DNA of 64,000 nt from Acetobacteraceae bacterium B3987. GTDB lineage: Bacteria > Pseudomonadota > Alphaproteobacteria > Acetobacterales > Acetobacteraceae. The stretch is from NCBI GenBank assembly GCA_026537415.1, contig JAFNMF010000001.1, positions 241,572 through 305,571 on the forward strand. The letters run 5' to 3'. The translations under genes and the position numbers were made by a program. The notes beneath the pieces were generated by a model, which was not told the DNA's origin, searched no databases, and saw only the letters and a program-made list of their open reading frames with translations. Below, one piece after another: positions 1-64,000 of the stretch (the first letter of the stretch is position 1; each line of letters starts with the position of its first letter).

Positions 1-1
1 T

Positions 2-109
2 AAAGCTGTGAGAGGAAGTTGTCTCCGTGAGGAGGCCGCCTCGGCTTTGTTGAAGACGCTTTTAGGGGGTAGTGAGGAGACCGTCAATAAAGAAAATGCA
101 TCTTCCTGA
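2..109 (+). CDS. possible C-terminal end of an upstream gene (partial)
   Basis: The frame is open from the window edge to a TGA at 107-109. It gives 35 hydrophilic residues ending in ENASS, with codon choice like the neighbours. I recognise no family. It may be the tail of a gene that starts outside the window, or chance. Confidence 0.3.
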   Translation, partial: KAVRGSCLREEAASALLKTLLGGSEETVNKENASS

Positions 110-359
110 AAAAAAAGCATAAGCCATGAGATGTTGAAAAAATAGTCCGTTCCGGACCTAAACTGAAAGATGAAAATGACAATCATCCGCATTTTCAGGA
201 TATTGTGGTATATATTTGGTAAGCAATACTGTCTTTTCTTTATAGTGATGCTGTTTAAACCTGTAAAAACTGTAAGGAATATCCTGCATAGGCTGCAGAT
301 GTCTGTTCGGGTGGCAGGCGCATCAGCATAGTGCAGGCAAGACAGGGATTGATGTCACA
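110..359. other. AT-rich intergenic region upstream of gltD
   Basis: About 250 bases without a convincing reading frame and clearly richer in A and T than the surroundings. It presumably holds the promoter of the gltD-gltB operon. I cannot pick a promoter with confidence, and I see no riboswitch-like fold or strong inverted repeat. Confidence 0.5.
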
Positions 360-1790
360 ATGGCTGAACAGATGCTGCGGTTTGTAAACTGCTCCCAGAA
401 ACTTCCGGACAAACGCTCGGCTGCCGAGAGACGGGAGGATTTTGAGGAGATTTACGCCGGGTTCAGCCCACAGCGGGCGCAGGAGCAGTCCTCACGCTGT
501 TCCCAGTGCGGTATTCCATACTGCACGGTTCACTGTCCGCTGGGTAATGTCATCCCTGAATGGCTTCGCCTGACGACGGAGGGGCGGCTGAGGGAGGCTT
601 ATGAGCTGTCTTCCAGCACCAACAGCTTCCCCGAAATCTGTGGGCGCATCTGCCCGCAGGACCGTCTCTGCGAAGGAAACTGCGTCATCCGTCCGGGCTT
701 TAAGAGCGTGACCATCGGGGCGGTGGAACGCTACATCACCGAGACGGCTTTTTCGGAGGGCTGGGTGCTGCCTCGTCTGCCTGTCGAGGAAACAGGGCAG
801 AGCGTGGGAATTGTCGGGGCCGGACCGGCTGGTCTGGCCTGTGCCGAACGGCTGCGGGCCGCAGGGCATGAGGTGCATGTCTATGAACGGCAGGAAAAAC
901 CTGGCGGGCTGCTGATGTACGGTATTCCGGGTTTCAAGCTGGATAAAACTGTCGTGGAACGCCGCTGGAGGCTGCTGGAAGAACAGGGGATCATTTTCCA
1001 TCTGGGGCAGTCCGTCGGTCATGGGGATGGTGCCGTGTCTCTGGAGACACTGCGCCAGAAGCATGATGCGGTTTTTCTGGCTACGGGTGTCTATCGGGCC
1101 AGACAGGTAAAGGGGCCAGGGGCCGGGCTGGCCAATGTGGTGGAGGCCCTGCCTTATCTCAAGTCTTCCCAGACAGAGTCTGTTTCTGATGGTCTCACAG
1201 CGAAAGGCAGACGTGTCGTGGTGCTGGGGGGCGGTGACACGGCCATGGACTGCGTCCGTACCGCCATCCGGCAGGGGGCAAAGGATGTTGTCTGCGCTTA
1301 CCGTCGTGACCGTGACAACATGCCCGGTTCCCGTCAGGAAGTCCTCAATGCCGAGGAAGAAGGTGCCCGTTTTGAATGGATGGTCACGCCGGAAGCCTTT
1401 CTTGGGGATGACAGCGTGAAATCTGTCCGCCTGCGGGAGATGCGTCTCGGTGCTGTTGATGCGGAAGGCCGTCGTGCCGTGGAGCGGACAGACACCGTCC
1501 GGGAGCTGAAGGCCGATTTGGTCATCTGTGCGCTGGGCTTCGAGCCGGAAAATCTGCCGGAACTCTGGCAGCAGCCAGACCTCGCCGTAACACGGTGGGG
1601 GACGCTGGATGTCTCCGGAAACGGGTATGAAACCAGCCTGCCGGGCGTGTTTGCTGGTGGGGATATTGTCCGGGGGGCGAGTCTTGTCGTCTGGGCCATT
1701 CGTGACGGGCGTGAAGCGGCTGATGCCATCATGAACCATCTATCTGCCGGGGTTGCCCGGTCTGCAACATCCGCTGAGGAGCGTGTCTGA
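360..1790 (+). CDS. gltD: glutamate synthase (NADPH) small subunit
   Basis: The small (beta) subunit of cytosolic NADPH-dependent glutamate synthase (GOGAT) passes electrons from NADPH through FAD and Fe-S clusters to the large subunit. The 476 residues match the usual length. The N-terminal cysteine cluster is visible (C47, C50, C55, C59 in SRCSQCGIPYCTVHCP), with a second group in CGRICPQDRLCEGNC. An FAD-binding GAGPAGLAC motif follows near residue 152, and an NADPH-binding VVVLGGGDTAMDC motif near residue 287. Its TGA overlaps the gltB start by one base (TGATG), so the two are translationally coupled. The order gltD-gltB is the reverse of that in E. coli. Another ATG 12 bases downstream is possible. 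Confidence 0.95.
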   Translation: MAEQMLRFVNCSQKLPDKRSAAERREDFEEIYAGFSPQRAQEQSSRCSQCGIPYCTVHCPLGNVIPEWLRLTTEGRLREAYELSSSTNSFPEICGRICPQDRLCEGNCVIRPGFKSVTIGAVERYITETAFSEGWVLPRLPVEETGQSVGIVGAGPAGLACAERLRAAGHEVHVYERQEKPGGLLMYGIPGFKLDKTVVERRWRLLEEQGIIFHLGQSVGHGDGAVSLETLRQKHDAVFLATGVYRARQVKGPGAGLANVVEALPYLKSSQTESVSDGLTAKGRRVVVLGGGDTAMDCVRTAIRQGAKDVVCAYRRDRDNMPGSRQEVLNAEEEGARFEWMVTPEAFLGDDSVKSVRLREMRLGAVDAEGRRAVERTDTVRELKADLVICALGFEPENLPELWQQPDLAVTRWGTLDVSGNGYETSLPGVFAGGDIVRGASLVVWAIRDGREAADAIMNHLSAGVARSATSAEERV

Positions 1791-4700
1791 TGTCCACCAT
1801 GAATGAAACCACGAACATGACATCCGCTCCAGAGACGGCACAGGAGTTTGTGAAAAACTATCAGGCTAATGTCGGGCGGCTGGAAGGGCTGTATGACCCG
1901 ACGCAGGAGCATGATGCCTGCGGTGTGGGGCTTGTGGCGGCGATGGATGGCAGACCCAGCCGTGCGGTTGTGCAGGCGGGTATCGAGGCTCTGGGCAATA
2001 TCTGGCACCGTGGTGCCGTCGATGCTGATGGCAAGACGGGTGACGGGGCAGGCATCCATGTGGAAATTCCGCAGAATTTTTTTGAGGATGCCATCCATAA
2101 TGCGGGGGACCTGCGGATTGAGGGGCGTATCTCCGTCGGGATGGTCTTCCTGCCCCGCACCGATCTTGCAGCGCAGGAGCGTTGCCGCCAGATCATCGAG
2201 ACGGAAATCCTGCGCTTCGGTTATGGTATCTATGGCTGGCGTCAGGTGCCGATTGATACGGCCTGCATTGGTGAGAAGGCCAATGAGACCCGCCCCGAGA
2301 TCGAACAGATCATGATCCGAAACACGCTGGGGAGCGATGAGGAAACGCTGGAGCGTGACCTGTATGTCATCCGCCGGCGTATCGAACAGGAAGCCACACG
2401 GGCGCAGGTGGAACTGTATATCTGCTCCCTGTCCTGCCGGTCCCTCATCTATAAGGGCATGTTCCTGGCCGAGAATCTGACGGATTTCTATCCTGATCTG
2501 CTGGATGAGCGGTTCGTTTCCCGCTTCGCCATCTATCACCAGCGTTATTCCACCAATACCTTCCCGAAATGGAAGCTCGCCCAGCCTTTCCGCAAGATCG
2601 CCCATAACGGGGAGATCAACACGCTTTCCGGTAACGTGAACTGGATGCGGGCGCATGAGACACGGCTAAGCAGCCCGGCTCTGGATGCGCATATGGAGTC
2701 CCTCAAGCCTGTCGTGCAGGTGGCGGGGTCTGATACGGCGGCATTGGACAATGTGTTCGAGCTTCTGACCTTCGCCGGGCGGAACGCTCCCTTTGCCAAG
2801 GCCCTCCTGATTCCCGCAGCGGCAGGGGCAAATTCTTCCCTGTCTGACCGGGCCAAGGCGTTTTATCGTTACTGCAATGCCGTCATCGAGCCGTGGGATG
2901 GTCCGGCAGCTCTTTGCGGGACGGATGGCCGCTGGGTCATTGCCGGTCTGGACCGTGCCGGTCTGCGGCCCCTGCGCTACAGCATCACGAAGGACGGGCT
3001 GCTGATTGTGGGTTCCGAGACAGGCATGGTGCGTGTGCCGGATGAAGCCATTGCCCTGCGTGGGCGGCTCGGGCCGGGACAGACCCTTGCGCTGGACCTT
3101 GATGAAGGCCGCTTCTACACGCCGCATGACGTGCTGGACATGCTGATCAACCGGCAGGATTACGAGGGCTGGATCAACGATGGCATTGAGGATGTCGGGC
3201 CCATGATGGCGCAGGTGACGGAGCCAGAAGGGATTGATCCGGAATCCCTGCACCGCCGTCAGCTGGCTGTCAATCTGACCTATGAGGACATGGAAGCCAC
3301 CCTCCAGCCAATGGTGCAGAATGGCAGCGAGGCTCTGGCCTCCATGGGGGATGATACGCCGCTTCAGGTGCTGTCACGCCATTACCGGGGGCTGTCCCAT
3401 TATTTCCGGCAGGGGTTCAGTCAGGTGACGAACCCGCCGATTGACAGCCTGCGGGAAACACGGGCCATGAGTCTCGTGACGAGGCTGGGCAATCTGGGCA
3501 ACATCCTGGCCGAGGAGGCCAGCCAGTGCCAGCTTCTCCAGCTTGCCAGCCCCATCCTGACCAATGGTGAGTTCAACCGTCTTCAGGAAATGTGTGGCCG
3601 ACAGGGTGAAACCATCGACTGCACCTTCCCGGTTGAGGCCGGAGAAGAAGGGATGCGGGCGGCCCTGACTCAGCTCTGCCAGAAGGCTGAAGACGCCGTG
3701 CGGGGTGGCTGTACCCATCTCTTCCTGACGGATGAGCGGAGTACGGCTGAACGGGCTGCCGTACCGATGGTACTGGCCGTGGCGGCGGTGCATGTCCATC
3801 TCATCAACCACAGCCTGAGAACCTTCACCTCCGTGAATGTCCGGGCTTCGGACGTGCTGGATGTGCATAGTCTGGCCGTGATGGTGGGTGTGGGGGCATC
3901 CACGGTCAATCCGTGGCTGGCACAGCAGAGCATTGCGGACCGTCTCCATCGGGGGCTGTTCGGTAAAATGACGCTGCGCCAGGCCATGGAACAGTATCGC
4001 AAGGCGGTGGACAAGGGCCTGCTCAAGATCATGTCCAAGGCTGGTATTTCGGTCGTTTCGGCCTATCGTGGTGGTTACAATTTCGAGGCGATTGGTCTGT
4101 CCCGCGCGCTTGTGGCAGAGTTCTTCCCTGGCATGGCCTCCCGTATTTCCGGTATCGGTCTGCCCGGTATCGCCCGGAATGTCATCAAGGCGCATAAACA
4201 GGCATGGCAGCCAGCGAATGTTTCGCCATTGCCGATCGGGGGCCGTTACAAGATACGTCCGGGCGGGGAGGCGCATTCCTTCTCGGCCAATGCGGTGCAT
4301 ATGCTGCAGACAGCGGTGCAGGCCAACAGCTATAAACTGTTCCGCCGTTATGCGGATGCTCTGGAAGCGCAGGAGCCGGTTGCCCTGCGTGACCTGCTGG
4401 ACTTCCGCTCCAGCGCACGGTCAATCGATGTGGATGATGTGGAAGGCATCACCCAGATTCGCCGCAGGCTGGTCGCTCCGGGCATTTCCCTCGGTGCGCT
4501 GAGTCCGGAAGCGCATGAGACGCTGGCCATCGCCATGAACCGCATCGGGGCAAAGTCCGATTCCGGTGAGGGGGGTGAGGACCCGGCCCGTGCCACACCA
4601 CGGCCTAACGGGGATAATGCGTCCTCAGCCATCAAGCAGGTGGCGTCTGGCCGCTTCGGTGTGACGGCGGAATATCTCAACAACTGCCGTGAGCTGGAGA

Positions 4701-6349
4701 TCAAGGTCGCACAGGGAGCCAAGCCGGGTGAGGGCGGGCAGCTTCCGGGCTTCAAGGTTACGGAGCTGATCGCCCGTCTGCGTCACGCCACACCGGGCGT
4801 CACGCTGATTTCGCCACCGCCGCATCATGACATCTACTCCATCGAAGACCTTGCCCAGCTGATCTATGATCTCAAGCAGATCAACCCGGATGCGACCGTG
4901 ACGGTGAAGCTCGTTGCCCGGACGGGTATCGGGACCATTGCCGCTGGTGTGGCCAAGGCGAAGGCCGATGCCATCCTGATCTCCGGCCATTCCGGTGGGA
5001 CGGGGGCGAGTGCCCAGTCTTCCATCTATTATGCCGGTCTGCCGTGGGAAATGGGGCTGAGCGAGACCCATCAGGTGCTGATGCTCAACCGTCTGCGTCA
5101 CCGGCTGAAGCTGCGTGTTGATGGTGGAATCAAGACCGGGCGTGATGTGGTGATCGCCGCCATGCTGGGGGCTGAGGAGTTCGGTATCGGTACGGCGGCT
5201 CTTGTGGCGATGGGCTGCATCATGGTGCGGCAGTGCCATACCAATACCTGCCCTGTTGGTGTCTGCGTGCAGGATGAGGAGCTGCGGAAGAAGTTTGAAG
5301 GCACGCCAGAGAAGGTCATCAATCTCTTTACGCTGATTGCCGAGGATGTCCGTAACATTCTGGCCCGTCTGGGGTACCGCTCCCTTAAGGAGATCATCGG
5401 GCGGACGGACCTGCTGCATCAGGTCTATCGTGGCTCGGACTATCTGGATGATCTGGACCTCAATGCGCTGCTGGTGCAGGCCGATACGGGCGGCTTTGCC
5501 CGACACTGCACGCTGGAAGGCCGCAATGAGGTGCCGGACACGCTGGATGCGCAGATCATCGCTGATGCCCAGCCGCTGTTCGAGCGGCGGGAGAAGCTGC
5601 ATCTGCACTACATCGTCCGTAATACGCATCGTGCGGTAGGGACGAGGCTGTCTTCGCTCATCACACGCCGCTTCGGCATGGCCAGTCTGCCGGAAGGGCA
5701 TTTGACACTCTCCCTGCGTGGGTCTGCCGGTCAGTCTCTTGGGGCTTTTGCCGTGCAGGGTCTGCGCATCGAGGTGGAAGGCGATGCCAACGACTATGTC
5801 GGCAAGGGGCTTTCCGGGGCCACGCTGGTGCTGCGTCCCAGCAGCACGACACCCTGCGCCACGGAGAAGAATTCCATCATCGGCAATACGGTGCTGTACG
5901 GGGCTACAGCGGGTGCCCTGTTTGCTGCCGGTCAGGCCGGAGAACGCTTTGCCGTGCGGAACTCCGGTGCCGTGGCGGTGGTGGAAGGCTGTGGCTCCAA
6001 TGGCTGCGAATACATGACTGGTGGTACGGTTGTTGTTCTGGGCAAGGCCGGGGACAATTTCGGGGCTGGCTTTACGGGTGGTACAGCCTATGTGCTGGAT
6101 CGTGACGGTGATTTCCCGGGCCGGGTGAATCACGACACGGTCATGTGCCAGCCTGTCACGGCCCAACGCTGGAAGGACGAACTGCGAGGCCTTGTGGAGC
6201 GTCATGAGCGTGAGACGGGCAGTGCCTATGCGGCTGATCTCCTCCATCACTGGGATGAGATTCTGCCGAAATTCTGGCATGTCGTGCCCAAGGATTATGC
6301 CCGCATCATTGGGTATGAAGAGGCTGATCTCAGGAGCCTGTCTGCCTGA
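1790..6349 (+). CDS. gltB: glutamate synthase large subunit
   Basis: The large (alpha) subunit of GOGAT hydrolyses glutamine and moves the ammonia through a tunnel to 2-oxoglutarate, forming glutamate. At 1519 residues it is full length. The N-terminal amidotransferase domain has the catalytic Cys in HDACGVGL (C44), which implies a propeptide of about 43 residues to be removed, as in the family. The FMN barrel carries the 3Fe-4S cysteines in the GCIMVRQCHTNTCPVG stretch near residue 1145. The C-terminal glycine-rich beta-helix is present (residues about 1320-1460). It works with gltD, and with glnD at 29-32 kb as part of nitrogen control. Confidence 0.97.
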   Translation: MSTMNETTNMTSAPETAQEFVKNYQANVGRLEGLYDPTQEHDACGVGLVAAMDGRPSRAVVQAGIEALGNIWHRGAVDADGKTGDGAGIHVEIPQNFFEDAIHNAGDLRIEGRISVGMVFLPRTDLAAQERCRQIIETEILRFGYGIYGWRQVPIDTACIGEKANETRPEIEQIMIRNTLGSDEETLERDLYVIRRRIEQEATRAQVELYICSLSCRSLIYKGMFLAENLTDFYPDLLDERFVSRFAIYHQRYSTNTFPKWKLAQPFRKIAHNGEINTLSGNVNWMRAHETRLSSPALDAHMESLKPVVQVAGSDTAALDNVFELLTFAGRNAPFAKALLIPAAAGANSSLSDRAKAFYRYCNAVIEPWDGPAALCGTDGRWVIAGLDRAGLRPLRYSITKDGLLIVGSETGMVRVPDEAIALRGRLGPGQTLALDLDEGRFYTPHDVLDMLINRQDYEGWINDGIEDVGPMMAQVTEPEGIDPESLHRRQLAVNLTYEDMEATLQPMVQNGSEALASMGDDTPLQVLSRHYRGLSHYFRQGFSQVTNPPIDSLRETRAMSLVTRLGNLGNILAEEASQCQLLQLASPILTNGEFNRLQEMCGRQGETIDCTFPVEAGEEGMRAALTQLCQKAEDAVRGGCTHLFLTDERSTAERAAVPMVLAVAAVHVHLINHSLRTFTSVNVRASDVLDVHSLAVMVGVGASTVNPWLAQQSIADRLHRGLFGKMTLRQAMEQYRKAVDKGLLKIMSKAGISVVSAYRGGYNFEAIGLSRALVAEFFPGMASRISGIGLPGIARNVIKAHKQAWQPANVSPLPIGGRYKIRPGGEAHSFSANAVHMLQTAVQANSYKLFRRYADALEAQEPVALRDLLDFRSSARSIDVDDVEGITQIRRRLVAPGISLGALSPEAHETLAIAMNRIGAKSDSGEGGEDPARATPRPNGDNASSAIKQVASGRFGVTAEYLNNCRELEIKVAQGAKPGEGGQLPGFKVTELIARLRHATPGVTLISPPPHHDIYSIEDLAQLIYDLKQINPDATVTVKLVARTGIGTIAAGVAKAKADAILISGHSGGTGASAQSSIYYAGLPWEMGLSETHQVLMLNRLRHRLKLRVDGGIKTGRDVVIAAMLGAEEFGIGTAALVAMGCIMVRQCHTNTCPVGVCVQDEELRKKFEGTPEKVINLFTLIAEDVRNILARLGYRSLKEIIGRTDLLHQVYRGSDYLDDLDLNALLVQADTGGFARHCTLEGRNEVPDTLDAQIIADAQPLFERREKLHLHYIVRNTHRAVGTRLSSLITRRFGMASLPEGHLTLSLRGSAGQSLGAFAVQGLRIEVEGDANDYVGKGLSGATLVLRPSSTTPCATEKNSIIGNTVLYGATAGALFAAGQAGERFAVRNSGAVAVVEGCGSNGCEYMTGGTVVVLGKAGDNFGAGFTGGTAYVLDRDGDFPGRVNHDTVMCQPVTAQRWKDELRGLVERHERETGSAYAADLLHHWDEILPKFWHVVPKDYARIIGYEEADLRSLSA

Positions 6350-6391
6350 CAGGGGATGATGACCGACCGGATCTGTCAGGCCGGGTGAGGG

Positions 6392-6422
6392 GGCTGTGAA
6401 AGAAAAGAGAGTTTTCACAGCC
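6392..6422 (+). terminator. hairpin after gltB, possible terminator
   Basis: A perfect 10-bp inverted repeat (ggctgtgaaa / tttcacagcc) with an 11-base loop lies 43 bases after the gltB stop. No T-run follows, so termination is uncertain. Confidence 0.4.
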
Positions 6423-6446
6423 TTCCGGCTTGGCTAGTCTGACGGG

Positions 6447-8306
6447 ATGATAATATCTCTTCGCAAGACACAGTCCCTTGCCCGTCTGCCTGAAGGCGGG
6501 CTGGTTTCAGTTCCAGAAAGTGCAGCGGCTGCGCCGGTGGCGGCTCCCCGCTGGGACCTTTCCGACCTCTATGCGTCCCCGGAGGACCCGGCCATTGAGT
6601 CGGATTTCATCCGACTGGAAGATGAGGCCAGAGCGTTCGAGACCCGCTGGAAGGGAATGCTGGGCAAGGCCTCACCAGCTGATCTGGCTCATGCACTTCA
6701 GGCCTATGAAGTGATTGAGGAGGGGATGGGGAAGATCGGTTCCTATTCCCAGCTTCTTTTCGCTGCCCATACGACTGATCCTGCCTGTGGTCGTTTTGCC
6801 CAGAGCGTGCGGGAGCGTCTGACGGCCATTTCTGCCTATCTGCTGTTTTTCCCGCTGGAACTGAACCGGCTGGATGATGCAGCCCTTGAAACAGGCTTCC
6901 AGAACTGTGAAGAACTGGCTGAATGGCGGCCTTACCTGCGGGACTTGAGGGTTTTCCGCCCTTATCAGCTTTCCGATGAGATCGAACGTGTGCTGATGGA
7001 CATGGCCGTCTCTGGCCGGAATGCGTGGGTGCGGCTGTTTGATGAAACCATGGCCGGGCTGATGGTCTCTTTTGAGGGGAAAGACCAGCCGCTGGGCGAT
7101 GTGTTCAACTATCTGACGGATGGTGACCGGACGAAGCGGGAGGACGCTGCCAAAGCGATCAGTGCTACTCTGGCGGCCAATAACAGGCTGCTGGTGGGTA
7201 TCACCAATACGCTGGCCAAGGACAAGGCGACGATTGACACCATGCGGGGCTATCCCCGTCCTGTCAGTAGTCGCAACCGGGCCAATATGGTGGAAGATGA
7301 GGTGGTGGATGCGTTGGTGGATGCTGTGCAGTCATCCTTCTCCCGCCTGTCCCATCGTTACTACGGCATGAAGGCCCGCTGGCTGGGGCTGGAAAAGCTG
7401 GAACACTGGGACCGTAACGCCCCGCTGCCGGACGTGCAGGACAGGCGGCTGAGCTGGGATGAAGGCAAGGCCATCGTCCAGCGTGCCTATCAGAACTTTG
7501 ATGAGGAAATGGGCCGTCATGCCAGCACCTTCCTCAATAATCCGTGGATTGATGCGGCTGCCGTGCCGGGCAAGTCTTCCGGGGCGTTTGCCCATCCGGT
7601 TGTGCCTTCCGTGCATCCCTACCTGCTGATGAACTATCATGGCCGTCCCCGTGACGTCATGACGCTGGCTCATGAGATGGGGCATGGCATCCATCAGATG
7701 CTGGCCGGGAAGAAGCAGGGCTATCTCCGTTCTGATACGCCGCTGACACTGGCTGAGACGGCTTCCGTCTTCGGTGAGATGCTGACCTTTCAGTCCCTGC
7801 TGGATGCGGAAAGTGATGCAAAACGCCGTCATCATCTGCTGGCCTCCAAGGTGGAGGACATGCTGAACACGGTCGTGCGGCAGATCGCTTTCTACCAGTT
7901 CGAGGTGCAGGTGCATGATGAACGGCGCAGCGGCGAAATCTCCGCCGAGCGTCTTGGTGAAATCTGGCGGGACGTGCAGACACGCAGCCTTGGGCCGGCG
8001 TTTAATTTCACCCCGGATTATGATCTGTACTGGTCATATATTCCGCATTTCATCCATTCACCTTTCTATGTGTATGCCTATGCCTTCGGGGACTGTCTGG
8101 TGAATGCGCTTTACGGCGTGTATCAGGACAGCCCGGCAGGTTTTGCAGGAAAATACAAGGAGATGCTGGCTGCTGGTGGCACATTGCGCCATCAGGAGCT
8201 GCTGGCTCCGTTCGGGCTGAATGCTGGTGATCCGTCTTTCTGGAATCGTGGTCTGGATGTCATTTCCGGGCTGATCGACCAGCTTGAGGCTGAACCGGCA
8301 GCGTGA
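6447..8306 (+). CDS. pepF: oligoendopeptidase F family zinc peptidase (M3)
   Basis: A cytosolic zinc endopeptidase of family M3B that cuts short peptides of roughly 6-20 residues, probably for peptide recycling. Its 619 residues are typical. The zinc motif is clear in TLAHEMGHGIHQML, with H409, E410 and H413. The third zinc ligand should be the glutamate in LAETASVFGEML about 30 residues later. The first 30 residues are poorly conserved and no good ribosome-binding site sits in front of this ATG, so the true start is uncertain. The family core begins near WDLSDLY. It follows gltB by about 100 bases with a hairpin between them, so it is probably a separate unit. Confidence 0.92.
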   Translation: MIISLRKTQSLARLPEGGLVSVPESAAAAPVAAPRWDLSDLYASPEDPAIESDFIRLEDEARAFETRWKGMLGKASPADLAHALQAYEVIEEGMGKIGSYSQLLFAAHTTDPACGRFAQSVRERLTAISAYLLFFPLELNRLDDAALETGFQNCEELAEWRPYLRDLRVFRPYQLSDEIERVLMDMAVSGRNAWVRLFDETMAGLMVSFEGKDQPLGDVFNYLTDGDRTKREDAAKAISATLAANNRLLVGITNTLAKDKATIDTMRGYPRPVSSRNRANMVEDEVVDALVDAVQSSFSRLSHRYYGMKARWLGLEKLEHWDRNAPLPDVQDRRLSWDEGKAIVQRAYQNFDEEMGRHASTFLNNPWIDAAAVPGKSSGAFAHPVVPSVHPYLLMNYHGRPRDVMTLAHEMGHGIHQMLAGKKQGYLRSDTPLTLAETASVFGEMLTFQSLLDAESDAKRRHHLLASKVEDMLNTVVRQIAFYQFEVQVHDERRSGEISAERLGEIWRDVQTRSLGPAFNFTPDYDLYWSYIPHFIHSPFYVYAYAFGDCLVNALYGVYQDSPAGFAGKYKEMLAAGGTLRHQELLAPFGLNAGDPSFWNRGLDVISGLIDQLEAEPAA

Positions 8307-8376
8307 AGATGAAAGCCAGCCTGCATTTTGTGGGCTGGCACATTGCCTGACAGGGCAACAGGTAAGGGTTGAGACT

Positions 8377-9735
8377 ATGGCACGTGAACGTGACATCGAC
8401 AGGACGGGTTTTGTCGATAACATGCAGCGTATGTTCCGGGCTTCCAGCATGGTTGGGGGCGTGGCGGCACGTATGGCGGGCCATAAGTTGGGGTTGCGCA
8501 GCAATACGAACAGTCATGCTGAGGAGTTGCGCCACGTTCTGGGGTCCCTGAAAGGCCCGATGATGAAGGCCGCCCAGCTTCTTTCGACCATTCCCGGTGC
8601 CCTACCGGATGAATATGCCGAAGAGCTGGCCCATCTTCAGGCCAATGCACCGCCCATGGGCTGGAATTTCGTCCAGCGGCGCATGAGAGCCGAGCTGGGG
8701 CCGGGTTGGGAATCCCGCTTCCGGTCATTCAGTCACGAGGCCGTGGCGGCGGCGTCACTGGGGCAGGTGCATCGTGCCGCTCTGGCTGACGGGCGGGAGG
8801 TGGCCTGCAAGCTGCAATATCCCGGCATGGCCGGGGCCATGGAGCAGGACCTCAGGCAGCTGAAGCGGGGTCTGGGTGTGTTCAGTCTCGTAGGCAATGC
8901 CATAAGGCAGGATGAGGTCTATACCGAGCTTGCCGAACGGATGCGGGAAGAGCTGGATTACACACGGGAAGCCAGCCATCTGCGTCTCTACAGGCTCATG
9001 CTGGCGGACGTGCCAGAAGTGACGGTGCCTGCTCCGGTAACCGGGTTGGTTACGGAGCGTCTGCTGACGATGGACTGGGTGGGTGGCCGCTCTATGAAGT
9101 CCGTTCTGGAGGAGCAGCTGCCACAGGAAGAGCGCAATGCCATTGCGGTTGCGCTGTTCAAGGCATGGTATAAGCCCGTCTATCATTACGGTGTCGTGCA
9201 TGGTGACCCGCATATGGGCAACTTTACCGTGCGGCCGGATGGAGGGCTGAATTTGCTGGATTTCGGCTCGGTGCGTATTTTCTCGCCCCGTTTTGTCGGG
9301 GGTGTCCTGTCTCTCTTCGCTGCCCTGCGGGATAATGATGAGGAGCGGGCCTATGAGGCCTATCATGACTGGGGCTTCAAGGACATTTCACGAGAGCGGG
9401 CAGCCGTTCTGAATGAATGGGCGCGTTTCTTCTACCGTCCGCTCATGACGGATGAAATCTGCAACGTAGAAGAGAGCAACAATCCGCAGGAAGCCCGGAA
9501 GGTTCTGGAAAATGTCTATGATGGACTGAAGCGCACGGGTGGTATCACTCTGCCACGGGAATTCGTCATGCTGGACCGCTCGGCCATCGGGCTGGGCAGT
9601 GCTTTCCTGCGGCTGGGGGCACGGGTGAACTGGCATCGGCTTTTCATGGAGCTGACGCAGGATTTCAATGTGGATGTTCTGGCTGCCCGTCAGAAGGAAG
9701 CCCTGCGAAAGGCGCAGGTACAGCCTGCCCGATAA
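8377..9735 (+). CDS. COQ8/UbiB/AarF family atypical kinase-like protein
   Basis: An ABC1/ADCK-family protein of 452 residues. Relatives (UbiB, COQ8) are ATPase-like atypical kinases that support ubiquinone synthesis. The start is the ATG of MARERDID, preceded by AAGGGTTGAG. The family alanine-rich loop appears as VAAASLGQVHRA, the catalytic loop as YHYGVVHGDPHMGNF and the metal-binding motif as LLDFGSVR. The N-terminal KxGQ signature reads KAAQ in GPMMKAAQLLSTIPGALP. I believe this variant is common in alphaproteobacterial members. There is no obvious C-terminal transmembrane pair as in UbiB proper, so a direct ubiB role is not certain. A small hairpin (8315-8339) lies between pepF and this gene. 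Confidence 0.85.
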   Translation: MARERDIDRTGFVDNMQRMFRASSMVGGVAARMAGHKLGLRSNTNSHAEELRHVLGSLKGPMMKAAQLLSTIPGALPDEYAEELAHLQANAPPMGWNFVQRRMRAELGPGWESRFRSFSHEAVAAASLGQVHRAALADGREVACKLQYPGMAGAMEQDLRQLKRGLGVFSLVGNAIRQDEVYTELAERMREELDYTREASHLRLYRLMLADVPEVTVPAPVTGLVTERLLTMDWVGGRSMKSVLEEQLPQEERNAIAVALFKAWYKPVYHYGVVHGDPHMGNFTVRPDGGLNLLDFGSVRIFSPRFVGGVLSLFAALRDNDEERAYEAYHDWGFKDISRERAAVLNEWARFFYRPLMTDEICNVEESNNPQEARKVLENVYDGLKRTGGITLPREFVMLDRSAIGLGSAFLRLGARVNWHRLFMELTQDFNVDVLAARQKEALRKAQVQPAR

Positions 9736-9739
9736 AAGA

Positions 9740-9774
9740 AAGGCCGGATGGGAAATGCCCGTCCGGCCTTTTCA
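9740..9774 (+). terminator. bidirectional intrinsic terminator
   Basis: A 13-bp stem (9740-9752 with 9758-9770, one G-U pair) and a 5-base loop are followed by TTTTC. A-rich sequence on the other side makes it usable by the convergent gene as well. Confidence 0.85.
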
Positions 9775-9797
9775 TCAGGGTGTTTAGGGAGACGCCC

Positions 9798-10154
9798 TTA
9801 GCGGAAGAACTTCTTCAGCAGGCTGCCACCGATTTCCTGAATCACATCCTGTTGAAGAGTTTTACCAAAGCTGGCAAAGCCGCCATTTTGCTCAGCGGAG
9901 CCTTCACCTCCGGACTTCTCACCAAGATGGCTGACCAGCCCCGCTAGCTGACCGACGAGGTCACCCGCATGACCCTGACCGTTCTGGAAGATGTTCGCCA
10001 CCTGCTGGAGGCTTGCCGCCCATTCACCAGCCTGTGCATCGCCATTCTGGGAGGCATCCTGCATCTGACCGATCAGCCGATCAATTAGCTGGAAGGCTTC
10101 CTGCGCCGTGTTGCGGAACTGCGTGTAGCTCTGCTCAATCTTTTCGAGATCCAT
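9798..10154 (-). CDS. hypothetical small helical protein, 118 aa
   Basis: I do not recognise this protein. It starts at the ATG of MDLEKIEQ, with AAAAGG eight bases upstream on the minus strand. An in-frame ATG 45 bases further upstream lacks this site. The sequence is polar, rich in Q, A and G, with two probable helices (residues about 1-35 and 45-75), a glycine/serine/glutamate linker near 78-90, and a basic C-terminus ending LLKKFFR. There is no signal peptide or membrane segment. It stands alone between two plus-strand genes and is read toward the shared terminator. Conserved coding is likely from the ribosome site, but the function is unknown. Confidence 0.7.
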   Translation of the reverse strand: MDLEKIEQSYTQFRNTAQEAFQLIDRLIGQMQDASQNGDAQAGEWAASLQQVANIFQNGQGHAGDLVGQLAGLVSHLGEKSGGEGSAEQNGGFASFGKTLQQDVIQEIGGSLLKKFFR

Positions 10155-10205
10155 AGGTTCTGACCTTTTCGTAGAAGTGGGGTCTTGATAGGCAGTCAAG
10201 AGGTG

Positions 10206-10220
10206 GAACCAATGGTAAAC
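10206..10220. promoter_or_regulatory. possible LexA-type site upstream of uvrB
   Basis: The sequence GAAC-N7-AAAC differs by one base from the alphaproteobacterial LexA direct repeat GAAC-N7-GAAC. It lies about 115 bases before the uvrB start in the divergent promoter region. uvrB is a classic SOS gene. One mismatch in an 8-base pattern makes this weak. Confidence 0.25.
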
Positions 10221-10335
10221 GACCTCTCAAAAACTGTCAGTCTTTTTATGAGAAACAAGCTGCCCGATGGGGTGGTATCATTTTTCCCATCATTGGCATC
10301 TTGTGGCAGCGGGAAAATGCTCCCATTTAGGGCGC

Positions 10336-12459
10336 ATGGCAGCTTCTTCGTCGTCCCGTAAAAAGAAAAAACCGGTCGCACCCCGTCAGACGGATTTTTT
10401 CCCAGAAAAACAGCCCGCCAAACCGAAGATTAACCGGTTTGTCGTTCAGTCGGATTATGAGCCTTCCGGGGATCAGCCGCAGGCAATTGCGGCCCTGCTG
10501 GAGGGGCTGGAAGCCGGGGAGCGGGATCAGGTGCTGATGGGCGTGACAGGCTCTGGCAAGACCTTCACCATGGCCAAGGTGATCGAGGCGGCGCAGCGTC
10601 CCACGCTCATCATGGCTCCCAACAAGACACTGGCGGCCCAGCTCTATAGTGAGATGAAACAGTTCTTCCCCGATAATGCGGTGGAATATTTCGTTTCCTA
10701 CTACGATTATTACCAGCCAGAGGCCTACGTTCCCCGGTCGGATACTTTCATCGAGAAGGACAGCCAGCGCAATGAGCGCATAGACCGGATGCGTCACGCC
10801 GCCACGCAGGCTCTGCTGGAGCGCAATGATGTCATCATCGTGGCGTCCGTTTCCTGTATTTATGGTATCGGGTCACCGGAATCCTATGCCCGCATGAAAA
10901 TCCGCCTTGTGCCGGGGGAGATCATCGACCGGGATGATCTGATCCGCCATCTGGTGGAGCTGCAATATCAGCGGAATGATCTGGCCTTTGAACGTGGGTC
11001 ATTCCGGGTGCGGGGGGAGCAGGTGGATATTTTCCCCATCCAGAACGAGGACAGGGCATGGCGTGTCATGCTCTTCGGGGATGAGGTGGAAAGCATCACC
11101 GAGTTTGATCCGCTGACCGGCGAGAAGACGGCTGACCTGGAAGAAGTCAGCCTCTATGCCAGTTCCCATTACGTGACGCCCCGGCCTACGCTCAATCAGG
11201 CAATGGTCAGCATCAAGGATGAACTTCAGGAGCGCATTCGGTATTTCCGGGACAAGGGGAAACCGCTGGAGGAAGAACGTATCCTTCAGCGGACTAATTT
11301 TGATTTGGAAATGCTGGAAACGACAGGCGTCTGTAAAGGGATTGAAAATTACTCCCGCTATCTTTCCGGCCGCCGCCCCGGTGATCCGCCGCCAACCCTG
11401 TTTGAATATCTGCCGGAAGATGCCCTGCTGATCGTGGATGAAAGTCACGTCGGTGTGCCCCAGATTGGCGGGATGGAGCGGGGAGACCGTGCCCGTAAGG
11501 AAACGCTGGCCGATTTCGGGTTCCGTCTGCCCTCCTGTCTGGATAACCGGCCTCTGTCCTTTTCGGAGTGGGATGCCTTCCGGCCGCAGAGTATCTTCGT
11601 GTCCGCCACGCCGGGACCGTGGGAGATGGAGCAGACAGAGGGCGTTTTTGCCGAGCAGATCATCCGTCCGACGGGCCTGACAGACCCCATCACCATCATT
11701 CGCCCTGTGGAAGGGCAGGTGGATGACCTGCTGCATGAGGCGAAGGCGACCATTGCAGAGAATGGCCGTGTTCTCGTCACGACCCTGACCAAACGCATGG
11801 CCGAAGACCTGACGGAATATCTCTCCGAACATGGTGTAAAGGTGCGGTATCTCCATTCCGACATTGATACGCTGGAGCGTATGGAGATTATCCGGGACCT
11901 GCGTCTGGGAGCGTTTGATGTTCTTGTGGGCATCAACCTGCTGCGAGAAGGGCTGGATATTCCCGAATGTGCCCTTGTTGCCATTCTGGATGCAGACAAG
12001 GAAGGTTTCCTGCGCTCCCGTACTTCTCTGGTGCAGACGATTGGCCGCGCCGCCCGTAACGTGAATGGCCGTGTCCTGCTTTATGCGGACAAGGAGACGG
12101 ACAGCCTGCGTTACGCTATTGAGGAAACGGCCCGCCGCCGGGAAAAACAGATGGCGTGGAACGAAGCACACGGCATCACGCCGCAGACGGTCCGTAGCCG
12201 CATCAGCGATACGCTCTTTCAGGAGGAGCTGGCAGGTAAGGAAGCCCCACCAGAAGCAGACCCGCAGCTCACTATTGACGAACTGCGCAAGAAAATGCGT
12301 GAAGCAGCTGCTGAGCTGGACTTTGAGCAGGCAGCCGCCCTGCGGGATGAGATTCACCGGCGGGAGGCCAGTGACATCGGCCTTATTGCTCCGGCCCCGG
12401 CGGCTCCGCAGAAGCAGAACAAGACACGCAAGACGACCAGACGAAAGAAGAAGGACTGA
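10336..12459 (+). CDS. uvrB: excinuclease ABC subunit B
   Basis: The DNA-damage verification subunit of nucleotide excision repair, loaded by UvrA and the partner of UvrC. From the ATG of MAASSSS, preceded by AGGG, it is 707 residues. An ATG 69 bases upstream gives an extension unlike the family. Walker A is GVTGSGKT (residues 69-76). The damage-probing beta-hairpin is seen in [12 protein letters not shown], and helicase motifs continue through IGRAARN. The C-terminal UVR motif that binds UvrC is in [13 protein letters not shown] lysine-rich tail ends the protein. The aldose epimerase-like gene follows after 2 bases. Confidence 0.97.
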
Positions 12460-12461
12460 CC

Positions 12462-13367
12462 ATGCTGGAACTCAAGAGAGACGGGCAGAGCCTGACCATC
12501 CTGCCAGAGACGGGAGCCGCTCTTGGTCAGTGGCGGGTAGAGGGTCATGACATGCTTCGTCCGGTTGCCAATCCTGCCCTGCGGAACCAGAAAGGCGTGG
12601 CTGTTGGGGCTTATCCTTTGCTGCCTTACGTCAACCGGATTGCGGAAGGGCATTTTGCTTTTGGTGGAGAAGAACACAGGCTGACTCCCAACATGGAAGG
12701 CTGCCCGCATCCCATTCATGGCAATGGCTGGGAACATGAATGGCAGGTTGCTCATAAAACGGATAGTCATGCCATCCTGACATTTGATCACACGCCTTCT
12801 GATGATGCTGGTCGAGGGGAGTGGCCCTATGCCTATCGGGCGGTCATGTCTTACGAGCTGCGAGCGGACGGGCTGCATGTCTCCATCGTGATCAGGAACA
12901 GCGATAAGGTCGATCAGCCGGTCGGTCTGGGGTTTCACCCGTTCTTCCATTCAGAGGCGGGGTCCCGCCTGAAGTTCAGAACGGACTCGGTCTGGCTGAC
13001 GGACGGTAACGGCCTGCCAGTTGAAAAGAAGGCCTGCGAAGGCGAGTGGGATTTCTCCAGGGGGCAGGCCCTTGAAGGGCGGACACTGGATAATGGCTTT
13101 ACGGGTTTTGAGGGTGATGCCCGGCTGGAGCAGCCCGGTGGCCTGCCGACTCTGACTGTGGAAGCGGATCCCATTTTCTCGCATCTGGTTGTCTTCTCCC
13201 AGCCAAAGGATGGCTATGTAGCCATTGAGCCAGTCACGAGCATGACGGATGCCATTAACAGGCCAGAGATCGCCGGGCGTGGCGTGCATGTGCTGGCACC
13301 GGGGCAGAGTTCTGGCGGGATGATCCGTTTCCGTGCCGAGGCCTCACGCCGTCCGGCAGAAGGCTGA
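12462..13367 (+). CDS. aldose 1-epimerase (galactose mutarotase) family protein
   Basis: A 301-residue beta-sandwich sugar mutarotase-like protein, expected to interconvert alpha and beta anomers of an aldose or to act on a related sugar. Catalytic-type residues are visible: the histidine in HPIHGNGWEHEW (residues about 83-94), a second in LGFHPFFH, and the C-terminal glutamate in YVAIEPVTSM. It starts 2 bases after the uvrB stop and ends 5 bases before greB, so the three genes probably share a transcript. It could serve with galE (48.9 kb), but the real substrate cannot be read from the sequence. Confidence 0.85.
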   Translation: MLELKRDGQSLTILPETGAALGQWRVEGHDMLRPVANPALRNQKGVAVGAYPLLPYVNRIAEGHFAFGGEEHRLTPNMEGCPHPIHGNGWEHEWQVAHKTDSHAILTFDHTPSDDAGRGEWPYAYRAVMSYELRADGLHVSIVIRNSDKVDQPVGLGFHPFFHSEAGSRLKFRTDSVWLTDGNGLPVEKKACEGEWDFSRGQALEGRTLDNGFTGFEGDARLEQPGGLPTLTVEADPIFSHLVVFSQPKDGYVAIEPVTSMTDAINRPEIAGRGVHVLAPGQSSGGMIRFRAEASRRPAEG

Positions 13368-13372
13368 GCCTG

Positions 13373-13873
13373 ATGGCGACAGAGAAGATCGCCCTGCACC
13401 GCTATCTCTCGCCACAGGGTGCGGCCCGGATGCGGGCGGAGCTGAAAGAGCTAACCCAGAAGGAACGGCCGCAGGTCGTAGAGATTGTTTCATGGGCGGC
13501 GAGCAATGGCGACCGTTCGGAGAATGCGGATTACCAGTATGGTAAACGCCGCTTGCGGGAAATTGACCGGCGCATTCGCTTTTTGACGAAGCGGCTGGAT
13601 CAGGCCGTGATCGTGGACCCGGCAGCCCAGACCAACCGGAGCCGTGTCTTTTTTGGGGCGACTGTCTGCTATGCGGATGAGGAGGACCGTCATTACACCG
13701 TGACGATCCTTGGCGTGGATGAGGCACGGCTGGAGCATGGGGAGGTCAGCCTTCAGGCCCCCGTGGCCCGTGCCCTCATGAAAGCCGCCGTGCATGATGA
13801 GGTCACTATGCAGACACCATCCGGCCCCGTGCTTGTGGAAGTGCTTTCCATCGCCTATCCGGACCCGGCCTGA
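13373..13873 (+). CDS. greB: transcription elongation factor GreB
   Basis: A 166-residue Gre factor that enters the RNA polymerase secondary channel and stimulates cleavage of backtracked RNA. The GreB-type coiled-coil tip is recognisable in [19 protein letters not shown], whose acidic residues (D and E of DRSEN) place the catalytic magnesium. A C-terminal FKBP-like domain follows. It is the third gene of the uvrB-epimerase-greB run. Confidence 0.92.
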
Positions 13874-13932
13874 TATGGTGGGTTTCTGAAAAAACCTGTT
13901 TGGTCCTGAACTGCTTTTGTGGAGTTATTCTT

Positions 13933-14919
13933 ATGGTTCAGTCATCTCCCTCCCGGCGTCGTGTTGCAGTGCAGATGGACCCGCTGGAAGACATCAATAT
14001 TGATGGTGATTCCACCTTTGCCCTTATGCTGGAAGCGCAGAGCCGTGGGCACGAGCTGTATGTCTATCACCCCACCACCCTGTCCCTGCTGGAAGGTAAA
14101 GGCACGTCAGGTCGTCTTCAGGCACGGGGCCGTAAGGTGAGCGTTCAGCGGAAGAAGGGCGATCACGCTGCTTTTGGCCCGGAGGAGGTGCTGGACCTTG
14201 GCTCCTTTGATGTCGTGCTGATGCGGCAGGACCCGCCGTTTGACATGGGCTACATCACGGCAACTCACATGCTGGAACATATTCATGGCACGGGTGAGGG
14301 GCAGGCCCTCGTGGTGAATGACCCTGTTTCCGTGCGGAATGCGCCAGAGAAACTGCTGGTCACGCATTTCCCCCAGCTCATGCCGCCCACTCTGGTGACG
14401 TGGGATAGGGAGGCAATTGCGGCTTTCCGGCAGAAGCACAAGGACATCATTCTGAAGCCGCTTTACGGTAATGGTGGTGCAGGCATTTTCCGGGTGAAGG
14501 AAGATGACGAGAATTTCTCATCTTTGCTGGAGATGCACTTCTCCCAGTCTCGTGAGCCGCTGATGGTGCAGCGTTACGAACCCGCCGTGCGGCTGGGGGA
14601 TAAGCGCATTATTCTTGTGGATGGTAAGCCGATCGGGGCGATTAACCGTGTTCCGGCGCAGGGTGATGCCCGGTCCAACATGCACGTGGGCGGCCGTGCC
14701 GAGCGTGTGGAGCTGACGGAGCGGGATAAGGAAATCTGCGAGGCTATTGGTCCTTATTTGAAGGAACATGGCCTCATCTTCACGGGCATTGATGTGATCG
14801 GGAACTGGCTGACGGAAATCAATGTCACATCCCCGACGGGCCTTCAGGAACTGGATCGTTTTGATGGCATCAATAGTGCCGGGATGATCTGGGACTGCAT
14901 CGAAAGCCGTCTGTCCTGA
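13933..14919 (+). CDS. gshB: glutathione synthetase
   Basis: An ATP-grasp ligase joining gamma-glutamylcysteine and glycine in the last step of glutathione synthesis. From the ATG of MVQSSPSR, with GGAG eight bases upstream, it is 328 residues, close to the family norm. ATP-grasp features include [16 protein letters not shown] and the metal-binding C-terminal [13 protein letters not shown]. The N-terminal [15 protein letters not shown] is typical of GshB. A possible partner in the window is the glutathione peroxidase-like gene at 37 kb. A strong terminator follows. Confidence 0.95.
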
Positions 14920-14949
14920 TACGGTCTGACAGATAGGGAAGACTGGGAG

Positions 14950-14970
14950 GCCCGGCTTTGCCGGGCTTTT
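14950..14970 (+). terminator. intrinsic terminator after gshB
   Basis: A GC-rich 7-bp stem (gcccggc / gccgggc) with a TTT loop is followed by TTTT, 31 bases after the gshB stop. Confidence 0.85.
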
Positions 14971-14994
14971 CCTGTTTATGGGGAGGTCGTTTCT

Positions 14995-15282
14995 TCAGTC
15001 GTGGCGTTTTTCGTCCGGCTTTGTAGCCTCATGGTGAGACTGCTGTGTTTCCTCGGTGGGGTGATTGTCTGTTTTGTCGGATGATGGATACAGATTATTT
15101 CTGAATGGAATGGGCATACCATCCGAGAAATAGCCATTTTCTACTTTTGCATCTTTGGGAAGCTTATCCCGGGTAAAACGGTTGACGAGCCAAGGGAACA
15201 GTTTCTCATGATAATAGACGACATAAAGGGCTATCCAGAAGAACAGGCAGAGAAGGGCCAGTATGAGGTTGAGATGCTTCAT
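14995..15282 (-). CDS. small single-pass membrane protein, 95 aa, unknown
   Basis: I do not recognise this protein. Residues 4-24 form one hydrophobic helix (LNLILALLCLFFWIALYVV). The rest is hydrophilic, with a conserved-looking central stretch (FPWLVNRFTRDKLP) and a tail rich in His, Glu, Thr and Lys, ending in EKRHD. The histidines in the tail could bind metal, but that is speculation. Only a weak GGA lies before the ATG. It is a single gene reading toward gshB, and diverges from pmtA. Confidence 0.6.
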   Translation of the reverse strand: MKHLNLILALLCLFFWIALYVVYYHEKLFPWLVNRFTRDKLPKDAKVENGYFSDGMPIPFRNNLYPSSDKTDNHPTEETQQSHHEATKPDEKRHD

Positions 15283-15308
15283 CGTATAATCCAGCTATGA
15301 GGTATGGT

Positions 15309-15323
15309 CCTGTATATGACAGG
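15309..15323. promoter_or_regulatory. small inverted repeat in a divergent promoter region
   Basis: The repeat CCTGT-ATATG-ACAGG, with 5-bp arms, lies between the small membrane-protein gene and pmtA. It could be an operator. There is no further support. Confidence 0.2.
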
Positions 15324-15466
15324 TAAACCAAATTTTTTCGCATAATATCGTCTGGATACCTTGTCAGCCAAGGGCGTTGGGGGGCAAGAAAGGGGCGGAC
15401 TGATTGGTATCAGTAGCGATAATGCTCCCCGCTTTGTTGGGGGCAGACTGTTGAGGCTGCATTTTC

Positions 15467-16123
15467 ATGGTGTCTTCCCTTAAACCCCGTTCTTCTCTCG
15501 ATGCGGATAGCGTACGTGACGCCTATCGCCGCTGGGCCCGCATGTATGACAAGGTTTTTGGCGGTGTATCTGCTTTCGGGCGGCGGCGGGCTGTGGAGGC
15601 TGTCAATGCGCTCCCGGGTACACGTGTGTTGGAGGTCGGTGTTGGGACAGGGCTGGCACTACCTTCCTACAAGCCAGAAAAGCATATTACGGGAATCGAC
15701 CTTTCGGAAGACATGCTTGCCCTCGCACGGGAGCGTGTGAAGCGGGAAGGTCTTCGTAATATAGATGAACTTATGGTGATGGACGCCGAGAATACCAGCT
15801 TTGCCGATAACAGTTTCGACATTGCGGTTGGCATGTTTGTGGCTTCTGTCGTGCCTCACCCGGACCTGTTGCTGGCGGAGCTGAAACGTGTCGTCAAACC
15901 CGGTGGACACATTCTTTTTGTCAATCATTTCCTTGCCCGGGGTGGTATCCGCCTGAAGGTGGAGAAGATCATGGCCCGTGCCTCTCGTGCGCTGGGCTGG
16001 CATCCTGATTTTGCCATTGAATCCCTCCTCCCGCCGGAGGATCTGGCCCGGGCGACCATTACCCCCGTACCACCCGCCGGGCTTTTCACCCTCGTGACAT
16101 TGCCTCCTGAGGGGGCTAAATAA
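15467..16123 (+). CDS. pmtA: phosphatidylethanolamine N-methyltransferase-like class I methyltransferase
   Basis: A 218-residue SAM-dependent methyltransferase of the kind that turns phosphatidylethanolamine into phosphatidylcholine in alphaproteobacteria. The first motif is VLEVGVGTGLALPSY (residues about 54-68), followed by ITGIDLSEDML and MDAENTSFADNSFDIAV. The N-terminal RRWARMYDKVFG stretch resembles PmtA. The family also contains other lipid and quinone methyltransferases, so the substrate is inferred. A hairpin separates it from the next gene by 37 bases, so the genes may share a transcript. Confidence 0.75.
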   Translation: MVSSLKPRSSLDADSVRDAYRRWARMYDKVFGGVSAFGRRRAVEAVNALPGTRVLEVGVGTGLALPSYKPEKHITGIDLSEDMLALARERVKREGLRNIDELMVMDAENTSFADNSFDIAVGMFVASVVPHPDLLLAELKRVVKPGGHILFVNHFLARGGIRLKVEKIMARASRALGWHPDFAIESLLPPEDLARATITPVPPAGLFTLVTLPPEGAK

Positions 16124-16132
16124 GACAGATCG

Positions 16133-16154
16133 CTGCCCTTCATCAGAAGGGCAG
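16133..16154 (+). promoter_or_regulatory. hairpin covering the ribosome-binding site of the COX1-like gene
   Basis: An 8-bp perfect stem (ctgccctt / aagggcag) with a 6-base loop. The right arm contains AAGGG, the only good Shine-Dalgarno for the ATG at 16161, nine bases away. It may act as a terminator for pmtA or hold back translation of the next gene. There is no strong T-run. Confidence 0.45.
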
Positions 16155-16160
16155 TATTTC

Positions 16161-17432
16161 ATGAATGTAACAGGCTGGCAGAATAGAGTGACTTCAGGGC
16201 CGTTATTCCAGAGAGTATCTTCATTCCATCGTGGTGGGAGTGGCGGGGCATTTTTCCTGTTGGCACTCTTTGCCGGTATGCTGGGGGGCGTTATGGGTCT
16301 GCCCTTCCTGCATGTTCATCCTTCGGCAGGTGTTGTTGTCTCTCATGCTGTGTTGATGACATTTTATGTCGTCGCTCCTGCTTTTCTTGGCGGGATGGCG
16401 CAGTGGTTCCTGCCGGATCTCCTGAAAGGTGAGGGCATGGCCCTGCCTTCTGCGGCCCGTATCGGCTTTGGTGTGCTGGCGGTTGGAGTGTTCCTTCTGC
16501 CCATCATGCCCTTTGTCGGGCTGTCTCTCTGGAGTGTCGGTGTGCTGGCTCTGGCCTTCAATGTGGTGGCCACGGTTTTGGAGATGCGCTCCATTCCGTT
16601 CCGTGCTTTCCCGCCGCTGGTCTGGGCCTTTCTGGCCAATGCTCTTTCCATGCTCATCATTGCGCCGGTTCTTCTGGCGTTCCTGCTGCGGAGCGGGATG
16701 GCTGATGGAGGACCGGAGGCCCTGCTGACAGTCCTGCGTGGCAGCGTGGAAATGACCCTGCTGAGCGTGCCTTCACTCGGCATCATCATGGCGGCTCTCC
16801 TGCCAAGGCAGACGGGGCAGGGGTGGGTAAGTCGTTGTGCCCCTTATGCGTTTGGTCTCATGGGGCTTGTGCCTGTCCTGTTCTGGGCGGATCACCTGTT
16901 TGGTGAATTTTCTTCGTCTGCCTATAAGGTCAGTCTACTGGTAGGGCTGGTTCTGCCTTGTCTGGCTCTGCTGGTGGCGTTTGCCAGAGACCTCTGGCGT
17001 ACGGCTCTGCCCTCCGGTCCGGCTGCGAGCTGGGCTTCTGGTGGGCTGGTTTTGTTGCTTGCCGGGTGGACGGCCATGCTGACGGAACCGCTCTGGGCAG
17101 GGGCGGGTGTGCAGCCCGGTGCCTTTATGTTGGGGGCAGCAGGGCATCAGCTGGCCATGTTCGGTAGTCTGTTGGCTCTAAGTGCGGCTTTTTATGGTTG
17201 GTGCGGAGTAAGGCTAGTCTCTCACGGGCGGTTCTTTGCTGCCTTCGGAATGGCCCATGCATTGGTTACATTTGTCGGGGCACTTTGCTCTGTTCTGCCG
17301 CAATTGGCTGTGCCAGCCGCTCTGTTGATGGGGGCCAGCCTGCTCATGTTTGCCCTGCCCGCTGGGATGGTGTGGTATGGTATGCTCGTTGAGCGGACCC
17401 AAGGGGTAATGGGGCTTCTTCGTAAACAGTAA
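16161..17432 (+). CDS. degenerate cytochrome oxidase subunit I-like membrane protein
   Basis: A 423-residue protein with about 10-12 hydrophobic helices. By eye it aligns with heme-copper oxidase subunit I. SHAVLMTFYVVAPAFLGG (residues 61-78) matches helix II, including the low-spin heme ligand (H62). PPLVWAFLANALSMLIIAPV matches helix V. GSVEMTLLSVPSLGII (194-209) sits where GHPEVY is expected. FWADHLFGEF matches the region of the paired histidines, and AAGHQLAMFG (326-335) matches helix X. The low-spin heme ligands seem kept (H62, H329). The CuB/heme a3 ligands are mostly replaced (S195, D244, A327), as is the cross-linked tyrosine (T199). It lies 12 bases before ctaB, where a real ctaD could be expected. 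Oxygen reduction is unlikely, and a heme-binding role is inference. Confidence 0.6.
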   Translation: MNVTGWQNRVTSGPLFQRVSSFHRGGSGGAFFLLALFAGMLGGVMGLPFLHVHPSAGVVVSHAVLMTFYVVAPAFLGGMAQWFLPDLLKGEGMALPSAARIGFGVLAVGVFLLPIMPFVGLSLWSVGVLALAFNVVATVLEMRSIPFRAFPPLVWAFLANALSMLIIAPVLLAFLLRSGMADGGPEALLTVLRGSVEMTLLSVPSLGIIMAALLPRQTGQGWVSRCAPYAFGLMGLVPVLFWADHLFGEFSSSAYKVSLLVGLVLPCLALLVAFARDLWRTALPSGPAASWASGGLVLLLAGWTAMLTEPLWAGAGVQPGAFMLGAAGHQLAMFGSLLALSAAFYGWCGVRLVSHGRFFAAFGMAHALVTFVGALCSVLPQLAVPAALLMGASLLMFALPAGMVWYGMLVERTQGVMGLLRKQ

Positions 17433-17444
17433 GGCGTTTTTCCT

Positions 17445-18410
17445 ATGCAGGCATCATCCAGCCTTTCGGCATCTCCACTGGCCCGTTGTTTAGGGGTGTT
17501 GCGTGTGGAGGGGCACGATGGTGATGCTGCTTTCCAGGACTGGATAGCCCTGCTTAAACCACGGGTGATCTCGCTGGTTGTCTTTACCGGGTTGGCTGGT
17601 ATGGCCGTGGCACCGAGATGGCCATCCGTACCGGTTGGGCTGGTCATTATCGCCTGTATCTGTATCGGAGCCGGTGCGGCGGGTGCCATCAATATGTGGT
17701 ACGACCGTGACATTGATGAAATCATGAAGCGCACCCGTGTCCGCCCTGTGCCTAGTGGACGCGTGGAACCGACTAGTGCGTTGGTCTATGCTGTTGTGCT
17801 GTCCGTGGCTTCGGTCGTGCTGCTTTGGCTGGCGACCAATTTGCTAGCAGCAGGTATTTTAGCCTTTTCCATTTTCTTTTACGGTGTGATTTACACCATG
17901 TGGCTGAAGCGCAGCACGCCGCAGAATATCGTGATTGGCGGGGCTGCCGGGGCTTTCCCGCCCATGATCGGTTGGGCCGCCACGATGGGGTCGCTGGATG
18001 TGCTGCCGGTGGTGATGTTCGCCATCGTTTTTCTGTGGACACCCCCGCATTTCTGGTCGCTCTCTCTCTATGCCTGCAAGGATTATGAGAGTGCGGGCAT
18101 CCCCATGTTGCCGGTCGTGAAAGGCGCACGCCATACACGCTGGCAGATCGTTATTTATACCTTCATTCTGGGGGCTGTGTCCCTCGTGCCGAGTGTGGTG
18201 GGGCAGTGCGGTTGGTTCTATACGGTCTGTGCCAGTTTGCTGGACCTTGGCTTCATCTATTACGGGCTGCGTGTTCTGTTTGACAAACAGGATGACAAAG
18301 GCAACAGCCTGACGAAAGATAAGCCGGCCCGTCATGCGTTCCGCTATTCACTGGCCTATCTGTTCTTCCTTTTCTGCGGCCTTCTGATTGATAGGGTTCT
18401 TCTGGCATGA
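17445..18410 (+). CDS. ctaB: protoheme IX farnesyltransferase (heme O synthase)
   Basis: An integral membrane UbiA-family prenyltransferase that adds a farnesyl group to heme B to give heme O, needed by bo3-type quinol oxidases and as a precursor of heme A. It has 321 residues. The first Asp-rich motif is NMWYDRDIDEIMKRT (N83, D87, D91). The family signature WLKRSTPQNIVIGGAAGAFP and the second conserved loop CKDYESAGIPMLPVVKG are clear. The N-terminal 30 residues before the core are longer than usual. It overlaps the next small gene by 4 bases (ATGA). Heme for it would come from the pathway that includes hemC, hemD and hemF in this window. Confidence 0.95.
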   Translation: MQASSSLSASPLARCLGVLRVEGHDGDAAFQDWIALLKPRVISLVVFTGLAGMAVAPRWPSVPVGLVIIACICIGAGAAGAINMWYDRDIDEIMKRTRVRPVPSGRVEPTSALVYAVVLSVASVVLLWLATNLLAAGILAFSIFFYGVIYTMWLKRSTPQNIVIGGAAGAFPPMIGWAATMGSLDVLPVVMFAIVFLWTPPHFWSLSLYACKDYESAGIPMLPVVKGARHTRWQIVIYTFILGAVSLVPSVVGQCGWFYTVCASLLDLGFIYYGLRVLFDKQDDKGNSLTKDKPARHAFRYSLAYLFFLFCGLLIDRVLLA

Positions 18411-18517
18411 GCGATCATAACACTCCCTCCCGCCGTCAGGGCCGTCTTTTCGGCATTGTCCTCGGTCTGTCCTTTTTTACGCTGGCTTTGTTTGTGGTGG
18501 CTCTGTACCGGTTGTAA
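18407..18517 (+). CDS. CoxF-like 36-aa membrane peptide
   Basis: A small gene beginning inside the ctaB stop (ATGA overlap). The product starts MSDHNTPSRRQGRLFG and continues as a single hydrophobic helix ending in ALYRL. Alphaproteobacterial cta operons commonly carry a small one-helix protein (CoxF-like) between ctaB and ctaG, of the pattern RR-x-hydrophobic helix-R, and this fits in position, layout and topology. It is shorter than usual. No ctaG or ctaE follows; a terminator comes next. Translational coupling and codon use support that it is expressed. Confidence 0.6.
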   Translation: MSDHNTPSRRQGRLFGIVLGLSFFTLALFVVALYRL

Positions 18518-18539
18518 TATTTGTTCGATGAACATGAAA

Positions 18540-18586
18540 AACCCCGCATTTCTATGTCCATTTGGGGCAGAAATGCGGGGTTTTTA
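18540..18586 (+). terminator. bidirectional terminator between the cta cluster and the Tim44 gene
   Basis: A perfect 14-bp stem (18540-18553 with 18569-18582) and a 15-base loop, with TTTTT on one side and AAAA on the other. It serves both the cta cluster and the convergent Tim44-domain gene. Confidence 0.9.
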
Positions 18587-18627
18587 TTTCCGGGAGAGGA
18601 CACAGTCTCTCCCGGTGGAAGGCTTGA

Positions 18628-19620
18628 TTACCCAGCCTGCTGAATAGCGGAGAGGATCCAGTTGCCCCGGCCATCGGCACGGAGGAAGGTCCAGAGTTCC
18701 GTGATGGTCTGGCGTTCGGTTTTGCTGCCATCCAGGACATTGCCCATGCTGTCGGTCGTGACATCAATGGCGGAATATTGCAGAGCCACTGTGGCGTAGG
18801 TGATGGTGCCTTCCCGCCATGCCTCGGAAAGATCGCCCCGCAGGAACTGGACATCAGACACGATGTTGCGGGCACCACGGCTTGTCAGCTCGGAAAGCTG
18901 GTTGTTGAAGTAGCTGACCATTTCCGGCGTAGCCATACGCTGGAGGGACATCATGTCCTGTGCGCTCCATGCGGCTTGAATGTTGACCAGAAGCTGCTGG
19001 AAGGCACTGTAATCGTCAGGTGTCAGGGTTACCTCCTGTGAAGGGGCCTGCTGCGGCTGGCTGGAGAAGGGGGAGGCCCCACCGGCGGCACCAAAGAAGC
19101 TGGACCCACCAGCGGTATTGCTGGAAGAACCGTTATTAGCAGACCGTTTCCGCCAGAACTTGATAATCAGATTGATGATGAAAGCGACGACTAGCACCTG
19201 AATGATGAAGCCGAAGAAGGAGCCACCGCCCCCACCAGCACCGCTGAACCCGCTGAAGAAGCCGTGCCCGCTCAGCATCCCGAACAGTCCGGCCCCGAGG
19301 AAGCCACCGGCCAGTCCTGTCAGGAAGGGATGACGCATGGCAAAGGGAGGACGTGCGCTGTTGCCGAACATGGGAGCCGGACGGTTGAAGCCACTCTCTG
19401 GTGCAGGGGAGGAGTAGGATGGTGTGCGGGGTGTCATGCTGCGGTCCATTGGACGGGTCCAGCTGGGCGTAACACTGGTGCGGGGCGGTGGTGCATAGGT
19501 ACGGGAGCCACGGCTCCCCATGGAAGACCCCATGCCCGCTCTGGCATCGGCTGCCGGGGCGAGGGCAAAGAGCGGCAGACAGAAAGCTGCCGTTGCGAGA
19601 GGAAGAAGACGAATACGCAT
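18628..19620 (-). CDS. secreted or membrane Tim44-domain protein
   Basis: A 330-residue protein starting at MRIRLLPL, with GGAG upstream. It has a probable signal peptide (cleavage near ADARA), a low-complexity Ser/Pro/Arg stretch (about 30-95), a Gly-rich hydrophobic region with one or two membrane segments (about 100-165), and a C-terminal Tim44-like (NTF2-fold) domain from about 205 to the end. This layout is a common alphaproteobacterial Tim44-domain family of unknown role, distinct from the shorter adaptor at 42.2 kb. It begins 7 bases after the pmbA stop and is probably the last gene of the thrC-M16-pmbA side or its own unit. Confidence 0.8.
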   Translation of the reverse strand: MRIRLLPLATAAFCLPLFALAPAADARAGMGSSMGSRGSRTYAPPPRTSVTPSWTRPMDRSMTPRTPSYSSPAPESGFNRPAPMFGNSARPPFAMRHPFLTGLAGGFLGAGLFGMLSGHGFFSGFSGAGGGGGSFFGFIIQVLVVAFIINLIIKFWRKRSANNGSSSNTAGGSSFFGAAGGASPFSSQPQQAPSQEVTLTPDDYSAFQQLLVNIQAAWSAQDMMSLQRMATPEMVSYFNNQLSELTSRGARNIVSDVQFLRGDLSEAWREGTITYATVALQYSAIDVTTDSMGNVLDGSKTERQTITELWTFLRADGRGNWILSAIQQAG

Positions 19621-19627
19621 AATCTGG

Positions 19628-20977
19628 TCAATCTCCAGCAAGACTCATCTGGTCAATACGGATGGTCGGGGCGTGATGGCCCATCATCAGGTTGAGGTCA
19701 TTGGCGGGAATGAGCCGCGCAAACATGTCAAGCAGATTGCCTGCAACCGTAATACCTGAAACAGGTTCGGCAATTTCACCATTGCGGATCATGAAGCCTG
19801 ATCCGCCTCGGCTATAATCGCCTGTCAGCATATTGATGGCACTGCCCATCAGTTCAGTGATAAGCACCCCCTCTTTAATATCATGTCTCAGTTCTTCAGG
19901 GGAGTGCTGGCCTGCATGAAGGAAGAGGTTGGACGTGCCGGGGTGAACACTTCCCCCGCCGCTGCGGCTGGCCCGGCCATTACTGGCAGGCAGGCCTAGC
20001 TTGCGGGCGCAACGACTGTCCAGCAGCCAGTGGCGGAGTTGTCCATCTTCTACGAGGTTGAGGGGCAGGCAGGCCGTGCCTTCACCATCAAAGGGACGGG
20101 AACCGGCAAGGCGGGGCAGGGTTGGGTCATCCGTAATGGTGATGCCCCGGTCAAAGACCGCTTTGCCCAATTTATCTTTGAGGAAGGACGCCTCCTGCAC
20201 GATGGCAGACCCATTGATGGCTCCAGCAAGATGGGCCAGTAGAGAGCCAGCCACACGGGGATCGAACAGAACAGGGTAGAGACCTGTTTTGGGTCGTGTG
20301 GGGTTCAGGCGGGCAAGGGCACGGCGGGCAGCCTCGTGACCTAGTTGAATAGGATCTTCAAGGTCTGCCTGATGCACGGCATTATGGAAGGCATAGTCAC
20401 GCTGCATCTGTGTGCCTGTGCCTGCCAGAACGCTGATGCCATAGCCGTGGCCACTACGCTGGTACTGTCCGGCAAAGCCCGCACTGGTGGCAAGAGCGAC
20501 ATCCTGAAGGCTCGTGCTGGCAGAGGCTCCGCTGCTGTTGGTGATGCCCTCATGCGAGAGGGCCGCTTCCTCCATCATCTGGGCTTTGCTCAGCAGGGCT
20601 TCCATGCTGGGCGGGGTGGTAGAATCAAGGAGGTCAAGCTTTGCAATAGCAGTGGCCGGAACGGGAATAAGAGGCTGGGCCGCCAGACCATCATCCGGTG
20701 AGGGGGGCACGACCTTCGCCATTGCACAGGCCCGCTCTGCCAACTGGGAGAGGGCCTCTGATGTTAGGTCGTTGCCCGCAACTGTGGCCACACGGCCTTC
20801 ATGAAAGACCCGCAGCCCGAGAGAGAAGCTCTCTGCGTGGCGGATGCCTTCGGCCTTGCCCTGCCGAATCATGGCGGAACGGCTTTGCCCACGAATAACC
20901 ACCGCATCAGCTTGATCGGCCCCATGCTGACGGGCGAGTTTCAGCGCATCATCAAGGTGCGAGAGAAGGGTGGTCAT
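19628..20977 (-). CDS. pmbA: metalloprotease PmbA/TldE family
   Basis: A 449-residue TldD/PmbA (TldE) protein. In E. coli, TldD and TldE form a protease that processes microcin B17 and the CcdA antitoxin. TldD carries the zinc HExxxH motif, and PmbA/TldE members lack it. I see no HExxxH here, and the C-terminal region from NGRASRSGGGSVHPGTSNLF to GSAINMLTGDYSRGGSGF is typical of PmbA. A tldD partner is not in the window. The start codon overlaps the M16 peptidase stop by 4 bases (ATGA), implying coupled translation. Confidence 0.9.
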   Translation of the reverse strand: MTTLLSHLDDALKLARQHGADQADAVVIRGQSRSAMIRQGKAEGIRHAESFSLGLRVFHEGRVATVAGNDLTSEALSQLAERACAMAKVVPPSPDDGLAAQPLIPVPATAIAKLDLLDSTTPPSMEALLSKAQMMEEAALSHEGITNSSGASASTSLQDVALATSAGFAGQYQRSGHGYGISVLAGTGTQMQRDYAFHNAVHQADLEDPIQLGHEAARRALARLNPTRPKTGLYPVLFDPRVAGSLLAHLAGAINGSAIVQEASFLKDKLGKAVFDRGITITDDPTLPRLAGSRPFDGEGTACLPLNLVEDGQLRHWLLDSRCARKLGLPASNGRASRSGGGSVHPGTSNLFLHAGQHSPEELRHDIKEGVLITELMGSAINMLTGDYSRGGSGFMIRNGEIAEPVSGITVAGNLLDMFARLIPANDLNLMMGHHAPTIRIDQMSLAGD

Positions 20978-22242
20978 GCGGATTTCAGTGCGGCATGAAT
21001 GGCGTCCGGTCCGGGGATGTTGCGAGCTGGCCCCATGGTGGTCAGGGTTGGTGCGCCATTGAAGATGGTTCGGGCTACGGCCAGCACATCTTCCTCAGTG
21101 ACAGAATCAATTTTACGGATCATGTCCTCTGTGGAGATGATGTGGTCATGCACCTGAATCTGACGGGCAATCTGGGCGCAGCGGCTACCTGTGCTTTCCA
21201 GCGACATCAGGAGAGACGCTTTGAGCTGGGTACGGGCCCGGTTCAGTTCGTCTTTGCTGATGCCATTCTGGAGGTTGCGGAGTTCGTTCAGGGTAGCGGG
21301 AATGAGTTCATCTGTTTTGTCCGGTCCTGTTCCAGCATAGATGCCGAACATGCCACTATCTGCGAACGGGCTGGCGAAGCTGTAAACGCTATAGACCAAT
21401 CCCCGCCGTTCCCGGATTTCCTGAAACAGGCGGGAGGACATGCCGCCACCCAGCAGGGTGGAGAGGATCATCGCACTGTAGTAGTTCTTTTCCCGATAGC
21501 CGGGGGCCGGGAACCCTATAAGGATATGGACCTGATCCAGCTTGCGTTCCGTCTGTTTCATCCCGCCGATATAGCGGCCCGGTACGGCCTGCGGGGGCGT
21601 GTGTGTGGGTAGGTCCGCAAAATGGGTGCGGACGAGGTCAACCACCTCATCGTGATGGAGGTTCCCTGCCGCAGCGATGACCATGTTTTGCGTGCTGTAA
21701 TGCTCGTGCATGTAGGCCATCAGCGTTTCTCGGCTCATGCTGGCAATGCCATCTTCTGTGCCGAGAATGGGGCGACCCATGGGCTGGCCGGGATAGGCAC
21801 ATTCCTGAAAATGGTCAAAAACGATGTCATCCGGCGTGTCATTGGCCTGACCGATTTCCTGAAGGATGACACCACGTTCCCGCTCCACTTCCTCCGGCAG
21901 GAAGGTGCTGTGGGTGAGGATGTCCCCGATCAGGTCCACGCCGAGGGGGAGGTCATTCTTCAGAAGCTTGACGTAATAAGCTGTATTTTCCCGTGCCGTA
22001 TAGGCATTGAGATACCCCCCCACATTTTCGATTTCCTCGGCAATGCGGATGGCAGAGCGGCGTTCTGTCCCTTTAAAGGCCATGTGTTCAAGAAAATGGG
22101 CAGCCCCGTTGGTGGCTTCGCTTTCATGGCGGGTACCAGCCGCAACATAGGCTCCGAAAGAGACGGTTTCGACACGCTCCATCCGTTCCGTCACGATGTT
22201 GAGGCCATTTTCAAGAGTCGTACGTCTGATCTGTTCGCTCAT
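20974..22242 (-). CDS. M16 family zinc peptidase (processing-peptidase-like)
   Basis: A 422-residue pitrilysin-family protein resembling the beta subunit of mitochondrial processing peptidase. It is a single unit of the PqqL/YmxG size class. The inverted zinc motif HFLEH is at residues 49-53 (AAHFLEHMAFKGT), and the downstream glutamate falls in the region before DLPLGVDLIGD. A glycine-rich active-site flap is seen in TLLGGGMSSRLFQEIRE. I chose the ATG of MSEQIRR because the conserved core starts there. An ATG 18 bases upstream is also possible, and neither has a strong ribosome site. It is followed directly by pmbA. Confidence 0.9.
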   Translation of the reverse strand: MSEQIRRTTLENGLNIVTERMERVETVSFGAYVAAGTRHESEATNGAAHFLEHMAFKGTERRSAIRIAEEIENVGGYLNAYTARENTAYYVKLLKNDLPLGVDLIGDILTHSTFLPEEVERERGVILQEIGQANDTPDDIVFDHFQECAYPGQPMGRPILGTEDGIASMSRETLMAYMHEHYSTQNMVIAAAGNLHHDEVVDLVRTHFADLPTHTPPQAVPGRYIGGMKQTERKLDQVHILIGFPAPGYREKNYYSAMILSTLLGGGMSSRLFQEIRERRGLVYSVYSFASPFADSGMFGIYAGTGPDKTDELIPATLNELRNLQNGISKDELNRARTQLKASLLMSLESTGSRCAQIARQIQVHDHIISTEDMIRKIDSVTEEDVLAVARTIFNGAPTLTTMGPARNIPGPDAIHAALKSA

Positions 22243-22351
22243 GCAGTTCTGCGTGTCCATTCTGAAAGAAGAGGCTGAAGGTGCCTGCAATATGGGGGGC
22301 CGGGAGTCCTTTTTCCATCCCCTGTGGCCCGGAGGGGGGGGATAGGGATGG

Positions 22352-22386
22352 AAAAGGGGGACAGCCTGACAAGGCCATCCCCCTTT
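22352..22386 (-). terminator. intrinsic terminator after thrC
   Basis: Read on the minus strand, a 9-bp stem aaaggggga / tcccccttt encloses a second short stem (gcct / aggc) and ends in TTTT. It starts 21 bases after the thrC stop. Confidence 0.7.
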
Positions 22387-22407
22387 ATGATGCCTAACCA
22401 AGCAGGC

Positions 22408-23814
22408 TTATGCGGTCTGGTTATTCCGGTGTTTGCGGACAGCCGCTTTAACCTTTTCGAGGTCATTGGGGAGGACCTCATAACGCTCCTTGCGGGAGAA
22501 GAGGTCTGCCAGATGTGGCGGTAGCTCTGGATGGATGCCTGTGGCCTTCTTTACGGCATCGGGGAATTTGGCCGGATGCGCTGTGGCTGCGGCAACCATC
22601 GGGATGCCGGCTTCACGGAAGCGGTGCCCTGCGGCTAGTCCGATGGCTGAGTGAGGGTCGGCCAGATAGTGGCTTTCGGCGAAGAGCTGCTTCATCGTGG
22701 CGGTTGTCTGCTCGTCACTCAGGGCGACACCGTGGAAGGTCTCCCGTATCTGCTCCCACGCATCATGTGGCACGGCCATGCAGCCCGTCTGACGGAACTC
22801 TTCCATGATAGCTCGGCAGCGGTTGGGGTCACGCCCCAGCATTTCGAACAGCAGACGTTCGAAATTGGAGGATACCTGAATATCCATGGAAGGTGACAGG
22901 CTTGGCTCGACTTTCCGCTTGGTCATGTCGTTGTTGAGCAAGAAGCGTGTCAGGATGTCATTCCTGTTGGAGCCAACGCAGAGATGGTCGATGGGCAAGC
23001 CCATCTGGCTGGCAGCCCAAGCGGCAAGGATATTGCCAAAGTTCCCGGTCGGCACGGCGAAGGAGACCGGGCGGTCCGGCCCACCAAGGGCAAGGGCGGA
23101 GCGCACATAATAGGGAATCTGCGCAGCAATGCGGGCCCAGTTGATGGAGTTGACGGCGGAGAGTGAACAGTCCGTACGGAATGCCTCATCAGCGAACATG
23201 GCTTTGACCATGTCCTGACAGTCATCAAAGTCGCCTTCCACGGCGATGTTGAGGACGTTGTCCTCCAGCACGGTGGTCATCTGCCGCCGCTGGACCTCTG
23301 ATGTGCGGCCATAAGGATGCAGGATGACGATGGAGACATGCTCCCGTCCCCGGAAGGCTTCAATGGCGGCGGAGCCTGTATCACCCGATGTGGCACCGAC
23401 GATGGTGACATGGTGGTTACGCTGTTTCAGTACATGTTCAAAGAGGCGGCCGAGCATCTGCATGGCCATATCCTTGAAGGCCAGTGTCGGGCCGTGGAAC
23501 AGTTCCAGTGAGAAGAGGCCGTCTTCCACTTCCACTAGCGGGGCCACAGCGGCGTGGTCGAACTTGCCGTACACATCCCGGGCCATTGTGCGGAGCGTGT
23601 CACGGTCTATGCTGCCCTCGGTGAAGAGGCCAATAACTTCCGCTGCAAGGTCGGCATAGGAGAGGCCACGCCAGCTTGTCAGGGTCTCGCGGGGGATGTG
23701 GGGCCAGTGGTCGGGCATGTAAAGCCCGCCATCGTCAGCCAGACCGCTGAGCAGAATATCGGAAAAGTCGGGGGCAGCGGCATCCAGTGTGCCGCGGGTA
23801 GATCGATAACGCAT
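22408..23814 (-). CDS. thrC: threonine synthase
   Basis: A PLP enzyme that converts O-phosphohomoserine to threonine. The 468 residues belong to the longer group of threonine synthases. The PLP lysine is K114 in GPTLAFKDMAMQML. The phosphate-binding loop appears in VGATSGDTGSAA, and the N-terminal FSDILLSGLADDGGLY is typical. It starts only 27 bases after the stop of the fusion gene of the iron locus and has no clear ribosome-binding site or obvious promoter in the gap, so it may partly depend on the upstream transcript. A terminator follows. Confidence 0.96.
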   Translation of the reverse strand: MRYRSTRGTLDAAAPDFSDILLSGLADDGGLYMPDHWPHIPRETLTSWRGLSYADLAAEVIGLFTEGSIDRDTLRTMARDVYGKFDHAAVAPLVEVEDGLFSLELFHGPTLAFKDMAMQMLGRLFEHVLKQRNHHVTIVGATSGDTGSAAIEAFRGREHVSIVILHPYGRTSEVQRRQMTTVLEDNVLNIAVEGDFDDCQDMVKAMFADEAFRTDCSLSAVNSINWARIAAQIPYYVRSALALGGPDRPVSFAVPTGNFGNILAAWAASQMGLPIDHLCVGSNRNDILTRFLLNNDMTKRKVEPSLSPSMDIQVSSNFERLLFEMLGRDPNRCRAIMEEFRQTGCMAVPHDAWEQIRETFHGVALSDEQTTATMKQLFAESHYLADPHSAIGLAAGHRFREAGIPMVAAATAHPAKFPDAVKKATGIHPELPPHLADLFSRKERYEVLPNDLEKVKAAVRKHRNNQTA

Positions 23815-23841
23815 AAACTTTACTATAACACCGAAATGTCA

Positions 23842-25200
23842 TCAGGGCAGGGTAATTTCCAACAGATGCTGGGGATTGGGTGTAGAAGCAGGATTTGTGC
23901 CACCTGCTGATGCAGCGGGGTTCGTTAAAACAGCCAGCTGCCCCTGTTCCCCTGTACGGCCTTTGAGCAGGGAAATGGCCTGAGCATCATAAAGTCTGTC
24001 ATCATGCAGCAGACGCCAAGGCAGACGGTCGGCTCCGAAGGCCAAGAGGTCTCCGTGGTCAATATCGACCATATAAATGGTGTCATCCCGGTTGATGGTC
24101 ATACCGCCAAGGCTGGGGGTCCGCCGCCAGTTTGTCATGGCTTCTATGCGTTCAGCCGGGCCGAGGCTGGAATCGGTCAGGATGGTGGTGCCGATTCGAT
24201 AAAGTGGCCCTGTTGGTGTCTGATAGAACAGCCAGTTCTTGCTACGGTCCAGCAGAAGAAAATGCACATTGCCGCCTGTTCGGGACTGCCCCTGTGCGGT
24301 GGTGACAGGCTGACCGTGGCGCATGAGGGGAGCGTGGCTGCTCAGGGAAGGCGCACCTTCTAGCAGGCGTTCAGCATGGCCGCTCTGTAGGTCAATGACG
24401 ACAAAAGCCGGAACGCCATCATCCACCAGAAAGGCCTTGTTGTCCGTTACCTGAAGGGCCGAAATATGACTGCCAACTGCCAGAGTGGAGCCAAAACCGA
24501 TATGGTTGAGAATGACTCCCGTATCGGGTGCGATATTCAGCAGGGCCGGTTGAGGGGCCTGAGTTACGGCCCAGAGGCCTTGTGCTGTCGCCGTTAGGGC
24601 TGTGATGGGGGGTAATTCGTCCATCAGGATAGTGAGATGCCCATCCACGGGGTCTAGCCTATAGATCTTGCCAGTCACGCTTAGGGCGAAGGGAGAGCCA
24701 TCTGGCAGCGAACTGAGAGAGGCGGCCAGAGGCTGGCTCAACTCATGTTCGGCAGTAATCTGGGCCTGCGTATGGGCATCCTGCCACGGGCGATCTGCCC
24801 TTGCAGCAGGGCTGAGCCCCAGAAAAGCGGCCGATACGATGAAGGCTGAAGTCAGCAATGAGGACAGACGTATGTGCATGGCAGGTATCTGGGGGCTCTT
24901 TGGTCGTTTTGCAAGTTCCGTCCGGCCGGGAGGGGATGGAGGTTGGAGATATGAAAGGAGCATGGCCAACAGAAAACCCGTAAAAGGTGCTGTGAAGGCC
25001 CAGAGAAACAGCCCATCTAGCCCATTTAGTAGGAAGGCCATGGTCAGGCCGCAGACGGGCAGGAGCAGACGTAGATATTTCTGTAGTGTACCGGCAGGAG
25101 GAAGGTGACAGGGATTTTGCCGCCTGTAGCTTGGAAGTTGGTTGAGATAGAGAAGCCAGATAACGGCCCATAGACTCATGAGGATGAGGGAAAGGATCAT
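23842..25200 (-). CDS. DUF3325-type membrane domain fused to a royal-jelly/yellow-type beta-propeller
   Basis: A 452-residue two-part protein. Residues 1-88 have three hydrophobic segments and resemble DUF3325, a small membrane protein usually encoded next to PepSY membrane proteins in iron operons. A proline/basic linker (89-106) leads to a second signal-like segment (MHIRLSSLLTSAF onward, 108-136) with an AARAD cleavage-like site. The rest resembles the MRJP/yellow family, best seen in WLFYQTPTGPLYRIGTTIL and GGMTINRDDTIYMVDIDHGD. There is no stop between the parts, so this is one fused gene, or an internal start at residue 108 (no good ribosome site) makes a separate exported protein. Its start overlaps the PepSY stop by 4 bases. 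Confidence 0.7.
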   Translation of the reverse strand: MILSLILMSLWAVIWLLYLNQLPSYRRQNPCHLPPAGTLQKYLRLLLPVCGLTMAFLLNGLDGLFLWAFTAPFTGFLLAMLLSYLQPPSPPGRTELAKRPKSPQIPAMHIRLSSLLTSAFIVSAAFLGLSPAARADRPWQDAHTQAQITAEHELSQPLAASLSSLPDGSPFALSVTGKIYRLDPVDGHLTILMDELPPITALTATAQGLWAVTQAPQPALLNIAPDTGVILNHIGFGSTLAVGSHISALQVTDNKAFLVDDGVPAFVVIDLQSGHAERLLEGAPSLSSHAPLMRHGQPVTTAQGQSRTGGNVHFLLLDRSKNWLFYQTPTGPLYRIGTTILTDSSLGPAERIEAMTNWRRTPSLGGMTINRDDTIYMVDIDHGDLLAFGADRLPWRLLHDDRLYDAQAISLLKGRTGEQGQLAVLTNPAASAGGTNPASTPNPQHLLEITLP

Positions 25201-26651
25201 GCTGATCTCTTTTTAAGGGGCCGGAGAAGAACAGACAGGCACGCTACCCCGATGCAGGTTGCAAGAGTATCTACAGCACTGAAGAGGAAAGGGCGACCTG
25301 TATGGAGAGGGCGTGTCAGCAGATCGAGGCCTGTGGTGCTTACTCCCAGCGTGGCCAATAGAATAAGTTGCTGTATGGCGGCCCGTTGGAAAAGGCAGGC
25401 ATGTAGCAGCGATAGCCCCCAGAGGCCGAAGAACAGCCCTTCTTCCCACAAGAGGGCGGGAAGAGTGGGGGGTGTAGGTAGGCGTGTACTCCAGAACAGG
25501 GCCAGCGTTGCTAGAGGTAGCCCCAAAATGGTGGCTGTGGTGAAGGCGGTATAGCTCTGCTGGAGAATGCGCCGGACCATGGAGATTGTGGAAAGATGGG
25601 TGATGTTGTTCCGTTCAGATTGAAGGAACAGGACCATACCGGAACCAATGATGATACAGCTTAGCAGGCCGCTGAAACAGTAGAACCAACGTGTCGCCAG
25701 CCCTGCCCAGCGCAGATTATGAAGCCCCAGAAAGACACTGTGCAGTGTGGGGCAGAGTGAGCGGAGGGGCATGGTGGCGTGTGAGGTTGTTAAAGCCTGA
25801 CGCTGAAGGCAGAAATGCAGATTGTCTGGGGCATAGAGACTGACGTAGTTGCCTGTCTGCATGAAGAAGCCATCAGCTATGGTGCCCCATGTCTTTTGCC
25901 CGGTGTTGGCCAGCGTGGTCAGTGTGTCGGCTGGGATGGAAAGAGGAGTGGAACTACGAGTTTGATGGCGACTGGCATGACCTGAGGAATGATGTGGGGG
26001 GCTGGCCAGATGAATGAGTTTTTGCGCCTGTAGCACGGTACCGGATAGTCCAATGACAAACAGGATGGGCAGGCTGAGCGTTCCACCTAGCAGATGGAGG
26101 TCCAGCCAACGCCGCTGGCGGGCGGCATGAGGGCGGAAGAGAAGCAGGTCTGGTAGGAAGCGGCGGAGCTGAAGCCAAAGGCCGGTGAGCAATGTGACAA
26201 GTAGTGAAATGCCAGCCAATACCGTCACGATCTGCCCCCACGGGGTGGGTAAGTAGAGACTACTATGCAGAGTTACAAAAAAAGTCCCACCGGGAACATC
26301 GTGTTCGGGCAGGGGCTGGCCAGTGTCGGGGGCAAGGGCAGGGCCAAGGAATATATGGCCGTCATAATGCCAGAGGCGAAAGACGGGGTCCCGGGGAGAG
26401 GGAAGCTTTAGAAAGGCAAAGGTTCCTGCATCAAGCTGTTCTTTGAGCTTTTGTCCGGCCTTTGTCAGCCCGGATGAGGTCATGGAGGGTAGGGGGGCAT
26501 GCAGGGCTGTGTGGGGCTGCATCCAGTCCTGTATCTCGGGAGAAAAGCAGGCCAGAGAGCCGGTGAAGCAGAGGATAAAAAGAAAGACTCCGGCCGGGAA
26601 GCCAATCCAGCGATGGAAAAGACGCAGGATAGAGCGGAGTCTGGGAGACAT
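25197..26651 (-). CDS. PepSY-associated membrane protein (iron-uptake operon)
   Basis: A 484-residue inner-membrane protein of the PepSY_TM family. These proteins often accompany TonB-dependent siderophore receptors and are thought to reduce or release ferric siderophores in the periplasm. The N-terminal helix LFHRWIGFPAGVFLFILCFTGSLA with its histidine is typical. Further helices lie around residues 140-160, 185-205, 335-360 and 380-470, with the PepSY-type periplasmic region between. The C-terminal 100 residues add several more helices. A Fur-like box lies 22 bases upstream, and the TonB receptor gene is divergent. Confidence 0.85.
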   Translation of the reverse strand: MSPRLRSILRLFHRWIGFPAGVFLFILCFTGSLACFSPEIQDWMQPHTALHAPLPSMTSSGLTKAGQKLKEQLDAGTFAFLKLPSPRDPVFRLWHYDGHIFLGPALAPDTGQPLPEHDVPGGTFFVTLHSSLYLPTPWGQIVTVLAGISLLVTLLTGLWLQLRRFLPDLLLFRPHAARQRRWLDLHLLGGTLSLPILFVIGLSGTVLQAQKLIHLASPPHHSSGHASRHQTRSSTPLSIPADTLTTLANTGQKTWGTIADGFFMQTGNYVSLYAPDNLHFCLQRQALTTSHATMPLRSLCPTLHSVFLGLHNLRWAGLATRWFYCFSGLLSCIIIGSGMVLFLQSERNNITHLSTISMVRRILQQSYTAFTTATILGLPLATLALFWSTRLPTPPTLPALLWEEGLFFGLWGLSLLHACLFQRAAIQQLILLATLGVSTTGLDLLTRPLHTGRPFLFSAVDTLATCIGVACLSVLLRPLKKRSA

Positions 26652-26672
26652 ACAGGCACAACGTCTTAATAT

Positions 26673-26687
26673 TAAGAATTATTCTCA
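26673..26687 (-). promoter_or_regulatory. Fur-like box for the PepSY operon
   Basis: On the minus strand TGAGAATAATTCTTA matches the 7-1-7 Fur pattern TGATAAT-N-ATTATCA at 11 of 14 positions. It lies directly before the PepSY gene, so iron repression is likely. Confidence 0.6.
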
Positions 26688-26789
26688 ATTTCCTACTGTT
26701 TGTTGAGCGGCCTGTAAATGGGAAAGGCTGGAGATCGGAGAAAAATGTATAAAAAATAAAAACATTACGTTTTTTTTATGGAAAGTTAT

Positions 26790-26804
26790 TGAGAATAATT
26801 TTCA
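26790..26804 (+). promoter_or_regulatory. Fur-like box for the TonB receptor gene
   Basis: TGAGAATAATTTTCA matches the 7-1-7 Fur pattern at 12 of 14 positions, 51 bases before the receptor start. It shares TGAGAATAATT with the minus-strand box about 100 bases away. Confidence 0.7.
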
Positions 26805-26855
26805 TTCCCATATAAGGCATCGCTCAATCAGTCTCACAATTCAGGATGGGCGTAT

Positions 26856-29114
26856 ATGGCTATCTCTTTTCGTTTTTCTTGCAGAACTGCCGGTTTCTGG
26901 TGCCTGCTGGCAGGCAGCACACTGGCCGGGCATCCTGTCTGGGCTGCTGGAGATGAAGGAGGAGAACGTTTTATAAAAGGTCTGACAAAACAGTCTGATC
27001 GGTCGGGTGGGAAGACTGACACCCGGCAGAAAACGACTAAAAAGCTTCAGCAGAGGGAGGAGGCACCAAAGGAGACCATACTCGTCAAGGCACGGCGGCG
27101 GGAGCAGATGGAAGTGAAGCTGGGGGGACAGGCGGGTGTCCTCGGCAATAAGAAGGGGCTGGATGTCCCCTTTAATTTGCGCAGCTACACGTCCAGCATG
27201 ATTCTGAACCAGCAGTCCCAGACATTGGGGCAGGTGCTTCAGAACGATCCTTCCGTACGGACGACTTACGGTTACGGTAATTTCTCGGAGACCTTCATCA
27301 TCCGTGGTCTGCCGGTTTATGGGGACGACGTGGCCATCAACGGGCTGTACGGGATCAGCCCGAGGCAGCTAATTTCTCCCCAGTTGTATGATTCGGTGCA
27401 AGTTTTGAATGGGGCTAGTGCCTTTATCAATGGGGCAGCACCGGGGGGTACGTCTGTCGGTGGGAATATCAATCTTCAGTTCAAACATGCTGGGAGTGAC
27501 CCCATTGCACGGGTAACGGGGGATTACACCAGTACCGGTCAGGGCGGTGGCAGCCTGGATGTGGGGCGTCGTTTTGGCAAGGATGAGCAGTTTGGTATCC
27601 GTTTCAATGCGGCTGGTATGGACGGGCAGACATCAATCTCCGGTGAGCGGCGTCATTCCGTTGCGCTGGGGCTGGATACGGATTGGCATAATGAGAATAC
27701 CCGCATCAACCTCGACATCAATTATCAGAACCAGAATGTTCAGCAGGGGCGTGGTTCTGTTGTGCTGGGTTCTAGCCAGACATCGGTTCCTCGACCCACG
27801 AGGCCGGGTCGTAACTGGAGCCAGGGGTGGAGCTATGAGGACATGCATTATGTGTTCGGCCTGCTGAATGTCGAACATGACCTAAACAGTCATGTCATGC
27901 TCTACGGCACCTTTGGCGGTATGACTGGCCATGAGGAAGGAAATTACGACACAGTCTATGTCACTGACGGGCAGACAGGGGCAGGTTTTGGCTATGGAGC
28001 CTATATTCCGTACCAGCAGACCAACGAAAGCACCCGTGGCGGCGTTCGTGCCCATTTTAGAACGGGCTTGCTGAAACATGAGGTCAATGCCGGTGGGTCG
28101 GCTCTCTGGTCAGAGGCGTCTACGGGGTATGCGGGTGGTTACCTTGGTAGTACGAATATTTACAATCCCGGTATTCAGGAAAAGCCGGATTCCGTTCATC
28201 GTATTTCCGCAACGCCCAGTGCAAAAACACAGCTTTACAGTTTGTTCTTCTCGGACACGATGTCCTTCTGGCACGATCGTATCGCTGTGACGAGTGGTTT
28301 CCGGTACCAGCATATTCTTCAGAACAGCTATCAGTACACGCCAACTCATTACAGCCGGGATGCCATCACGCCCGTGGTCGGGCTGGTTGTTCATGCGTCC
28401 CGTCACGTCTCTTTCTATTTCAACCGGGTGGAAGGCCTGAACCAGGGGTTGCAGGCACCGGCGAAGAGTTCCCTCTATCCTAATCTGGTGAATGCCCAGC
28501 AGTTTCTGTCACCAACACGGACCGTCCAATATGAGGTTGGTGGGAAATACGACATTGGCCGCTTTAGCGCCTCTCTGGCCTTCTATCGGTTGGATCGTCC
28601 TACAGGTCTCGTAGAGGATTATGGGAATGAACAGCTCTTCAAGGCCAGTGGGCGGCAGCGCAATCAGGGTATTGAGCTGAATCTTAATGGCGAGATTATC
28701 AAGGGGCTGCGTTTTAATGGGGGCAGTGCTTTGATTCAGGCCAAGCAGATCAAGGGAGATTATGCTGGTAACAAAGCGGTCGGTATCCCGGGTTATACCA
28801 TTAATGGGAATCTGGAATATGACATTCCCTTCGTCAAAGGTCTGACTTTGACAGGGCGCATCACCCACACGGGCCATCAGTGGGTCAATGCTCAGAACTC
28901 TTTGAAGATTCCGAACTGGACAACCTACGATCTCGGGGCTCGTTATACCTTCCTGATGACACCGAAACGCCCAGTGACGTTCCGCTTTGGTGTGGAGAAC
29001 CTCACCAACAGCCATTACTGGGCCTCATCTTACACGGCCTTCAGTAGTGTGAACGGGTATCTGACCCAAGGGTTGCCAAGGACGTTTAAGGCGTCTTTCT
29101 CAACAGATATGTAA
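26856..29114 (+). CDS. TonB-dependent siderophore receptor
   Basis: An outer-membrane beta-barrel importer of 752 residues. It has a signal peptide with cleavage near GHPVWA-A (about residue 30), a TonB-box-like ETILV at 73-77 and a plug domain (about 100-235, with ETFIIRGLPVYGDDVAINGL). A barrel follows, ending in an aromatic-rich C-terminus that closes with FKASFSTDM. The region between signal and TonB box (31-70) is basic and low in complexity, without a clear signalling domain. The siderophore cannot be told. AGGA precedes the ATG. It is iron-regulated if the Fur-like box is real, and it diverges from the PepSY operon. Confidence 0.93.
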   Translation: MAISFRFSCRTAGFWCLLAGSTLAGHPVWAAGDEGGERFIKGLTKQSDRSGGKTDTRQKTTKKLQQREEAPKETILVKARRREQMEVKLGGQAGVLGNKKGLDVPFNLRSYTSSMILNQQSQTLGQVLQNDPSVRTTYGYGNFSETFIIRGLPVYGDDVAINGLYGISPRQLISPQLYDSVQVLNGASAFINGAAPGGTSVGGNINLQFKHAGSDPIARVTGDYTSTGQGGGSLDVGRRFGKDEQFGIRFNAAGMDGQTSISGERRHSVALGLDTDWHNENTRINLDINYQNQNVQQGRGSVVLGSSQTSVPRPTRPGRNWSQGWSYEDMHYVFGLLNVEHDLNSHVMLYGTFGGMTGHEEGNYDTVYVTDGQTGAGFGYGAYIPYQQTNESTRGGVRAHFRTGLLKHEVNAGGSALWSEASTGYAGGYLGSTNIYNPGIQEKPDSVHRISATPSAKTQLYSLFFSDTMSFWHDRIAVTSGFRYQHILQNSYQYTPTHYSRDAITPVVGLVVHASRHVSFYFNRVEGLNQGLQAPAKSSLYPNLVNAQQFLSPTRTVQYEVGGKYDIGRFSASLAFYRLDRPTGLVEDYGNEQLFKASGRQRNQGIELNLNGEIIKGLRFNGGSALIQAKQIKGDYAGNKAVGIPGYTINGNLEYDIPFVKGLTLTGRITHTGHQWVNAQNSLKIPNWTTYDLGARYTFLMTPKRPVTFRFGVENLTNSHYWASSYTAFSSVNGYLTQGLPRTFKASFSTDM

Positions 29115-29126
29115 AGCAGAAAAAGG

Positions 29127-29164
29127 CAGGGCCATGTTCGTTTCGGGCATGGCCCTGTCCTTTT
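29127..29164 (+). terminator. bidirectional terminator between the TonB receptor gene and glnD
   Basis: A 10-bp stem (cagggccatg / catggccctg) with an 11-base loop is followed by TCCTTTT. AAAAA on the other side lets it serve glnD too. Confidence 0.8.
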
Positions 29165-32034
29165 CAGGCGGCATCAGCCTCCATGTCGTGGAGTGTTTCC
29201 AGCAGGGCGACCTGAAGCCTGTCCTCTGCCTCGGTGGTCAGCTTGTGACCCTCTGCATCAGTTACATAAAAGACGTCCACGGCCCGCAGGCCATAGGTCA
29301 TGACATGGGCTGAGGAAATATGCAGTTTCAAGCGGCTGAGTGTGGTGGTGAGGTTGTGTAGCAGGGCCGGTCTGTCCCGCCCGTTGACTTCTACGATGGT
29401 ATAATTTTCAGAAGCATCGCTGTCGATCAGAACACGGGACGGAATGTGAAGGGCTTCCAGCCGGCGGGGAAGCGGGAAGCTGGCCGCACTGAGTGTCTCC
29501 TTTGGATCAATCGTTCCTTCCATAACCTGCATGATGGTGCTGTGAAGCCGGTCGAGATGTTCGGACTCCATAAAAGCTTGCCCATAGGGGTCATGGAACC
29601 AGAATGTATCAAGGACCATACCATTATTGAGGGTATGGATGCGGGCATCAGCAATGGACGCCCCACAGACGGCCAGCGCACTGGTAATGCGGGAGAAAAG
29701 TCCCGGTTGGTCTTTGCAGAAGACGGTCAGTTCTGTGATGCCCCGGTCGGGGAGCGGGGCGATGTCCACGATGATGGCATCATTCCGTCCTTCAGCCCGA
29801 TGGCGGCTGACAAGCCCGGCATGGCGGATATGGCTCTGAGGGTCGAACCCCAGCCAGTAACCGGGCCGTCCCAGTTTCATGAAGTGGGCAATATCAGCCG
29901 CAGACATACCATCATCTGTAAGGGCTTGCTGGATGAAGGTCTTGTTATGGTCCACCCGCTCATCATCTTCCTGCGCCTGAAGTCCGCCCTCCAGCACATC
30001 GGCGATGCGGGTATAGAGGCGGCCTAGCAGAGTAGCCTTCCATGCGTTCCATGCTCGGGGGCCAACCGCCCGAATATCGGCAATGCTGAGCAGCAGGAGC
30101 ATCCGCAGCCGCTTGGGGGACTGGATGGTGTCAGCGAGGTCCAGAATGGTCTGGGGGTCATCAATGTCCCGGCTGAAAGCGGTGCGTGAGAGCAGAAGAT
30201 GGTGTAGTACAAGCCAAGAGACCGTATCGGTATCGCTGGCGGAGCAGCCAAGCTGCTGGCAGATATGCGTGGCGATGTCTGCACCGATTTCGGAGTGGTT
30301 CCCGCCACGTCCCTTGCCGATATCATGCAGCAAAGTGGCAAGATAGAGCAGCGGGCGTTGCGTCATGGTGCGGGCTAATCTGTAGGCCAGCGGTAGTTCA
30401 TCCGCCATGCGGCTTTGTTCGATCATCCGCAGGACATGGATGGCCTCAATTGTGTGCGCATCCACGGTATGGATGTGGTAGCCGTCAAACTGTGTTCGCC
30501 CCAAGATGCGGGACCAACCCGGCAGAAGGTGGGAGAGAATTCCTGTCTCATTAAGCAGCGGCAGCCAGAAGATACGGTCCTGCCTGTGGTCATGACCATT
30601 ATTAGACGGTGAGGCAGCTGTGGCGGGTGAAGGAGGCTCGGCTGCGGGGTCGCAGAGCAGTTTGATAAAGAGTTCGGAGGCTTCCTTATTATGGCGGAGT
30701 GAAGCACTGTGCCGCTCGAAACGGATAATCTGCTGGATGGCAGCCGGATGTAGGGCTAGCTGATGACGGCGGGCACAGTCTAGAAAATGGAAAACTGTTA
30801 TCGGGTCCCGCACGAGGGCCAGTGGATTGGGTAGGCTCAGGCAGCCATCAATGCACTGGAAACCGTCTGGACCGGGTTCCACCCGTGGGGGGCGTTGCTG
30901 TAGCTGGTTGCGCAGGTGCAGAAGAATAGCTGGCTGGAAGACATGGGTTAACCGCATAACGGCCCGAGCCATGAGGAAGTGATGACGCATGAAGCGTTCC
31001 ACCCCTCGCTGATGGCCATGATTACCATACCGCATTCGGGCCCCGATGATGGGCTGAACATCGAAGGTCAGCCGCTCCTCATTGCGACCGGTGGTGTAGT
31101 GGAGGTTGAGCCGAACTGTCCAAAGGAAATTCCAGAGGCTATGAGTGCGGGATATTTCCCGTTTTGTCAGCAAACCGAGCAGAGTGCAGGCGGGGGCCAG
31201 CCCTTGGGCACGTTGTAGGTTGGACTTTACAGAAAGTCCGTTCCCCAGAACGGCATAGCCAATCCAGTTGAGGACCTGAAGGTCCCGCAGTCCCCCTTTC
31301 CCTTCCTTGATGTGAGGTTCCACCAGATAGGGTGTTTCACCGAATTTCTGATGCCGTTCTTCCCGCTGGGCAATGGCCTGTAGAACGAACCGTTCCAGTG
31401 CAGGGCCTTTCAGGTGGGCTTCAAGTTTTTCCTGCAAGGTGAGAACGAGTTTTTTCTGCCCATAGAGAGGCCGTATATCCAGCAGGGTTGTGCAGGAGGT
31501 CTGGTCTGTTTTGGCCATCTCCATGGCACTCTCGATAGTGCGTGTGGCATGGCCGACCCGTAGCCCGAGGTCCCAGAGTGTATAAAGGACATACTCAATG
31601 GCTGCGATGAGGTCTTTAGAAGGGGTCTTCGCTGTGAGAAAGAGTAAGTCCACATCACTGAAAGGAGCCAGCAGCCCCGCCCCGTAGCCCCCTGTGGCAC
31701 AGAGGCAGAACATCTCACCGGTGCCATCTTCCTGTAGGGAATGATGCAGCCCTGCATAGTCGGCCAGTTCTTTAATGATATGGTCCATGAGCAAGGCGAG
31801 GTTGCGGGCTGTTTCTACGCCGTTTGTTTCGCGCTGCTCAAATTGTTGGCGGATGCGCTCCCGCTGTATGCCGAGTTCTGTTCTTAGCCGTTCTAGAGCA
31901 TCCTGACGGGGAATAGCGGGCTGCCAGCCCGGCGGAGAGGAGGTAGTGGCAGTGATGTGAGCAGACATGACGGCTCTCTTATTAGCAGCTGGTTTTGGCG
32001 GGTTCGTCAGGATATCCAGCGGGTCATTCTGCAT
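29164..32034 (-). CDS. glnD: PII uridylyltransferase / uridylyl-removing enzyme
   Basis: The nitrogen sensor that uridylylates PII proteins when glutamine is low and removes UMP when it is high. From the chosen ATG (MQNDPLDILT) it has 956 residues. The nucleotidyltransferase motif GGYGAGLLAPFSDVDLL is at about residues 115-131. The HD-domain motif LLHDIGKGRGGNHSE is near the middle, and two C-terminal ACT domains start around LTVFCKDQPGLFSRI and VNGRDRPALLHNLT. The start overlaps the mutS stop by 11 bases. An ATG 21 bases upstream and one 66 bases downstream are alternatives. It fits with gltBD as nitrogen-assimilation control. Confidence 0.94.
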   Translation of the reverse strand: MQNDPLDILTNPPKPAANKRAVMSAHITATTSSPPGWQPAIPRQDALERLRTELGIQRERIRQQFEQRETNGVETARNLALLMDHIIKELADYAGLHHSLQEDGTGEMFCLCATGGYGAGLLAPFSDVDLLFLTAKTPSKDLIAAIEYVLYTLWDLGLRVGHATRTIESAMEMAKTDQTSCTTLLDIRPLYGQKKLVLTLQEKLEAHLKGPALERFVLQAIAQREERHQKFGETPYLVEPHIKEGKGGLRDLQVLNWIGYAVLGNGLSVKSNLQRAQGLAPACTLLGLLTKREISRTHSLWNFLWTVRLNLHYTTGRNEERLTFDVQPIIGARMRYGNHGHQRGVERFMRHHFLMARAVMRLTHVFQPAILLHLRNQLQQRPPRVEPGPDGFQCIDGCLSLPNPLALVRDPITVFHFLDCARRHQLALHPAAIQQIIRFERHSASLRHNKEASELFIKLLCDPAAEPPSPATAASPSNNGHDHRQDRIFWLPLLNETGILSHLLPGWSRILGRTQFDGYHIHTVDAHTIEAIHVLRMIEQSRMADELPLAYRLARTMTQRPLLYLATLLHDIGKGRGGNHSEIGADIATHICQQLGCSASDTDTVSWLVLHHLLLSRTAFSRDIDDPQTILDLADTIQSPKRLRMLLLLSIADIRAVGPRAWNAWKATLLGRLYTRIADVLEGGLQAQEDDERVDHNKTFIQQALTDDGMSAADIAHFMKLGRPGYWLGFDPQSHIRHAGLVSRHRAEGRNDAIIVDIAPLPDRGITELTVFCKDQPGLFSRITSALAVCGASIADARIHTLNNGMVLDTFWFHDPYGQAFMESEHLDRLHSTIMQVMEGTIDPKETLSAASFPLPRRLEALHIPSRVLIDSDASENYTIVEVNGRDRPALLHNLTTTLSRLKLHISSAHVMTYGLRAVDVFYVTDAEGHKLTTEAEDRLQVALLETLHDMEADAA

Positions 32035-34747
32035 CCGTAACATCCATTTTGGCAAGGCCGTCGATCATGCTTTTCAGCTGATAGAGGGCGGAGTGGGCCT
32101 CTCTGGGAGAAAGGGAATCCGGGTCCAACGCTTCAATCTCTTTATGTAGAGCTTGGAGGGTTGAGAATGTGTCATCAGGTAGGTAGTTGCTGGAAGGCGG
32201 TGGATCATCCGGAGGGATGGATGTTTCTAGTGAGGTTTGCTCAAAAAGAGGCAGACTAGCGGGCTGACTGTTCTGGCCACGCTCAGTTTCAAGGCGGGTC
32301 AGAAGGCTTCGCGCCCGTTGAAGGACAGACGCTGGAATTCCCGCCAATTTCGCCACATGCAGGCCCCAGCTTTTTTGGGCCAGCCCGGGCCGGACCTCAT
32401 GCTGGAAGACAACATGGCCTTTCCATTCCTTTACAGCCATGGTGCAAGCGGCCAGACGGGGCAGGGTTTCCAGCAGTGCCCCAAGCTCATGGAAATGAGT
32501 GGCAAAAATGGTACGGCAGCGTAGTTGGGAATGAAGGGCTTCCAACGTGGCCCAGGCGATGGAGAGGCCATCAAGAGTGGATGTTCCCCGTCCAATTTCA
32601 TCCACCACCACAAGAGAGCGAGGCCCTGCTTGATTGAGAATGGCGGCTGTCTCGGTCATTTCCACCATGAAGGTGGAGCGGCCTCGGGCCAAATCATCCG
32701 CCGCTCCCACACGGGAGAAGAGACGGTCTACAATGCCGATTGTGGCTGCTTTGGCCGGAATGGGAAGACCTGCTTGTGCGAGAATGACGGCCAAAGCATT
32801 TTGACGCAGGAATGTGGATTTCCCGGCCATGTTGGGGCCTGTCAGCAGGATGGCATGTTTTTCCGGCGGCAGGGCGCAGTCATTGGCGATGAAGGGCGTG
32901 TCATGGGTTGCTTGCTCATGTAGGGCTGCTTCCACCACGGGGTGACGGCAGGCCTGAAGGCTGAAATCCTGCCCGTCTGTCATGGTGGGGCGGCACCATG
33001 TGCCACGATTCATGATGCGGGCGCAGGAAATAAGGGCATCCAGTTCGGCCAGAGCGAGACCAATATCATCAAGGGCCGGGGTATTCAGGCAGTGCCGGGC
33101 GAGGTCGGCAAAGAGATGACGCTCCAGCTGGTCCGCTTTTTCTGACGCTTCCAGAATATTTTGATTGAGCGACGTCAGTTCTTCATTGGAGAAACGGGCC
33201 AGACTAGCCGTGCCCTGCCGTAGGCTCAGCCCTTCATGCTGGCGCAGCTTACGGCCTGCCGTTGCGGGAACTTCGATGACATAGCCAAGTTGGTTGTGAT
33301 GGCGGATGCGGAGGTTGGTAATCCCATATTCTTCCGCCAGACGGACTTGCAATTGGGCGATCAGGCGGCGGCTATTGTCCCGGAGGTCACGTTGGCGGTC
33401 CAGTTCGGCATCAAAACCCGGAGCGATGACCCCGCCATCTTCAATCTTGACGGGTAGTTCAGCGTTTAGGGCTGCTTCCAGTCGTTCCAGCAGGGCATCG
33501 GCTCGCCCGTACAGGTTGGCCCCGATATGACGGATACGCTCTGGCATGTTGGTTTTGGCTAATGTGCCGAGCAATTCGGTAATCTGGTTGGCAGCCCGGA
33601 GCGTGTCACGGATGGCGGCAAGGTCCCGTGGGAGGGGACGTCCGCTGGAGATGCGCCCCAAGGCACGGGCCGAATCGGGAGCCTGTTTGAGGATGTTCCG
33701 CAAGGTACCTGCGGGTTTGGACTGCTGGTGCAGCCAGTGCCAGCCTTCTTGCCGTCCAGTAATGAGGGCAAGGTCCGTGCTGGGGGTACTGACCCAGTGG
33801 GCCAAAAGGCGGGTTCCGGCGGCTGTGGTTGTTTGATTAACGCTGGAGAAGAGCGTGTGTTTGCTGCCACCATCACGGGACTGGAGAATGTCGAGGCTGC
33901 TTCGGGTGGCGGGGTCTAGCCCCATGATGCTGTTTAGCCCATGATCGATGGGTGGAGCCAGTCGGGGGAGTTTACCCGCCTGACTGCGGCGGACATAATC
34001 TAGCAGTACGGCACAGGCGATGATTTGTTCATCACTGAAATTCCCCAGAGCATCCATCTGGGCGACCTGATAAGCCCCCGTCACGGTGCGTTCTGCGGCC
34101 TCACGGCTGGGGCGTGCTGTGGAAGGGGTGATGATGCCGGCATGTTCGGTTGGAATCAGTGTCGGGTCGGACAGGATTTCCGAAGGGGCAAGACGGGCAA
34201 GGAGTTCAGCCAGCGTGTCCGCTTCCAGATGGAGCAGTTCCAGCGTGCCGGTGGAAATATCAATCCACGCTGCCCCAAGGCGATCCTTGCGGCGTTTATC
34301 CGGCGCAACGATGGCGAGGAGTGTGTTGGCCCGTCCAGCTTCTAGAAGTTCATCCTCTGTCAGGGTGCCAGGGGTGATGACACGGACAATCTCCCGGCGG
34401 AGCGGGCCTTTCTGTCCCTTGCGGGGAATTTCTGTTTGTTCGGCTACGGCGACCCGGAAACCACGGCGGATGAGTCGAGAGAGGTAAATCTGGGCTGTCC
34501 CGACAGGAACGCCACACATGGGGATGGGTTCTTCATCATGTGTGCCACGGTGGGTCAGAGTGATGTCAAGAGCAAGGGCGGCTGCGTGGGCATCACCAAA
34601 GAAAAGCTCGTAAAAATCTCCCATGCGGAAGAAGAGCAGGGCATCAGGCTCCTGATTCTTCAGGCTGAACCATTGTTCCATGGTCGGAGTGACCTTCCCC
34701 GTTGTTTGCGGGGGGATGGGAGGGACGGATGGTTTCTGATCGACCAT
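32024..34747 (-). CDS. mutS: DNA mismatch repair protein MutS
   Basis: The mismatch-recognition ATPase, 907 residues. The mismatch-wedging Phe-x-Glu motif lies in FRMGDFYELFF (F45-Y-E47). Walker A GPNMAGKSTFLRQ is near residue 636, followed by VDEIGRGTSTLDG and the ATFATHFHEL-type region. The C-terminal tail after the ATPase domain is about 90 residues and less conserved. It precedes glnD with overlapping ends, a pairing common in alphaproteobacteria. There is no strong ribosome-binding site before the ATG. Confidence 0.97.
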   Translation of the reverse strand: MVDQKPSVPPIPPQTTGKVTPTMEQWFSLKNQEPDALLFFRMGDFYELFFGDAHAAALALDITLTHRGTHDEEPIPMCGVPVGTAQIYLSRLIRRGFRVAVAEQTEIPRKGQKGPLRREIVRVITPGTLTEDELLEAGRANTLLAIVAPDKRRKDRLGAAWIDISTGTLELLHLEADTLAELLARLAPSEILSDPTLIPTEHAGIITPSTARPSREAAERTVTGAYQVAQMDALGNFSDEQIIACAVLLDYVRRSQAGKLPRLAPPIDHGLNSIMGLDPATRSSLDILQSRDGGSKHTLFSSVNQTTTAAGTRLLAHWVSTPSTDLALITGRQEGWHWLHQQSKPAGTLRNILKQAPDSARALGRISSGRPLPRDLAAIRDTLRAANQITELLGTLAKTNMPERIRHIGANLYGRADALLERLEAALNAELPVKIEDGGVIAPGFDAELDRQRDLRDNSRRLIAQLQVRLAEEYGITNLRIRHHNQLGYVIEVPATAGRKLRQHEGLSLRQGTASLARFSNEELTSLNQNILEASEKADQLERHLFADLARHCLNTPALDDIGLALAELDALISCARIMNRGTWCRPTMTDGQDFSLQACRHPVVEAALHEQATHDTPFIANDCALPPEKHAILLTGPNMAGKSTFLRQNALAVILAQAGLPIPAKAATIGIVDRLFSRVGAADDLARGRSTFMVEMTETAAILNQAGPRSLVVVDEIGRGTSTLDGLSIAWATLEALHSQLRCRTIFATHFHELGALLETLPRLAACTMAVKEWKGHVVFQHEVRPGLAQKSWGLHVAKLAGIPASVLQRARSLLTRLETERGQNSQPASLPLFEQTSLETSIPPDDPPPSSNYLPDDTFSTLQALHKEIEALDPDSLSPREAHSALYQLKSMIDGLAKMDVTDAE

Positions 34748-34938
34748 GCAGGGAAAAAGACCTCACCGCTTTATTGAGACTGGATATTCTATAGAAGTTA
34801 ACAGGTATTTAAATAGAAATGCGACCATTTTCTTATCATGAGGTGGTGAGGGAAAGGCTGACTTTACGGTGAGATGCTAAAAGAATCGTTTCTCTTGCCC
34901 TATTGCCATAACCTAGCCTGCGACAGCATGATAGTTCC

Positions 34939-35406
34939 ATGAGTATTGCACCAGAAAATCACATCATTTTTGATGATGTCCTCCCGATGGCTCAGGGCCT
35001 GCTGGAGGCAGAACGGGATGAAACCGCCAATCTGGCCAATCTGGCCGCCCTGCTGTTTGAGGCAATGGCGCAGGTTAATTGGGTTGGCTTTTACCTGATG
35101 AAAGGGGAAGAGCTAGTACTTGGGCCGTTTCAGGGGCGGGTAGCTTGTACACGTATTGCCGTGGGTAAAGGTGTCTGCGGTGCAGCTGTAGCGGAGAGGG
35201 CTGTGCAGCGTGTGGCGGATGTTCACGCTTTTCCTGGCCATATTGCCTGTGATGGTGCTTCCGAATCAGAGATCGTTTTACCCATCATGAAAGATGGTGA
35301 GGTTTATGGCGTGCTGGATATCGACAGCCCTGTGAAAAACCGTTTCTCGGCAGAAGATCAGGAAAAGTTAGAAGGTTTTGTCCGGCTTTTGGAAGCTCAT
35401 CTCTAG
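34939..35406 (+). CDS. msrC: free methionine-(R)-sulfoxide reductase (GAF domain)
   Basis: A 155-residue cytosolic single-GAF-domain protein of the fRMsr family, which reduces free methionine-R-sulfoxide. All three family cysteines are present (C70 in RVACTRI, C80 in GKGVCG, C104 in HIACDGAS), as is the VLGPFQGRVAC pocket. The TAG stop overlaps the convergent murJ stop in the palindrome CTAG. No clear ribosome-binding site is seen before the ATG. Confidence 0.92.
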   Translation: MSIAPENHIIFDDVLPMAQGLLEAERDETANLANLAALLFEAMAQVNWVGFYLMKGEELVLGPFQGRVACTRIAVGKGVCGAAVAERAVQRVADVHAFPGHIACDGASESEIVLPIMKDGEVYGVLDIDSPVKNRFSAEDQEKLEGFVRLLEAHL

Positions 35407-36959
35407 CGTTTTAGCCGCTTGAGCAGGCGGCTGCGGAGTTCTTCCAGACTCAGAACTCGCAAGGCAATGAGCAGCCCTCCATAAAGTATGGCACTACTGC
35501 CGATAAGGCAGAGCAGTACGAAAAGCCGGGGCAGGGCGTGCCATTCAGGTAGAGTGGGGGCCAACAGATTGGCACCACTCCACGCCCAAATGCCCATGAT
35601 GAGGGTAGCCAGCGTGATGCGGGCCGCTCTCGACACGCTTTGGAAGGTCGGGCGGAAGGAATTCCGCCGCCAGAGTAGCCAGCCCAATGCAATCATGTTG
35701 ATGATAGCTGCCAATGCGCTGGCGAGCGGAGGGGCGAGATGAGCCAGACTGCGGTAAAGTAGCAGGTTGAGAGCCAGATTAATCCCCATCGTTATGAAGC
35801 CGATGCGGACGGGCGTTGAAGTATCGCCTTCAGCAAAGAAGGCTGGGGCCAGTAGCTTGATGACGATGAAGGCAGGCAAGCCCAGCGCATACATGCGGAG
35901 TGCTGCTGCGGAATTATGAACATCCCGCAGGGCAAAGTGCCCGTAGCCGAATAGGGTAGCCATGATGTCTGGTGCCAGACTGAACAACCCAACCATGGCG
36001 GGTAGGCTGAGGAGCAGGGCATAATTCATGGCCTGATTTAGGCTGGCTTGCAGAGCAGGACGGTCATTGGCCGTGATGTGGCGGGTAAAGAGGGGTAGCA
36101 GGGTTGTCCCCAAGGCTGCCCCCAACACACCAAGGGGAAGCTGGTTGACCCGGTCTGCAAAGTAGAGCCACGAGATGGAACCTGTTGGCAGCAGGGTGGC
36201 GATGATGGTGTCGATGGTCAGGTTGATCTGTGTAACGCCTGAGCCGACCAGCCCCGGCAGCATACGGCGGAGTAGCAGTCTGATGTCGGCTGAAAGGGTA
36301 GGGCGGACCAGCGGCAGCATAAGCCCTGCTTTTTTGGCTGCCCAAAGCAGCCCAGCAAGCTGAAAGACGCCGGAAATGGTGATTCCCCATGCGCTGGCCG
36401 TTGCCACATATTGGTGCCCCCGGAAGGCTCCGATCAGAATGGCGGCAATTCCAACAATATTGAAGGCAATATAGGCCGCTGAAGCTGCGCCGAATTTTTG
36501 GCGGGCATTTAGGAGACCCGCCACAAGTGCCGCTCCGCAGATCAGCACTGTGTAGGGCATGGTGATGCGGGTAAGCTGCACGGCAATGGCAAAGCGGCCC
36601 GTACCCTGAGTCCGGAAGCCGGGGGCGATGAGGTCGATCACCCACGGCATGAAGATTTCAGCTAGAACAGTCAGCAGGCTAAGCCAGAGGAGCAGGAGGG
36701 AAAAAGCTTGTCCTGCCAGCAGCAATGCTTTGTTGGGGCCTTCTTTTTCGTACCGGGCGGTAAAGAGTGGCACGAAGGCGGCGTTCAGTGCCCCTTCTCC
36801 GAAAAGGCGGCGGAACATGTTCGGTAGGCGGAAGGCGATTTGGTACGCATCCTGCACCGGGCCAGCCCCCAGAAACATGGCCAGAAGCTGGTCACGCACA
36901 AGCCCTAACAGGCGGGACAGCATGGTCCAGCCGCCAACGGTAAGAAGGTGTCTGAGCAT
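35403..36959 (-). CDS. murJ: lipid II flippase MurJ
   Basis: An inner-membrane MOP-superfamily flippase that moves lipid II across the membrane for peptidoglycan synthesis. It has 518 residues with about 14 hydrophobic helices. The N-terminal TMLSRLLGLVRDQLLA and FRLPNMFRRLFGEGALNAAF stretches are family signatures. It starts 2 bases after the glutathione peroxidase-like stop, so gpsA, the peroxidase-like gene and murJ form one run. The end overlaps the msrC stop. Confidence 0.95.
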   Translation of the reverse strand: MLRHLLTVGGWTMLSRLLGLVRDQLLAMFLGAGPVQDAYQIAFRLPNMFRRLFGEGALNAAFVPLFTARYEKEGPNKALLLAGQAFSLLLLWLSLLTVLAEIFMPWVIDLIAPGFRTQGTGRFAIAVQLTRITMPYTVLICGAALVAGLLNARQKFGAASAAYIAFNIVGIAAILIGAFRGHQYVATASAWGITISGVFQLAGLLWAAKKAGLMLPLVRPTLSADIRLLLRRMLPGLVGSGVTQINLTIDTIIATLLPTGSISWLYFADRVNQLPLGVLGAALGTTLLPLFTRHITANDRPALQASLNQAMNYALLLSLPAMVGLFSLAPDIMATLFGYGHFALRDVHNSAAALRMYALGLPAFIVIKLLAPAFFAEGDTSTPVRIGFITMGINLALNLLLYRSLAHLAPPLASALAAIINMIALGWLLWRRNSFRPTFQSVSRAARITLATLIMGIWAWSGANLLAPTLPEWHALPRLFVLLCLIGSSAILYGGLLIALRVLSLEELRSRLLKRLKR

Positions 36960-36961
36960 GG

Positions 36962-37459
36962 TCAGGTGTGTTTCTGGCTCACCCGCCGGATTTCTTCCAG
37001 AAGACGGGGGGACTGAGGGTCCGTCAGCGGCGTGAACCAGCGATGCAGTCTGCCTTGGCGATCAATGAGATATTTATAGAAGTTCCAGCGGGGGAGTGAA
37101 AGAAAGCCCCCTTCTTTTGCCAGCCACCTGAAGAGCGGAATGGCCTCTGTCCCTCGAACGACGGACCGGGCCGCTAGAGGGAAGCTGACACCGTAGCGTC
37201 GTTGACAGAACTGGCTGATTTGCTGTGCATTGCCGGGTTCCTGCTTGCCAAAGTCATTGCTGGGTACGCCGAGGACGACAAGCCCGTCCGGCGTGGAATG
37301 ACCCATCTCCCGCCACAGTTTCTGAAGGCCCTCATATTGCTTGGTGAACCCGCATTCCGATGCTGTGTTGACGATCAGTACCGGGCGTCCCTGCCACTGG
37401 GAAAAGTCAATCTCTCCGCCTTCAAGGGCAGGTAGCCGGAAATCATGGAAACGTGTCAT
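36962..37459 (-). CDS. glutathione peroxidase family protein (Cys type)
   Basis: A 165-residue thioredoxin-fold peroxidase. The peroxidatic cysteine is in NTASECGFTKQYEGLQ (C36), and the Trp-Asn pair is in PRWNFYKYLID. The usual PCNQFG motif reads PSNDFGKQEPG, so the tetrad glutamine position holds Asp. I believe this variant is frequent in bacterial members. These enzymes often use thioredoxin rather than glutathione. It lies between gpsA (54 bases upstream) and murJ. Confidence 0.88.
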   Translation of the reverse strand: MTRFHDFRLPALEGGEIDFSQWQGRPVLIVNTASECGFTKQYEGLQKLWREMGHSTPDGLVVLGVPSNDFGKQEPGNAQQISQFCQRRYGVSFPLAARSVVRGTEAIPLFRWLAKEGGFLSLPRWNFYKYLIDRQGRLHRWFTPLTDPQSPRLLEEIRRVSQKHT

Positions 37460-37513
37460 GAGGGTTCATCCTGATAGGGCGGGAATATAAGGCCGGGATA
37501 CCAGTTAGGCAGG

Positions 37514-38485
37514 TTATTCAAAACAGGGTGGACGGTCCAACAGCTCATCTCGGGCTTGATGAGGTGTCAGCTCGCCAGAAATCAGGCGGGTGATGACATT
37601 GATGATGGGGGTTTCAATGTCAAAACGTTGGCCGAGTTTTTTCAGGGTCGGGGCGGTCAGCACGCCTTCAGCCACTGTGTCACGTTGGGCAAGAATGTCT
37701 TCGACATTCTCCCCGTGGCCCAGAGCGACCCCCAGACTGTAATTGCGGGAGCCTGCCCCTGTAGCGGTCAGAATCAGGTCCCCCATGCCAGCCAGACCGT
37801 ACATAGTACGGCCTTCGCCACCCATGGCACTGACAAGGCGGGCTGTCTCGGCTAAGGCACGGGTGATGATGGCGGCTCTGGCATTTTCGCCCATTCCTGC
37901 ACCAACGCTGATGCCCGCCCCAATGGCAATGACATTCTTGGCCGCCCCGGCGAGCTGAACGCCCAAAGGGTCGGTACTGGCATAGAGGCGCAGCGTGGGG
38001 GTGGTGAGACGTTGAGTTAGCTCTGTGACGAAGGTCAGGTCCGATGCTGCCAGAGTGGCCGCGGCGGGCATGCCTTGTGCGACCTCAATGGCGAAGTTGG
38101 GGCCGGAAAGGACCGCCGCCGGGCGACCGGGCATGGTCTGTGTGATGATGTCCAGTGGAAGCAGGAATGTTCCCTGTTCCATGCCCTTGCAGCAGGTAAC
38201 AACGGGAACATCAGGTTTCAGACGCTTCTGAAGGGCCAGTGAGGTATCACGAAGGCCCTGCGTAGGAACAACAAGAAGGACAATATCGGCTTCGGACGGC
38301 AACTCACTGGTTACCGTGATGTTGTCCGGCAGGGTGATCTGCGGCAGGTGGGGCATGGTGCGTGTACCGTCTGGCACGGGGGTGCGTGTCCAGAGGGTGA
38401 CGTGGGCAATTTGGGACAGGGTGCAGGCCAGAGCGATGCCCCATGCTCCGGCCCCGATGACGGCAATGCGTGGCTGGCTAGTCAT
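37514..38485 (-). CDS. gpsA: glycerol-3-phosphate dehydrogenase (NAD(P)+)
   Basis: Makes sn-glycerol 3-phosphate from dihydroxyacetone phosphate for phospholipids. It has 323 residues. The Rossmann motif is IAVIGAGAWGIAL at the N-terminus. The conserved CCKGMEQGT and the catalytic lysine in GAAKNVIAIGAGI are present. The ATG overlaps the tsaD stop by 4 bases, so it is coupled to tsaD. The order tsaD-gpsA is common in alphaproteobacteria. Confidence 0.96.
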   Translation of the reverse strand: MTSQPRIAVIGAGAWGIALACTLSQIAHVTLWTRTPVPDGTRTMPHLPQITLPDNITVTSELPSEADIVLLVVPTQGLRDTSLALQKRLKPDVPVVTCCKGMEQGTFLLPLDIITQTMPGRPAAVLSGPNFAIEVAQGMPAAATLAASDLTFVTELTQRLTTPTLRLYASTDPLGVQLAGAAKNVIAIGAGISVGAGMGENARAAIITRALAETARLVSAMGGEGRTMYGLAGMGDLILTATGAGSRNYSLGVALGHGENVEDILAQRDTVAEGVLTAPTLKKLGQRFDIETPIINVITRLISGELTPHQARDELLDRPPCFE

Positions 38486-39618
38486 GCGGATGGTTCCATC
38501 AGAGGGGAGGGCGTTTCCTGCGGATAAGGGCGGCGTTCATCTAGCGGCCAGCGGGGGCGGGGGGCAAGGGAAATATCATCCGGCACCTCCCCTTGTTTCA
38601 GCCGTTCAAGAGCGGCCCAGCCTATCATAGCGGCATTGTCGGTGCAGAGCCGTAGCGGCGGGGCGAGAAAGGCGATGTGATGCGCTTCTGCGATGCTCTC
38701 AAGCCGCTGACGCAGGGCTGTATTGGCAGCCACGCCACCAGCCACGACAAGGGTTGTTACTTGCGGGACCATGGTCAATGCGTTGGTGATGCGGTCCGCC
38801 ATGACATCCGTCACGGCCTGCTGGAAGGAGGCGGCGAGATCAGCGGCGACCTGCCGGGGTAGGGCCTCCCGGCCATAAGGTTCAATATAACGTGAGACGG
38901 CTGTTTTGAGGCCGGAGAACGAGAAGTCGCAGCCAGAACGGCCTTTTAGCGGGCGGGGTAGGCTGTAAGCTTGCGGATTGCCCTCCCGTGCCAGTTTTTC
39001 CAACGCTGGACCACCGGGCCAGCCCAGCCCCAGCATCTTGGCCACTTTGTCGAAGGCCTCTCCAGCGGAATCGTCGATTGTGCCACCGAGGCGGCGATAC
39101 TGGCCTGTATCTTCCACGGCGATGCACTGGCAGTGCCCGCCAGAAACCAGCAGTGCCAGATAGGGGAAAGTCGGTGCTTGTTCGCCCGAGCGCAGGGCAG
39201 CGGGCAGGCGGGGGGTAAGAATGTGGCCTTCAATATGGTTGATGCCCATGAAAGGTTTCCCACAGGCCATAGCCAGCCCCTTTGCGTAAGAGCTGCCGAC
39301 AATCAGCCCGCCAATCAGCCCGGGGCCGGTCGTGGCGGCAAAAAGGGCGATGTCCCTCAGTTCCAATCCTGCCCGCTGGAGGGTCAGGTCCACCAGCTCT
39401 GGCAGAGCTTTCAGATGGGCACGGGCGGCCAGTTCCGGCACAACCCCACCTAGAGCAGCATGATCTTCCTGCGAGAGAACACTCTCCCCCAGCAGGGTAC
39501 CGTGAGCATCCAGAATAGCGCAGGCCGTGTCATCGCATGAGGTTTCTATGGCGAGGAGCGGTGTCAGGTGAGAAATGTCAGACATGATTGGTTCATTATG
39601 ACGGATTCTTCGGAGCAT
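38482..39618 (-). CDS. tsaD: tRNA N6-adenosine threonylcarbamoyltransferase TsaD
   Basis: Transfers the threonylcarbamoyl group to A37 of ANN-decoding tRNAs, with TsaB and TsaE. It has 378 residues from this ATG, which has GGAAGG seven bases upstream. A second ATG (MSDISHL) 33 bases downstream begins nearer the conserved core but lacks a ribosome site. The metal motif HIEGH (H128, H132), LLAIETSCDDTACAIL and the C-terminal CTDNAAMIGWAA are all as expected. It diverges from hemC. Confidence 0.96.
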   Translation of the reverse strand: MLRRIRHNEPIMSDISHLTPLLAIETSCDDTACAILDAHGTLLGESVLSQEDHAALGGVVPELAARAHLKALPELVDLTLQRAGLELRDIALFAATTGPGLIGGLIVGSSYAKGLAMACGKPFMGINHIEGHILTPRLPAALRSGEQAPTFPYLALLVSGGHCQCIAVEDTGQYRRLGGTIDDSAGEAFDKVAKMLGLGWPGGPALEKLAREGNPQAYSLPRPLKGRSGCDFSFSGLKTAVSRYIEPYGREALPRQVAADLAASFQQAVTDVMADRITNALTMVPQVTTLVVAGGVAANTALRQRLESIAEAHHIAFLAPPLRLCTDNAAMIGWAALERLKQGEVPDDISLAPRPRWPLDERRPYPQETPSPLMEPSA

Positions 39619-39654
39619 GACACCCCTTCCAGAATCGGTTATGGAAGGAACACC

Positions 39655-40704
39655 ATGAATGCTTCAAACTTTTCCTCCGCAGCTCTTCAGAAAATTGCTG
39701 CCGAAGCGGCTCGCCGCTCTCATGTTCAGGCACCACCGGATCGCCGTAAGCTTCCTCTGCGGGTGGGGACACGGGCGTCCCCGCTGGCATTGGTGCAGAC
39801 ACGGCACTTCCTGACTCGCTTGACCCGTTTCTGTCCTGTTCTGCGGGATATGGGGGCGTTCAAGGAGGAGCAGATGCAGACCTCCGGAGACCTCAACCTC
39901 AAGGACCGTCTGGCGGAGATTGGCGGGAAGGGGTTGTTCTCCAAGGAGATTCACGAGCTTTTGGCTGTGGGTGGCATTGATTTTGCCGTTCATAGTCTCA
40001 AGGATTTGGAAACACACCTGCCGCCGGGGCTGGTGTTGGCCTGCACGATGAAGCGTGAAGATGCTCGTGATGTGTTAATGCTGCGGAAACGTGGCGTGAC
40101 GGTTGATCCTGAAAGACCGTTCGACTGTCTGCCAGAAGGTGCGTTGGTTGGTTGCGCCTCTGTTCGCCGTCAGGCACAGATGCTTCATGTTCGGCCGGAC
40201 CTACGCTTTACTCTGCTGCGTGGCAATGTGCAGACCCGGTTGGACAAGTTGGGGGCAGGGCACTGTGATGCAACGCTTCTGGCTTATGCCGGGCTGAAAC
40301 GCCTTGGTATGGAAGACCGCATTGATGTGCCGCTGTCCCCCGATGTGATGCTGCCCGCCTCCGGGCAGGGCATTGTCGGTGTGACCGTGCGTGAGAGCGA
40401 TCATGAGTTGCGGGAACTTCTGTCTGCTATTGAGGATCCGGAGGCTCGTGCTGTGGCCACGGCGGAACGTGCCCTTTTGGCGGAGCTTGATGGGTCCTGC
40501 CGGACACCGATTGGTGGTTATGCCCAGCTGAAGAATGGACGGCTTTCCCTCTCTGGTCTGGTGGCCAGTGAGGACGGCACCTTCCTGCTGCGTCGGGAAT
40601 GTGAAGGCCTGCCAGAGGATGCCGCACGAATGGGCTACGAGCTAGCTTGCGAATTGCGGCGGGACACGCCGCCTGCCATTTTTGCCAAGATTGTCCAGCC
40701 ATAA
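39655..40704 (+). CDS. hemC: hydroxymethylbilane synthase (porphobilinogen deaminase)
   Basis: Polymerises four porphobilinogens into hydroxymethylbilane in the cytosol. I chose the ATG of MNASNFSS because GGAAGGA lies seven bases upstream, giving 349 residues. Two earlier in-frame ATGs (39568, 39598) would overlap tsaD. The family core starts at RVGTRASPLALVQT. The dipyrromethane-anchoring cysteine is C282 in DGSCRTPIGG. The N-terminal 40 residues are longer than in most homologs. hemD follows after 4 bases. Confidence 0.96.
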   Translation: MNASNFSSAALQKIAAEAARRSHVQAPPDRRKLPLRVGTRASPLALVQTRHFLTRLTRFCPVLRDMGAFKEEQMQTSGDLNLKDRLAEIGGKGLFSKEIHELLAVGGIDFAVHSLKDLETHLPPGLVLACTMKREDARDVLMLRKRGVTVDPERPFDCLPEGALVGCASVRRQAQMLHVRPDLRFTLLRGNVQTRLDKLGAGHCDATLLAYAGLKRLGMEDRIDVPLSPDVMLPASGQGIVGVTVRESDHELRELLSAIEDPEARAVATAERALLAELDGSCRTPIGGYAQLKNGRLSLSGLVASEDGTFLLRRECEGLPEDAARMGYELACELRRDTPPAIFAKIVQP

Positions 40705-40708
40705 CTCC

Positions 40709-41410
40709 ATGCGTCAGGCAGTGCTTGTCACACGGCCTGAACCGGGTCTGAGTGAAACGGTCAGTGCCGTGCAGGCGCAGGGGTGGCGGGCGATCGCCAG
40801 CCCCCTCATGACGATGTGTCAGAGGCCTCCGATGGCGGACCATCCCTGTCGGGCCATGCTGGTGACGAGCGGGCAGGCTCTGCCTTTTCTGGTGAATCAG
40901 AACCGGGACCGCCTGCTGCTTACGGTAGGCAGCCGCACGGCACAGCGGGCCGAAGCAATGGGGTTCCGGCATGTCGAAGCGGCTTCTGGTACGCAGGAAG
41001 GGTTGGAAGTACTCTGCCGCCAGAAAGGCCTGAGCGGCCCCGGCCTTTTGCTGGCTTGCGGACGGGGGCGGCATGGTCAGCCGTACGGGGCTGAACTGGC
41101 GGCTGCGCTGGGGGCGCAACGGGTCGAGGCCTATCAGGTGCAGCCTGCGAAGTGTCTTTCCGGGGCGGTGCTGGAGGCTCTGGCCGCCGGGCAGGTGGGG
41201 GCTGTCCTTTTTTATTCCAGCGAGACGGTCTCTCTTTTCATGGAATTATGTCCGTCAGAGCTTCACGAACAGCTCGACCAGTGTCGGGCTATCTGTCTCT
41301 CACAGGCCATTGCCAGACGTGCCGAGGAGATGGGGCCGTGGGGATGTATTGAGGTCGGCTCACCTCTTGCAGCCCTTGGCGAGAATCACGAAAAAAGGCG
41401 GACCATCTAA
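40709..41410 (+). CDS. hemD: uroporphyrinogen-III synthase
   Basis: Closes hydroxymethylbilane into uroporphyrinogen III with D-ring inversion. It has 233 residues from the ATG of MRQAVLVTRPEPGLSETV. The family is poorly conserved; recognition rests on the N-terminal VTRPEPG, the LLACGRGRHG region, the late VLFYSSETVSLF segment and the position right after hemC. A TTG 27 bases upstream inside hemC is less likely. There is no evident ribosome site, so translation may be coupled to hemC. The terminator overlaps its stop codon. Confidence 0.88.
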   Translation: MRQAVLVTRPEPGLSETVSAVQAQGWRAIASPLMTMCQRPPMADHPCRAMLVTSGQALPFLVNQNRDRLLLTVGSRTAQRAEAMGFRHVEAASGTQEGLEVLCRQKGLSGPGLLLACGRGRHGQPYGAELAAALGAQRVEAYQVQPAKCLSGAVLEALAAGQVGAVLFYSSETVSLFMELCPSELHEQLDQCRAICLSQAIARRAEEMGPWGCIEVGSPLAALGENHEKRRTI

Positions 41411-41422
41411 GGCCCGCCTTTT
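41393..41422 (+). terminator. bidirectional terminator between hemD and secB
   Basis: A 9-bp stem (aaaaggcgg / ccgcctttt) with a 12-base loop, overlapping the last bases of hemD. T and A runs on the two sides suit both strands. Confidence 0.75.
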
Positions 41423-41450
41423 CCATGCTCTGACCGTGATGGTCTGTAGC

Positions 41451-41969
41451 TCAGGCTTCGCCTTCCGGCTCCGGGAAGTTCTGTTCCTGCTTGGCCTGCC
41501 ACAGAGCGGCAAAGTCAATTGGCTGGAGAGCAACCGGCGGGAAGCCGCCATCCCGTGTCACATCGCTGATGATGGCCCGTGCGAAGGGGAAGATCAGGCG
41601 GGGCACTTCCACCAGCAGAATCGGTTCGATGATTTCCTGCGGCGGGTTGTCCAGTGTAACGATGGCAGCATAGGCGAGTTCTGCGATGAAGACGACCGGT
41701 CCCGGCTCTTTGCCCTCTTCCGTCGGGGCTTCAGTAGCCTCGGTACGGATGATGAGCGTGACTTCGTAGATGGACTGTTCCTGCTCGATACGATTGGCCT
41801 GCACATCAATATTCACGCTAACCTGCGGAGGAGCCTGAAGCGACGTGAAGGTGACTGCACCACGGGGGACCTCAAAGGACAGATCCTTGGTATATTGCAG
41901 ATTGATGGCCAGCGGCAGGGATGGCGGCGTGTTGTCCTGCGGGGTTTCCGGTTTTTTTGTATCGGGCAT
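41451..41969 (-). CDS. secB: protein-export chaperone SecB
   Basis: A cytosolic tetrameric chaperone that keeps preproteins unfolded and hands them to SecA. It has 172 residues from the ATG of MPDTKKPE, with AAGGA eight bases upstream. Upstream ATGs give an unconserved extension. The motif YTKDLSFEVPRG and the region ILLVEVPRLIFPFARAII are SecB hallmarks. It diverges from the Tim44-like adaptor gene across a 279-base gap that shows no other gene. This secB/Tim44/mltA/smr neighbourhood recurs in alphaproteobacteria. Confidence 0.95.
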   Translation of the reverse strand: MPDTKKPETPQDNTPPSLPLAINLQYTKDLSFEVPRGAVTFTSLQAPPQVSVNIDVQANRIEQEQSIYEVTLIIRTEATEAPTEEGKEPGPVVFIAELAYAAIVTLDNPPQEIIEPILLVEVPRLIFPFARAIISDVTRDGGFPPVALQPIDFAALWQAKQEQNFPEPEGEA

Positions 41970-42248
41970 CTGAAACATCCTTGTGTGAACGTGCCTGCAT
42001 AGGTGCCAGCGGGAAAAGTTGCCCGCCAGTACGGCGGACCGGCCTGCATTCTGCATGGGCGTGTCTTTCCAGCCGGTAGCATGTCTTGGGGGAAGGGCCA
42101 AGCAGGCAGGTCGCCTTTGTCTGCCCGTGCTGGGCTGGATACGGTGGAATGTCTTGAGATTGCCGCTGGGGCATCCTACCTTTAGGGCATGGTACGGGGA
42201 GGACTGTGTAGGTCTGTCTATACCCGGATGTGATGATTAGGACGTGAG

Positions 42249-42944
42249 ATGACGGCTTTCCCTTGGGATATCGTTTTTTGGGCTCTGTTGGCTGTAGCCA
42301 TAGGTAGCACTCTATTTTTTGTTCTGGGACGCCGCATGGGGGCTCAGACCATCCGGCAAGAGCAGGTACTCACCGCTCGTGCTGTCGGTAGAAAGCAGGA
42401 GAACGGCATGGCAGAGGCTCCCAAGCCTCCGCCGCTGCCTAATCGTGCTGGAGAGGAACAGAAAGCGACAGAATATGGGCTGCCACAGGCGGATACGCCG
42501 CTTGGGCAGGCTCTTGCCCGAGTCGGTGCGGATGTCAGTGGGTTTTCAGCAGAATATTTTCTTAAGAAGGCTGAAGATGTTTTTGCCCGTACTGTTAAAG
42601 CGTTTGCCTGTGCGGATATGTCCACGCTGGAGAAGGTATTGGCTCCCACCGTGCTGGAGGCTTTCCGCCATGTGCTGGAGGAGAGGCAGAAGCGTCATGA
42701 GCAGGTGCATTTAGAGCTGCGGCGTATTGAACGGCTGGATTATGTCTCTGCCGTTCCGGCGGATGAGAGTGGTCGTGTCTGCCGTCTTGGTGTTCGTATC
42801 GTGTCGTGGCAGGTCAGTTACTGTCGGGATGAGGGGGGAACCCTTGTTGAAGGAACGGAAGCTGTGACGGAGTTCCGTGACCGCTGGAGCTTTGAACAGG
42901 GTGTAAATGGCCAGTGGAAGGTGGTTGCAACAGAGGCCGAGTGA
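42249..42944 (+). CDS. Tim44/TimA family membrane-anchored adaptor protein
   Basis: A 231-residue protein with one N-terminal membrane helix (residues about 5-26), a polar linker (30-85) and a C-terminal Tim44-like domain (about 95-231, from FSAEYFLKKAEDVFARTVKAFA). Such proteins occur in most alphaproteobacteria and are related to mitochondrial Tim44. They are suggested to act near the inner membrane in protein handling, but the bacterial role is not settled. AGGA precedes the ATG. It heads the run Tim44-mltA-methyltransferase-smr. Confidence 0.88.
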   Translation: MTAFPWDIVFWALLAVAIGSTLFFVLGRRMGAQTIRQEQVLTARAVGRKQENGMAEAPKPPPLPNRAGEEQKATEYGLPQADTPLGQALARVGADVSGFSAEYFLKKAEDVFARTVKAFACADMSTLEKVLAPTVLEAFRHVLEERQKRHEQVHLELRRIERLDYVSAVPADESGRVCRLGVRIVSWQVSYCRDEGGTLVEGTEAVTEFRDRWSFEQGVNGQWKVVATEAE

Positions 42945-43040
42945 GGCTACCCCCGCTTTGGTAAAGTTGGCCTTCCTTGTGGGGAGGCCGGGTATGATGA
43001 AGGCCCGGTATTGTTCATGCCGGGGCGGGATGGCTCTGTT

Positions 43041-44279
43041 ATGATAAAACGCTGTTTCTTCTCTGCTGGCCCGATGCTAGCTTCCTTGATGTCGTTGGCT
43101 CTGTCTGGGTGTATGCCCGGTGTGCCTACGGGGAAGGTGGACATTACGCCTATCAGTTTTGAGCAGCTATCCGGGTGGGACCGTGAGGATCATACTGGGC
43201 TTGTTGGTATGGTCAGGATGGAGTGTCTGCGTATCGCTCATCTACCAGCGGGAACGTCCCTTGGGGGGGCTAGTACCCTGCCTTATGGCCGGAACATGAA
43301 GGACTGGCAGAATGTTTGTACGGCAGCGTCTTCCGTACAGGCTACCAACAGAGCAGAAGCCAGACAGTTCTTTGAGAGTTGGTTCCAGCCTTATCTTGTA
43401 AAGCAGGATGCTTTCTACACAGGCTATTATGACCCCGAGGTTCCGGCCTCGTTGACACGGGGTGGTGAGTACCAGATTCCTGTTTATAGTCGCCCGAAGG
43501 ACCTTCTGCGGGGCCGGAATGGGAGTGGGGAGCTGGAATATGGCCATTGGGTGAACTCCGTTTTCCGTCCCTATGATGACCGAGCCACCATTGATGCTGG
43601 CTCTCTGGAAGGCAAAGGCCTTGAAATTGCTTGGCTGAAAAGCCCTGTTGATTTGCTTTTCTTACAGACACAGGGTTCCGGCCGTCTGCGCCTGCCGGAT
43701 GGGCAGCAGGTGTTCCTTGGCTATGATGGGCGCAACGGGCAGCCTTATGTTCCGATTGGTCGTGTGTTGGTCAAACGCAAGCTGATGAAACCGGAAGAGG
43801 TCAATGCCCAGAGTATCCGAGACTGGCTGGCTAAAAATCCGGCGCAGGCTACGTCCATTCTGGAGACAAATCCAAGTTATGTCTTCTTCCGCCGCACAGA
43901 GCGCACAGCGAATGAGGGTCCCACAGGGGCTTTCGGTCTTCCACTGACGCCACAGCGTTCCCTTGCCGTGGACAGACGGTTCATCGGGTATGGAATGCCT
44001 GTCTGGGTTGATATCAGTGGGCAGGATGCAGAGGGACATTTCGTATCATGGTCACGGATGGTCTTTGCACAGGATACAGGCAGTGACATACGGGGTGCCG
44101 CACGAGGGGACCTGTTCCTTGGCTGGGGGGATAGAGCCGCAAAAATTGCTGGAGACATGAAGAATCATGGCCGCATGATGGTTCTGGTTCCCCTGCCTGA
44201 ATCCAAAGGAGTGAGCGGGCAGCCTGTTGCTGCTGTAGCTGGGGGCGTTCCAGCGGGGGTAGGACAGGCGGCCAGATGA
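43041..44279 (+). CDS. mltA: membrane-bound lytic murein transglycosylase A
   Basis: An outer-membrane lipoprotein that cleaves peptidoglycan glycan strands, forming 1,6-anhydro ends. It has 412 residues from the ATG of MIKRCFFSAG. The lipobox is LSGC with C24. The MltA barrel core runs from GYYDPEVPASLTRG to the 3D domain near MVFAQDTGSDIRGAARGDLF, which holds the catalytic-type aspartates. The C-terminus is an Ala/Gly/Val-rich tail. The end overlaps the methyltransferase start by 4 bases (ATGA). Confidence 0.94.
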   Translation: MIKRCFFSAGPMLASLMSLALSGCMPGVPTGKVDITPISFEQLSGWDREDHTGLVGMVRMECLRIAHLPAGTSLGGASTLPYGRNMKDWQNVCTAASSVQATNRAEARQFFESWFQPYLVKQDAFYTGYYDPEVPASLTRGGEYQIPVYSRPKDLLRGRNGSGELEYGHWVNSVFRPYDDRATIDAGSLEGKGLEIAWLKSPVDLLFLQTQGSGRLRLPDGQQVFLGYDGRNGQPYVPIGRVLVKRKLMKPEEVNAQSIRDWLAKNPAQATSILETNPSYVFFRRTERTANEGPTGAFGLPLTPQRSLAVDRRFIGYGMPVWVDISGQDAEGHFVSWSRMVFAQDTGSDIRGAARGDLFLGWGDRAAKIAGDMKNHGRMMVLVPLPESKGVSGQPVAAVAGGVPAGVGQAAR

Positions 44280-45121
44280 TACGTGCGCGTCGTGAGACGC
44301 TGGGGATACATACGCTCATCCGAGGGGATTGCCTGAGTGTCATGCGGCGTATGCCCGCAGGCAGTGTGGATGTAGTGGTAACGTCCCCGCCCTATAATCT
44401 TGGTCTGGCTTACCGTAGCTATAAAGACAGCCTTTCCGAGGAGAGCTATCTCGACTGGATGGAGGTCATTTGCTCCAAAGTGGCCCGTGTCATGCGGGAT
44501 GATGGTTCTTTTTTCCTCAATATTGCCGGGTCATCTGCTCAGCCGTGGTTGCCGTTCGAGCTGATGGTTCGGCTACGGAAGCTTTTTACCCTTCAGAACC
44601 ATATCTCATGGATTAAGTCCGTGGCGGTGGGGGAGGTGACGCATGGGCATTTCAAGCCAGTCAATTCACCCCGTTATGTTAATCGGAACCATGAACATAT
44701 TTTCCATCTGACAAAACAGGGTGATGTAGAGCTGGACAGGCTGGGTGCGGGGGTGCCGTTTACGGACAAAAGCAACATACATCGCCGTCAGCATCGGGAG
44801 GATCGTCGCTGCCGAGGGGATACATGGTTCATTCCTTACGAGACAGTCCGTAGCAGGCAGGCCCGTTACAGCCATCCGGGGACCTTCCCGGTTGCCCTGC
44901 CAGAACGCTGCATTCGCTTGCATGGACTGAAACCGGAGATGGTTGTGCTGGACCCATTCATGGGGACAGGTACGAGTCTTATTGCGGCTGAGTCGTTGAA
45001 GATACGGTCTATCGGGATTGAGGCAGACACGACTTATGTTCGGTTTGCACGCAAGCGTCTGCGTGCCATGATAGCGCAGGGTGATGGTGCTGATGTGCTG
45101 ATGGAAGACGGGGCGCAATAA
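44276..45121 (+). CDS. orphan site-specific DNA methyltransferase (beta-type order, SPPY motif)
   Basis: A 281-residue DNA methyltransferase. The catalytic motif TSPPYNLG (about residues 36-43) comes first, and the SAM-binding DPFMGTGTSLIAAES (about 224-238) comes near the end, the beta-class order. SPPY occurs in N4-cytosine and some N6-adenine enzymes; CcrM itself has DPPY. No restriction enzyme gene is nearby, so it is an orphan that could mark DNA for regulation or protection. It overlaps mltA by 4 bases, ends one base before the Smr gene, and so is embedded in an envelope-gene operon. The middle (about 150-200) is basic and presumably the target-recognition part. Confidence 0.87.
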   Translation: MIRARRETLGIHTLIRGDCLSVMRRMPAGSVDVVVTSPPYNLGLAYRSYKDSLSEESYLDWMEVICSKVARVMRDDGSFFLNIAGSSAQPWLPFELMVRLRKLFTLQNHISWIKSVAVGEVTHGHFKPVNSPRYVNRNHEHIFHLTKQGDVELDRLGAGVPFTDKSNIHRRQHREDRRCRGDTWFIPYETVRSRQARYSHPGTFPVALPERCIRLHGLKPEMVVLDPFMGTGTSLIAAESLKIRSIGIEADTTYVRFARKRLRAMIAQGDGADVLMEDGAQ

Positions 45122-45122
45122 G

Positions 45123-45692
45123 GTGGCAAAACGGGTTCTGGGTGATGATGAGGCGGCGTTATGGCGTGCTTTTGTGCAAGGGGTAGCCCCTCTGCGCAAT
45201 CGGAAGGATGCGCCGAAAAAACCGGCTGAAGCATCATTCGGGCAGGAGGCGGGAACATCGCCCCACCGGTCGGCAGGGGGACGGATGACGGGGATGATGA
45301 CCGTGCGTCTCGTGAGAGCCGTTCCGCCGGTCCAGCCGTCGACACGCCCAGCACCTCATGTAGGGGTTCGTGCGCCCGGTCTGGACGATACGCAATGGCG
45401 TCGCCTCTCCCGTGGACAGATTCGGGTTGATGCTCGGCTCGACCTGCATGGCTATATCGTTCAGGAAGCCTTTGAGGAGTTCCATCGTTTCATGCAGCGC
45501 AGTCGTGTCATGGGCTGGCGTTGTGTCGAGATTGTCACGGGACTGGGTAGTGGTGCCCGTGGAGGCAGCATCCGTCGGGAGCTGCCCCATTGGCTGCATA
45601 GAGCAGATATAGCTCCTATGGTGCTGGGAGTGGTGCATAGCCATCAGGGAAACCAAGGTGCTTTAAGGCTCCTTTTGCGGAAAAAACGCTAG
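45123..45692 (+). CDS. Smr-domain protein
   Basis: A 189-residue protein with a disordered N-terminal half and a C-terminal Smr domain (about 100-189). The LDLHG motif is present (RLDLHGYIVQEA). The usual TGKG loop reads TGLGSGARGGSIRREL, so the lysine is Leu. Smr domains can nick DNA or cleave RNA, and stand-alone bacterial members act in ribosome rescue in some species. The role of this one is not known. The start is GTG, one base after the methyltransferase stop. In other alphaproteobacteria this gene usually follows mltA directly. Confidence 0.85.
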   Translation: MAKRVLGDDEAALWRAFVQGVAPLRNRKDAPKKPAEASFGQEAGTSPHRSAGGRMTGMMTVRLVRAVPPVQPSTRPAPHVGVRAPGLDDTQWRRLSRGQIRVDARLDLHGYIVQEAFEEFHRFMQRSRVMGWRCVEIVTGLGSGARGGSIRRELPHWLHRADIAPMVLGVVHSHQGNQGALRLLLRKKR

Positions 45693-45756
45693 GGCCGTGT
45701 AAGGAAGGCCATTCCGACCTTGGAGAAGCGGAAGAGGTTTTCTATAACGTTAGTAT

Positions 45757-45771
45757 CGAGAATGATTATCA
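45757..45771 (+). promoter_or_regulatory. Fur-like box before the ABC importer
   Basis: CGAGAATGATTATCA matches the 7-1-7 Fur pattern at 12 of 14 positions, with the AATGATTATCA core intact. It lies 79 bases before the binding-protein gene. Confidence 0.7.
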
Positions 45772-45849
45772 ATTGAGATAAAGAATCTCGGTCAGCAGGA
45801 GATATGGTATCCCTGCAGGGTAATCTTTTCCGGGGAAAGGCATAACATC

Positions 45850-46989
45850 ATGGTTTCATTGAAGACCCTGTTCGGCTCTGCCAGCGTTATGCTGGCGGCT
45901 CTGGCTAGCGGTATGGTGCCAGCCCATCAGGCTCAGGCAAAAGATGTTCGTGACATCACAGGGGCGGTTGTATCTGTTCCCGACCATCCCCAGCGTATCA
46001 TTCTGGGTGAGGGGCGGCTGATTTACGCTCTGGAGCCGCTGGAAGGTAAGCATCTGTTTGACCACATCGTAGGGTGGCAGGGCGAATTCCGGGAAGCGGA
46101 CAAACAGAATTACGAGCAGATGCTCAAGACATTCCCAGAGGCGGATAAGGTGGCTGTGATTGGTCGCACGACCGCCGATACAATAAGCCCGGAAAAGGTT
46201 CTGGACCTGCATCCTGACCTTGCCATTTTTAGCACGACTGGTCACGGGCCGGGGCAGGCTGGTGATGTTACGGCTCGTTTGAAGGCAGCTCATATCCCCG
46301 TTTTGTTCGTAGATTTCCGACAGGACCCGGTAAAGACGACTGTGCCCAGTATGCTGATTCTTGGGCAGGCTCTTGGCCGTGAGGCAGAGGCTAAGGCCTA
46401 TACGGATTTTTACGAGGAGCGTCTGAAGCTCATCCGTTCTGTTGTGGACACCATTCCGGAGAATCAGCGTCCTACCGTGTTCATCAATATGCTGGCCGGG
46501 GCACGGCAGAGCTGCTGCCATACGGCTGGACGTGGCAATATGGGGGCCTTTATCGAGGCTGCCGGTGGCCGCAATATCGCTGCCGACCTTCTGCCGGGCT
46601 ATATTGGTGACGTCTCTGCTGAGATGGTCATTGCCAAAGACCCGGATGTTCTGATCCTCGATGGCACACGGGGGCCGGGTAATAGCGGGCCGGGGTTGAA
46701 GATGGGCTCGCAGGTGACGCCGGAACTGGCACAGGAATCTCTCAAGTCCCTGTTGAAGGCCCCGGAACTGGCCGGTCTGAGTGCCGTTCGTAACGGGCGA
46801 GCCTACGGCATTTGGCATACATTCTACGATAGCCCGTTCAATATTCTTGCCATTGAGGTCATGGCCAAATGGTTCTATCCCGAACGTTTCAAGGACCTGG
46901 ACCCGGATGCTGACCGCAGTCTGGTGCAGAGCCGTTTCACAGTGATGCCTAACAGCGGGACATATTGGATCAAGGCGGATGCCCACTAA
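45850..46989 (+). CDS. iron-complex ABC transporter substrate-binding protein
   Basis: A 379-residue periplasmic binding protein of the FecB/BtuF type. The signal peptide ends near AHQAQA-K (about residue 30) with no lipobox. The domain begins RDITGAVVSVPDHPQRII. A CysCys-His stretch (RQSCCHTAGRG) lies in the C-terminal lobe. It should bind a ferric siderophore, heme or a related chelate; the ligand cannot be told. AAAGG precedes the ATG and a Fur-like box precedes the gene. It overlaps the permease gene by 11 bases. Confidence 0.9.
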   Translation: MVSLKTLFGSASVMLAALASGMVPAHQAQAKDVRDITGAVVSVPDHPQRIILGEGRLIYALEPLEGKHLFDHIVGWQGEFREADKQNYEQMLKTFPEADKVAVIGRTTADTISPEKVLDLHPDLAIFSTTGHGPGQAGDVTARLKAAHIPVLFVDFRQDPVKTTVPSMLILGQALGREAEAKAYTDFYEERLKLIRSVVDTIPENQRPTVFINMLAGARQSCCHTAGRGNMGAFIEAAGGRNIAADLLPGYIGDVSAEMVIAKDPDVLILDGTRGPGNSGPGLKMGSQVTPELAQESLKSLLKAPELAGLSAVRNGRAYGIWHTFYDSPFNILAIEVMAKWFYPERFKDLDPDADRSLVQSRFTVMPNSGTYWIKADAH

Positions 46990-48073
46990 AGAGAGAGAGA
47001 CTACAACTGACGGGCCATCAGCCGAGATGGCCCGTCTTGCTGCGCGGCTGACAGGTATACAGGCATCTTATGTAAAGTTGACCCGCCATAGGGTGGGGCT
47101 TCTCTGCCTTCTGGCGGGGTTGATTCTTTTTTCCATCCTACTGGACTTTTCCCTCGGTCCGGCAGGGCTTGGCCCTTCGGCTCTGTTACATGCCCTTCTT
47201 AACCCTTCATCTGGTACTAATGCCGTCATCGTATGGCATATTCGTCTGCCATATGCCTTGATGGCCGCTCTGGTAGGAATAGCTCTGGGAATATCCGGCG
47301 GGGAGATGCAGACGGTTCTGGATAACCCATTGGCAAGCCCCTATACGCTCGGCGTGTCTGCGGCTGCGGCCTTTGGGGCGTCGTTAGCGATCGTACTGCA
47401 CTGGCATATTCCTTATGTCCCGGAAAATTGGATGGTCCCGCTGGAGGCTTTCGTATTTGCTGTGGGGTCTGCGGGCCTTCTGGAGCTGGTGGCACGGGCA
47501 CGGGGTCATTCCACAGCCATGGTGGTGCTGTTCGGCATTGCGCTGGTCTTTACCTTCCATGCGTTTGTGGCACTGATGCAGTTCATTGCTGACGAAGATG
47601 CGCTTCAGGACCTCGTATTCTGGACGATGGGGAGTCTGACACGGGCCGATTGGGGCAAGATTTCTGTGATGGCCATCGGCTGTCTGCTGGTTCTGCCCTT
47701 CTGTTTCCGGGCAGCTCCGGCCCTGACGGCCCTGCGTCTGGGGGAGGACAGAGCGGCCAGCTATGGCGTGGATACGAAACGCCTGCGGATGATGTCCCTT
47801 CTGCGTATCAGCGTATTGTCTGCTCTGGCCGTGTCTTTTGTGGGAACGATTGGTTTTGTGGGGTTGGTGGCACCGCATATCGCTCGCCGCCTGCTGGGGG
47901 AAGATCATCGCTTTTATCTTCCCGGCTCAGCCTTGTGTGGGGGGCTTATCATGTCGTTGGCCTCCATCGCTGCCAAGAACATTCTTCCGGGGGTTGTGAT
48001 CCCGGTGGGGATTGTCACATCTCTGGTGGGGATTCCTTTCTTCCTTGCTGTGGTTCTGAGAAAGGGGGCCTGA
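46979..48073 (+). CDS. FecCD-type ABC transporter permease
   Basis: The inner-membrane permease of an iron-complex importer. It has 364 residues with about 9-10 helices, starting near residue 39 after a polar N-terminus. Family signatures include RLPYALMAALVGIALGISGGEMQ, shortened here to RLPYALMAALVGIALG, and FVGLVAPHIARRLLGEDHR. The last is the loop that contacts the ATPase. It works as a homodimer with the preceding binding protein and the following ATPase, which starts 1 base later. Confidence 0.93.
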   Translation: MPTKERETTTDGPSAEMARLAARLTGIQASYVKLTRHRVGLLCLLAGLILFSILLDFSLGPAGLGPSALLHALLNPSSGTNAVIVWHIRLPYALMAALVGIALGISGGEMQTVLDNPLASPYTLGVSAAAAFGASLAIVLHWHIPYVPENWMVPLEAFVFAVGSAGLLELVARARGHSTAMVVLFGIALVFTFHAFVALMQFIADEDALQDLVFWTMGSLTRADWGKISVMAIGCLLVLPFCFRAAPALTALRLGEDRAASYGVDTKRLRMMSLLRISVLSALAVSFVGTIGFVGLVAPHIARRLLGEDHRFYLPGSALCGGLIMSLASIAAKNILPGVVIPVGIVTSLVGIPFFLAVVLRKGA

Positions 48074-48074
48074 G

Positions 48075-48872
48075 ATGGTGAACTGTCCGACACATCAGCT
48101 TGAGGTCGAGGGTATCAGCGTTCATTATGGGCGGCGGCAGGTGCTGCATAATATGACACTCGCCCCCATGCGGGCCGGGCGTGTGACGGCACTGCTGGGG
48201 CCGAATGGGTCGGGTAAATCCACGCTTATGCGAGGTATTGCCGGATTGACCCGTGCGGAGGGGAAAATCCGTCTCGCTGAGCAGGACCTAACAAAACTTT
48301 GCGTGGGAGAGCGAGCTAAACTGGCGGCTTATCTGCCCCAGAGCCTTCCGCCTGCCGTGCATCTTCAGGTGATTGAGGCTGTGATGGTCGCCCGGCGTGC
48401 TGGCGAGGCTGTATCTGCTGAATGTGCCCTGCGAGAAAGCACGGATGTTCTGGAGGAGCTAGGCATCGGCAAGCTGGCCCTGCGCTATATGGACGAGCTT
48501 TCTGGTGGGCAAAGGCAGATGGTAGGACTGGCGCAAGCTTTGGTGCGTCGCCCAGCCATGCTGCTGCTGGATGAGCCACTGAGTGCGCTGGATTTACGCT
48601 ATCAATTTGCCGTCATGGATGTCGTTCGGCGTGAAACACGAAAACGTCATATAGTAACGCTACTGGTTGTTCACGATTTGAACATCGCTCTGCAACGAGC
48701 TCATGATGTTGTCTATATGCGGGATGGCCAGCTTGTGGCACAGGGAGCTGTCATGGCCGTTACAACACCGGCGGTTCTGGGGAAGGTCTATGGTGTCCAG
48801 ACCCGTCTTGAGGTCTGCCCCCGTGGGCTGCCTCATGTGCTGGTGGACGGTATTATGGGGGACAGTGCCTAA
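48075..48872 (+). CDS. iron-complex ABC transporter ATP-binding protein
   Basis: The 265-residue ATPase of the importer. Walker A is GPNGSGKST (about residues 43-51), the signature LSGGQRQMV, Walker B MLLLDEP, and the switch histidine lies in VVHDLNIAL. It is the third gene of the Fur-type unit and ends 47 bases before galE, with no obvious terminator between them. Confidence 0.95.
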   Translation: MVNCPTHQLEVEGISVHYGRRQVLHNMTLAPMRAGRVTALLGPNGSGKSTLMRGIAGLTRAEGKIRLAEQDLTKLCVGERAKLAAYLPQSLPPAVHLQVIEAVMVARRAGEAVSAECALRESTDVLEELGIGKLALRYMDELSGGQRQMVGLAQALVRRPAMLLLDEPLSALDLRYQFAVMDVVRRETRKRHIVTLLVVHDLNIALQRAHDVVYMRDGQLVAQGAVMAVTTPAVLGKVYGVQTRLEVCPRGLPHVLVDGIMGDSA

Positions 48873-48919
48873 TACGGTCAGTTGCCTCTTTACAACGTAT
48901 GTATGGATAAGAGGCTCTG

Positions 48920-49909
48920 ATGCGTTATCTGGTCACGGGCGGTGCTGGTTTTGTCGGTAGTCATGTCGTTTTGGCCCTGTTGGATGCAGGGCATGACGTG
49001 GCAGTCTTGGACGATCTGAGTACAGGGCACCGTTCTGCCATCCCCCCCGGTGTGCCTTTGTTTCGGGTTGATCTGGCTGATTATGAGGCCACATCGGGCG
49101 TCCTTGCTCAGGGGCCGTGGGATGGTGTGCTGCATTTTGCGGCACTGTCTCTGGTGGCGGATAGTGTAGAGAAGCCTTTTTACTATTTACGGCACAACGG
49201 CCTGACCACTCTCAATCTCGTTGAAGCGTGCGTAGCGCATGGTGTGAGGAAGTTTGTTTTTTCTTCCACGGCTGCGCTGTTCGGAGGGGCGGATGATTGC
49301 CCCAGCCTTATTTCTGAAAACGCCTCAGTTGAACCCGGCTCTCCGTACGGAGAAAGCAAGTTCATGATTGAACGCATCCTGCATTGGGCGGACAGGATAT
49401 ATGGGATGCGGAGTGCGTGTTTACGCTACTTTAACGCCGCCGGGGCAGACCCTGCCGGGCGAGCGGGTGAGGACCATCAGCCAGAAACTCATCTGATACC
49501 TCTGGCGATTGACGCCGCCTTGGGAGTTCGGCCTGCACTCAGGCTTTTTGGTACGGATTACCCAACTCATGACGGTTCTTGCATCCGGGATTATGTGCAT
49601 GTTGCCGACCTAGCGGATGCCCACCTCAAGGCACTTGCTCAGATTGATGAGCGCAGCGTGTGTTACAATGTTGGGACGGGGCGCGGCTATTCGAATCTGG
49701 AAGTCATTGCCAGTGTCGAGAGGGTCAGTGGACGTGCCGTGCCGTGGAATGCTGCGCCGAGGCGGGACGGGGACCCTGTGCAGTTAGTGGCTGACCCCGC
49801 TTTGTTGCGTGCTGATACGGGGTGGACGCCGCAATTTCTGGAACTTGATCAGATTGTCGAGACCGCCTTGCGGTGGCGGGAAAAACACCCGCAGGGTTAT
49901 GCTGACTGA
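48920..49909 (+). CDS. galE: UDP-glucose 4-epimerase
   Basis: Interconverts UDP-glucose and UDP-galactose through a bound NAD. It has 329 residues. The NAD motif is VTGGAGFVGSH, the catalytic YxxxK is in SPYGESKFMIE, and the serine is in FSSTAALFG. The substrate-loop motif CLRYFNAAGADP is clear. AGAGG precedes the ATG. It may supply sugars for surface polysaccharides and convergently meets hemF. Confidence 0.94.
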   Translation: MRYLVTGGAGFVGSHVVLALLDAGHDVAVLDDLSTGHRSAIPPGVPLFRVDLADYEATSGVLAQGPWDGVLHFAALSLVADSVEKPFYYLRHNGLTTLNLVEACVAHGVRKFVFSSTAALFGGADDCPSLISENASVEPGSPYGESKFMIERILHWADRIYGMRSACLRYFNAAGADPAGRAGEDHQPETHLIPLAIDAALGVRPALRLFGTDYPTHDGSCIRDYVHVADLADAHLKALAQIDERSVCYNVGTGRGYSNLEVIASVERVSGRAVPWNAAPRRDGDPVQLVADPALLRADTGWTPQFLELDQIVETALRWREKHPQGYAD

Positions 49910-49920
49910 CCTTGATAGGT

Positions 49921-50012
49921 GAAGGAAGAACACGTCAAACGCAGGTATTCTGTGTTACGTTGCCACCAGAAGGTGCGGAGCAGGGCGGTCCGTAATTCTT
50001 CCTTCTGGCGGC
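49921..50012. repeat. nested inverted repeats between galE and hemF
   Basis: Two overlapping pairings lie here: gaaggaagaa (49921) with ttcttccttc (49996), and gccaccagaagg (49962) with ccttctggcggc (50001, one mismatch). The element cttctggcggc recurs inside the hemF end at 50035. There is no T-run on either strand, so a simple terminator is not evident. Confidence 0.35.
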
Positions 50013-50020
50013 TTGGATTA

Positions 50021-50926
50021 TCAGGGCCAGATGACTTCTGGCGGCATGGACATCAGGATGGCTTCCGTATTGCCACCCGTCTTCAGGCCGAACAGTGTGC
50101 CTCTGTCGTAAAGTAGATTGAACTCCACATAGCGTCCTCGCCGTTGGAGCTGAGCAAGTCGGTCTTCATCCGTCCATGGCGTGAACATCCGCTTGCGCAC
50201 AATCCCGGCATAGCTATTCAGGAAGGCTTCCCCCACGTCACGGGTGAAGGTGAAGTCATTAGTGAGGTTCTGGCTGTCCAGCCAGTCATAGAAAATGCCG
50301 CCTAGTCCACGGGGCTCATTACGGTGCTTTAGGAAGAAATATTCATCACACCATTTCTTGAAGCGGGGGTAATAATCCGGGTCATGCTTGTCGCAGGCTT
50401 CCTGAAAAGCCCGGTGGAACTCTGTGGCGTCCTCACGGGCTTCCGCACTTTTGGGGAACATGGGGGTGATGTCCCCACCGCCGCCAAACCAGCCTTTGGA
50501 GGTGATGATCATGCGGGTGTTGAAATGCGCCGCACTGACATGTGGGTTGCAGGGATGGGCTACCAGCGAGATGCCCGTGGCGAAGAAGCGGGGGTCTTCC
50601 TCTGCACCGGGGATGGTCTTACGGAACTCGGGTGAGAATTCACCCCAGACCGTGGAGACATTCACGCCGACTTTCTCAAAAACACGTCCCTTCATGATGG
50701 ACATGACACCGCCACCACCTTCAGGCCGGTCCCACGCTGTCCGCTGGAAACGCCCCGGCTGTTCATGCCCCTTCAGGATGGGGGATTCTCCGCTGGCGGC
50801 TTCGTCTTCCAGAGCCTCATAAGCGGCGCATATCCTGTCCCGCAGACTTTCAAACCAGTTCCGTGCTTCGTCTTTCAGGCTGGTATGAGGAAGGTCGGGC
50901 AGGGTGAAGGGTGTTGTGGACGACAT
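50021..50926 (-). CDS. hemF: oxygen-dependent coproporphyrinogen III oxidase
   Basis: Decarboxylates coproporphyrinogen III to protoporphyrinogen IX using oxygen. It has 301 residues from the ATG of MSSTTPFT, with AGGAGAGG three bases before it. An ATG 69 bases upstream lacks this site. Family hallmarks include [31 protein letters not shown] and the C-terminal [20 protein letters not shown], given here in part as [16 protein letters not shown]. Using the oxygen-dependent enzyme suits an aerobic bacterium. It is divergent from mtnP across 260 bases that show no gene. Confidence 0.96.
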
Positions 50927-51186
50927 GAACCTCTCCTGATCATGCTGTGGTGGAGTGTAGTATCGTGTCCTTCCAGTAGGACTATAACTGTTCATAAGCT
51001 AAAAGCGTCTGTCTGGCTTACTGACTTTTCCTGCTGCTGTAAAAAGCAGGATAGGTCTTCCTCTTGATTTTTGGGTTGGTCTTCTGAAACAGTCTCCGCT
51101 ATCTGATGAGAGATTGCCGGAAGGGTTGTGCGGGACTGATGGCCTGCGAGCGGCGACCGGGTCGAGGCAGGATGAAGTGAGGATTT

Positions 51187-52086
51187 ATGGTAGCAGACAA
51201 GACGATTGAGCCCGTCATTGGTGTCATTGGGGGCTCCGGCCTTTATGAGATTGATGGGCTGGAAAACCGGGAATGGCGTCGTTGTGAGTCCCCCTGGGGT
51301 GCCCCTTCTGATGAGCTGCTGTTCGGTACGCTGGATGGTGTGAAATGCGTGTTCCTGCCCCGTCATGGCCGTGGGCATCCCATTCCGCCCTCCCGTCTGA
51401 ATTACCGGGCGAATATTGATGCTCTCAAACGTGCGGGTGTGACGGACATCATTTCCCTTTCCGCTGTGGGGTCTTTGAAGGAAGAACTGGCACCGGGTCA
51501 TTTCGTGTTGGTGGATCAGTTCATCGACCTGACACAGGGCCGCCCCCGTACTTTCTTCGAGGAAGGTTGCGTGGCGCATGTCAGCATGGGTGAGCCGGTT
51601 TCTGCTCGTGTGGCGGGCGTTCTGGCTGATGAGGCTGAGAAGTTGGGCATCACCGTCACACGGGGTGGCAGTTATGTTGTGATCGAAGGGCCGCAATTCT
51701 CTACCCGTGCCGAGAGCGAACTCTATCGTTCATGGGGTGCGTCCGTCATTGGCATGACGAACATGCCGGAGGCCCGTCTGGCCCGTGAAGCCGAGATGAA
51801 CTACGCCACCGTTGGCATGGTGACCGATTATGACTGCTGGCATGAAGATCACGATCATGTCACGGTGGAGGCTGTGGTGCGCACCATGAAGAGTAACTCC
51901 AAACACGCACGGGAGCTTGTCCGCCGGGCTATTCCGGCTCTTGGTAAGCCTCGTCCCATCTGCACTGGTCCCGGTGCTGCTGAGCGCGCCTTGGACAACG
52001 CCATTATCACGCCGCCAGAAGCCAGAGACTTTTCCGTTCTGGCTCGTCTGGATGCTGTTGCTGGGCGTGTGCTGTTCAGCAGCTGA
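51187..52086 (+). CDS. mtnP: S-methyl-5'-thioadenosine phosphorylase
   Basis: Splits methylthioadenosine, the by-product of polyamine synthesis, to adenine and methylthioribose-1-phosphate. It has 299 residues. The phosphate-binding GVIGGSGLYEI is near the N-terminus, PRHGRGHPIPPSRLNYRAN follows, and MTNMPEARLAREAEMNYA is the purine/ribose-binding signature. GAGGA precedes the ATG. Some family members act on inosine or guanosine, but this sequence looks like the MTA type. A bidirectional terminator follows. Confidence 0.94.
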   Translation: MVADKTIEPVIGVIGGSGLYEIDGLENREWRRCESPWGAPSDELLFGTLDGVKCVFLPRHGRGHPIPPSRLNYRANIDALKRAGVTDIISLSAVGSLKEELAPGHFVLVDQFIDLTQGRPRTFFEEGCVAHVSMGEPVSARVAGVLADEAEKLGITVTRGGSYVVIEGPQFSTRAESELYRSWGASVIGMTNMPEARLAREAEMNYATVGMVTDYDCWHEDHDHVTVEAVVRTMKSNSKHARELVRRAIPALGKPRPICTGPGAAERALDNAIITPPEARDFSVLARLDAVAGRVLFSS

Positions 52087-52110
52087 ACAGAGCGTTCCAA
52101 AGGCATATAG

Positions 52111-52146
52111 AAAAGACCTTCCTGCCAGCCGGTGGGGAGGTCTTTT
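52111..52146 (+). terminator. bidirectional terminator between mtnP and the SDR gene
   Basis: Stem aaaagacct / aggtctttt (52111-52119 with 52138-52146), with further pairing inside after a bulge, lies between the two convergent genes. Confidence 0.8.
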
Positions 52147-52161
52147 CATATGCTGTTTGTT

Positions 52162-52950
52162 CTAGAAACCGTGAAGCAGTCCTCCATCAACTGGGATGCA
52201 GGTACCGGTGATGTAGGAGGCCAGAGGACTGGCCAGAAAAGCAGCCATATGGCCCAGCTCTTCCGGCTGGCCGTAGCGGCCAGCAGGGATGCCGTCTTCT
52301 TTCTGTCTGCGGAATTCGTCGAGAGGAATGCCGGCCTTTTCGGCTCGTATCCTGTTTAAGGAAGCGATGCGGTCTGTTTCGAACCGCCCTGGCATGAGTG
52401 TGTTGACCGTCACGCCATCACGGGCCACTTCTCTGGCGAGGGTTTTTCCCCAGCTGGCTAGTGCTGAACGTAAGGCACTGGAGAGAACGAGGTTGGGGAT
52501 AGGTTCTGCCACGCTGGTGGAAGATACCATGATGATCCGCCCGAATTGCCGTTGTCTCATGCATGGCAGATACTGGTCTGTTATCTGCATGATGGGCAGC
52601 AGCATTGTGGCAGCTTCTTTTTGCCAGAGTGCTGGGTCACATGCTGTAGCGGGTCCCAGAGGCGGGCCGCCACCATTGCCAATAATGATGTCTGTTTTCG
52701 GCATAATATCCCGCAGGGTGTTTAGACAGGCCTGCACGCTGTTCGGCTCTGAAAAATCTACGGCATGCCAATGCGGTGTGATGCCACTTTCGGAAGCGAG
52801 ATCGTGGGCGGCCTGTCGCAGCCTATTTTCATCACGGGCCAGTAGGCAGGGGCGGACACCCTCTTGGGCTAGCGATCGGGCAATGCCTAGCCCAAGGCCT
52901 CGGCTCCCTCCCATGATGATGGCCGATCGTCCTTGCAGATGCAGTTCCAT
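52162..52950 (-). CDS. short-chain dehydrogenase-like protein with altered active site
   Basis: A 262-residue SDR-fold protein. The cofactor motif GGSRGLGLGIA (residues about 14-24) and IIIGNGGGPPLG are close to the family, and SSTSVAEPIPN holds the serine. Where the catalytic YxxxK should be, the sequence reads SSALR (in LVLSSALRSALASWGK), so by my alignment Tyr is Ser and Lys is Arg. A subgroup of beta-ketoacyl reductase-like SDRs is known to lack a perfect tetrad, and this seems to belong there. The C-terminus YITGTCIPVDGGLL is normal. Substrate unknown. Confidence 0.8.
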   Translation of the reverse strand: MELHLQGRSAIIMGGSRGLGLGIARSLAQEGVRPCLLARDENRLRQAAHDLASESGITPHWHAVDFSEPNSVQACLNTLRDIMPKTDIIIGNGGGPPLGPATACDPALWQKEAATMLLPIMQITDQYLPCMRQRQFGRIIMVSSTSVAEPIPNLVLSSALRSALASWGKTLAREVARDGVTVNTLMPGRFETDRIASLNRIRAEKAGIPLDEFRRQKEDGIPAGRYGQPEELGHMAAFLASPLASYITGTCIPVDGGLLHGF

Positions 52951-53271
52951 GATGGACTCTCCTGTCCTCTGGGGGATACCCCATCAGGGGCGTTCAGGGC
53001 AGTTTTCACCTCATTTGCAATTCGGGACAAGAGAGGAAGGAGAGGCGGCATCGTATGATAGGTGGCTCATATTAGTTTGTGATATTTTTCAGGTAAGAAC
53101 GATTAAAAATCTCAGCTACCTCAGGGGGGTGAGTTCTTGACGCTGGAGGGGGGCGTCACTATCTCTCTCTCGCCCCGTGTGATCGGGGAGTTTATCGGTG
53201 CGCTGCTAGAATGAGCGCAATAACCCGGCTGCGCTGCTTTATGGAAGGGCCAGCCTAAAATGGAGTGATCC
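52951..53271. other. intergenic region carrying the groES promoter
   Basis: About 320 bases between the SDR start and groES, with no gene I can support. It includes the heat-shock-type promoter near 53136 and a small GC hairpin (ccccg / cgggg) just downstream of it. The part from 53040 to 53115 is AT-rich. I see no CIRCE (HrcA) element. Confidence 0.6.
53136..53164 (+). promoter_or_regulatory. heat-shock sigma (RpoH)-type promoter for groESL
   Basis: CTTGAC and CTATCT are 17 bases apart, matching the alphaproteobacterial RpoH pattern CTTGAC-N17-CTATAT well. It lies about 108 bases before the groES ATG. Confidence 0.65.
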
Positions 53272-53562
53272 ATGACGAAGTTTCGTCCCCTTCACGACCG
53301 TGTAGTGGTCCGCCGTCTGGACGGTGAAGAAAAAACCGCCGGTGGCATCATCATTCCTGAGACCGCCAAGGAGAAGCCGATGGAAGGCGAAGTCCTGGCT
53401 GTTGGTTCCGGTGCCCGCAATGAGCAGGGTCAGGTCGTGCCGCTGGATGTCAAGGCTGGCGACCGTGTCCTGTTCGGTAAATGGTCCGGTACTGAGGTGA
53501 AGATTGGCGGTGAAGATCTGCTGATCATGAAAGAGAGCGACATTCTGGGGATCGTTGGCTGA
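53272..53562 (+). CDS. groES: co-chaperonin GroES
   Basis: The 96-residue lid of the GroEL chamber. The N-terminal [15 protein letters not shown] and the mobile-loop region [18 protein letters not shown] are canonical. GGAG precedes the ATG. It is followed by groEL after 48 bases that contain AAAGGA for groEL. Confidence 0.98.
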
Positions 53563-53586
53563 GCCACTTTCCGGAACTCTCTCTGA

Positions 53587-55272
<1,686 letters not shown>

Positions 55273-55336
55273 TCGCTCATTCTTCCCCATCCCGGTCCAT
55301 TCTTGGCCGGGGTGGCCTCCTGTTACGACAGGTCAG

Positions 55337-55373
55337 AAAAAAGCCTCGCTCTTTCGAGCGAGGCTTTTTTTTT
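55337..55373 (+). terminator. strong bidirectional terminator after groEL
   Basis: A 15-bp stem (aagcctcgctc / gagcgaggctt plus A-T pairs) with a TTTC loop is followed by a run of nine T. It also serves the convergent helicase gene. Confidence 0.95.
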
Positions 55374-55378
55374 GTGGG

Positions 55379-58300
55379 TTACCGGTTCAGAAATCCGTCA
55401 ATATCCTCCAACGCCTCGCTCAGTGGTAGCCGCTGGATGGGCACGCCATCCGGGAAGGCTGAGAGCAGGCGTGAGGGCATGCGGCTGTCCAGAATGACGA
55501 ACACGCCCCGGTCATCAGCCCGGCGGATGAGCCGCCCGAAGGCCTGTTGCAGGCGCATCCGGGTGATGAGGTCGTCATAATCACCCGGTCTGCCGCCGGA
55601 GAGATGGCGGCGGCGTTCCCGGTGAAGTATGTCGGGCCGGGGCCAAGGGGTGCGCTCCATCACCACCATGCGGAGGGCTTCACCGGGGACATCCACACCA
55701 TCCCGCATGGCATCTGTTCCCAGAAGGCAGCTATTGGTCTCGGTACGGAAGACATCCACCAGCGTGGAGTTGTTCATGGCGTCAATATGCTGGGCGTAAA
55801 GGGGGATGTTTTTCATCCCCAGTTTTTCATGAATACGGTGGTGAACCTCTTTCAGGCGGCGGATGGCCGTGAAAAGCCCTAAGGCCCCACCATTGGCGAC
55901 TTCAAACAGGGCCTGAAAGGCCTGTGCCTGTATGGCAGCCTCTCTGGAAACATCCGTGATGATGTAGGCTCGTGTCTGGTGAGCGTAATCAAAAGGACTC
56001 ATCAGAGCGGCCCGCATGGGGGGCTTGAGGAAGTGCCCCGTGCCCAGACGCCGCTCGGCTTTTTCCCATCCGGCTTCCCCGTCTTCCTCCGGGCTGCGGT
56101 CCCGCAATGTGGCTGAAGTGATGAGCAGTCCATGTGTGGTGCTCTGCAACGCACTGGCGAAGGGAATGGTCGGGTCCAGCCAGTGGCGGTTCAGGGCAAT
56201 GTCGTGCCCTTCCTGCAAAAGCCGTGTGGCAGGCAGAGGTTCACGACGGATGAAGTCGACATAGGTGGGCAGGCTCCTCTGGGCGATCGGCTGGTCCATG
56301 ATGGCCCGCAACATGCTGATCCAGCCCTGAAGACGGGAGAGGGCACGGCGGTACAGGCTGCGGATGGTGCCTTCCAGCCTTTGCTGGAAGCTGGTGTCTG
56401 GGTCTTCTTCCTGTTCTTCCAGAGCGTCCTGAAGCTGCCTGATGATCTGGTCCAGTGGGGTCACGATGTCCTGAAGGGCCGTAAGAAGAGCCTCGGCTCG
56501 GTCCCGTAAGGGGGCAGGGATGGGGTGCAGGTCACATTCCTGCCGTGCGTAATGGCCCTGCTCGCCCCGTGTCTGCATCTGTATTTCGGTGATGCGGGCA
56601 TCAAGATGCATGTCCAGCATCTGGAGGAAGTCTTCGGCAGGCTGGGCCGGTGGGGCTTCCTCTATGGTGTCGAGGGAAAAGGTTTCTTCATCCTCCTCTT
56701 CGGCAGGTGGATCGGGAATATCGTCTTCGGTTGGAGACATGTCTGCGGGTTGTGGAGCGAGACGGGCCTGTCGGGCATCATGCAGGCGGCCACTCCAGCC
56801 GGGGCGTGGCAGTCCCTTCTGTGTGGCATATACAAGGTCCTGAAGGGCATCCCTGAGGGATGGAAGACGCTCCATCAGGTCTTCCATACGACGCATCAGC
56901 CCACGGGCACGGGAGCGTCCTCCCTCGGCCCCCAGTATCCAGCGGCGCAGATCAGCGGCTTCCAGCCCGGAAAAGACCAGCGAGAAGGCACTGTCAGCCG
57001 CATCGGGAATATGGTGGCCTTCATCAAAGACATAGCGGGTAGGGATTCCATTCTCATCGGCCAGATTGCCGGGGGCGAGTTCCTGCGGCAGCATGGCGTT
57101 CCATGCGGCCTGAGACAGGACAAGCGCATGGTTGGCAATGACGAACTGGGCGTGCTGGGCACGGCGTATGCCATGTTCGATGAAGCAGCTCTGATAATGA
57201 GGGCAGGCGGAATGGATGCATTCCCCCCGTCGGTCAGCAATCATGTTCAGCAGCCCATGCTGGAAGAGGTCGCCAAACCAGCCGGGGAGGTCCCCGCCCA
57301 TCAGGTCACCATCTTCCGTGGTTTCAGCCCAGAGGGAGAGAAAGACCAGAGGGATGAGGCCATGCTGCCCCTGTGGCGGGCGGTTGAGCAGGGTCGTGGT
57401 GATGTCTTCCAGATTCAGCAGGCAGAGATAGTTTTCCCGCCCTTTGCGGATGACGGCGAGCTCATGCCGTTTTGTCGGGTCTGGGTAGAGGCGGGTCAGT
57501 TCCTGTTCAATCTGCCGTTGCAGATGGCGTGTGTAGGTGCTGACCCAGACGGCCCCGTCATTCTTTTCAGCCCAGAGGCTGGCGGGGGCGATATAGCCCA
57601 TTGTCTTGCCCGTGCCTGTTCCGGCTTCGGCCAGCATGATGTTGGGGGCATTGGCAACGTCACGGGGAGTGAAGGCATAGCTGGCGGCAGACGCAAAATC
57701 AGCTTGACCGGGACGGGGTTCGGCATGCTGGCCCAGCAGGGCGGAGAGACGTCTGCGGGCTTCTTGCTGGCTGACGGGCTTGCTCCCTGCGGGGGAACGG
57801 GGTGCCCGTTCTTCCCACTGGGGCAGGCGTTTCCATATCCGTAGAGCATCTACTTCCTTTGCCCGGTTGGGGCGTGCCGTGCTTTCCGGGGCGGGAAGGG
57901 CGTCTTGTACGATATCGTGCCAGCTCCACCCGGTCTGCTGCAATGTGGGGAGCAGACGATGGAGCGTAGCAATTTTCTGGGCGGATTGCCCTGCTAGTTC
58001 ATCAAGAAGATGCTGGGCAATCCTGTAAAGGATGTCAGCCTGTAGGGGGGCTGTGTCGTCCGGGGTGATGAGCTTCAGCTCAAGGGCAAGGCCACGGGCG
58101 GTCGGGGTGACATTGCGGGCAGGGTGGACGAGCAGGAAGAGTTCCAGAAGGTCCAACCACGGAGCGGGGGGTGGCTCGGGGGGGAGTTCCAGCAGACGGA
58201 GTGTGGCTGGCCCATGAATGAGTAGCGGCGGAGGAAGCTGACGGAGCGTGTCCCGGACTTCGGAAAGGGGAATGTCCAGCACCTCACCATCAGGCGTGAT

Positions 58301-58381
58301 GAGGGAGGAAAGGCCATGCCGTGCGATCAGGGCCGGAGCGTCAAAGAAGGAGCGGAACAGGCTGGACATGTCCAGACTCAT
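55379..58381 (-). CDS. DinG/XPD-like ATP-dependent DNA helicase
   Basis: A 1000-residue superfamily 2 helicase of the DinG/YoaA group. Walker A is AGTGTGKTMGY (about residue 257), the DEAH box reads FDEGHHI, and the C-terminal motif LQQAFGRLIRRADDRG is motif VI. Cysteines spaced like the XPD iron-sulfur cluster are seen in YLCLLNL and ECIHSACPHYQSC. The first 230 residues form an extra N-terminal domain. An acidic stretch (about 560-590, many D and E) lies in the middle. The role is probably DNA repair or R-loop removal. No overlap with lysK, which diverges 95 bases away. Confidence 0.9.
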   Translation of the reverse strand: MSLDMSSLFRSFFDAPALIARHGLSSLITPDGEVLDIPLSEVRDTLRQLPPPLLIHGPATLRLLELPPEPPPAPWLDLLELFLLVHPARNVTPTARGLALELKLITPDDTAPLQADILYRIAQHLLDELAGQSAQKIATLHRLLPTLQQTGWSWHDIVQDALPAPESTARPNRAKEVDALRIWKRLPQWEERAPRSPAGSKPVSQQEARRRLSALLGQHAEPRPGQADFASAASYAFTPRDVANAPNIMLAEAGTGTGKTMGYIAPASLWAEKNDGAVWVSTYTRHLQRQIEQELTRLYPDPTKRHELAVIRKGRENYLCLLNLEDITTTLLNRPPQGQHGLIPLVFLSLWAETTEDGDLMGGDLPGWFGDLFQHGLLNMIADRRGECIHSACPHYQSCFIEHGIRRAQHAQFVIANHALVLSQAAWNAMLPQELAPGNLADENGIPTRYVFDEGHHIPDAADSAFSLVFSGLEAADLRRWILGAEGGRSRARGLMRRMEDLMERLPSLRDALQDLVYATQKGLPRPGWSGRLHDARQARLAPQPADMSPTEDDIPDPPAEEEDEETFSLDTIEEAPPAQPAEDFLQMLDMHLDARITEIQMQTRGEQGHYARQECDLHPIPAPLRDRAEALLTALQDIVTPLDQIIRQLQDALEEQEEDPDTSFQQRLEGTIRSLYRRALSRLQGWISMLRAIMDQPIAQRSLPTYVDFIRREPLPATRLLQEGHDIALNRHWLDPTIPFASALQSTTHGLLITSATLRDRSPEEDGEAGWEKAERRLGTGHFLKPPMRAALMSPFDYAHQTRAYIITDVSREAAIQAQAFQALFEVANGGALGLFTAIRRLKEVHHRIHEKLGMKNIPLYAQHIDAMNNSTLVDVFRTETNSCLLGTDAMRDGVDVPGEALRMVVMERTPWPRPDILHRERRRHLSGGRPGDYDDLITRMRLQQAFGRLIRRADDRGVFVILDSRMPSRLLSAFPDGVPIQRLPLSEALEDIDGFLNR

Positions 58382-58476
58382 ACACAGGAAGGCCCCCGCC
58401 TGCGAGGGGGAAAGCAGCGGACGGAATGCCTGAATACTTGACCAGAGGGGGGAGGGTTCATAATTAACATGGTCTT

Positions 58477-60105
58477 ATGCAGAAAAAAACGCCTTCTCCC
58501 CAGAATGATTCGTCCCTCCCCAAGCTTTGGCCGTTTGAGGAAGCCCGCAAACTGGCCGCCCGTGTGGCAGACAGGGACCCTAGTAAACCGGTTCTGATGG
58601 AGACAGGCTACGGCCCTTCCGGCCTGCCTCATATCGGCACATTTGGTGAGGTCGCCCGGACGACATGGGTGCGGCAGGCATTCCAGAAGCTGACAGGTCG
58701 TAAGACGCGCCTGCTGGCTTTCTCTGATGATATGGACGCTCTACGCAAGGTGCCGGGGAATGTGCCGCAGCAGGAGATGCTGGCAGAGCATCTGGGGCTG
58801 CCGCTCTCCCGTATTCCCGATCCATTCGGTACGCATGAGAGCTTTGCCGCTCACAATAACGCCCGTCTGCGGCAGTTCCTTGATGCGTTCGGCTTTGATT
58901 ACGAATTCGCATCTGCCACGGATTATTACACATCCGGCATTTTCGATGCAGCCCTGAAGCGTGTTCTGGAAGAACATGATCGCATCATCGAAGTGATCGC
59001 TCCCACGCTGGGCAAAGAACGCCGTGCGACCTATTCCCCTGTGCTGCCCATTCATCCTGAGACGGGCCAGGTCATGCAGGTGCCCATCATCAGTGTGAAC
59101 CCGGATGCTGGAACGGTTGTCTGGAAGGATGAGGACGGAAAGAGCTTTGAAACGTCCGTCTATGGCGGTCAGGCCAAGATGCAGTGGAAGGCCGACTGGG
59201 CCATGCGTTGGTATGCGCTGGGTGTCGATTATGAAATGTCCGGCAAGGACCTCATCGACAGTGTGAAGCTGTCTTCCAAGATTTGCCGTATCCTTGGCGG
59301 TGAGCCGCCGCTGAACCTGACTTATGAGCTGTTTCTTGATGCCAACGGGCAGAAAATCAGCAAGTCCAAGGGGAATGGTCTTTCTGTTGAGGAATGGCTG
59401 CGTTACGGTCCTGCGGAGAGTCTGGCGCACTACATGTTCCAGCAGCCGACCCGTGCTAAGCGGCTTTATACGGACATGATTCCGAGAGCGACGGATGAAT
59501 ATCTTGCCCTCGTGCAGAAAGGCGAGCAGCAGAGCGCAGAAGAGTTCCTGTCCAACCCGGTATGGTTTGTTCATGAAGGCACGCTGCGCCCGCAAGATAC
59601 CAGTCCGGTATCTTTCACGGCTCTTCTGAATCTGGCCAGTGTGGCGAATGCCCGTGAGGTGGAAACACTTTGGAAGTTTTTGCGGCGTTATGATTCCAGT
59701 TTGTCGCCAGAAACACACCCCTATGTGGCACAGCTGGTCCAGCACGCTCTGGATTACTTCAATGAGCGTGTCCGTCCGACTAAGGTATTCCGCGCCCCGA
59801 CAGAGACAGAGCGTAAGGGGCTAGAAGACCTTGCGGCAACACTGAAGACCGTGCCGGAAAATGCCAGCCCGGATGATGTGCAGAATGTCGTCTTCGAGGT
59901 CGGTAAACGCTACTTCGCCAAGCCGGAACTGCGGTCTTGGTTCGGCTGTCTGTATGAGGTGCTGCTTGGCCAGAAGGAAGGGCCTCGCTTCGGCATCTTT
60001 GCGGCCCTGTTTGGGCTGAAAGAGACTATTGCCCTTATCGATGAGGCTCTAGCCCGCCCTGTTGAGCCGGCTGAAGAGGCCGTGGCGAAGGAGGGCCGAG
60101 GCTAA
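58477..60105 (+). CDS. lysK: lysyl-tRNA synthetase, class I
   Basis: Charges tRNA-Lys. This is the archaeal-type class I enzyme found in alphaproteobacteria and spirochaetes, in place of the class II LysRS. It has 542 residues. The first signature is GPSGLPHIGTFGE (residues 46-58, replacing HIGH), and the second is KISKSKG (293-299). No class II lysS is in the window. The start lacks a good ribosome site. It is followed after 3 bases by an MprF-like gene, which would use Lys-tRNA in its full form. Confidence 0.96.
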   Translation: MQKKTPSPQNDSSLPKLWPFEEARKLAARVADRDPSKPVLMETGYGPSGLPHIGTFGEVARTTWVRQAFQKLTGRKTRLLAFSDDMDALRKVPGNVPQQEMLAEHLGLPLSRIPDPFGTHESFAAHNNARLRQFLDAFGFDYEFASATDYYTSGIFDAALKRVLEEHDRIIEVIAPTLGKERRATYSPVLPIHPETGQVMQVPIISVNPDAGTVVWKDEDGKSFETSVYGGQAKMQWKADWAMRWYALGVDYEMSGKDLIDSVKLSSKICRILGGEPPLNLTYELFLDANGQKISKSKGNGLSVEEWLRYGPAESLAHYMFQQPTRAKRLYTDMIPRATDEYLALVQKGEQQSAEEFLSNPVWFVHEGTLRPQDTSPVSFTALLNLASVANAREVETLWKFLRRYDSSLSPETHPYVAQLVQHALDYFNERVRPTKVFRAPTETERKGLEDLAATLKTVPENASPDDVQNVVFEVGKRYFAKPELRSWFGCLYEVLLGQKEGPRFGIFAALFGLKETIALIDEALARPVEPAEEAVAKEGRG

Positions 60106-60108
60106 AGC

Positions 60109-62151
60109 ATGACGGATCCCTCCGGTGTGCCGGATAGTGCGGAGACCGCTTCGCCGCCTTCTTATGGAGGGCGGCTGAGGCGTCTGCTGACACGCCTGCC
60201 TGCACTGGTGGGGCTGGTTTTGCTGATTGTTGCCGGTCTGGTGATCTGGCGTGAGCTTCAGCATCTTTCCCTTCAGCAGGTGATGGGTGGGATTCATGCC
60301 ATTCCGACATCGGCTTTATGGAAGGGGGCCGGGGCCACGGTTCTCTCTTATGCCGTTCTGTCTTTTTATGACGGTCTGGCTTGCCTGCACGTAAAGGCGG
60401 GTATTTCATGGGGACGGGCCGCCTTTGTGGCGTTCTGCTCCTATGTTCTCTCCCATAATCTGGGATGCGCTGCTATTTCCGGCACGGCCGTGCGGTACAG
60501 GCTGTACCGTAATTGGGGTGTACCGGGGATCAAGATTGCGGCTATCGTAGCCTTTTGTTCGGTCACTTATTGGTTGGGGATGCTGGGGCTTGTGGGATTC
60601 ATCCTGTTGTCTCAGCCGGGTATTATTCCTTACGTTCGTCATGTCCCGTATTGGGTGACGAATATGGGGGGCGCGGGTTGTTTTGCGGTCCTGTTGGCTT
60701 ATGTGCTTCTGCCCTGCTGGAAGCAGGAAATCCGTATTTATAAATGGACATTACGTTTTCCAGACTGGCGGATTGGGTTGGGGCAAATCCTATCCAGCAT
60801 GGCGGACATGTCTGCCACGGCTCTGATTGCATGGTGTGTGCTGGATACATTGCCAAATGGGAGCAGCCTGACATTCGGTGGCTTTCTGGCCATTTATATC
60901 GGGGCCTATACGGCGGGACTTCTAGCCAATGTGCCGGGCGGGTTGGGGGTGTTCGACAGTACCATGCTGCTCGCCCTCTCACCGTGGTTTTCCGTCCCCC
61001 ATATCATGGCGGGTATTCTGGTTTTCCGGCTATTTTATTACATTATTCCTCTGCTTCTAGCGGGGGCCATGTTTGCCGGGCATGAGCTGTTCATAAAGGG
61101 TGCCCCTCTGCTGGCCCGCTTCGGCAAGACGGTGGAACATAGTCAGAGCCTACGTTCGTCCGAAGCGGATTTCGCAACGGTTGTGGCTACGGGCAGTCAG
61201 GCCATGCTGGGCATCGTCATTGTGGTCTATGCCCTCTTGGCACCCTTGCCCCGGTTTCATTCTTTTTGGGAGGCAGTTATCCTTCAGGGGGCGGCTTTTC
61301 TGCTTACCCTCATTGGGGTGATGCTCGTTGGCCTATCTCTGGGGCTATCCCAAAGGGTTGCATTGGCGTGGCGGCTCTCGGTCGGGGCTCTTTATGCTAC
61401 ATTGGTGATATTGGCCGTGCGGCAGGCTCATTGGCTGGCTTTTGTTGTGGTGTTGGCCGTTTTGCTCGTGCTTTTGCCGTTCCGTAAGAATTATTACCGT
61501 CAGGCTTATTGGCGGGTTGAGCCGTTTTCTCCGTTTATTCTAGCACCATTTTCGCTGTGGCTGTGCGGTCTCGCTGGGGTCAGTTGGATCGCGCGGCAAC
61601 GCCATCTCGGGCATGTCTGGTGGCGGTCGATGGTCTATGATGCCCATACGGCTGTAGGGCGTTGGTTTTTGGGAGGGGCGGCACTCTGCTGCGTCCTAGG
61701 CCTCTGGCTAGCATTGCGGAAGACACGGATTCATATCCTGCCGTGGAATATGGATACTCGTGTGCATTATGCCTGTCTTCAGGAAGCAGGTTTTGCCCTG
61801 TCCTTGCCATTAGAACGTCTCTTCGTACCGGATGGTATGCTGATGGATGCAACGGGCAAGGCCGCTTGTGCTGTCGTCCAATTGAAACCGTTCCTGCTGT
61901 CGGAGCCGGTTTTGTTGTGTCTGGGAGGTGCCGTAGGCGCACGGGGGTGGCGGAGTGGTGCTGTATGGCGTTTGCGGGATTATGCTGTGCAGGAGGGGTG
62001 TCAGCTTGCCGTCCTTCAGTATGGGGCACGGCAAGCTGACATTTATGCTTCTTTTGGTCTCGGGTTATTCTCCCTCGAAGCTGATGACGGATGGTTCCTT
62101 GTTTGCCGTCCGGAAGATTACCACGCCCTGAAACTGTTGCTTGGCCTTTAG
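60109..62151 (+). CDS. MprF-like membrane protein with shortened synthase domain
   Basis: A 680-residue protein. Residues about 28-525 are hydrophobic, with 12-14 helices resembling the flippase part of MprF (lysylphosphatidylglycerol synthase). Residues about 537-680 look like only the first of the two GNAT-like halves of the usual synthase domain (LFVPDGMLMDATGKAACAVV onward, matching the family region before WRFRELA). Full MprF is about 850 residues. The second half, which holds the catalytic site for lysyl transfer, is missing, and the gene ends in an orderly TAG that overlaps the next stop. It may flip lipids but not make Lys-PG. The gene follows lysK by 3 bases; GAGG precedes the ATG. 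Confidence 0.72.
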   Translation: MTDPSGVPDSAETASPPSYGGRLRRLLTRLPALVGLVLLIVAGLVIWRELQHLSLQQVMGGIHAIPTSALWKGAGATVLSYAVLSFYDGLACLHVKAGISWGRAAFVAFCSYVLSHNLGCAAISGTAVRYRLYRNWGVPGIKIAAIVAFCSVTYWLGMLGLVGFILLSQPGIIPYVRHVPYWVTNMGGAGCFAVLLAYVLLPCWKQEIRIYKWTLRFPDWRIGLGQILSSMADMSATALIAWCVLDTLPNGSSLTFGGFLAIYIGAYTAGLLANVPGGLGVFDSTMLLALSPWFSVPHIMAGILVFRLFYYIIPLLLAGAMFAGHELFIKGAPLLARFGKTVEHSQSLRSSEADFATVVATGSQAMLGIVIVVYALLAPLPRFHSFWEAVILQGAAFLLTLIGVMLVGLSLGLSQRVALAWRLSVGALYATLVILAVRQAHWLAFVVVLAVLLVLLPFRKNYYRQAYWRVEPFSPFILAPFSLWLCGLAGVSWIARQRHLGHVWWRSMVYDAHTAVGRWFLGGAALCCVLGLWLALRKTRIHILPWNMDTRVHYACLQEAGFALSLPLERLFVPDGMLMDATGKAACAVVQLKPFLLSEPVLLCLGGAVGARGWRSGAVWRLRDYAVQEGCQLAVLQYGARQADIYASFGLGLFSLEADDGWFLVCRPEDYHALKLLLGL

Positions 62152-62738
62152 AAGAGTTCGTCTTCTTCACCGAGGGAAGACGCGAGTGGTGGTTGGATGA
62201 ATTCCGGTCCGGCCATGTAGTTTTCCAGAAGGCGGAGATGCGTGCCGCCACTGGCAGGTAGATGCTCCATTAGACTTATATGATCCACCATCATCTCGGA
62301 GCTGTGGAACAGGTTGTGACGTTGTATCCACGGGATGAGATCGGTTGGTGATGCTGGTGCCAATCGGGCGACTGTCAGTTCTGGTACGACAGTGCGGCGG
62401 GGTGAGGGAAAGCCGGCCCGACCGAGTGTAGTGGCAAGACGCTTCTGCAAAGCAAGAACTGGCTGTTGCGGTGTGACACCAACTGTCAGCCGGTCTTCCA
62501 TATCCCCCATCTGATGAGCCACCTGATGTAGGGCCAGAGGGAATGGTTCCCATCGCAGATGGGAGAGGGCCATATCCAGCTCCTCCAGTTGATGACGACT
62601 GGAGAGGTGGCCGAGGTGCTGGAGAGGAATCAGGCTCTGTTCTGCTGGTATCCAATGGACATCATCCAGACTGCCACGCAACAGGCCGAGTTCAGCCTGA
62701 AGGGTAGAGGAGAGTGTGATGGCGAGGGAAAGGTTCAT
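62148..62738 (-). CDS. 2H-phosphoesterase (ThpR / RNA ligase-like) fold protein lacking catalytic histidines
   Basis: A 196-residue protein whose layout follows RNA 2',3'-cyclic phosphodiesterase ThpR: an N-terminal LSLAITL strand, VHWIPAEQSLIPLQHLGHLSS where NLHLTLAFLGEV would stand, and VVPELTVARL where PHITLLR would stand. By this alignment the first HxT becomes LIP and the second becomes ELT, so both catalytic histidines are lost. GGGAGG precedes the ATG, and codon use is ordinary, so it is expressed rather than decayed. The stop overlaps the MprF-like gene's stop. The role is unknown; RNA or nucleotide binding is one possibility. Confidence 0.6.
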   Translation of the reverse strand: MNLSLAITLSSTLQAELGLLRGSLDDVHWIPAEQSLIPLQHLGHLSSRHQLEELDMALSHLRWEPFPLALHQVAHQMGDMEDRLTVGVTPQQPVLALQKRLATTLGRAGFPSPRRTVVPELTVARLAPASPTDLIPWIQRHNLFHSSEMMVDHISLMEHLPASGGTHLRLLENYMAGPEFIQPPLASSLGEEDELF

Positions 62739-62798
62739 ACAGACCTCCCGCAGAAAGGGAGATTAACAAAAAGAAAGTCGAGGGGTGGCTCGCGCCTT

Positions 62799-62824
62799 CT
62801 TGACTTGAGAGAAAACTACCCCAC
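62799..62824 (+). promoter_or_regulatory. heat-shock-type promoter for the Bax-inhibitor-1 gene
   Basis: CTTGAC, 14 bases, then CCCCAC resembles the E. coli sigma-32 pattern CTTGAA-N13/14-CCCCAT. It lies about 70 bases before the ATG. The spacing differs from the groES site. Confidence 0.4.
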
Positions 62825-62894
62825 ATCTTACGGAAACGATAGGGGGGTAGGCCGTGTAGGTCTGCTCCTAGGTTTTCCGCAGTAAGTGGGTGTT

Positions 62895-63659
62895 ATGGCT
62901 TTCCATTCCAATTTTGAGACGACACGAGGGCAGGCAGCTGCCGCTTTTGATGCAGGCCTGCGGGCTTATATGCTGCGTGTTTATAACTGGATGGCTCTCG
63001 CTTTGGCGTTGACGGGTGTAACGGCTTATGCCGTGGTTCATACGTCGCTCCGGGCACTGTTCTTTCATGTCGTGCAGCGGGGCGATGTTTTTGCACTGGC
63101 TCCAACTGGCTTGGGGATGGTGAGTATCTTTGCACCTCTGGCTTTCGTGCTGGTTCTGTCTTTTGGTGTGAACCGTCTTTCCCGCTCTACGGTGCAGCTG
63201 CTGTTCCTGCTCTTCAGCGTGGTGATGGGTGTCAGCATGGCGTCTCTGCTGCTGGCTTATACTGGAGCTTCAGTTGTCCGCACCTTTTTTATTACAGCCT
63301 CTCTTTATGGGGTGATGTCTCTTTGGGGATATGTGACAAACCGGTCTCTGATGGGTTTCGGGTCTTTTCTGACGATGGGACTGGTCGGGCTGATGATTGC
63401 ATCTCTGGTCAACATGTTCCTTCCCGCTCATGGCCTGACGGTGCTGATTTCTTTTGTCGGGGTGCTGGTGTTCACGGGGCTGACGGCTTATGATACCCAG
63501 CGCATCAAGTTTTCCTATCAGCAATATGCAGCGGTTCTTCCCGCAGATGAGATGGGGAAGATGGGGGTTTATGATGCCCTGTCGATGTATTTAAATTTTG
63601 TGAATCTCTTTCAGCTGCTGCTTCAGTTTACAGGGACACGGTCTGATGGGCGTGATTGA
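62895..63659 (+). CDS. Bax inhibitor-1 / YccA family membrane protein
   Basis: A 254-residue inner-membrane protein with seven hydrophobic helices (about 27-45, 60-80, 85-105, 113-133, 143-163, 168-188, 205-225). It has the family motif region ALTAYDTQRIKFSY near the C-terminus (residues about 190-205, starting TGLTAYDTQRIK). E. coli YccA interacts with FtsH and modulates membrane-protein turnover; others act as pH-dependent calcium channels. The start is the ATG of MAFHSNF; a GTG 9 bases upstream is possible. It diverges from the 2H-like gene. Confidence 0.93.
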   Translation: MAFHSNFETTRGQAAAAFDAGLRAYMLRVYNWMALALALTGVTAYAVVHTSLRALFFHVVQRGDVFALAPTGLGMVSIFAPLAFVLVLSFGVNRLSRSTVQLLFLLFSVVMGVSMASLLLAYTGASVVRTFFITASLYGVMSLWGYVTNRSLMGFGSFLTMGLVGLMIASLVNMFLPAHGLTVLISFVGVLVFTGLTAYDTQRIKFSYQQYAAVLPADEMGKMGVYDALSMYLNFVNLFQLLLQFTGTRSDGRD

Positions 63660-64000
63660 GATTGAATGAGTCGGGTTTGTACCTGAATATGGAAAGGGCC
63701 TTCGGGCCCTTTTTTGTTGCGATTTTTTGCGATTGAAAAGAAAATGAAAAATTAAATGGATGTGTTCTTGTTTTGAGTAATTTTATGGTGTTTTCTGAGA
63801 AATGGCAGATAACCGGTCTTTCTTTAAAAAAGACCTATGGGGTTCTTTTTTTTTATGAGGATTGCCCCCTTGTAATCTCCGTTATTCAGGCTGAATAAAG
63901 TGGTCGGCACTGGGGTCTCAGGGCCCCATATTTCATATTGAGTAAGGAGGGAGTTCCCTTCTGTTGTCAGGATACGAACGGGAAAGGCACATATAAGATG
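63660..64000. other. AT-rich intergenic region at the window end
   Basis: After the terminator at 63693, about 280 bases show no supported gene. A 37-codon frame at 63785-63898 exists without a ribosome site and looks like chance. An AT-rich hairpin ggtcttt / aaagacc lies at 63815-63835, and a run of ten T is near 63850. The sequence TAAGGAGGG near 63944 has no start codon at a suitable distance. A gene probably starts beyond the edge. Confidence 0.5.
63693..63716 (+). terminator. intrinsic terminator after the Bax-inhibitor-1 gene
   Basis: An 8-bp stem aaagggcc / ggcccttt with a TTCG tetraloop is followed by TTTT, 34 bases after the stop codon. Confidence 0.9.

Follow-up and report, generated by a model that had tools for sequence, protein, structure and literature searches.

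The locus studied here raises the question of what use a cell has for a relative of cytochrome oxidase subunit I that has lost most of the centre at which oxygen is reduced. Within the window (the whole 64,000-nucleotide stretch of DNA analysed, from a 2.04 Mb genome of the Bombella group, hereafter G000), an open reading frame of 423 amino acids at 16161..17432 (+ strand) encodes such a COX1-like protein, a degenerate CtaD with the low-spin heme site alone, and lies 12 nt upstream of ctaB, the gene for heme O synthase (17445..18410, + strand; TIGR01473, 334.4 bits, above cut-off). The protein is 81-91% identical to six named Bombella records. An earlier note on this DNA had proposed that the protein keeps both low-spin heme ligands, that it no longer reduces oxygen and may instead bind a heme of type O, A or B, perhaps as an electron carrier, a regulator or a heme-holding partner for ctaB, and that it is not a dead gene.

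Neither Pfam nor NCBIfam gave a match for the 423-aa protein as a single query. With phmmer, that one sequence was enough to find COX1 chains from solved structures (best E 7.6e-9). A profile of 50 relatives matched such chains with E 1.2e-75 across its positions 15-371, which rules out chance similarity to COX1 and places His at both low-spin positions. Our alignment A1 comprises 50 of the first 52 rows, with L038 and L049 omitted; L038, whose 701-aa frame was considered as a possible fusion, is an overlong frame starting inside the methyltransferase gene. PF00115 was matched by 34 of the 50 relatives, with the window protein outside those 34, and no other Pfam family was matched among the 50 members (E 0.001), thus giving no match to NnrS, a COX1-related heme protein. 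The homology extends over the helices, as is characteristic of subunit I of heme-copper oxygen reductases, and the 423-aa ORF is a true COX1/CtaD homologue.

Residue by residue, the protein divides into a preserved and a dismantled half, with the ligand names of aligned positions being those we take from established knowledge of cytochrome oxidase. H62 (codon 16344..16346, + strand) and H329 (codon 17145..17147, + strand) fall at the low-spin heme ligand positions of helices II and X in both phmmer and profile alignments, as the earlier note had placed them, with H329 on the last His of the HFH motif in helix X; both positions are His in 19/19 functional CtaD as well as in 103/103 intact homologues. 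The pair of His needed for a low-spin heme site is retained. In the phmmer alignment, residues S195-T199 (codons 16743..16757, + strand) replace HPEVY, with the first CuB His and the cross-linked Tyr lost and E197 kept, residues D244-H245 (codons 16890..16895, + strand) stand at the CuB His-His pair, and A327 (codon 17139..17141, + strand) replaces the heme a3 axial His. The column of the first CuB His corresponds to G194 in multiple alignments and to S195 in phmmer, neither of which is His. The substitutions S195, T199, D244 and A327 and the remaining H245 that had been read from the single sequence are thus confirmed, with H245 turning out not to be a family feature, as its column, that of the third CuB His, is His in 8/103 homologues.

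Across the family, the first CuB His, the cross-linked Tyr and the K-channel Lys are each found in 0/103 homologues, as are the IX-X loop Asp and His and both propionate Arg, while the formyl-binding Arg is kept in 7/103, the second CuB His in 31/103 and the heme a3 axial His in 2/103. Because the first CuB His, the Tyr and the K-channel Lys stand at zero and the heme a3 His at 2 of 103, the protein, judged by its sequence, cannot be an oxygen reductase, in agreement with what had been proposed before.

These counts derive from an even sample of the family comprising 249 genomes, 216 of which contain a match to the protein, with many of the matches being true CtaD in 530-690 aa frames. The degenerate form was collected from 52 loci, from 5 more found by profile or family search, and from 46 more in two genera, with matches in 47/49 genomes of the first (g31, 49 genomes, which we guess to be Acetobacter) and in 9/9 of the second. 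Loci L002-L006 (repeats of the window and of L032-L035), L135, L136, L140, L164, L165, L167, L168 and L171 were dropped as repeats, and L007-L031 were dropped with the same loci taken with longer flanks as L078-L102. Broken frames removed L173 and L209 (one genome, G295) and L208 (G274), and G009 was dropped where a contig end cuts the gene. The resulting 103 intact homologues (102 distinct, as L048 and L049 encode identical proteins and were both counted) span 20 genera, with a mean pairwise identity of 29.6% (1500 random pairs) and a median length of 430 aa vs. 529-571 aa for CtaD. We also observed two longer degenerate forms, L127 (G071, 520 aa) and L128 (G013, 479 aa), which may represent steps on the way from full CtaD to the short form.

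Against this background of divergence, only four columns are invariant among the 103 intact homologues: H62, H329, W155 (codon 16623..16625, + strand; helix V by position; 103/103) and W242 (codon 16884..16886, + strand; helix VII, the first residue of the WAHH motif; 103/103). Of 17 His invariant in the 19 functional CtaD, both low-spin ligands are the only ones found in all 103 homologues, with the next best retained at 69%. The 19 functional CtaD share 248 invariant columns, 5 of which stay invariant in the first 57 homologues, both low-spin His included (hypergeometric p 3e-4 for both His falling among those 5, with phylogeny ignored), and 4 of which, again including both low-spin His, remain at n = 103. 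Within the high-spin pocket, defined by a list of bovine heme contacts from established knowledge, residue retention falls below that of the other conserved columns (0.085 vs. 0.257, p 0.0012). Retention of the low-spin pocket, taken from the same list, is not significantly above background (0.32 vs. 0.257, p 0.15), so we set aside a conserved low-spin pocket beyond the axial ligands, and the evidence rests on the axial ligands rather than on the whole pocket. Gly, Pro and Trp residues of the fold are nearly invariant.

Matsutani et al. 2014 reportedly found ctaD to be non-functional through accumulated mutations, with ctaB and ctaA active. In our analysis, the seven Bombella proteins gave a dN/dS of 0.12, and 10 groups, of which nine are disjoint and one is nested, gave 0.045-0.135; tests against omega = 1 in 8 groups gave 2dlnL of 219-782. 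Silent sites approach saturation in the deep groups, so the result depends mainly on the close ones. Frames are intact in 103/105 loci and broken in 2/105 (G274 and G295). Intact frames and dN/dS together rule out a pseudogene or a frameshift artefact, and the view that this is no dead gene is upheld. In the two exceptions, the COX1-like gene is split over frames (L208 in G274, L209/L173 in G295), the genomes being 86% and 85% complete, which reflects either recent loss or assembly error. The neighbouring ctaB evolves more slowly, at omega 0.013-0.056, a difference that counts against reading the protein as a heme partner of CtaB.

The genomic setting of the gene is highly constant. The order methyltransferase, COX1-like gene, ctaB, all on one strand, was found in 52/52 loci and in 5/5 further ones (57/57 in total), with the ctaB stop 923-978 nt past the COX1-like stop in the 52 loci; in the window, the first gene of this trio encodes a PmtA-like methyltransferase (15467..16123, + strand; best NCBIfam model PmtA, 159.9 bits, below the cut-off of 390). 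At locus L064, a full CtaD sits between the same methyltransferase, ctaB and downstream genes, and this identical setting makes it most likely that the gene was converted in place. Such adjacency to ctaB can itself reflect inherited inertia. The methyltransferase was seen in other settings too, preceding the full ctaD at L064 and adjoining ctaB in G001 and G179 in genomes without an oxidase gene at that point. Further upstream in the window, a 95-aa ORF with a hydrophobic N-terminus (14995-15282, - strand), which recurs upstream of the methyltransferase in 28/52 loci, gave no Pfam match above cut-off and no NCBIfam match.

In the protein tree, degenerate and functional proteins are split by one branch (100/99), and in the CtaB tree the 57 carriers fall on one side of a branch supported at 96/73 and present in 94% of bootstrap trees. 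The trees of the protein and of CtaB are consistent with a single origin. Independent repeated decay was considered and set aside, as the trees allow one origin, although long branches meet and CtaB support is moderate (96/73).

We then asked of the genomes which heme such a protein could receive. The gene for heme A synthesis, ctaA, was found in 0 of 6 Bombella-genus genomes, so the heme here would be B or O, and heme A, which the earlier note had left among the candidates for this genome, is rejected as its cofactor. Elsewhere ctaA is absent from some carriers and present in others, which indicates that the protein is not tied to heme A. CtaG/Cox11 was not detected in any of 27 carriers searched nor in G001 (28/28 genomes without true CtaD), and was found in 4/4 genomes with true CtaD. 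In the genome of the window, COX2 is matched once and only in part, at 28.8 bits over positions 45-113 of 120, next to the gene for a CyoB-like protein, and CtaG/Cox11 was not found, so that a subunit II with CuA together with the CuB-insertion factor CtaG was not found there. A heme O synthase above cut-off was present in each of the 25 carriers examined, together with an oxidase that scores at least 461 bits against PF00115 and would, from its frame length and the literature, be of the bo3/ba3 type.

Gene loss within the carrier group favours a link between the protein and heme O. In a gshB tree, three genomes (G070, G066 and G210) fall inside the carrier group; they lack the COX1-like gene by profile searches, have no heme O synthase above cut-off, and have no strong PF00115 oxidase, with a 139-bit match in an 833-aa frame in G066 and none in the other two. 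In this tree, which includes 52/57 carriers, leaves out L230 (G116, stop inside) and L231 (G031, partial), and has a root that is simply drawn, G210 is placed firmly within its genus and G066 and G070 fall beside the Bombella part. G284 pairs with G210 and is also without the COX1-like gene by profile search, and G029 exhibits the same co-loss pattern on a very long branch; G116, from the genus of G029 and absent from the gshB tree, gave no COX1-like gene in a single-protein search only. The co-loss comprises few genomes, three of them well placed. As a separate observation, G029, G116, G066, G070 and G210 (gshB loci L210, L213, L223, L229 and L230) are all small genomes without heme O synthase above cut-off, and PF00115 is matched in three of them by a 785-833 aa frame at a weaker 139-145 bits and is absent in two; these long frames are perhaps of the quinol NO reductase type, which is our guess.

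Heme O synthase also occurs above cut-off in seven genomes in which the degenerate gene was not found (G001, G179, G190, G227, G031, G050 and G077), and in two of these (L123 in G001, L124 in G179) ctaB directly follows the methyltransferase with no ctaD or COX1-like gene between. G001, G179, G190 and G050 group with functional-CtaD genomes in the gshB tree (94/83), and G001 and G179 lie on the functional-CtaD side of the CtaB tree as well; given this placement, the four most likely lost or replaced an ordinary ctaD and never had the converted form, and we dropped the argument that G001 and G179 demonstrate dispensability of the COX1-like gene. G034, 82% complete and without heme O synthase, is likewise on the functional-CtaD side. 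These genomes show that CtaB in general does not need the COX1-like protein, as heme O synthase works without it outside the carrier clade. Inside that clade, no genome was shown to have heme O synthase and lack the gene, in a check that covered genomes other than G274, G295 and G284.

Taking together the computed homology, the retained ligands, purifying selection, gene order and nested co-loss, we consider it very probable that the protein is a membrane protein under selection that holds a single heme and is no oxidase. It is probably functional as a heme protein connected with the supply of heme O rather than a dead relic. Our best explanation, held with slightly better than even confidence, is that a former CtaD keeps just its low-spin heme site and most likely acts as a membrane heme-handling partner of CtaB; the placement of G001 and G179 made this explanation slightly likelier and a heme-free scaffold marginally less so. 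Under this explanation, CtaD, subunit I of cytochrome c oxidase, would have been converted in place until only the low-spin site was left, with the CuB site, the high-spin ligand, the proton-channel Lys, the propionate Arg pair and the IX-X loop His/Asp gone. A single heme, B or O and, for Bombella, not A, would sit between helices II and X in the grip of H62 and H329, and the partner would take, hold or pass hydrophobic heme O, or present heme B, alongside CtaB, with the heme destined for a bo3/ba3-type ubiquinol oxidase. Heme O handling with CtaB appears to be the best-supported mechanism, and the link to ctaB is favoured by gene order and nested co-loss. Counting against this explanation are a low-spin pocket that is not kept significantly above background, a formyl-binding Arg present in just 7/103 homologues and a propionate Arg pair present in none, the slower evolution of ctaB, and heme O synthase at work in the absence of the protein outside the carrier clade. 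We put forward more tentatively that the stripped oxidase subunit became a dedicated one-heme carrier from CtaB to the very ubiquinol oxidase that replaced its enzyme, selected probably since the ancestor of acetic acid bacteria.

Other readings draw on much of the same evidence. In oxidases the low-spin heme carries electrons, which counts in favour of an electron-transfer or redox-sensing b/o-type cytochrome, in which a single bis-His heme would handle quinol electrons or register redox state and the adjacency to ctaB would be historical. Such a cytochrome would call for the same invariant His pair and could be kept, as observed, in genomes with and without ctaA; we nevertheless regard it as unlikely, since the propionate-side Arg pair and His/Asp are lost and since strict ctaB adjacency and nested co-loss are left unexplained. 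Adjacency to ctaB counts in favour of the heme-free structural scaffold stabilising CtaB that is proposed in PMC10715153, which would also fit the nearly invariant Gly, Pro and Trp of the fold. A scaffold need not, however, retain two His in 103/103 homologues while the other metal ligands vary freely, and we consider it quite unlikely.

The vacant high-spin side offers a further alternative, in which the protein would respond there to gas or heme levels and regulate the operon or the assembly of the oxidase; the vacated pocket could bind a ligand, and the second CuB position is still His in 31/103. This appears improbable to us, as the high-spin pocket has been lost beyond background (the 0.085 vs. 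0.257, p 0.0012, of the bovine contact list) and the conserved trio contains no regulator gene. Least probable is the 2014 view of a functionless decaying remnant kept by chance, which would account for the lost oxidase ligands and the broken frames in 2/105 loci (G274, G295) but not for intact frames in 103 homologues from 20 genera, a dN/dS much lower than 1 and an invariant His pair.

To our knowledge, how heme O, once made, gets to the oxidase despite its insolubility is poorly understood. If one heme is indeed bound at the old low-spin site, the carriers, which are vinegar bacteria and their bee-living relatives, would offer a genetically simple system for testing heme O transfer, with one non-catalytic hemoprotein gene beside ctaB, and a natural oxidase subunit with the low-spin site alone would be useful for heme spectroscopy. 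If true, our explanation would also describe an enzyme turned into the probable helper of its successor, and would correct the published claim that every cofactor ligand has been lost.

Among known systems, the closest is CtaD itself, subunit I of the aa3 oxidase, with which the protein shares homology over most of its length, both low-spin His and its place beside ctaB. The degenerate family differs from CtaD in lacking the first CuB His, the Tyr, the K-channel Lys and the propionate Arg pair (0/103) and, in all but 2/103, the heme a3 His, and its carriers differ in lacking CtaG/Cox11 (27/27 searched) and, in Bombella, ctaA. The CyoB-like quinol oxidase subunit I of the same genome has the superfamily fold and the low-spin heme site in common with the protein but is encoded in a 682-aa frame with a PF00115 match of 461 bits, just past the window end (G000:C28:306833); its CyoB-like type is suggested by this length and by a CyoA-like COX2 match just before it. 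The Bombella intestini genome paper reports bo3 as present and cytochrome c oxidase genes as absent. CtaA/Cox15, a membrane hemoprotein that receives heme O from CtaB according to PMC9145763, is proposed here as an analogy only, with no sign of homology, COX1 being the sole Pfam family matched by members.

In A. pasteurianus, ctaB and ctaD have successive locus numbers in PMC5158111, and term searches of a G. oxydans RNA-seq paper and of a gene-screen paper gave no mention of the heme genes in question. By its description, the 'deranged COX1-like protein' of Acetobacter, likewise COX1-like and beside ctaB, belongs to the same gene family; PMC10715153 (Degli Esposti et al. 2023, citing Matsutani et al. 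2014) presents it as a protein devoid of every conserved metal-binding residue and probably structural. A literature search covering sources other than the alignment of Matsutani 2014 found no report of the retained low-spin His pair. In contrast to the description in PMC10715153, both low-spin ligands are present here in every intact copy examined (103/103), and the published view that no metal ligands are left does not hold for the low-spin pair.
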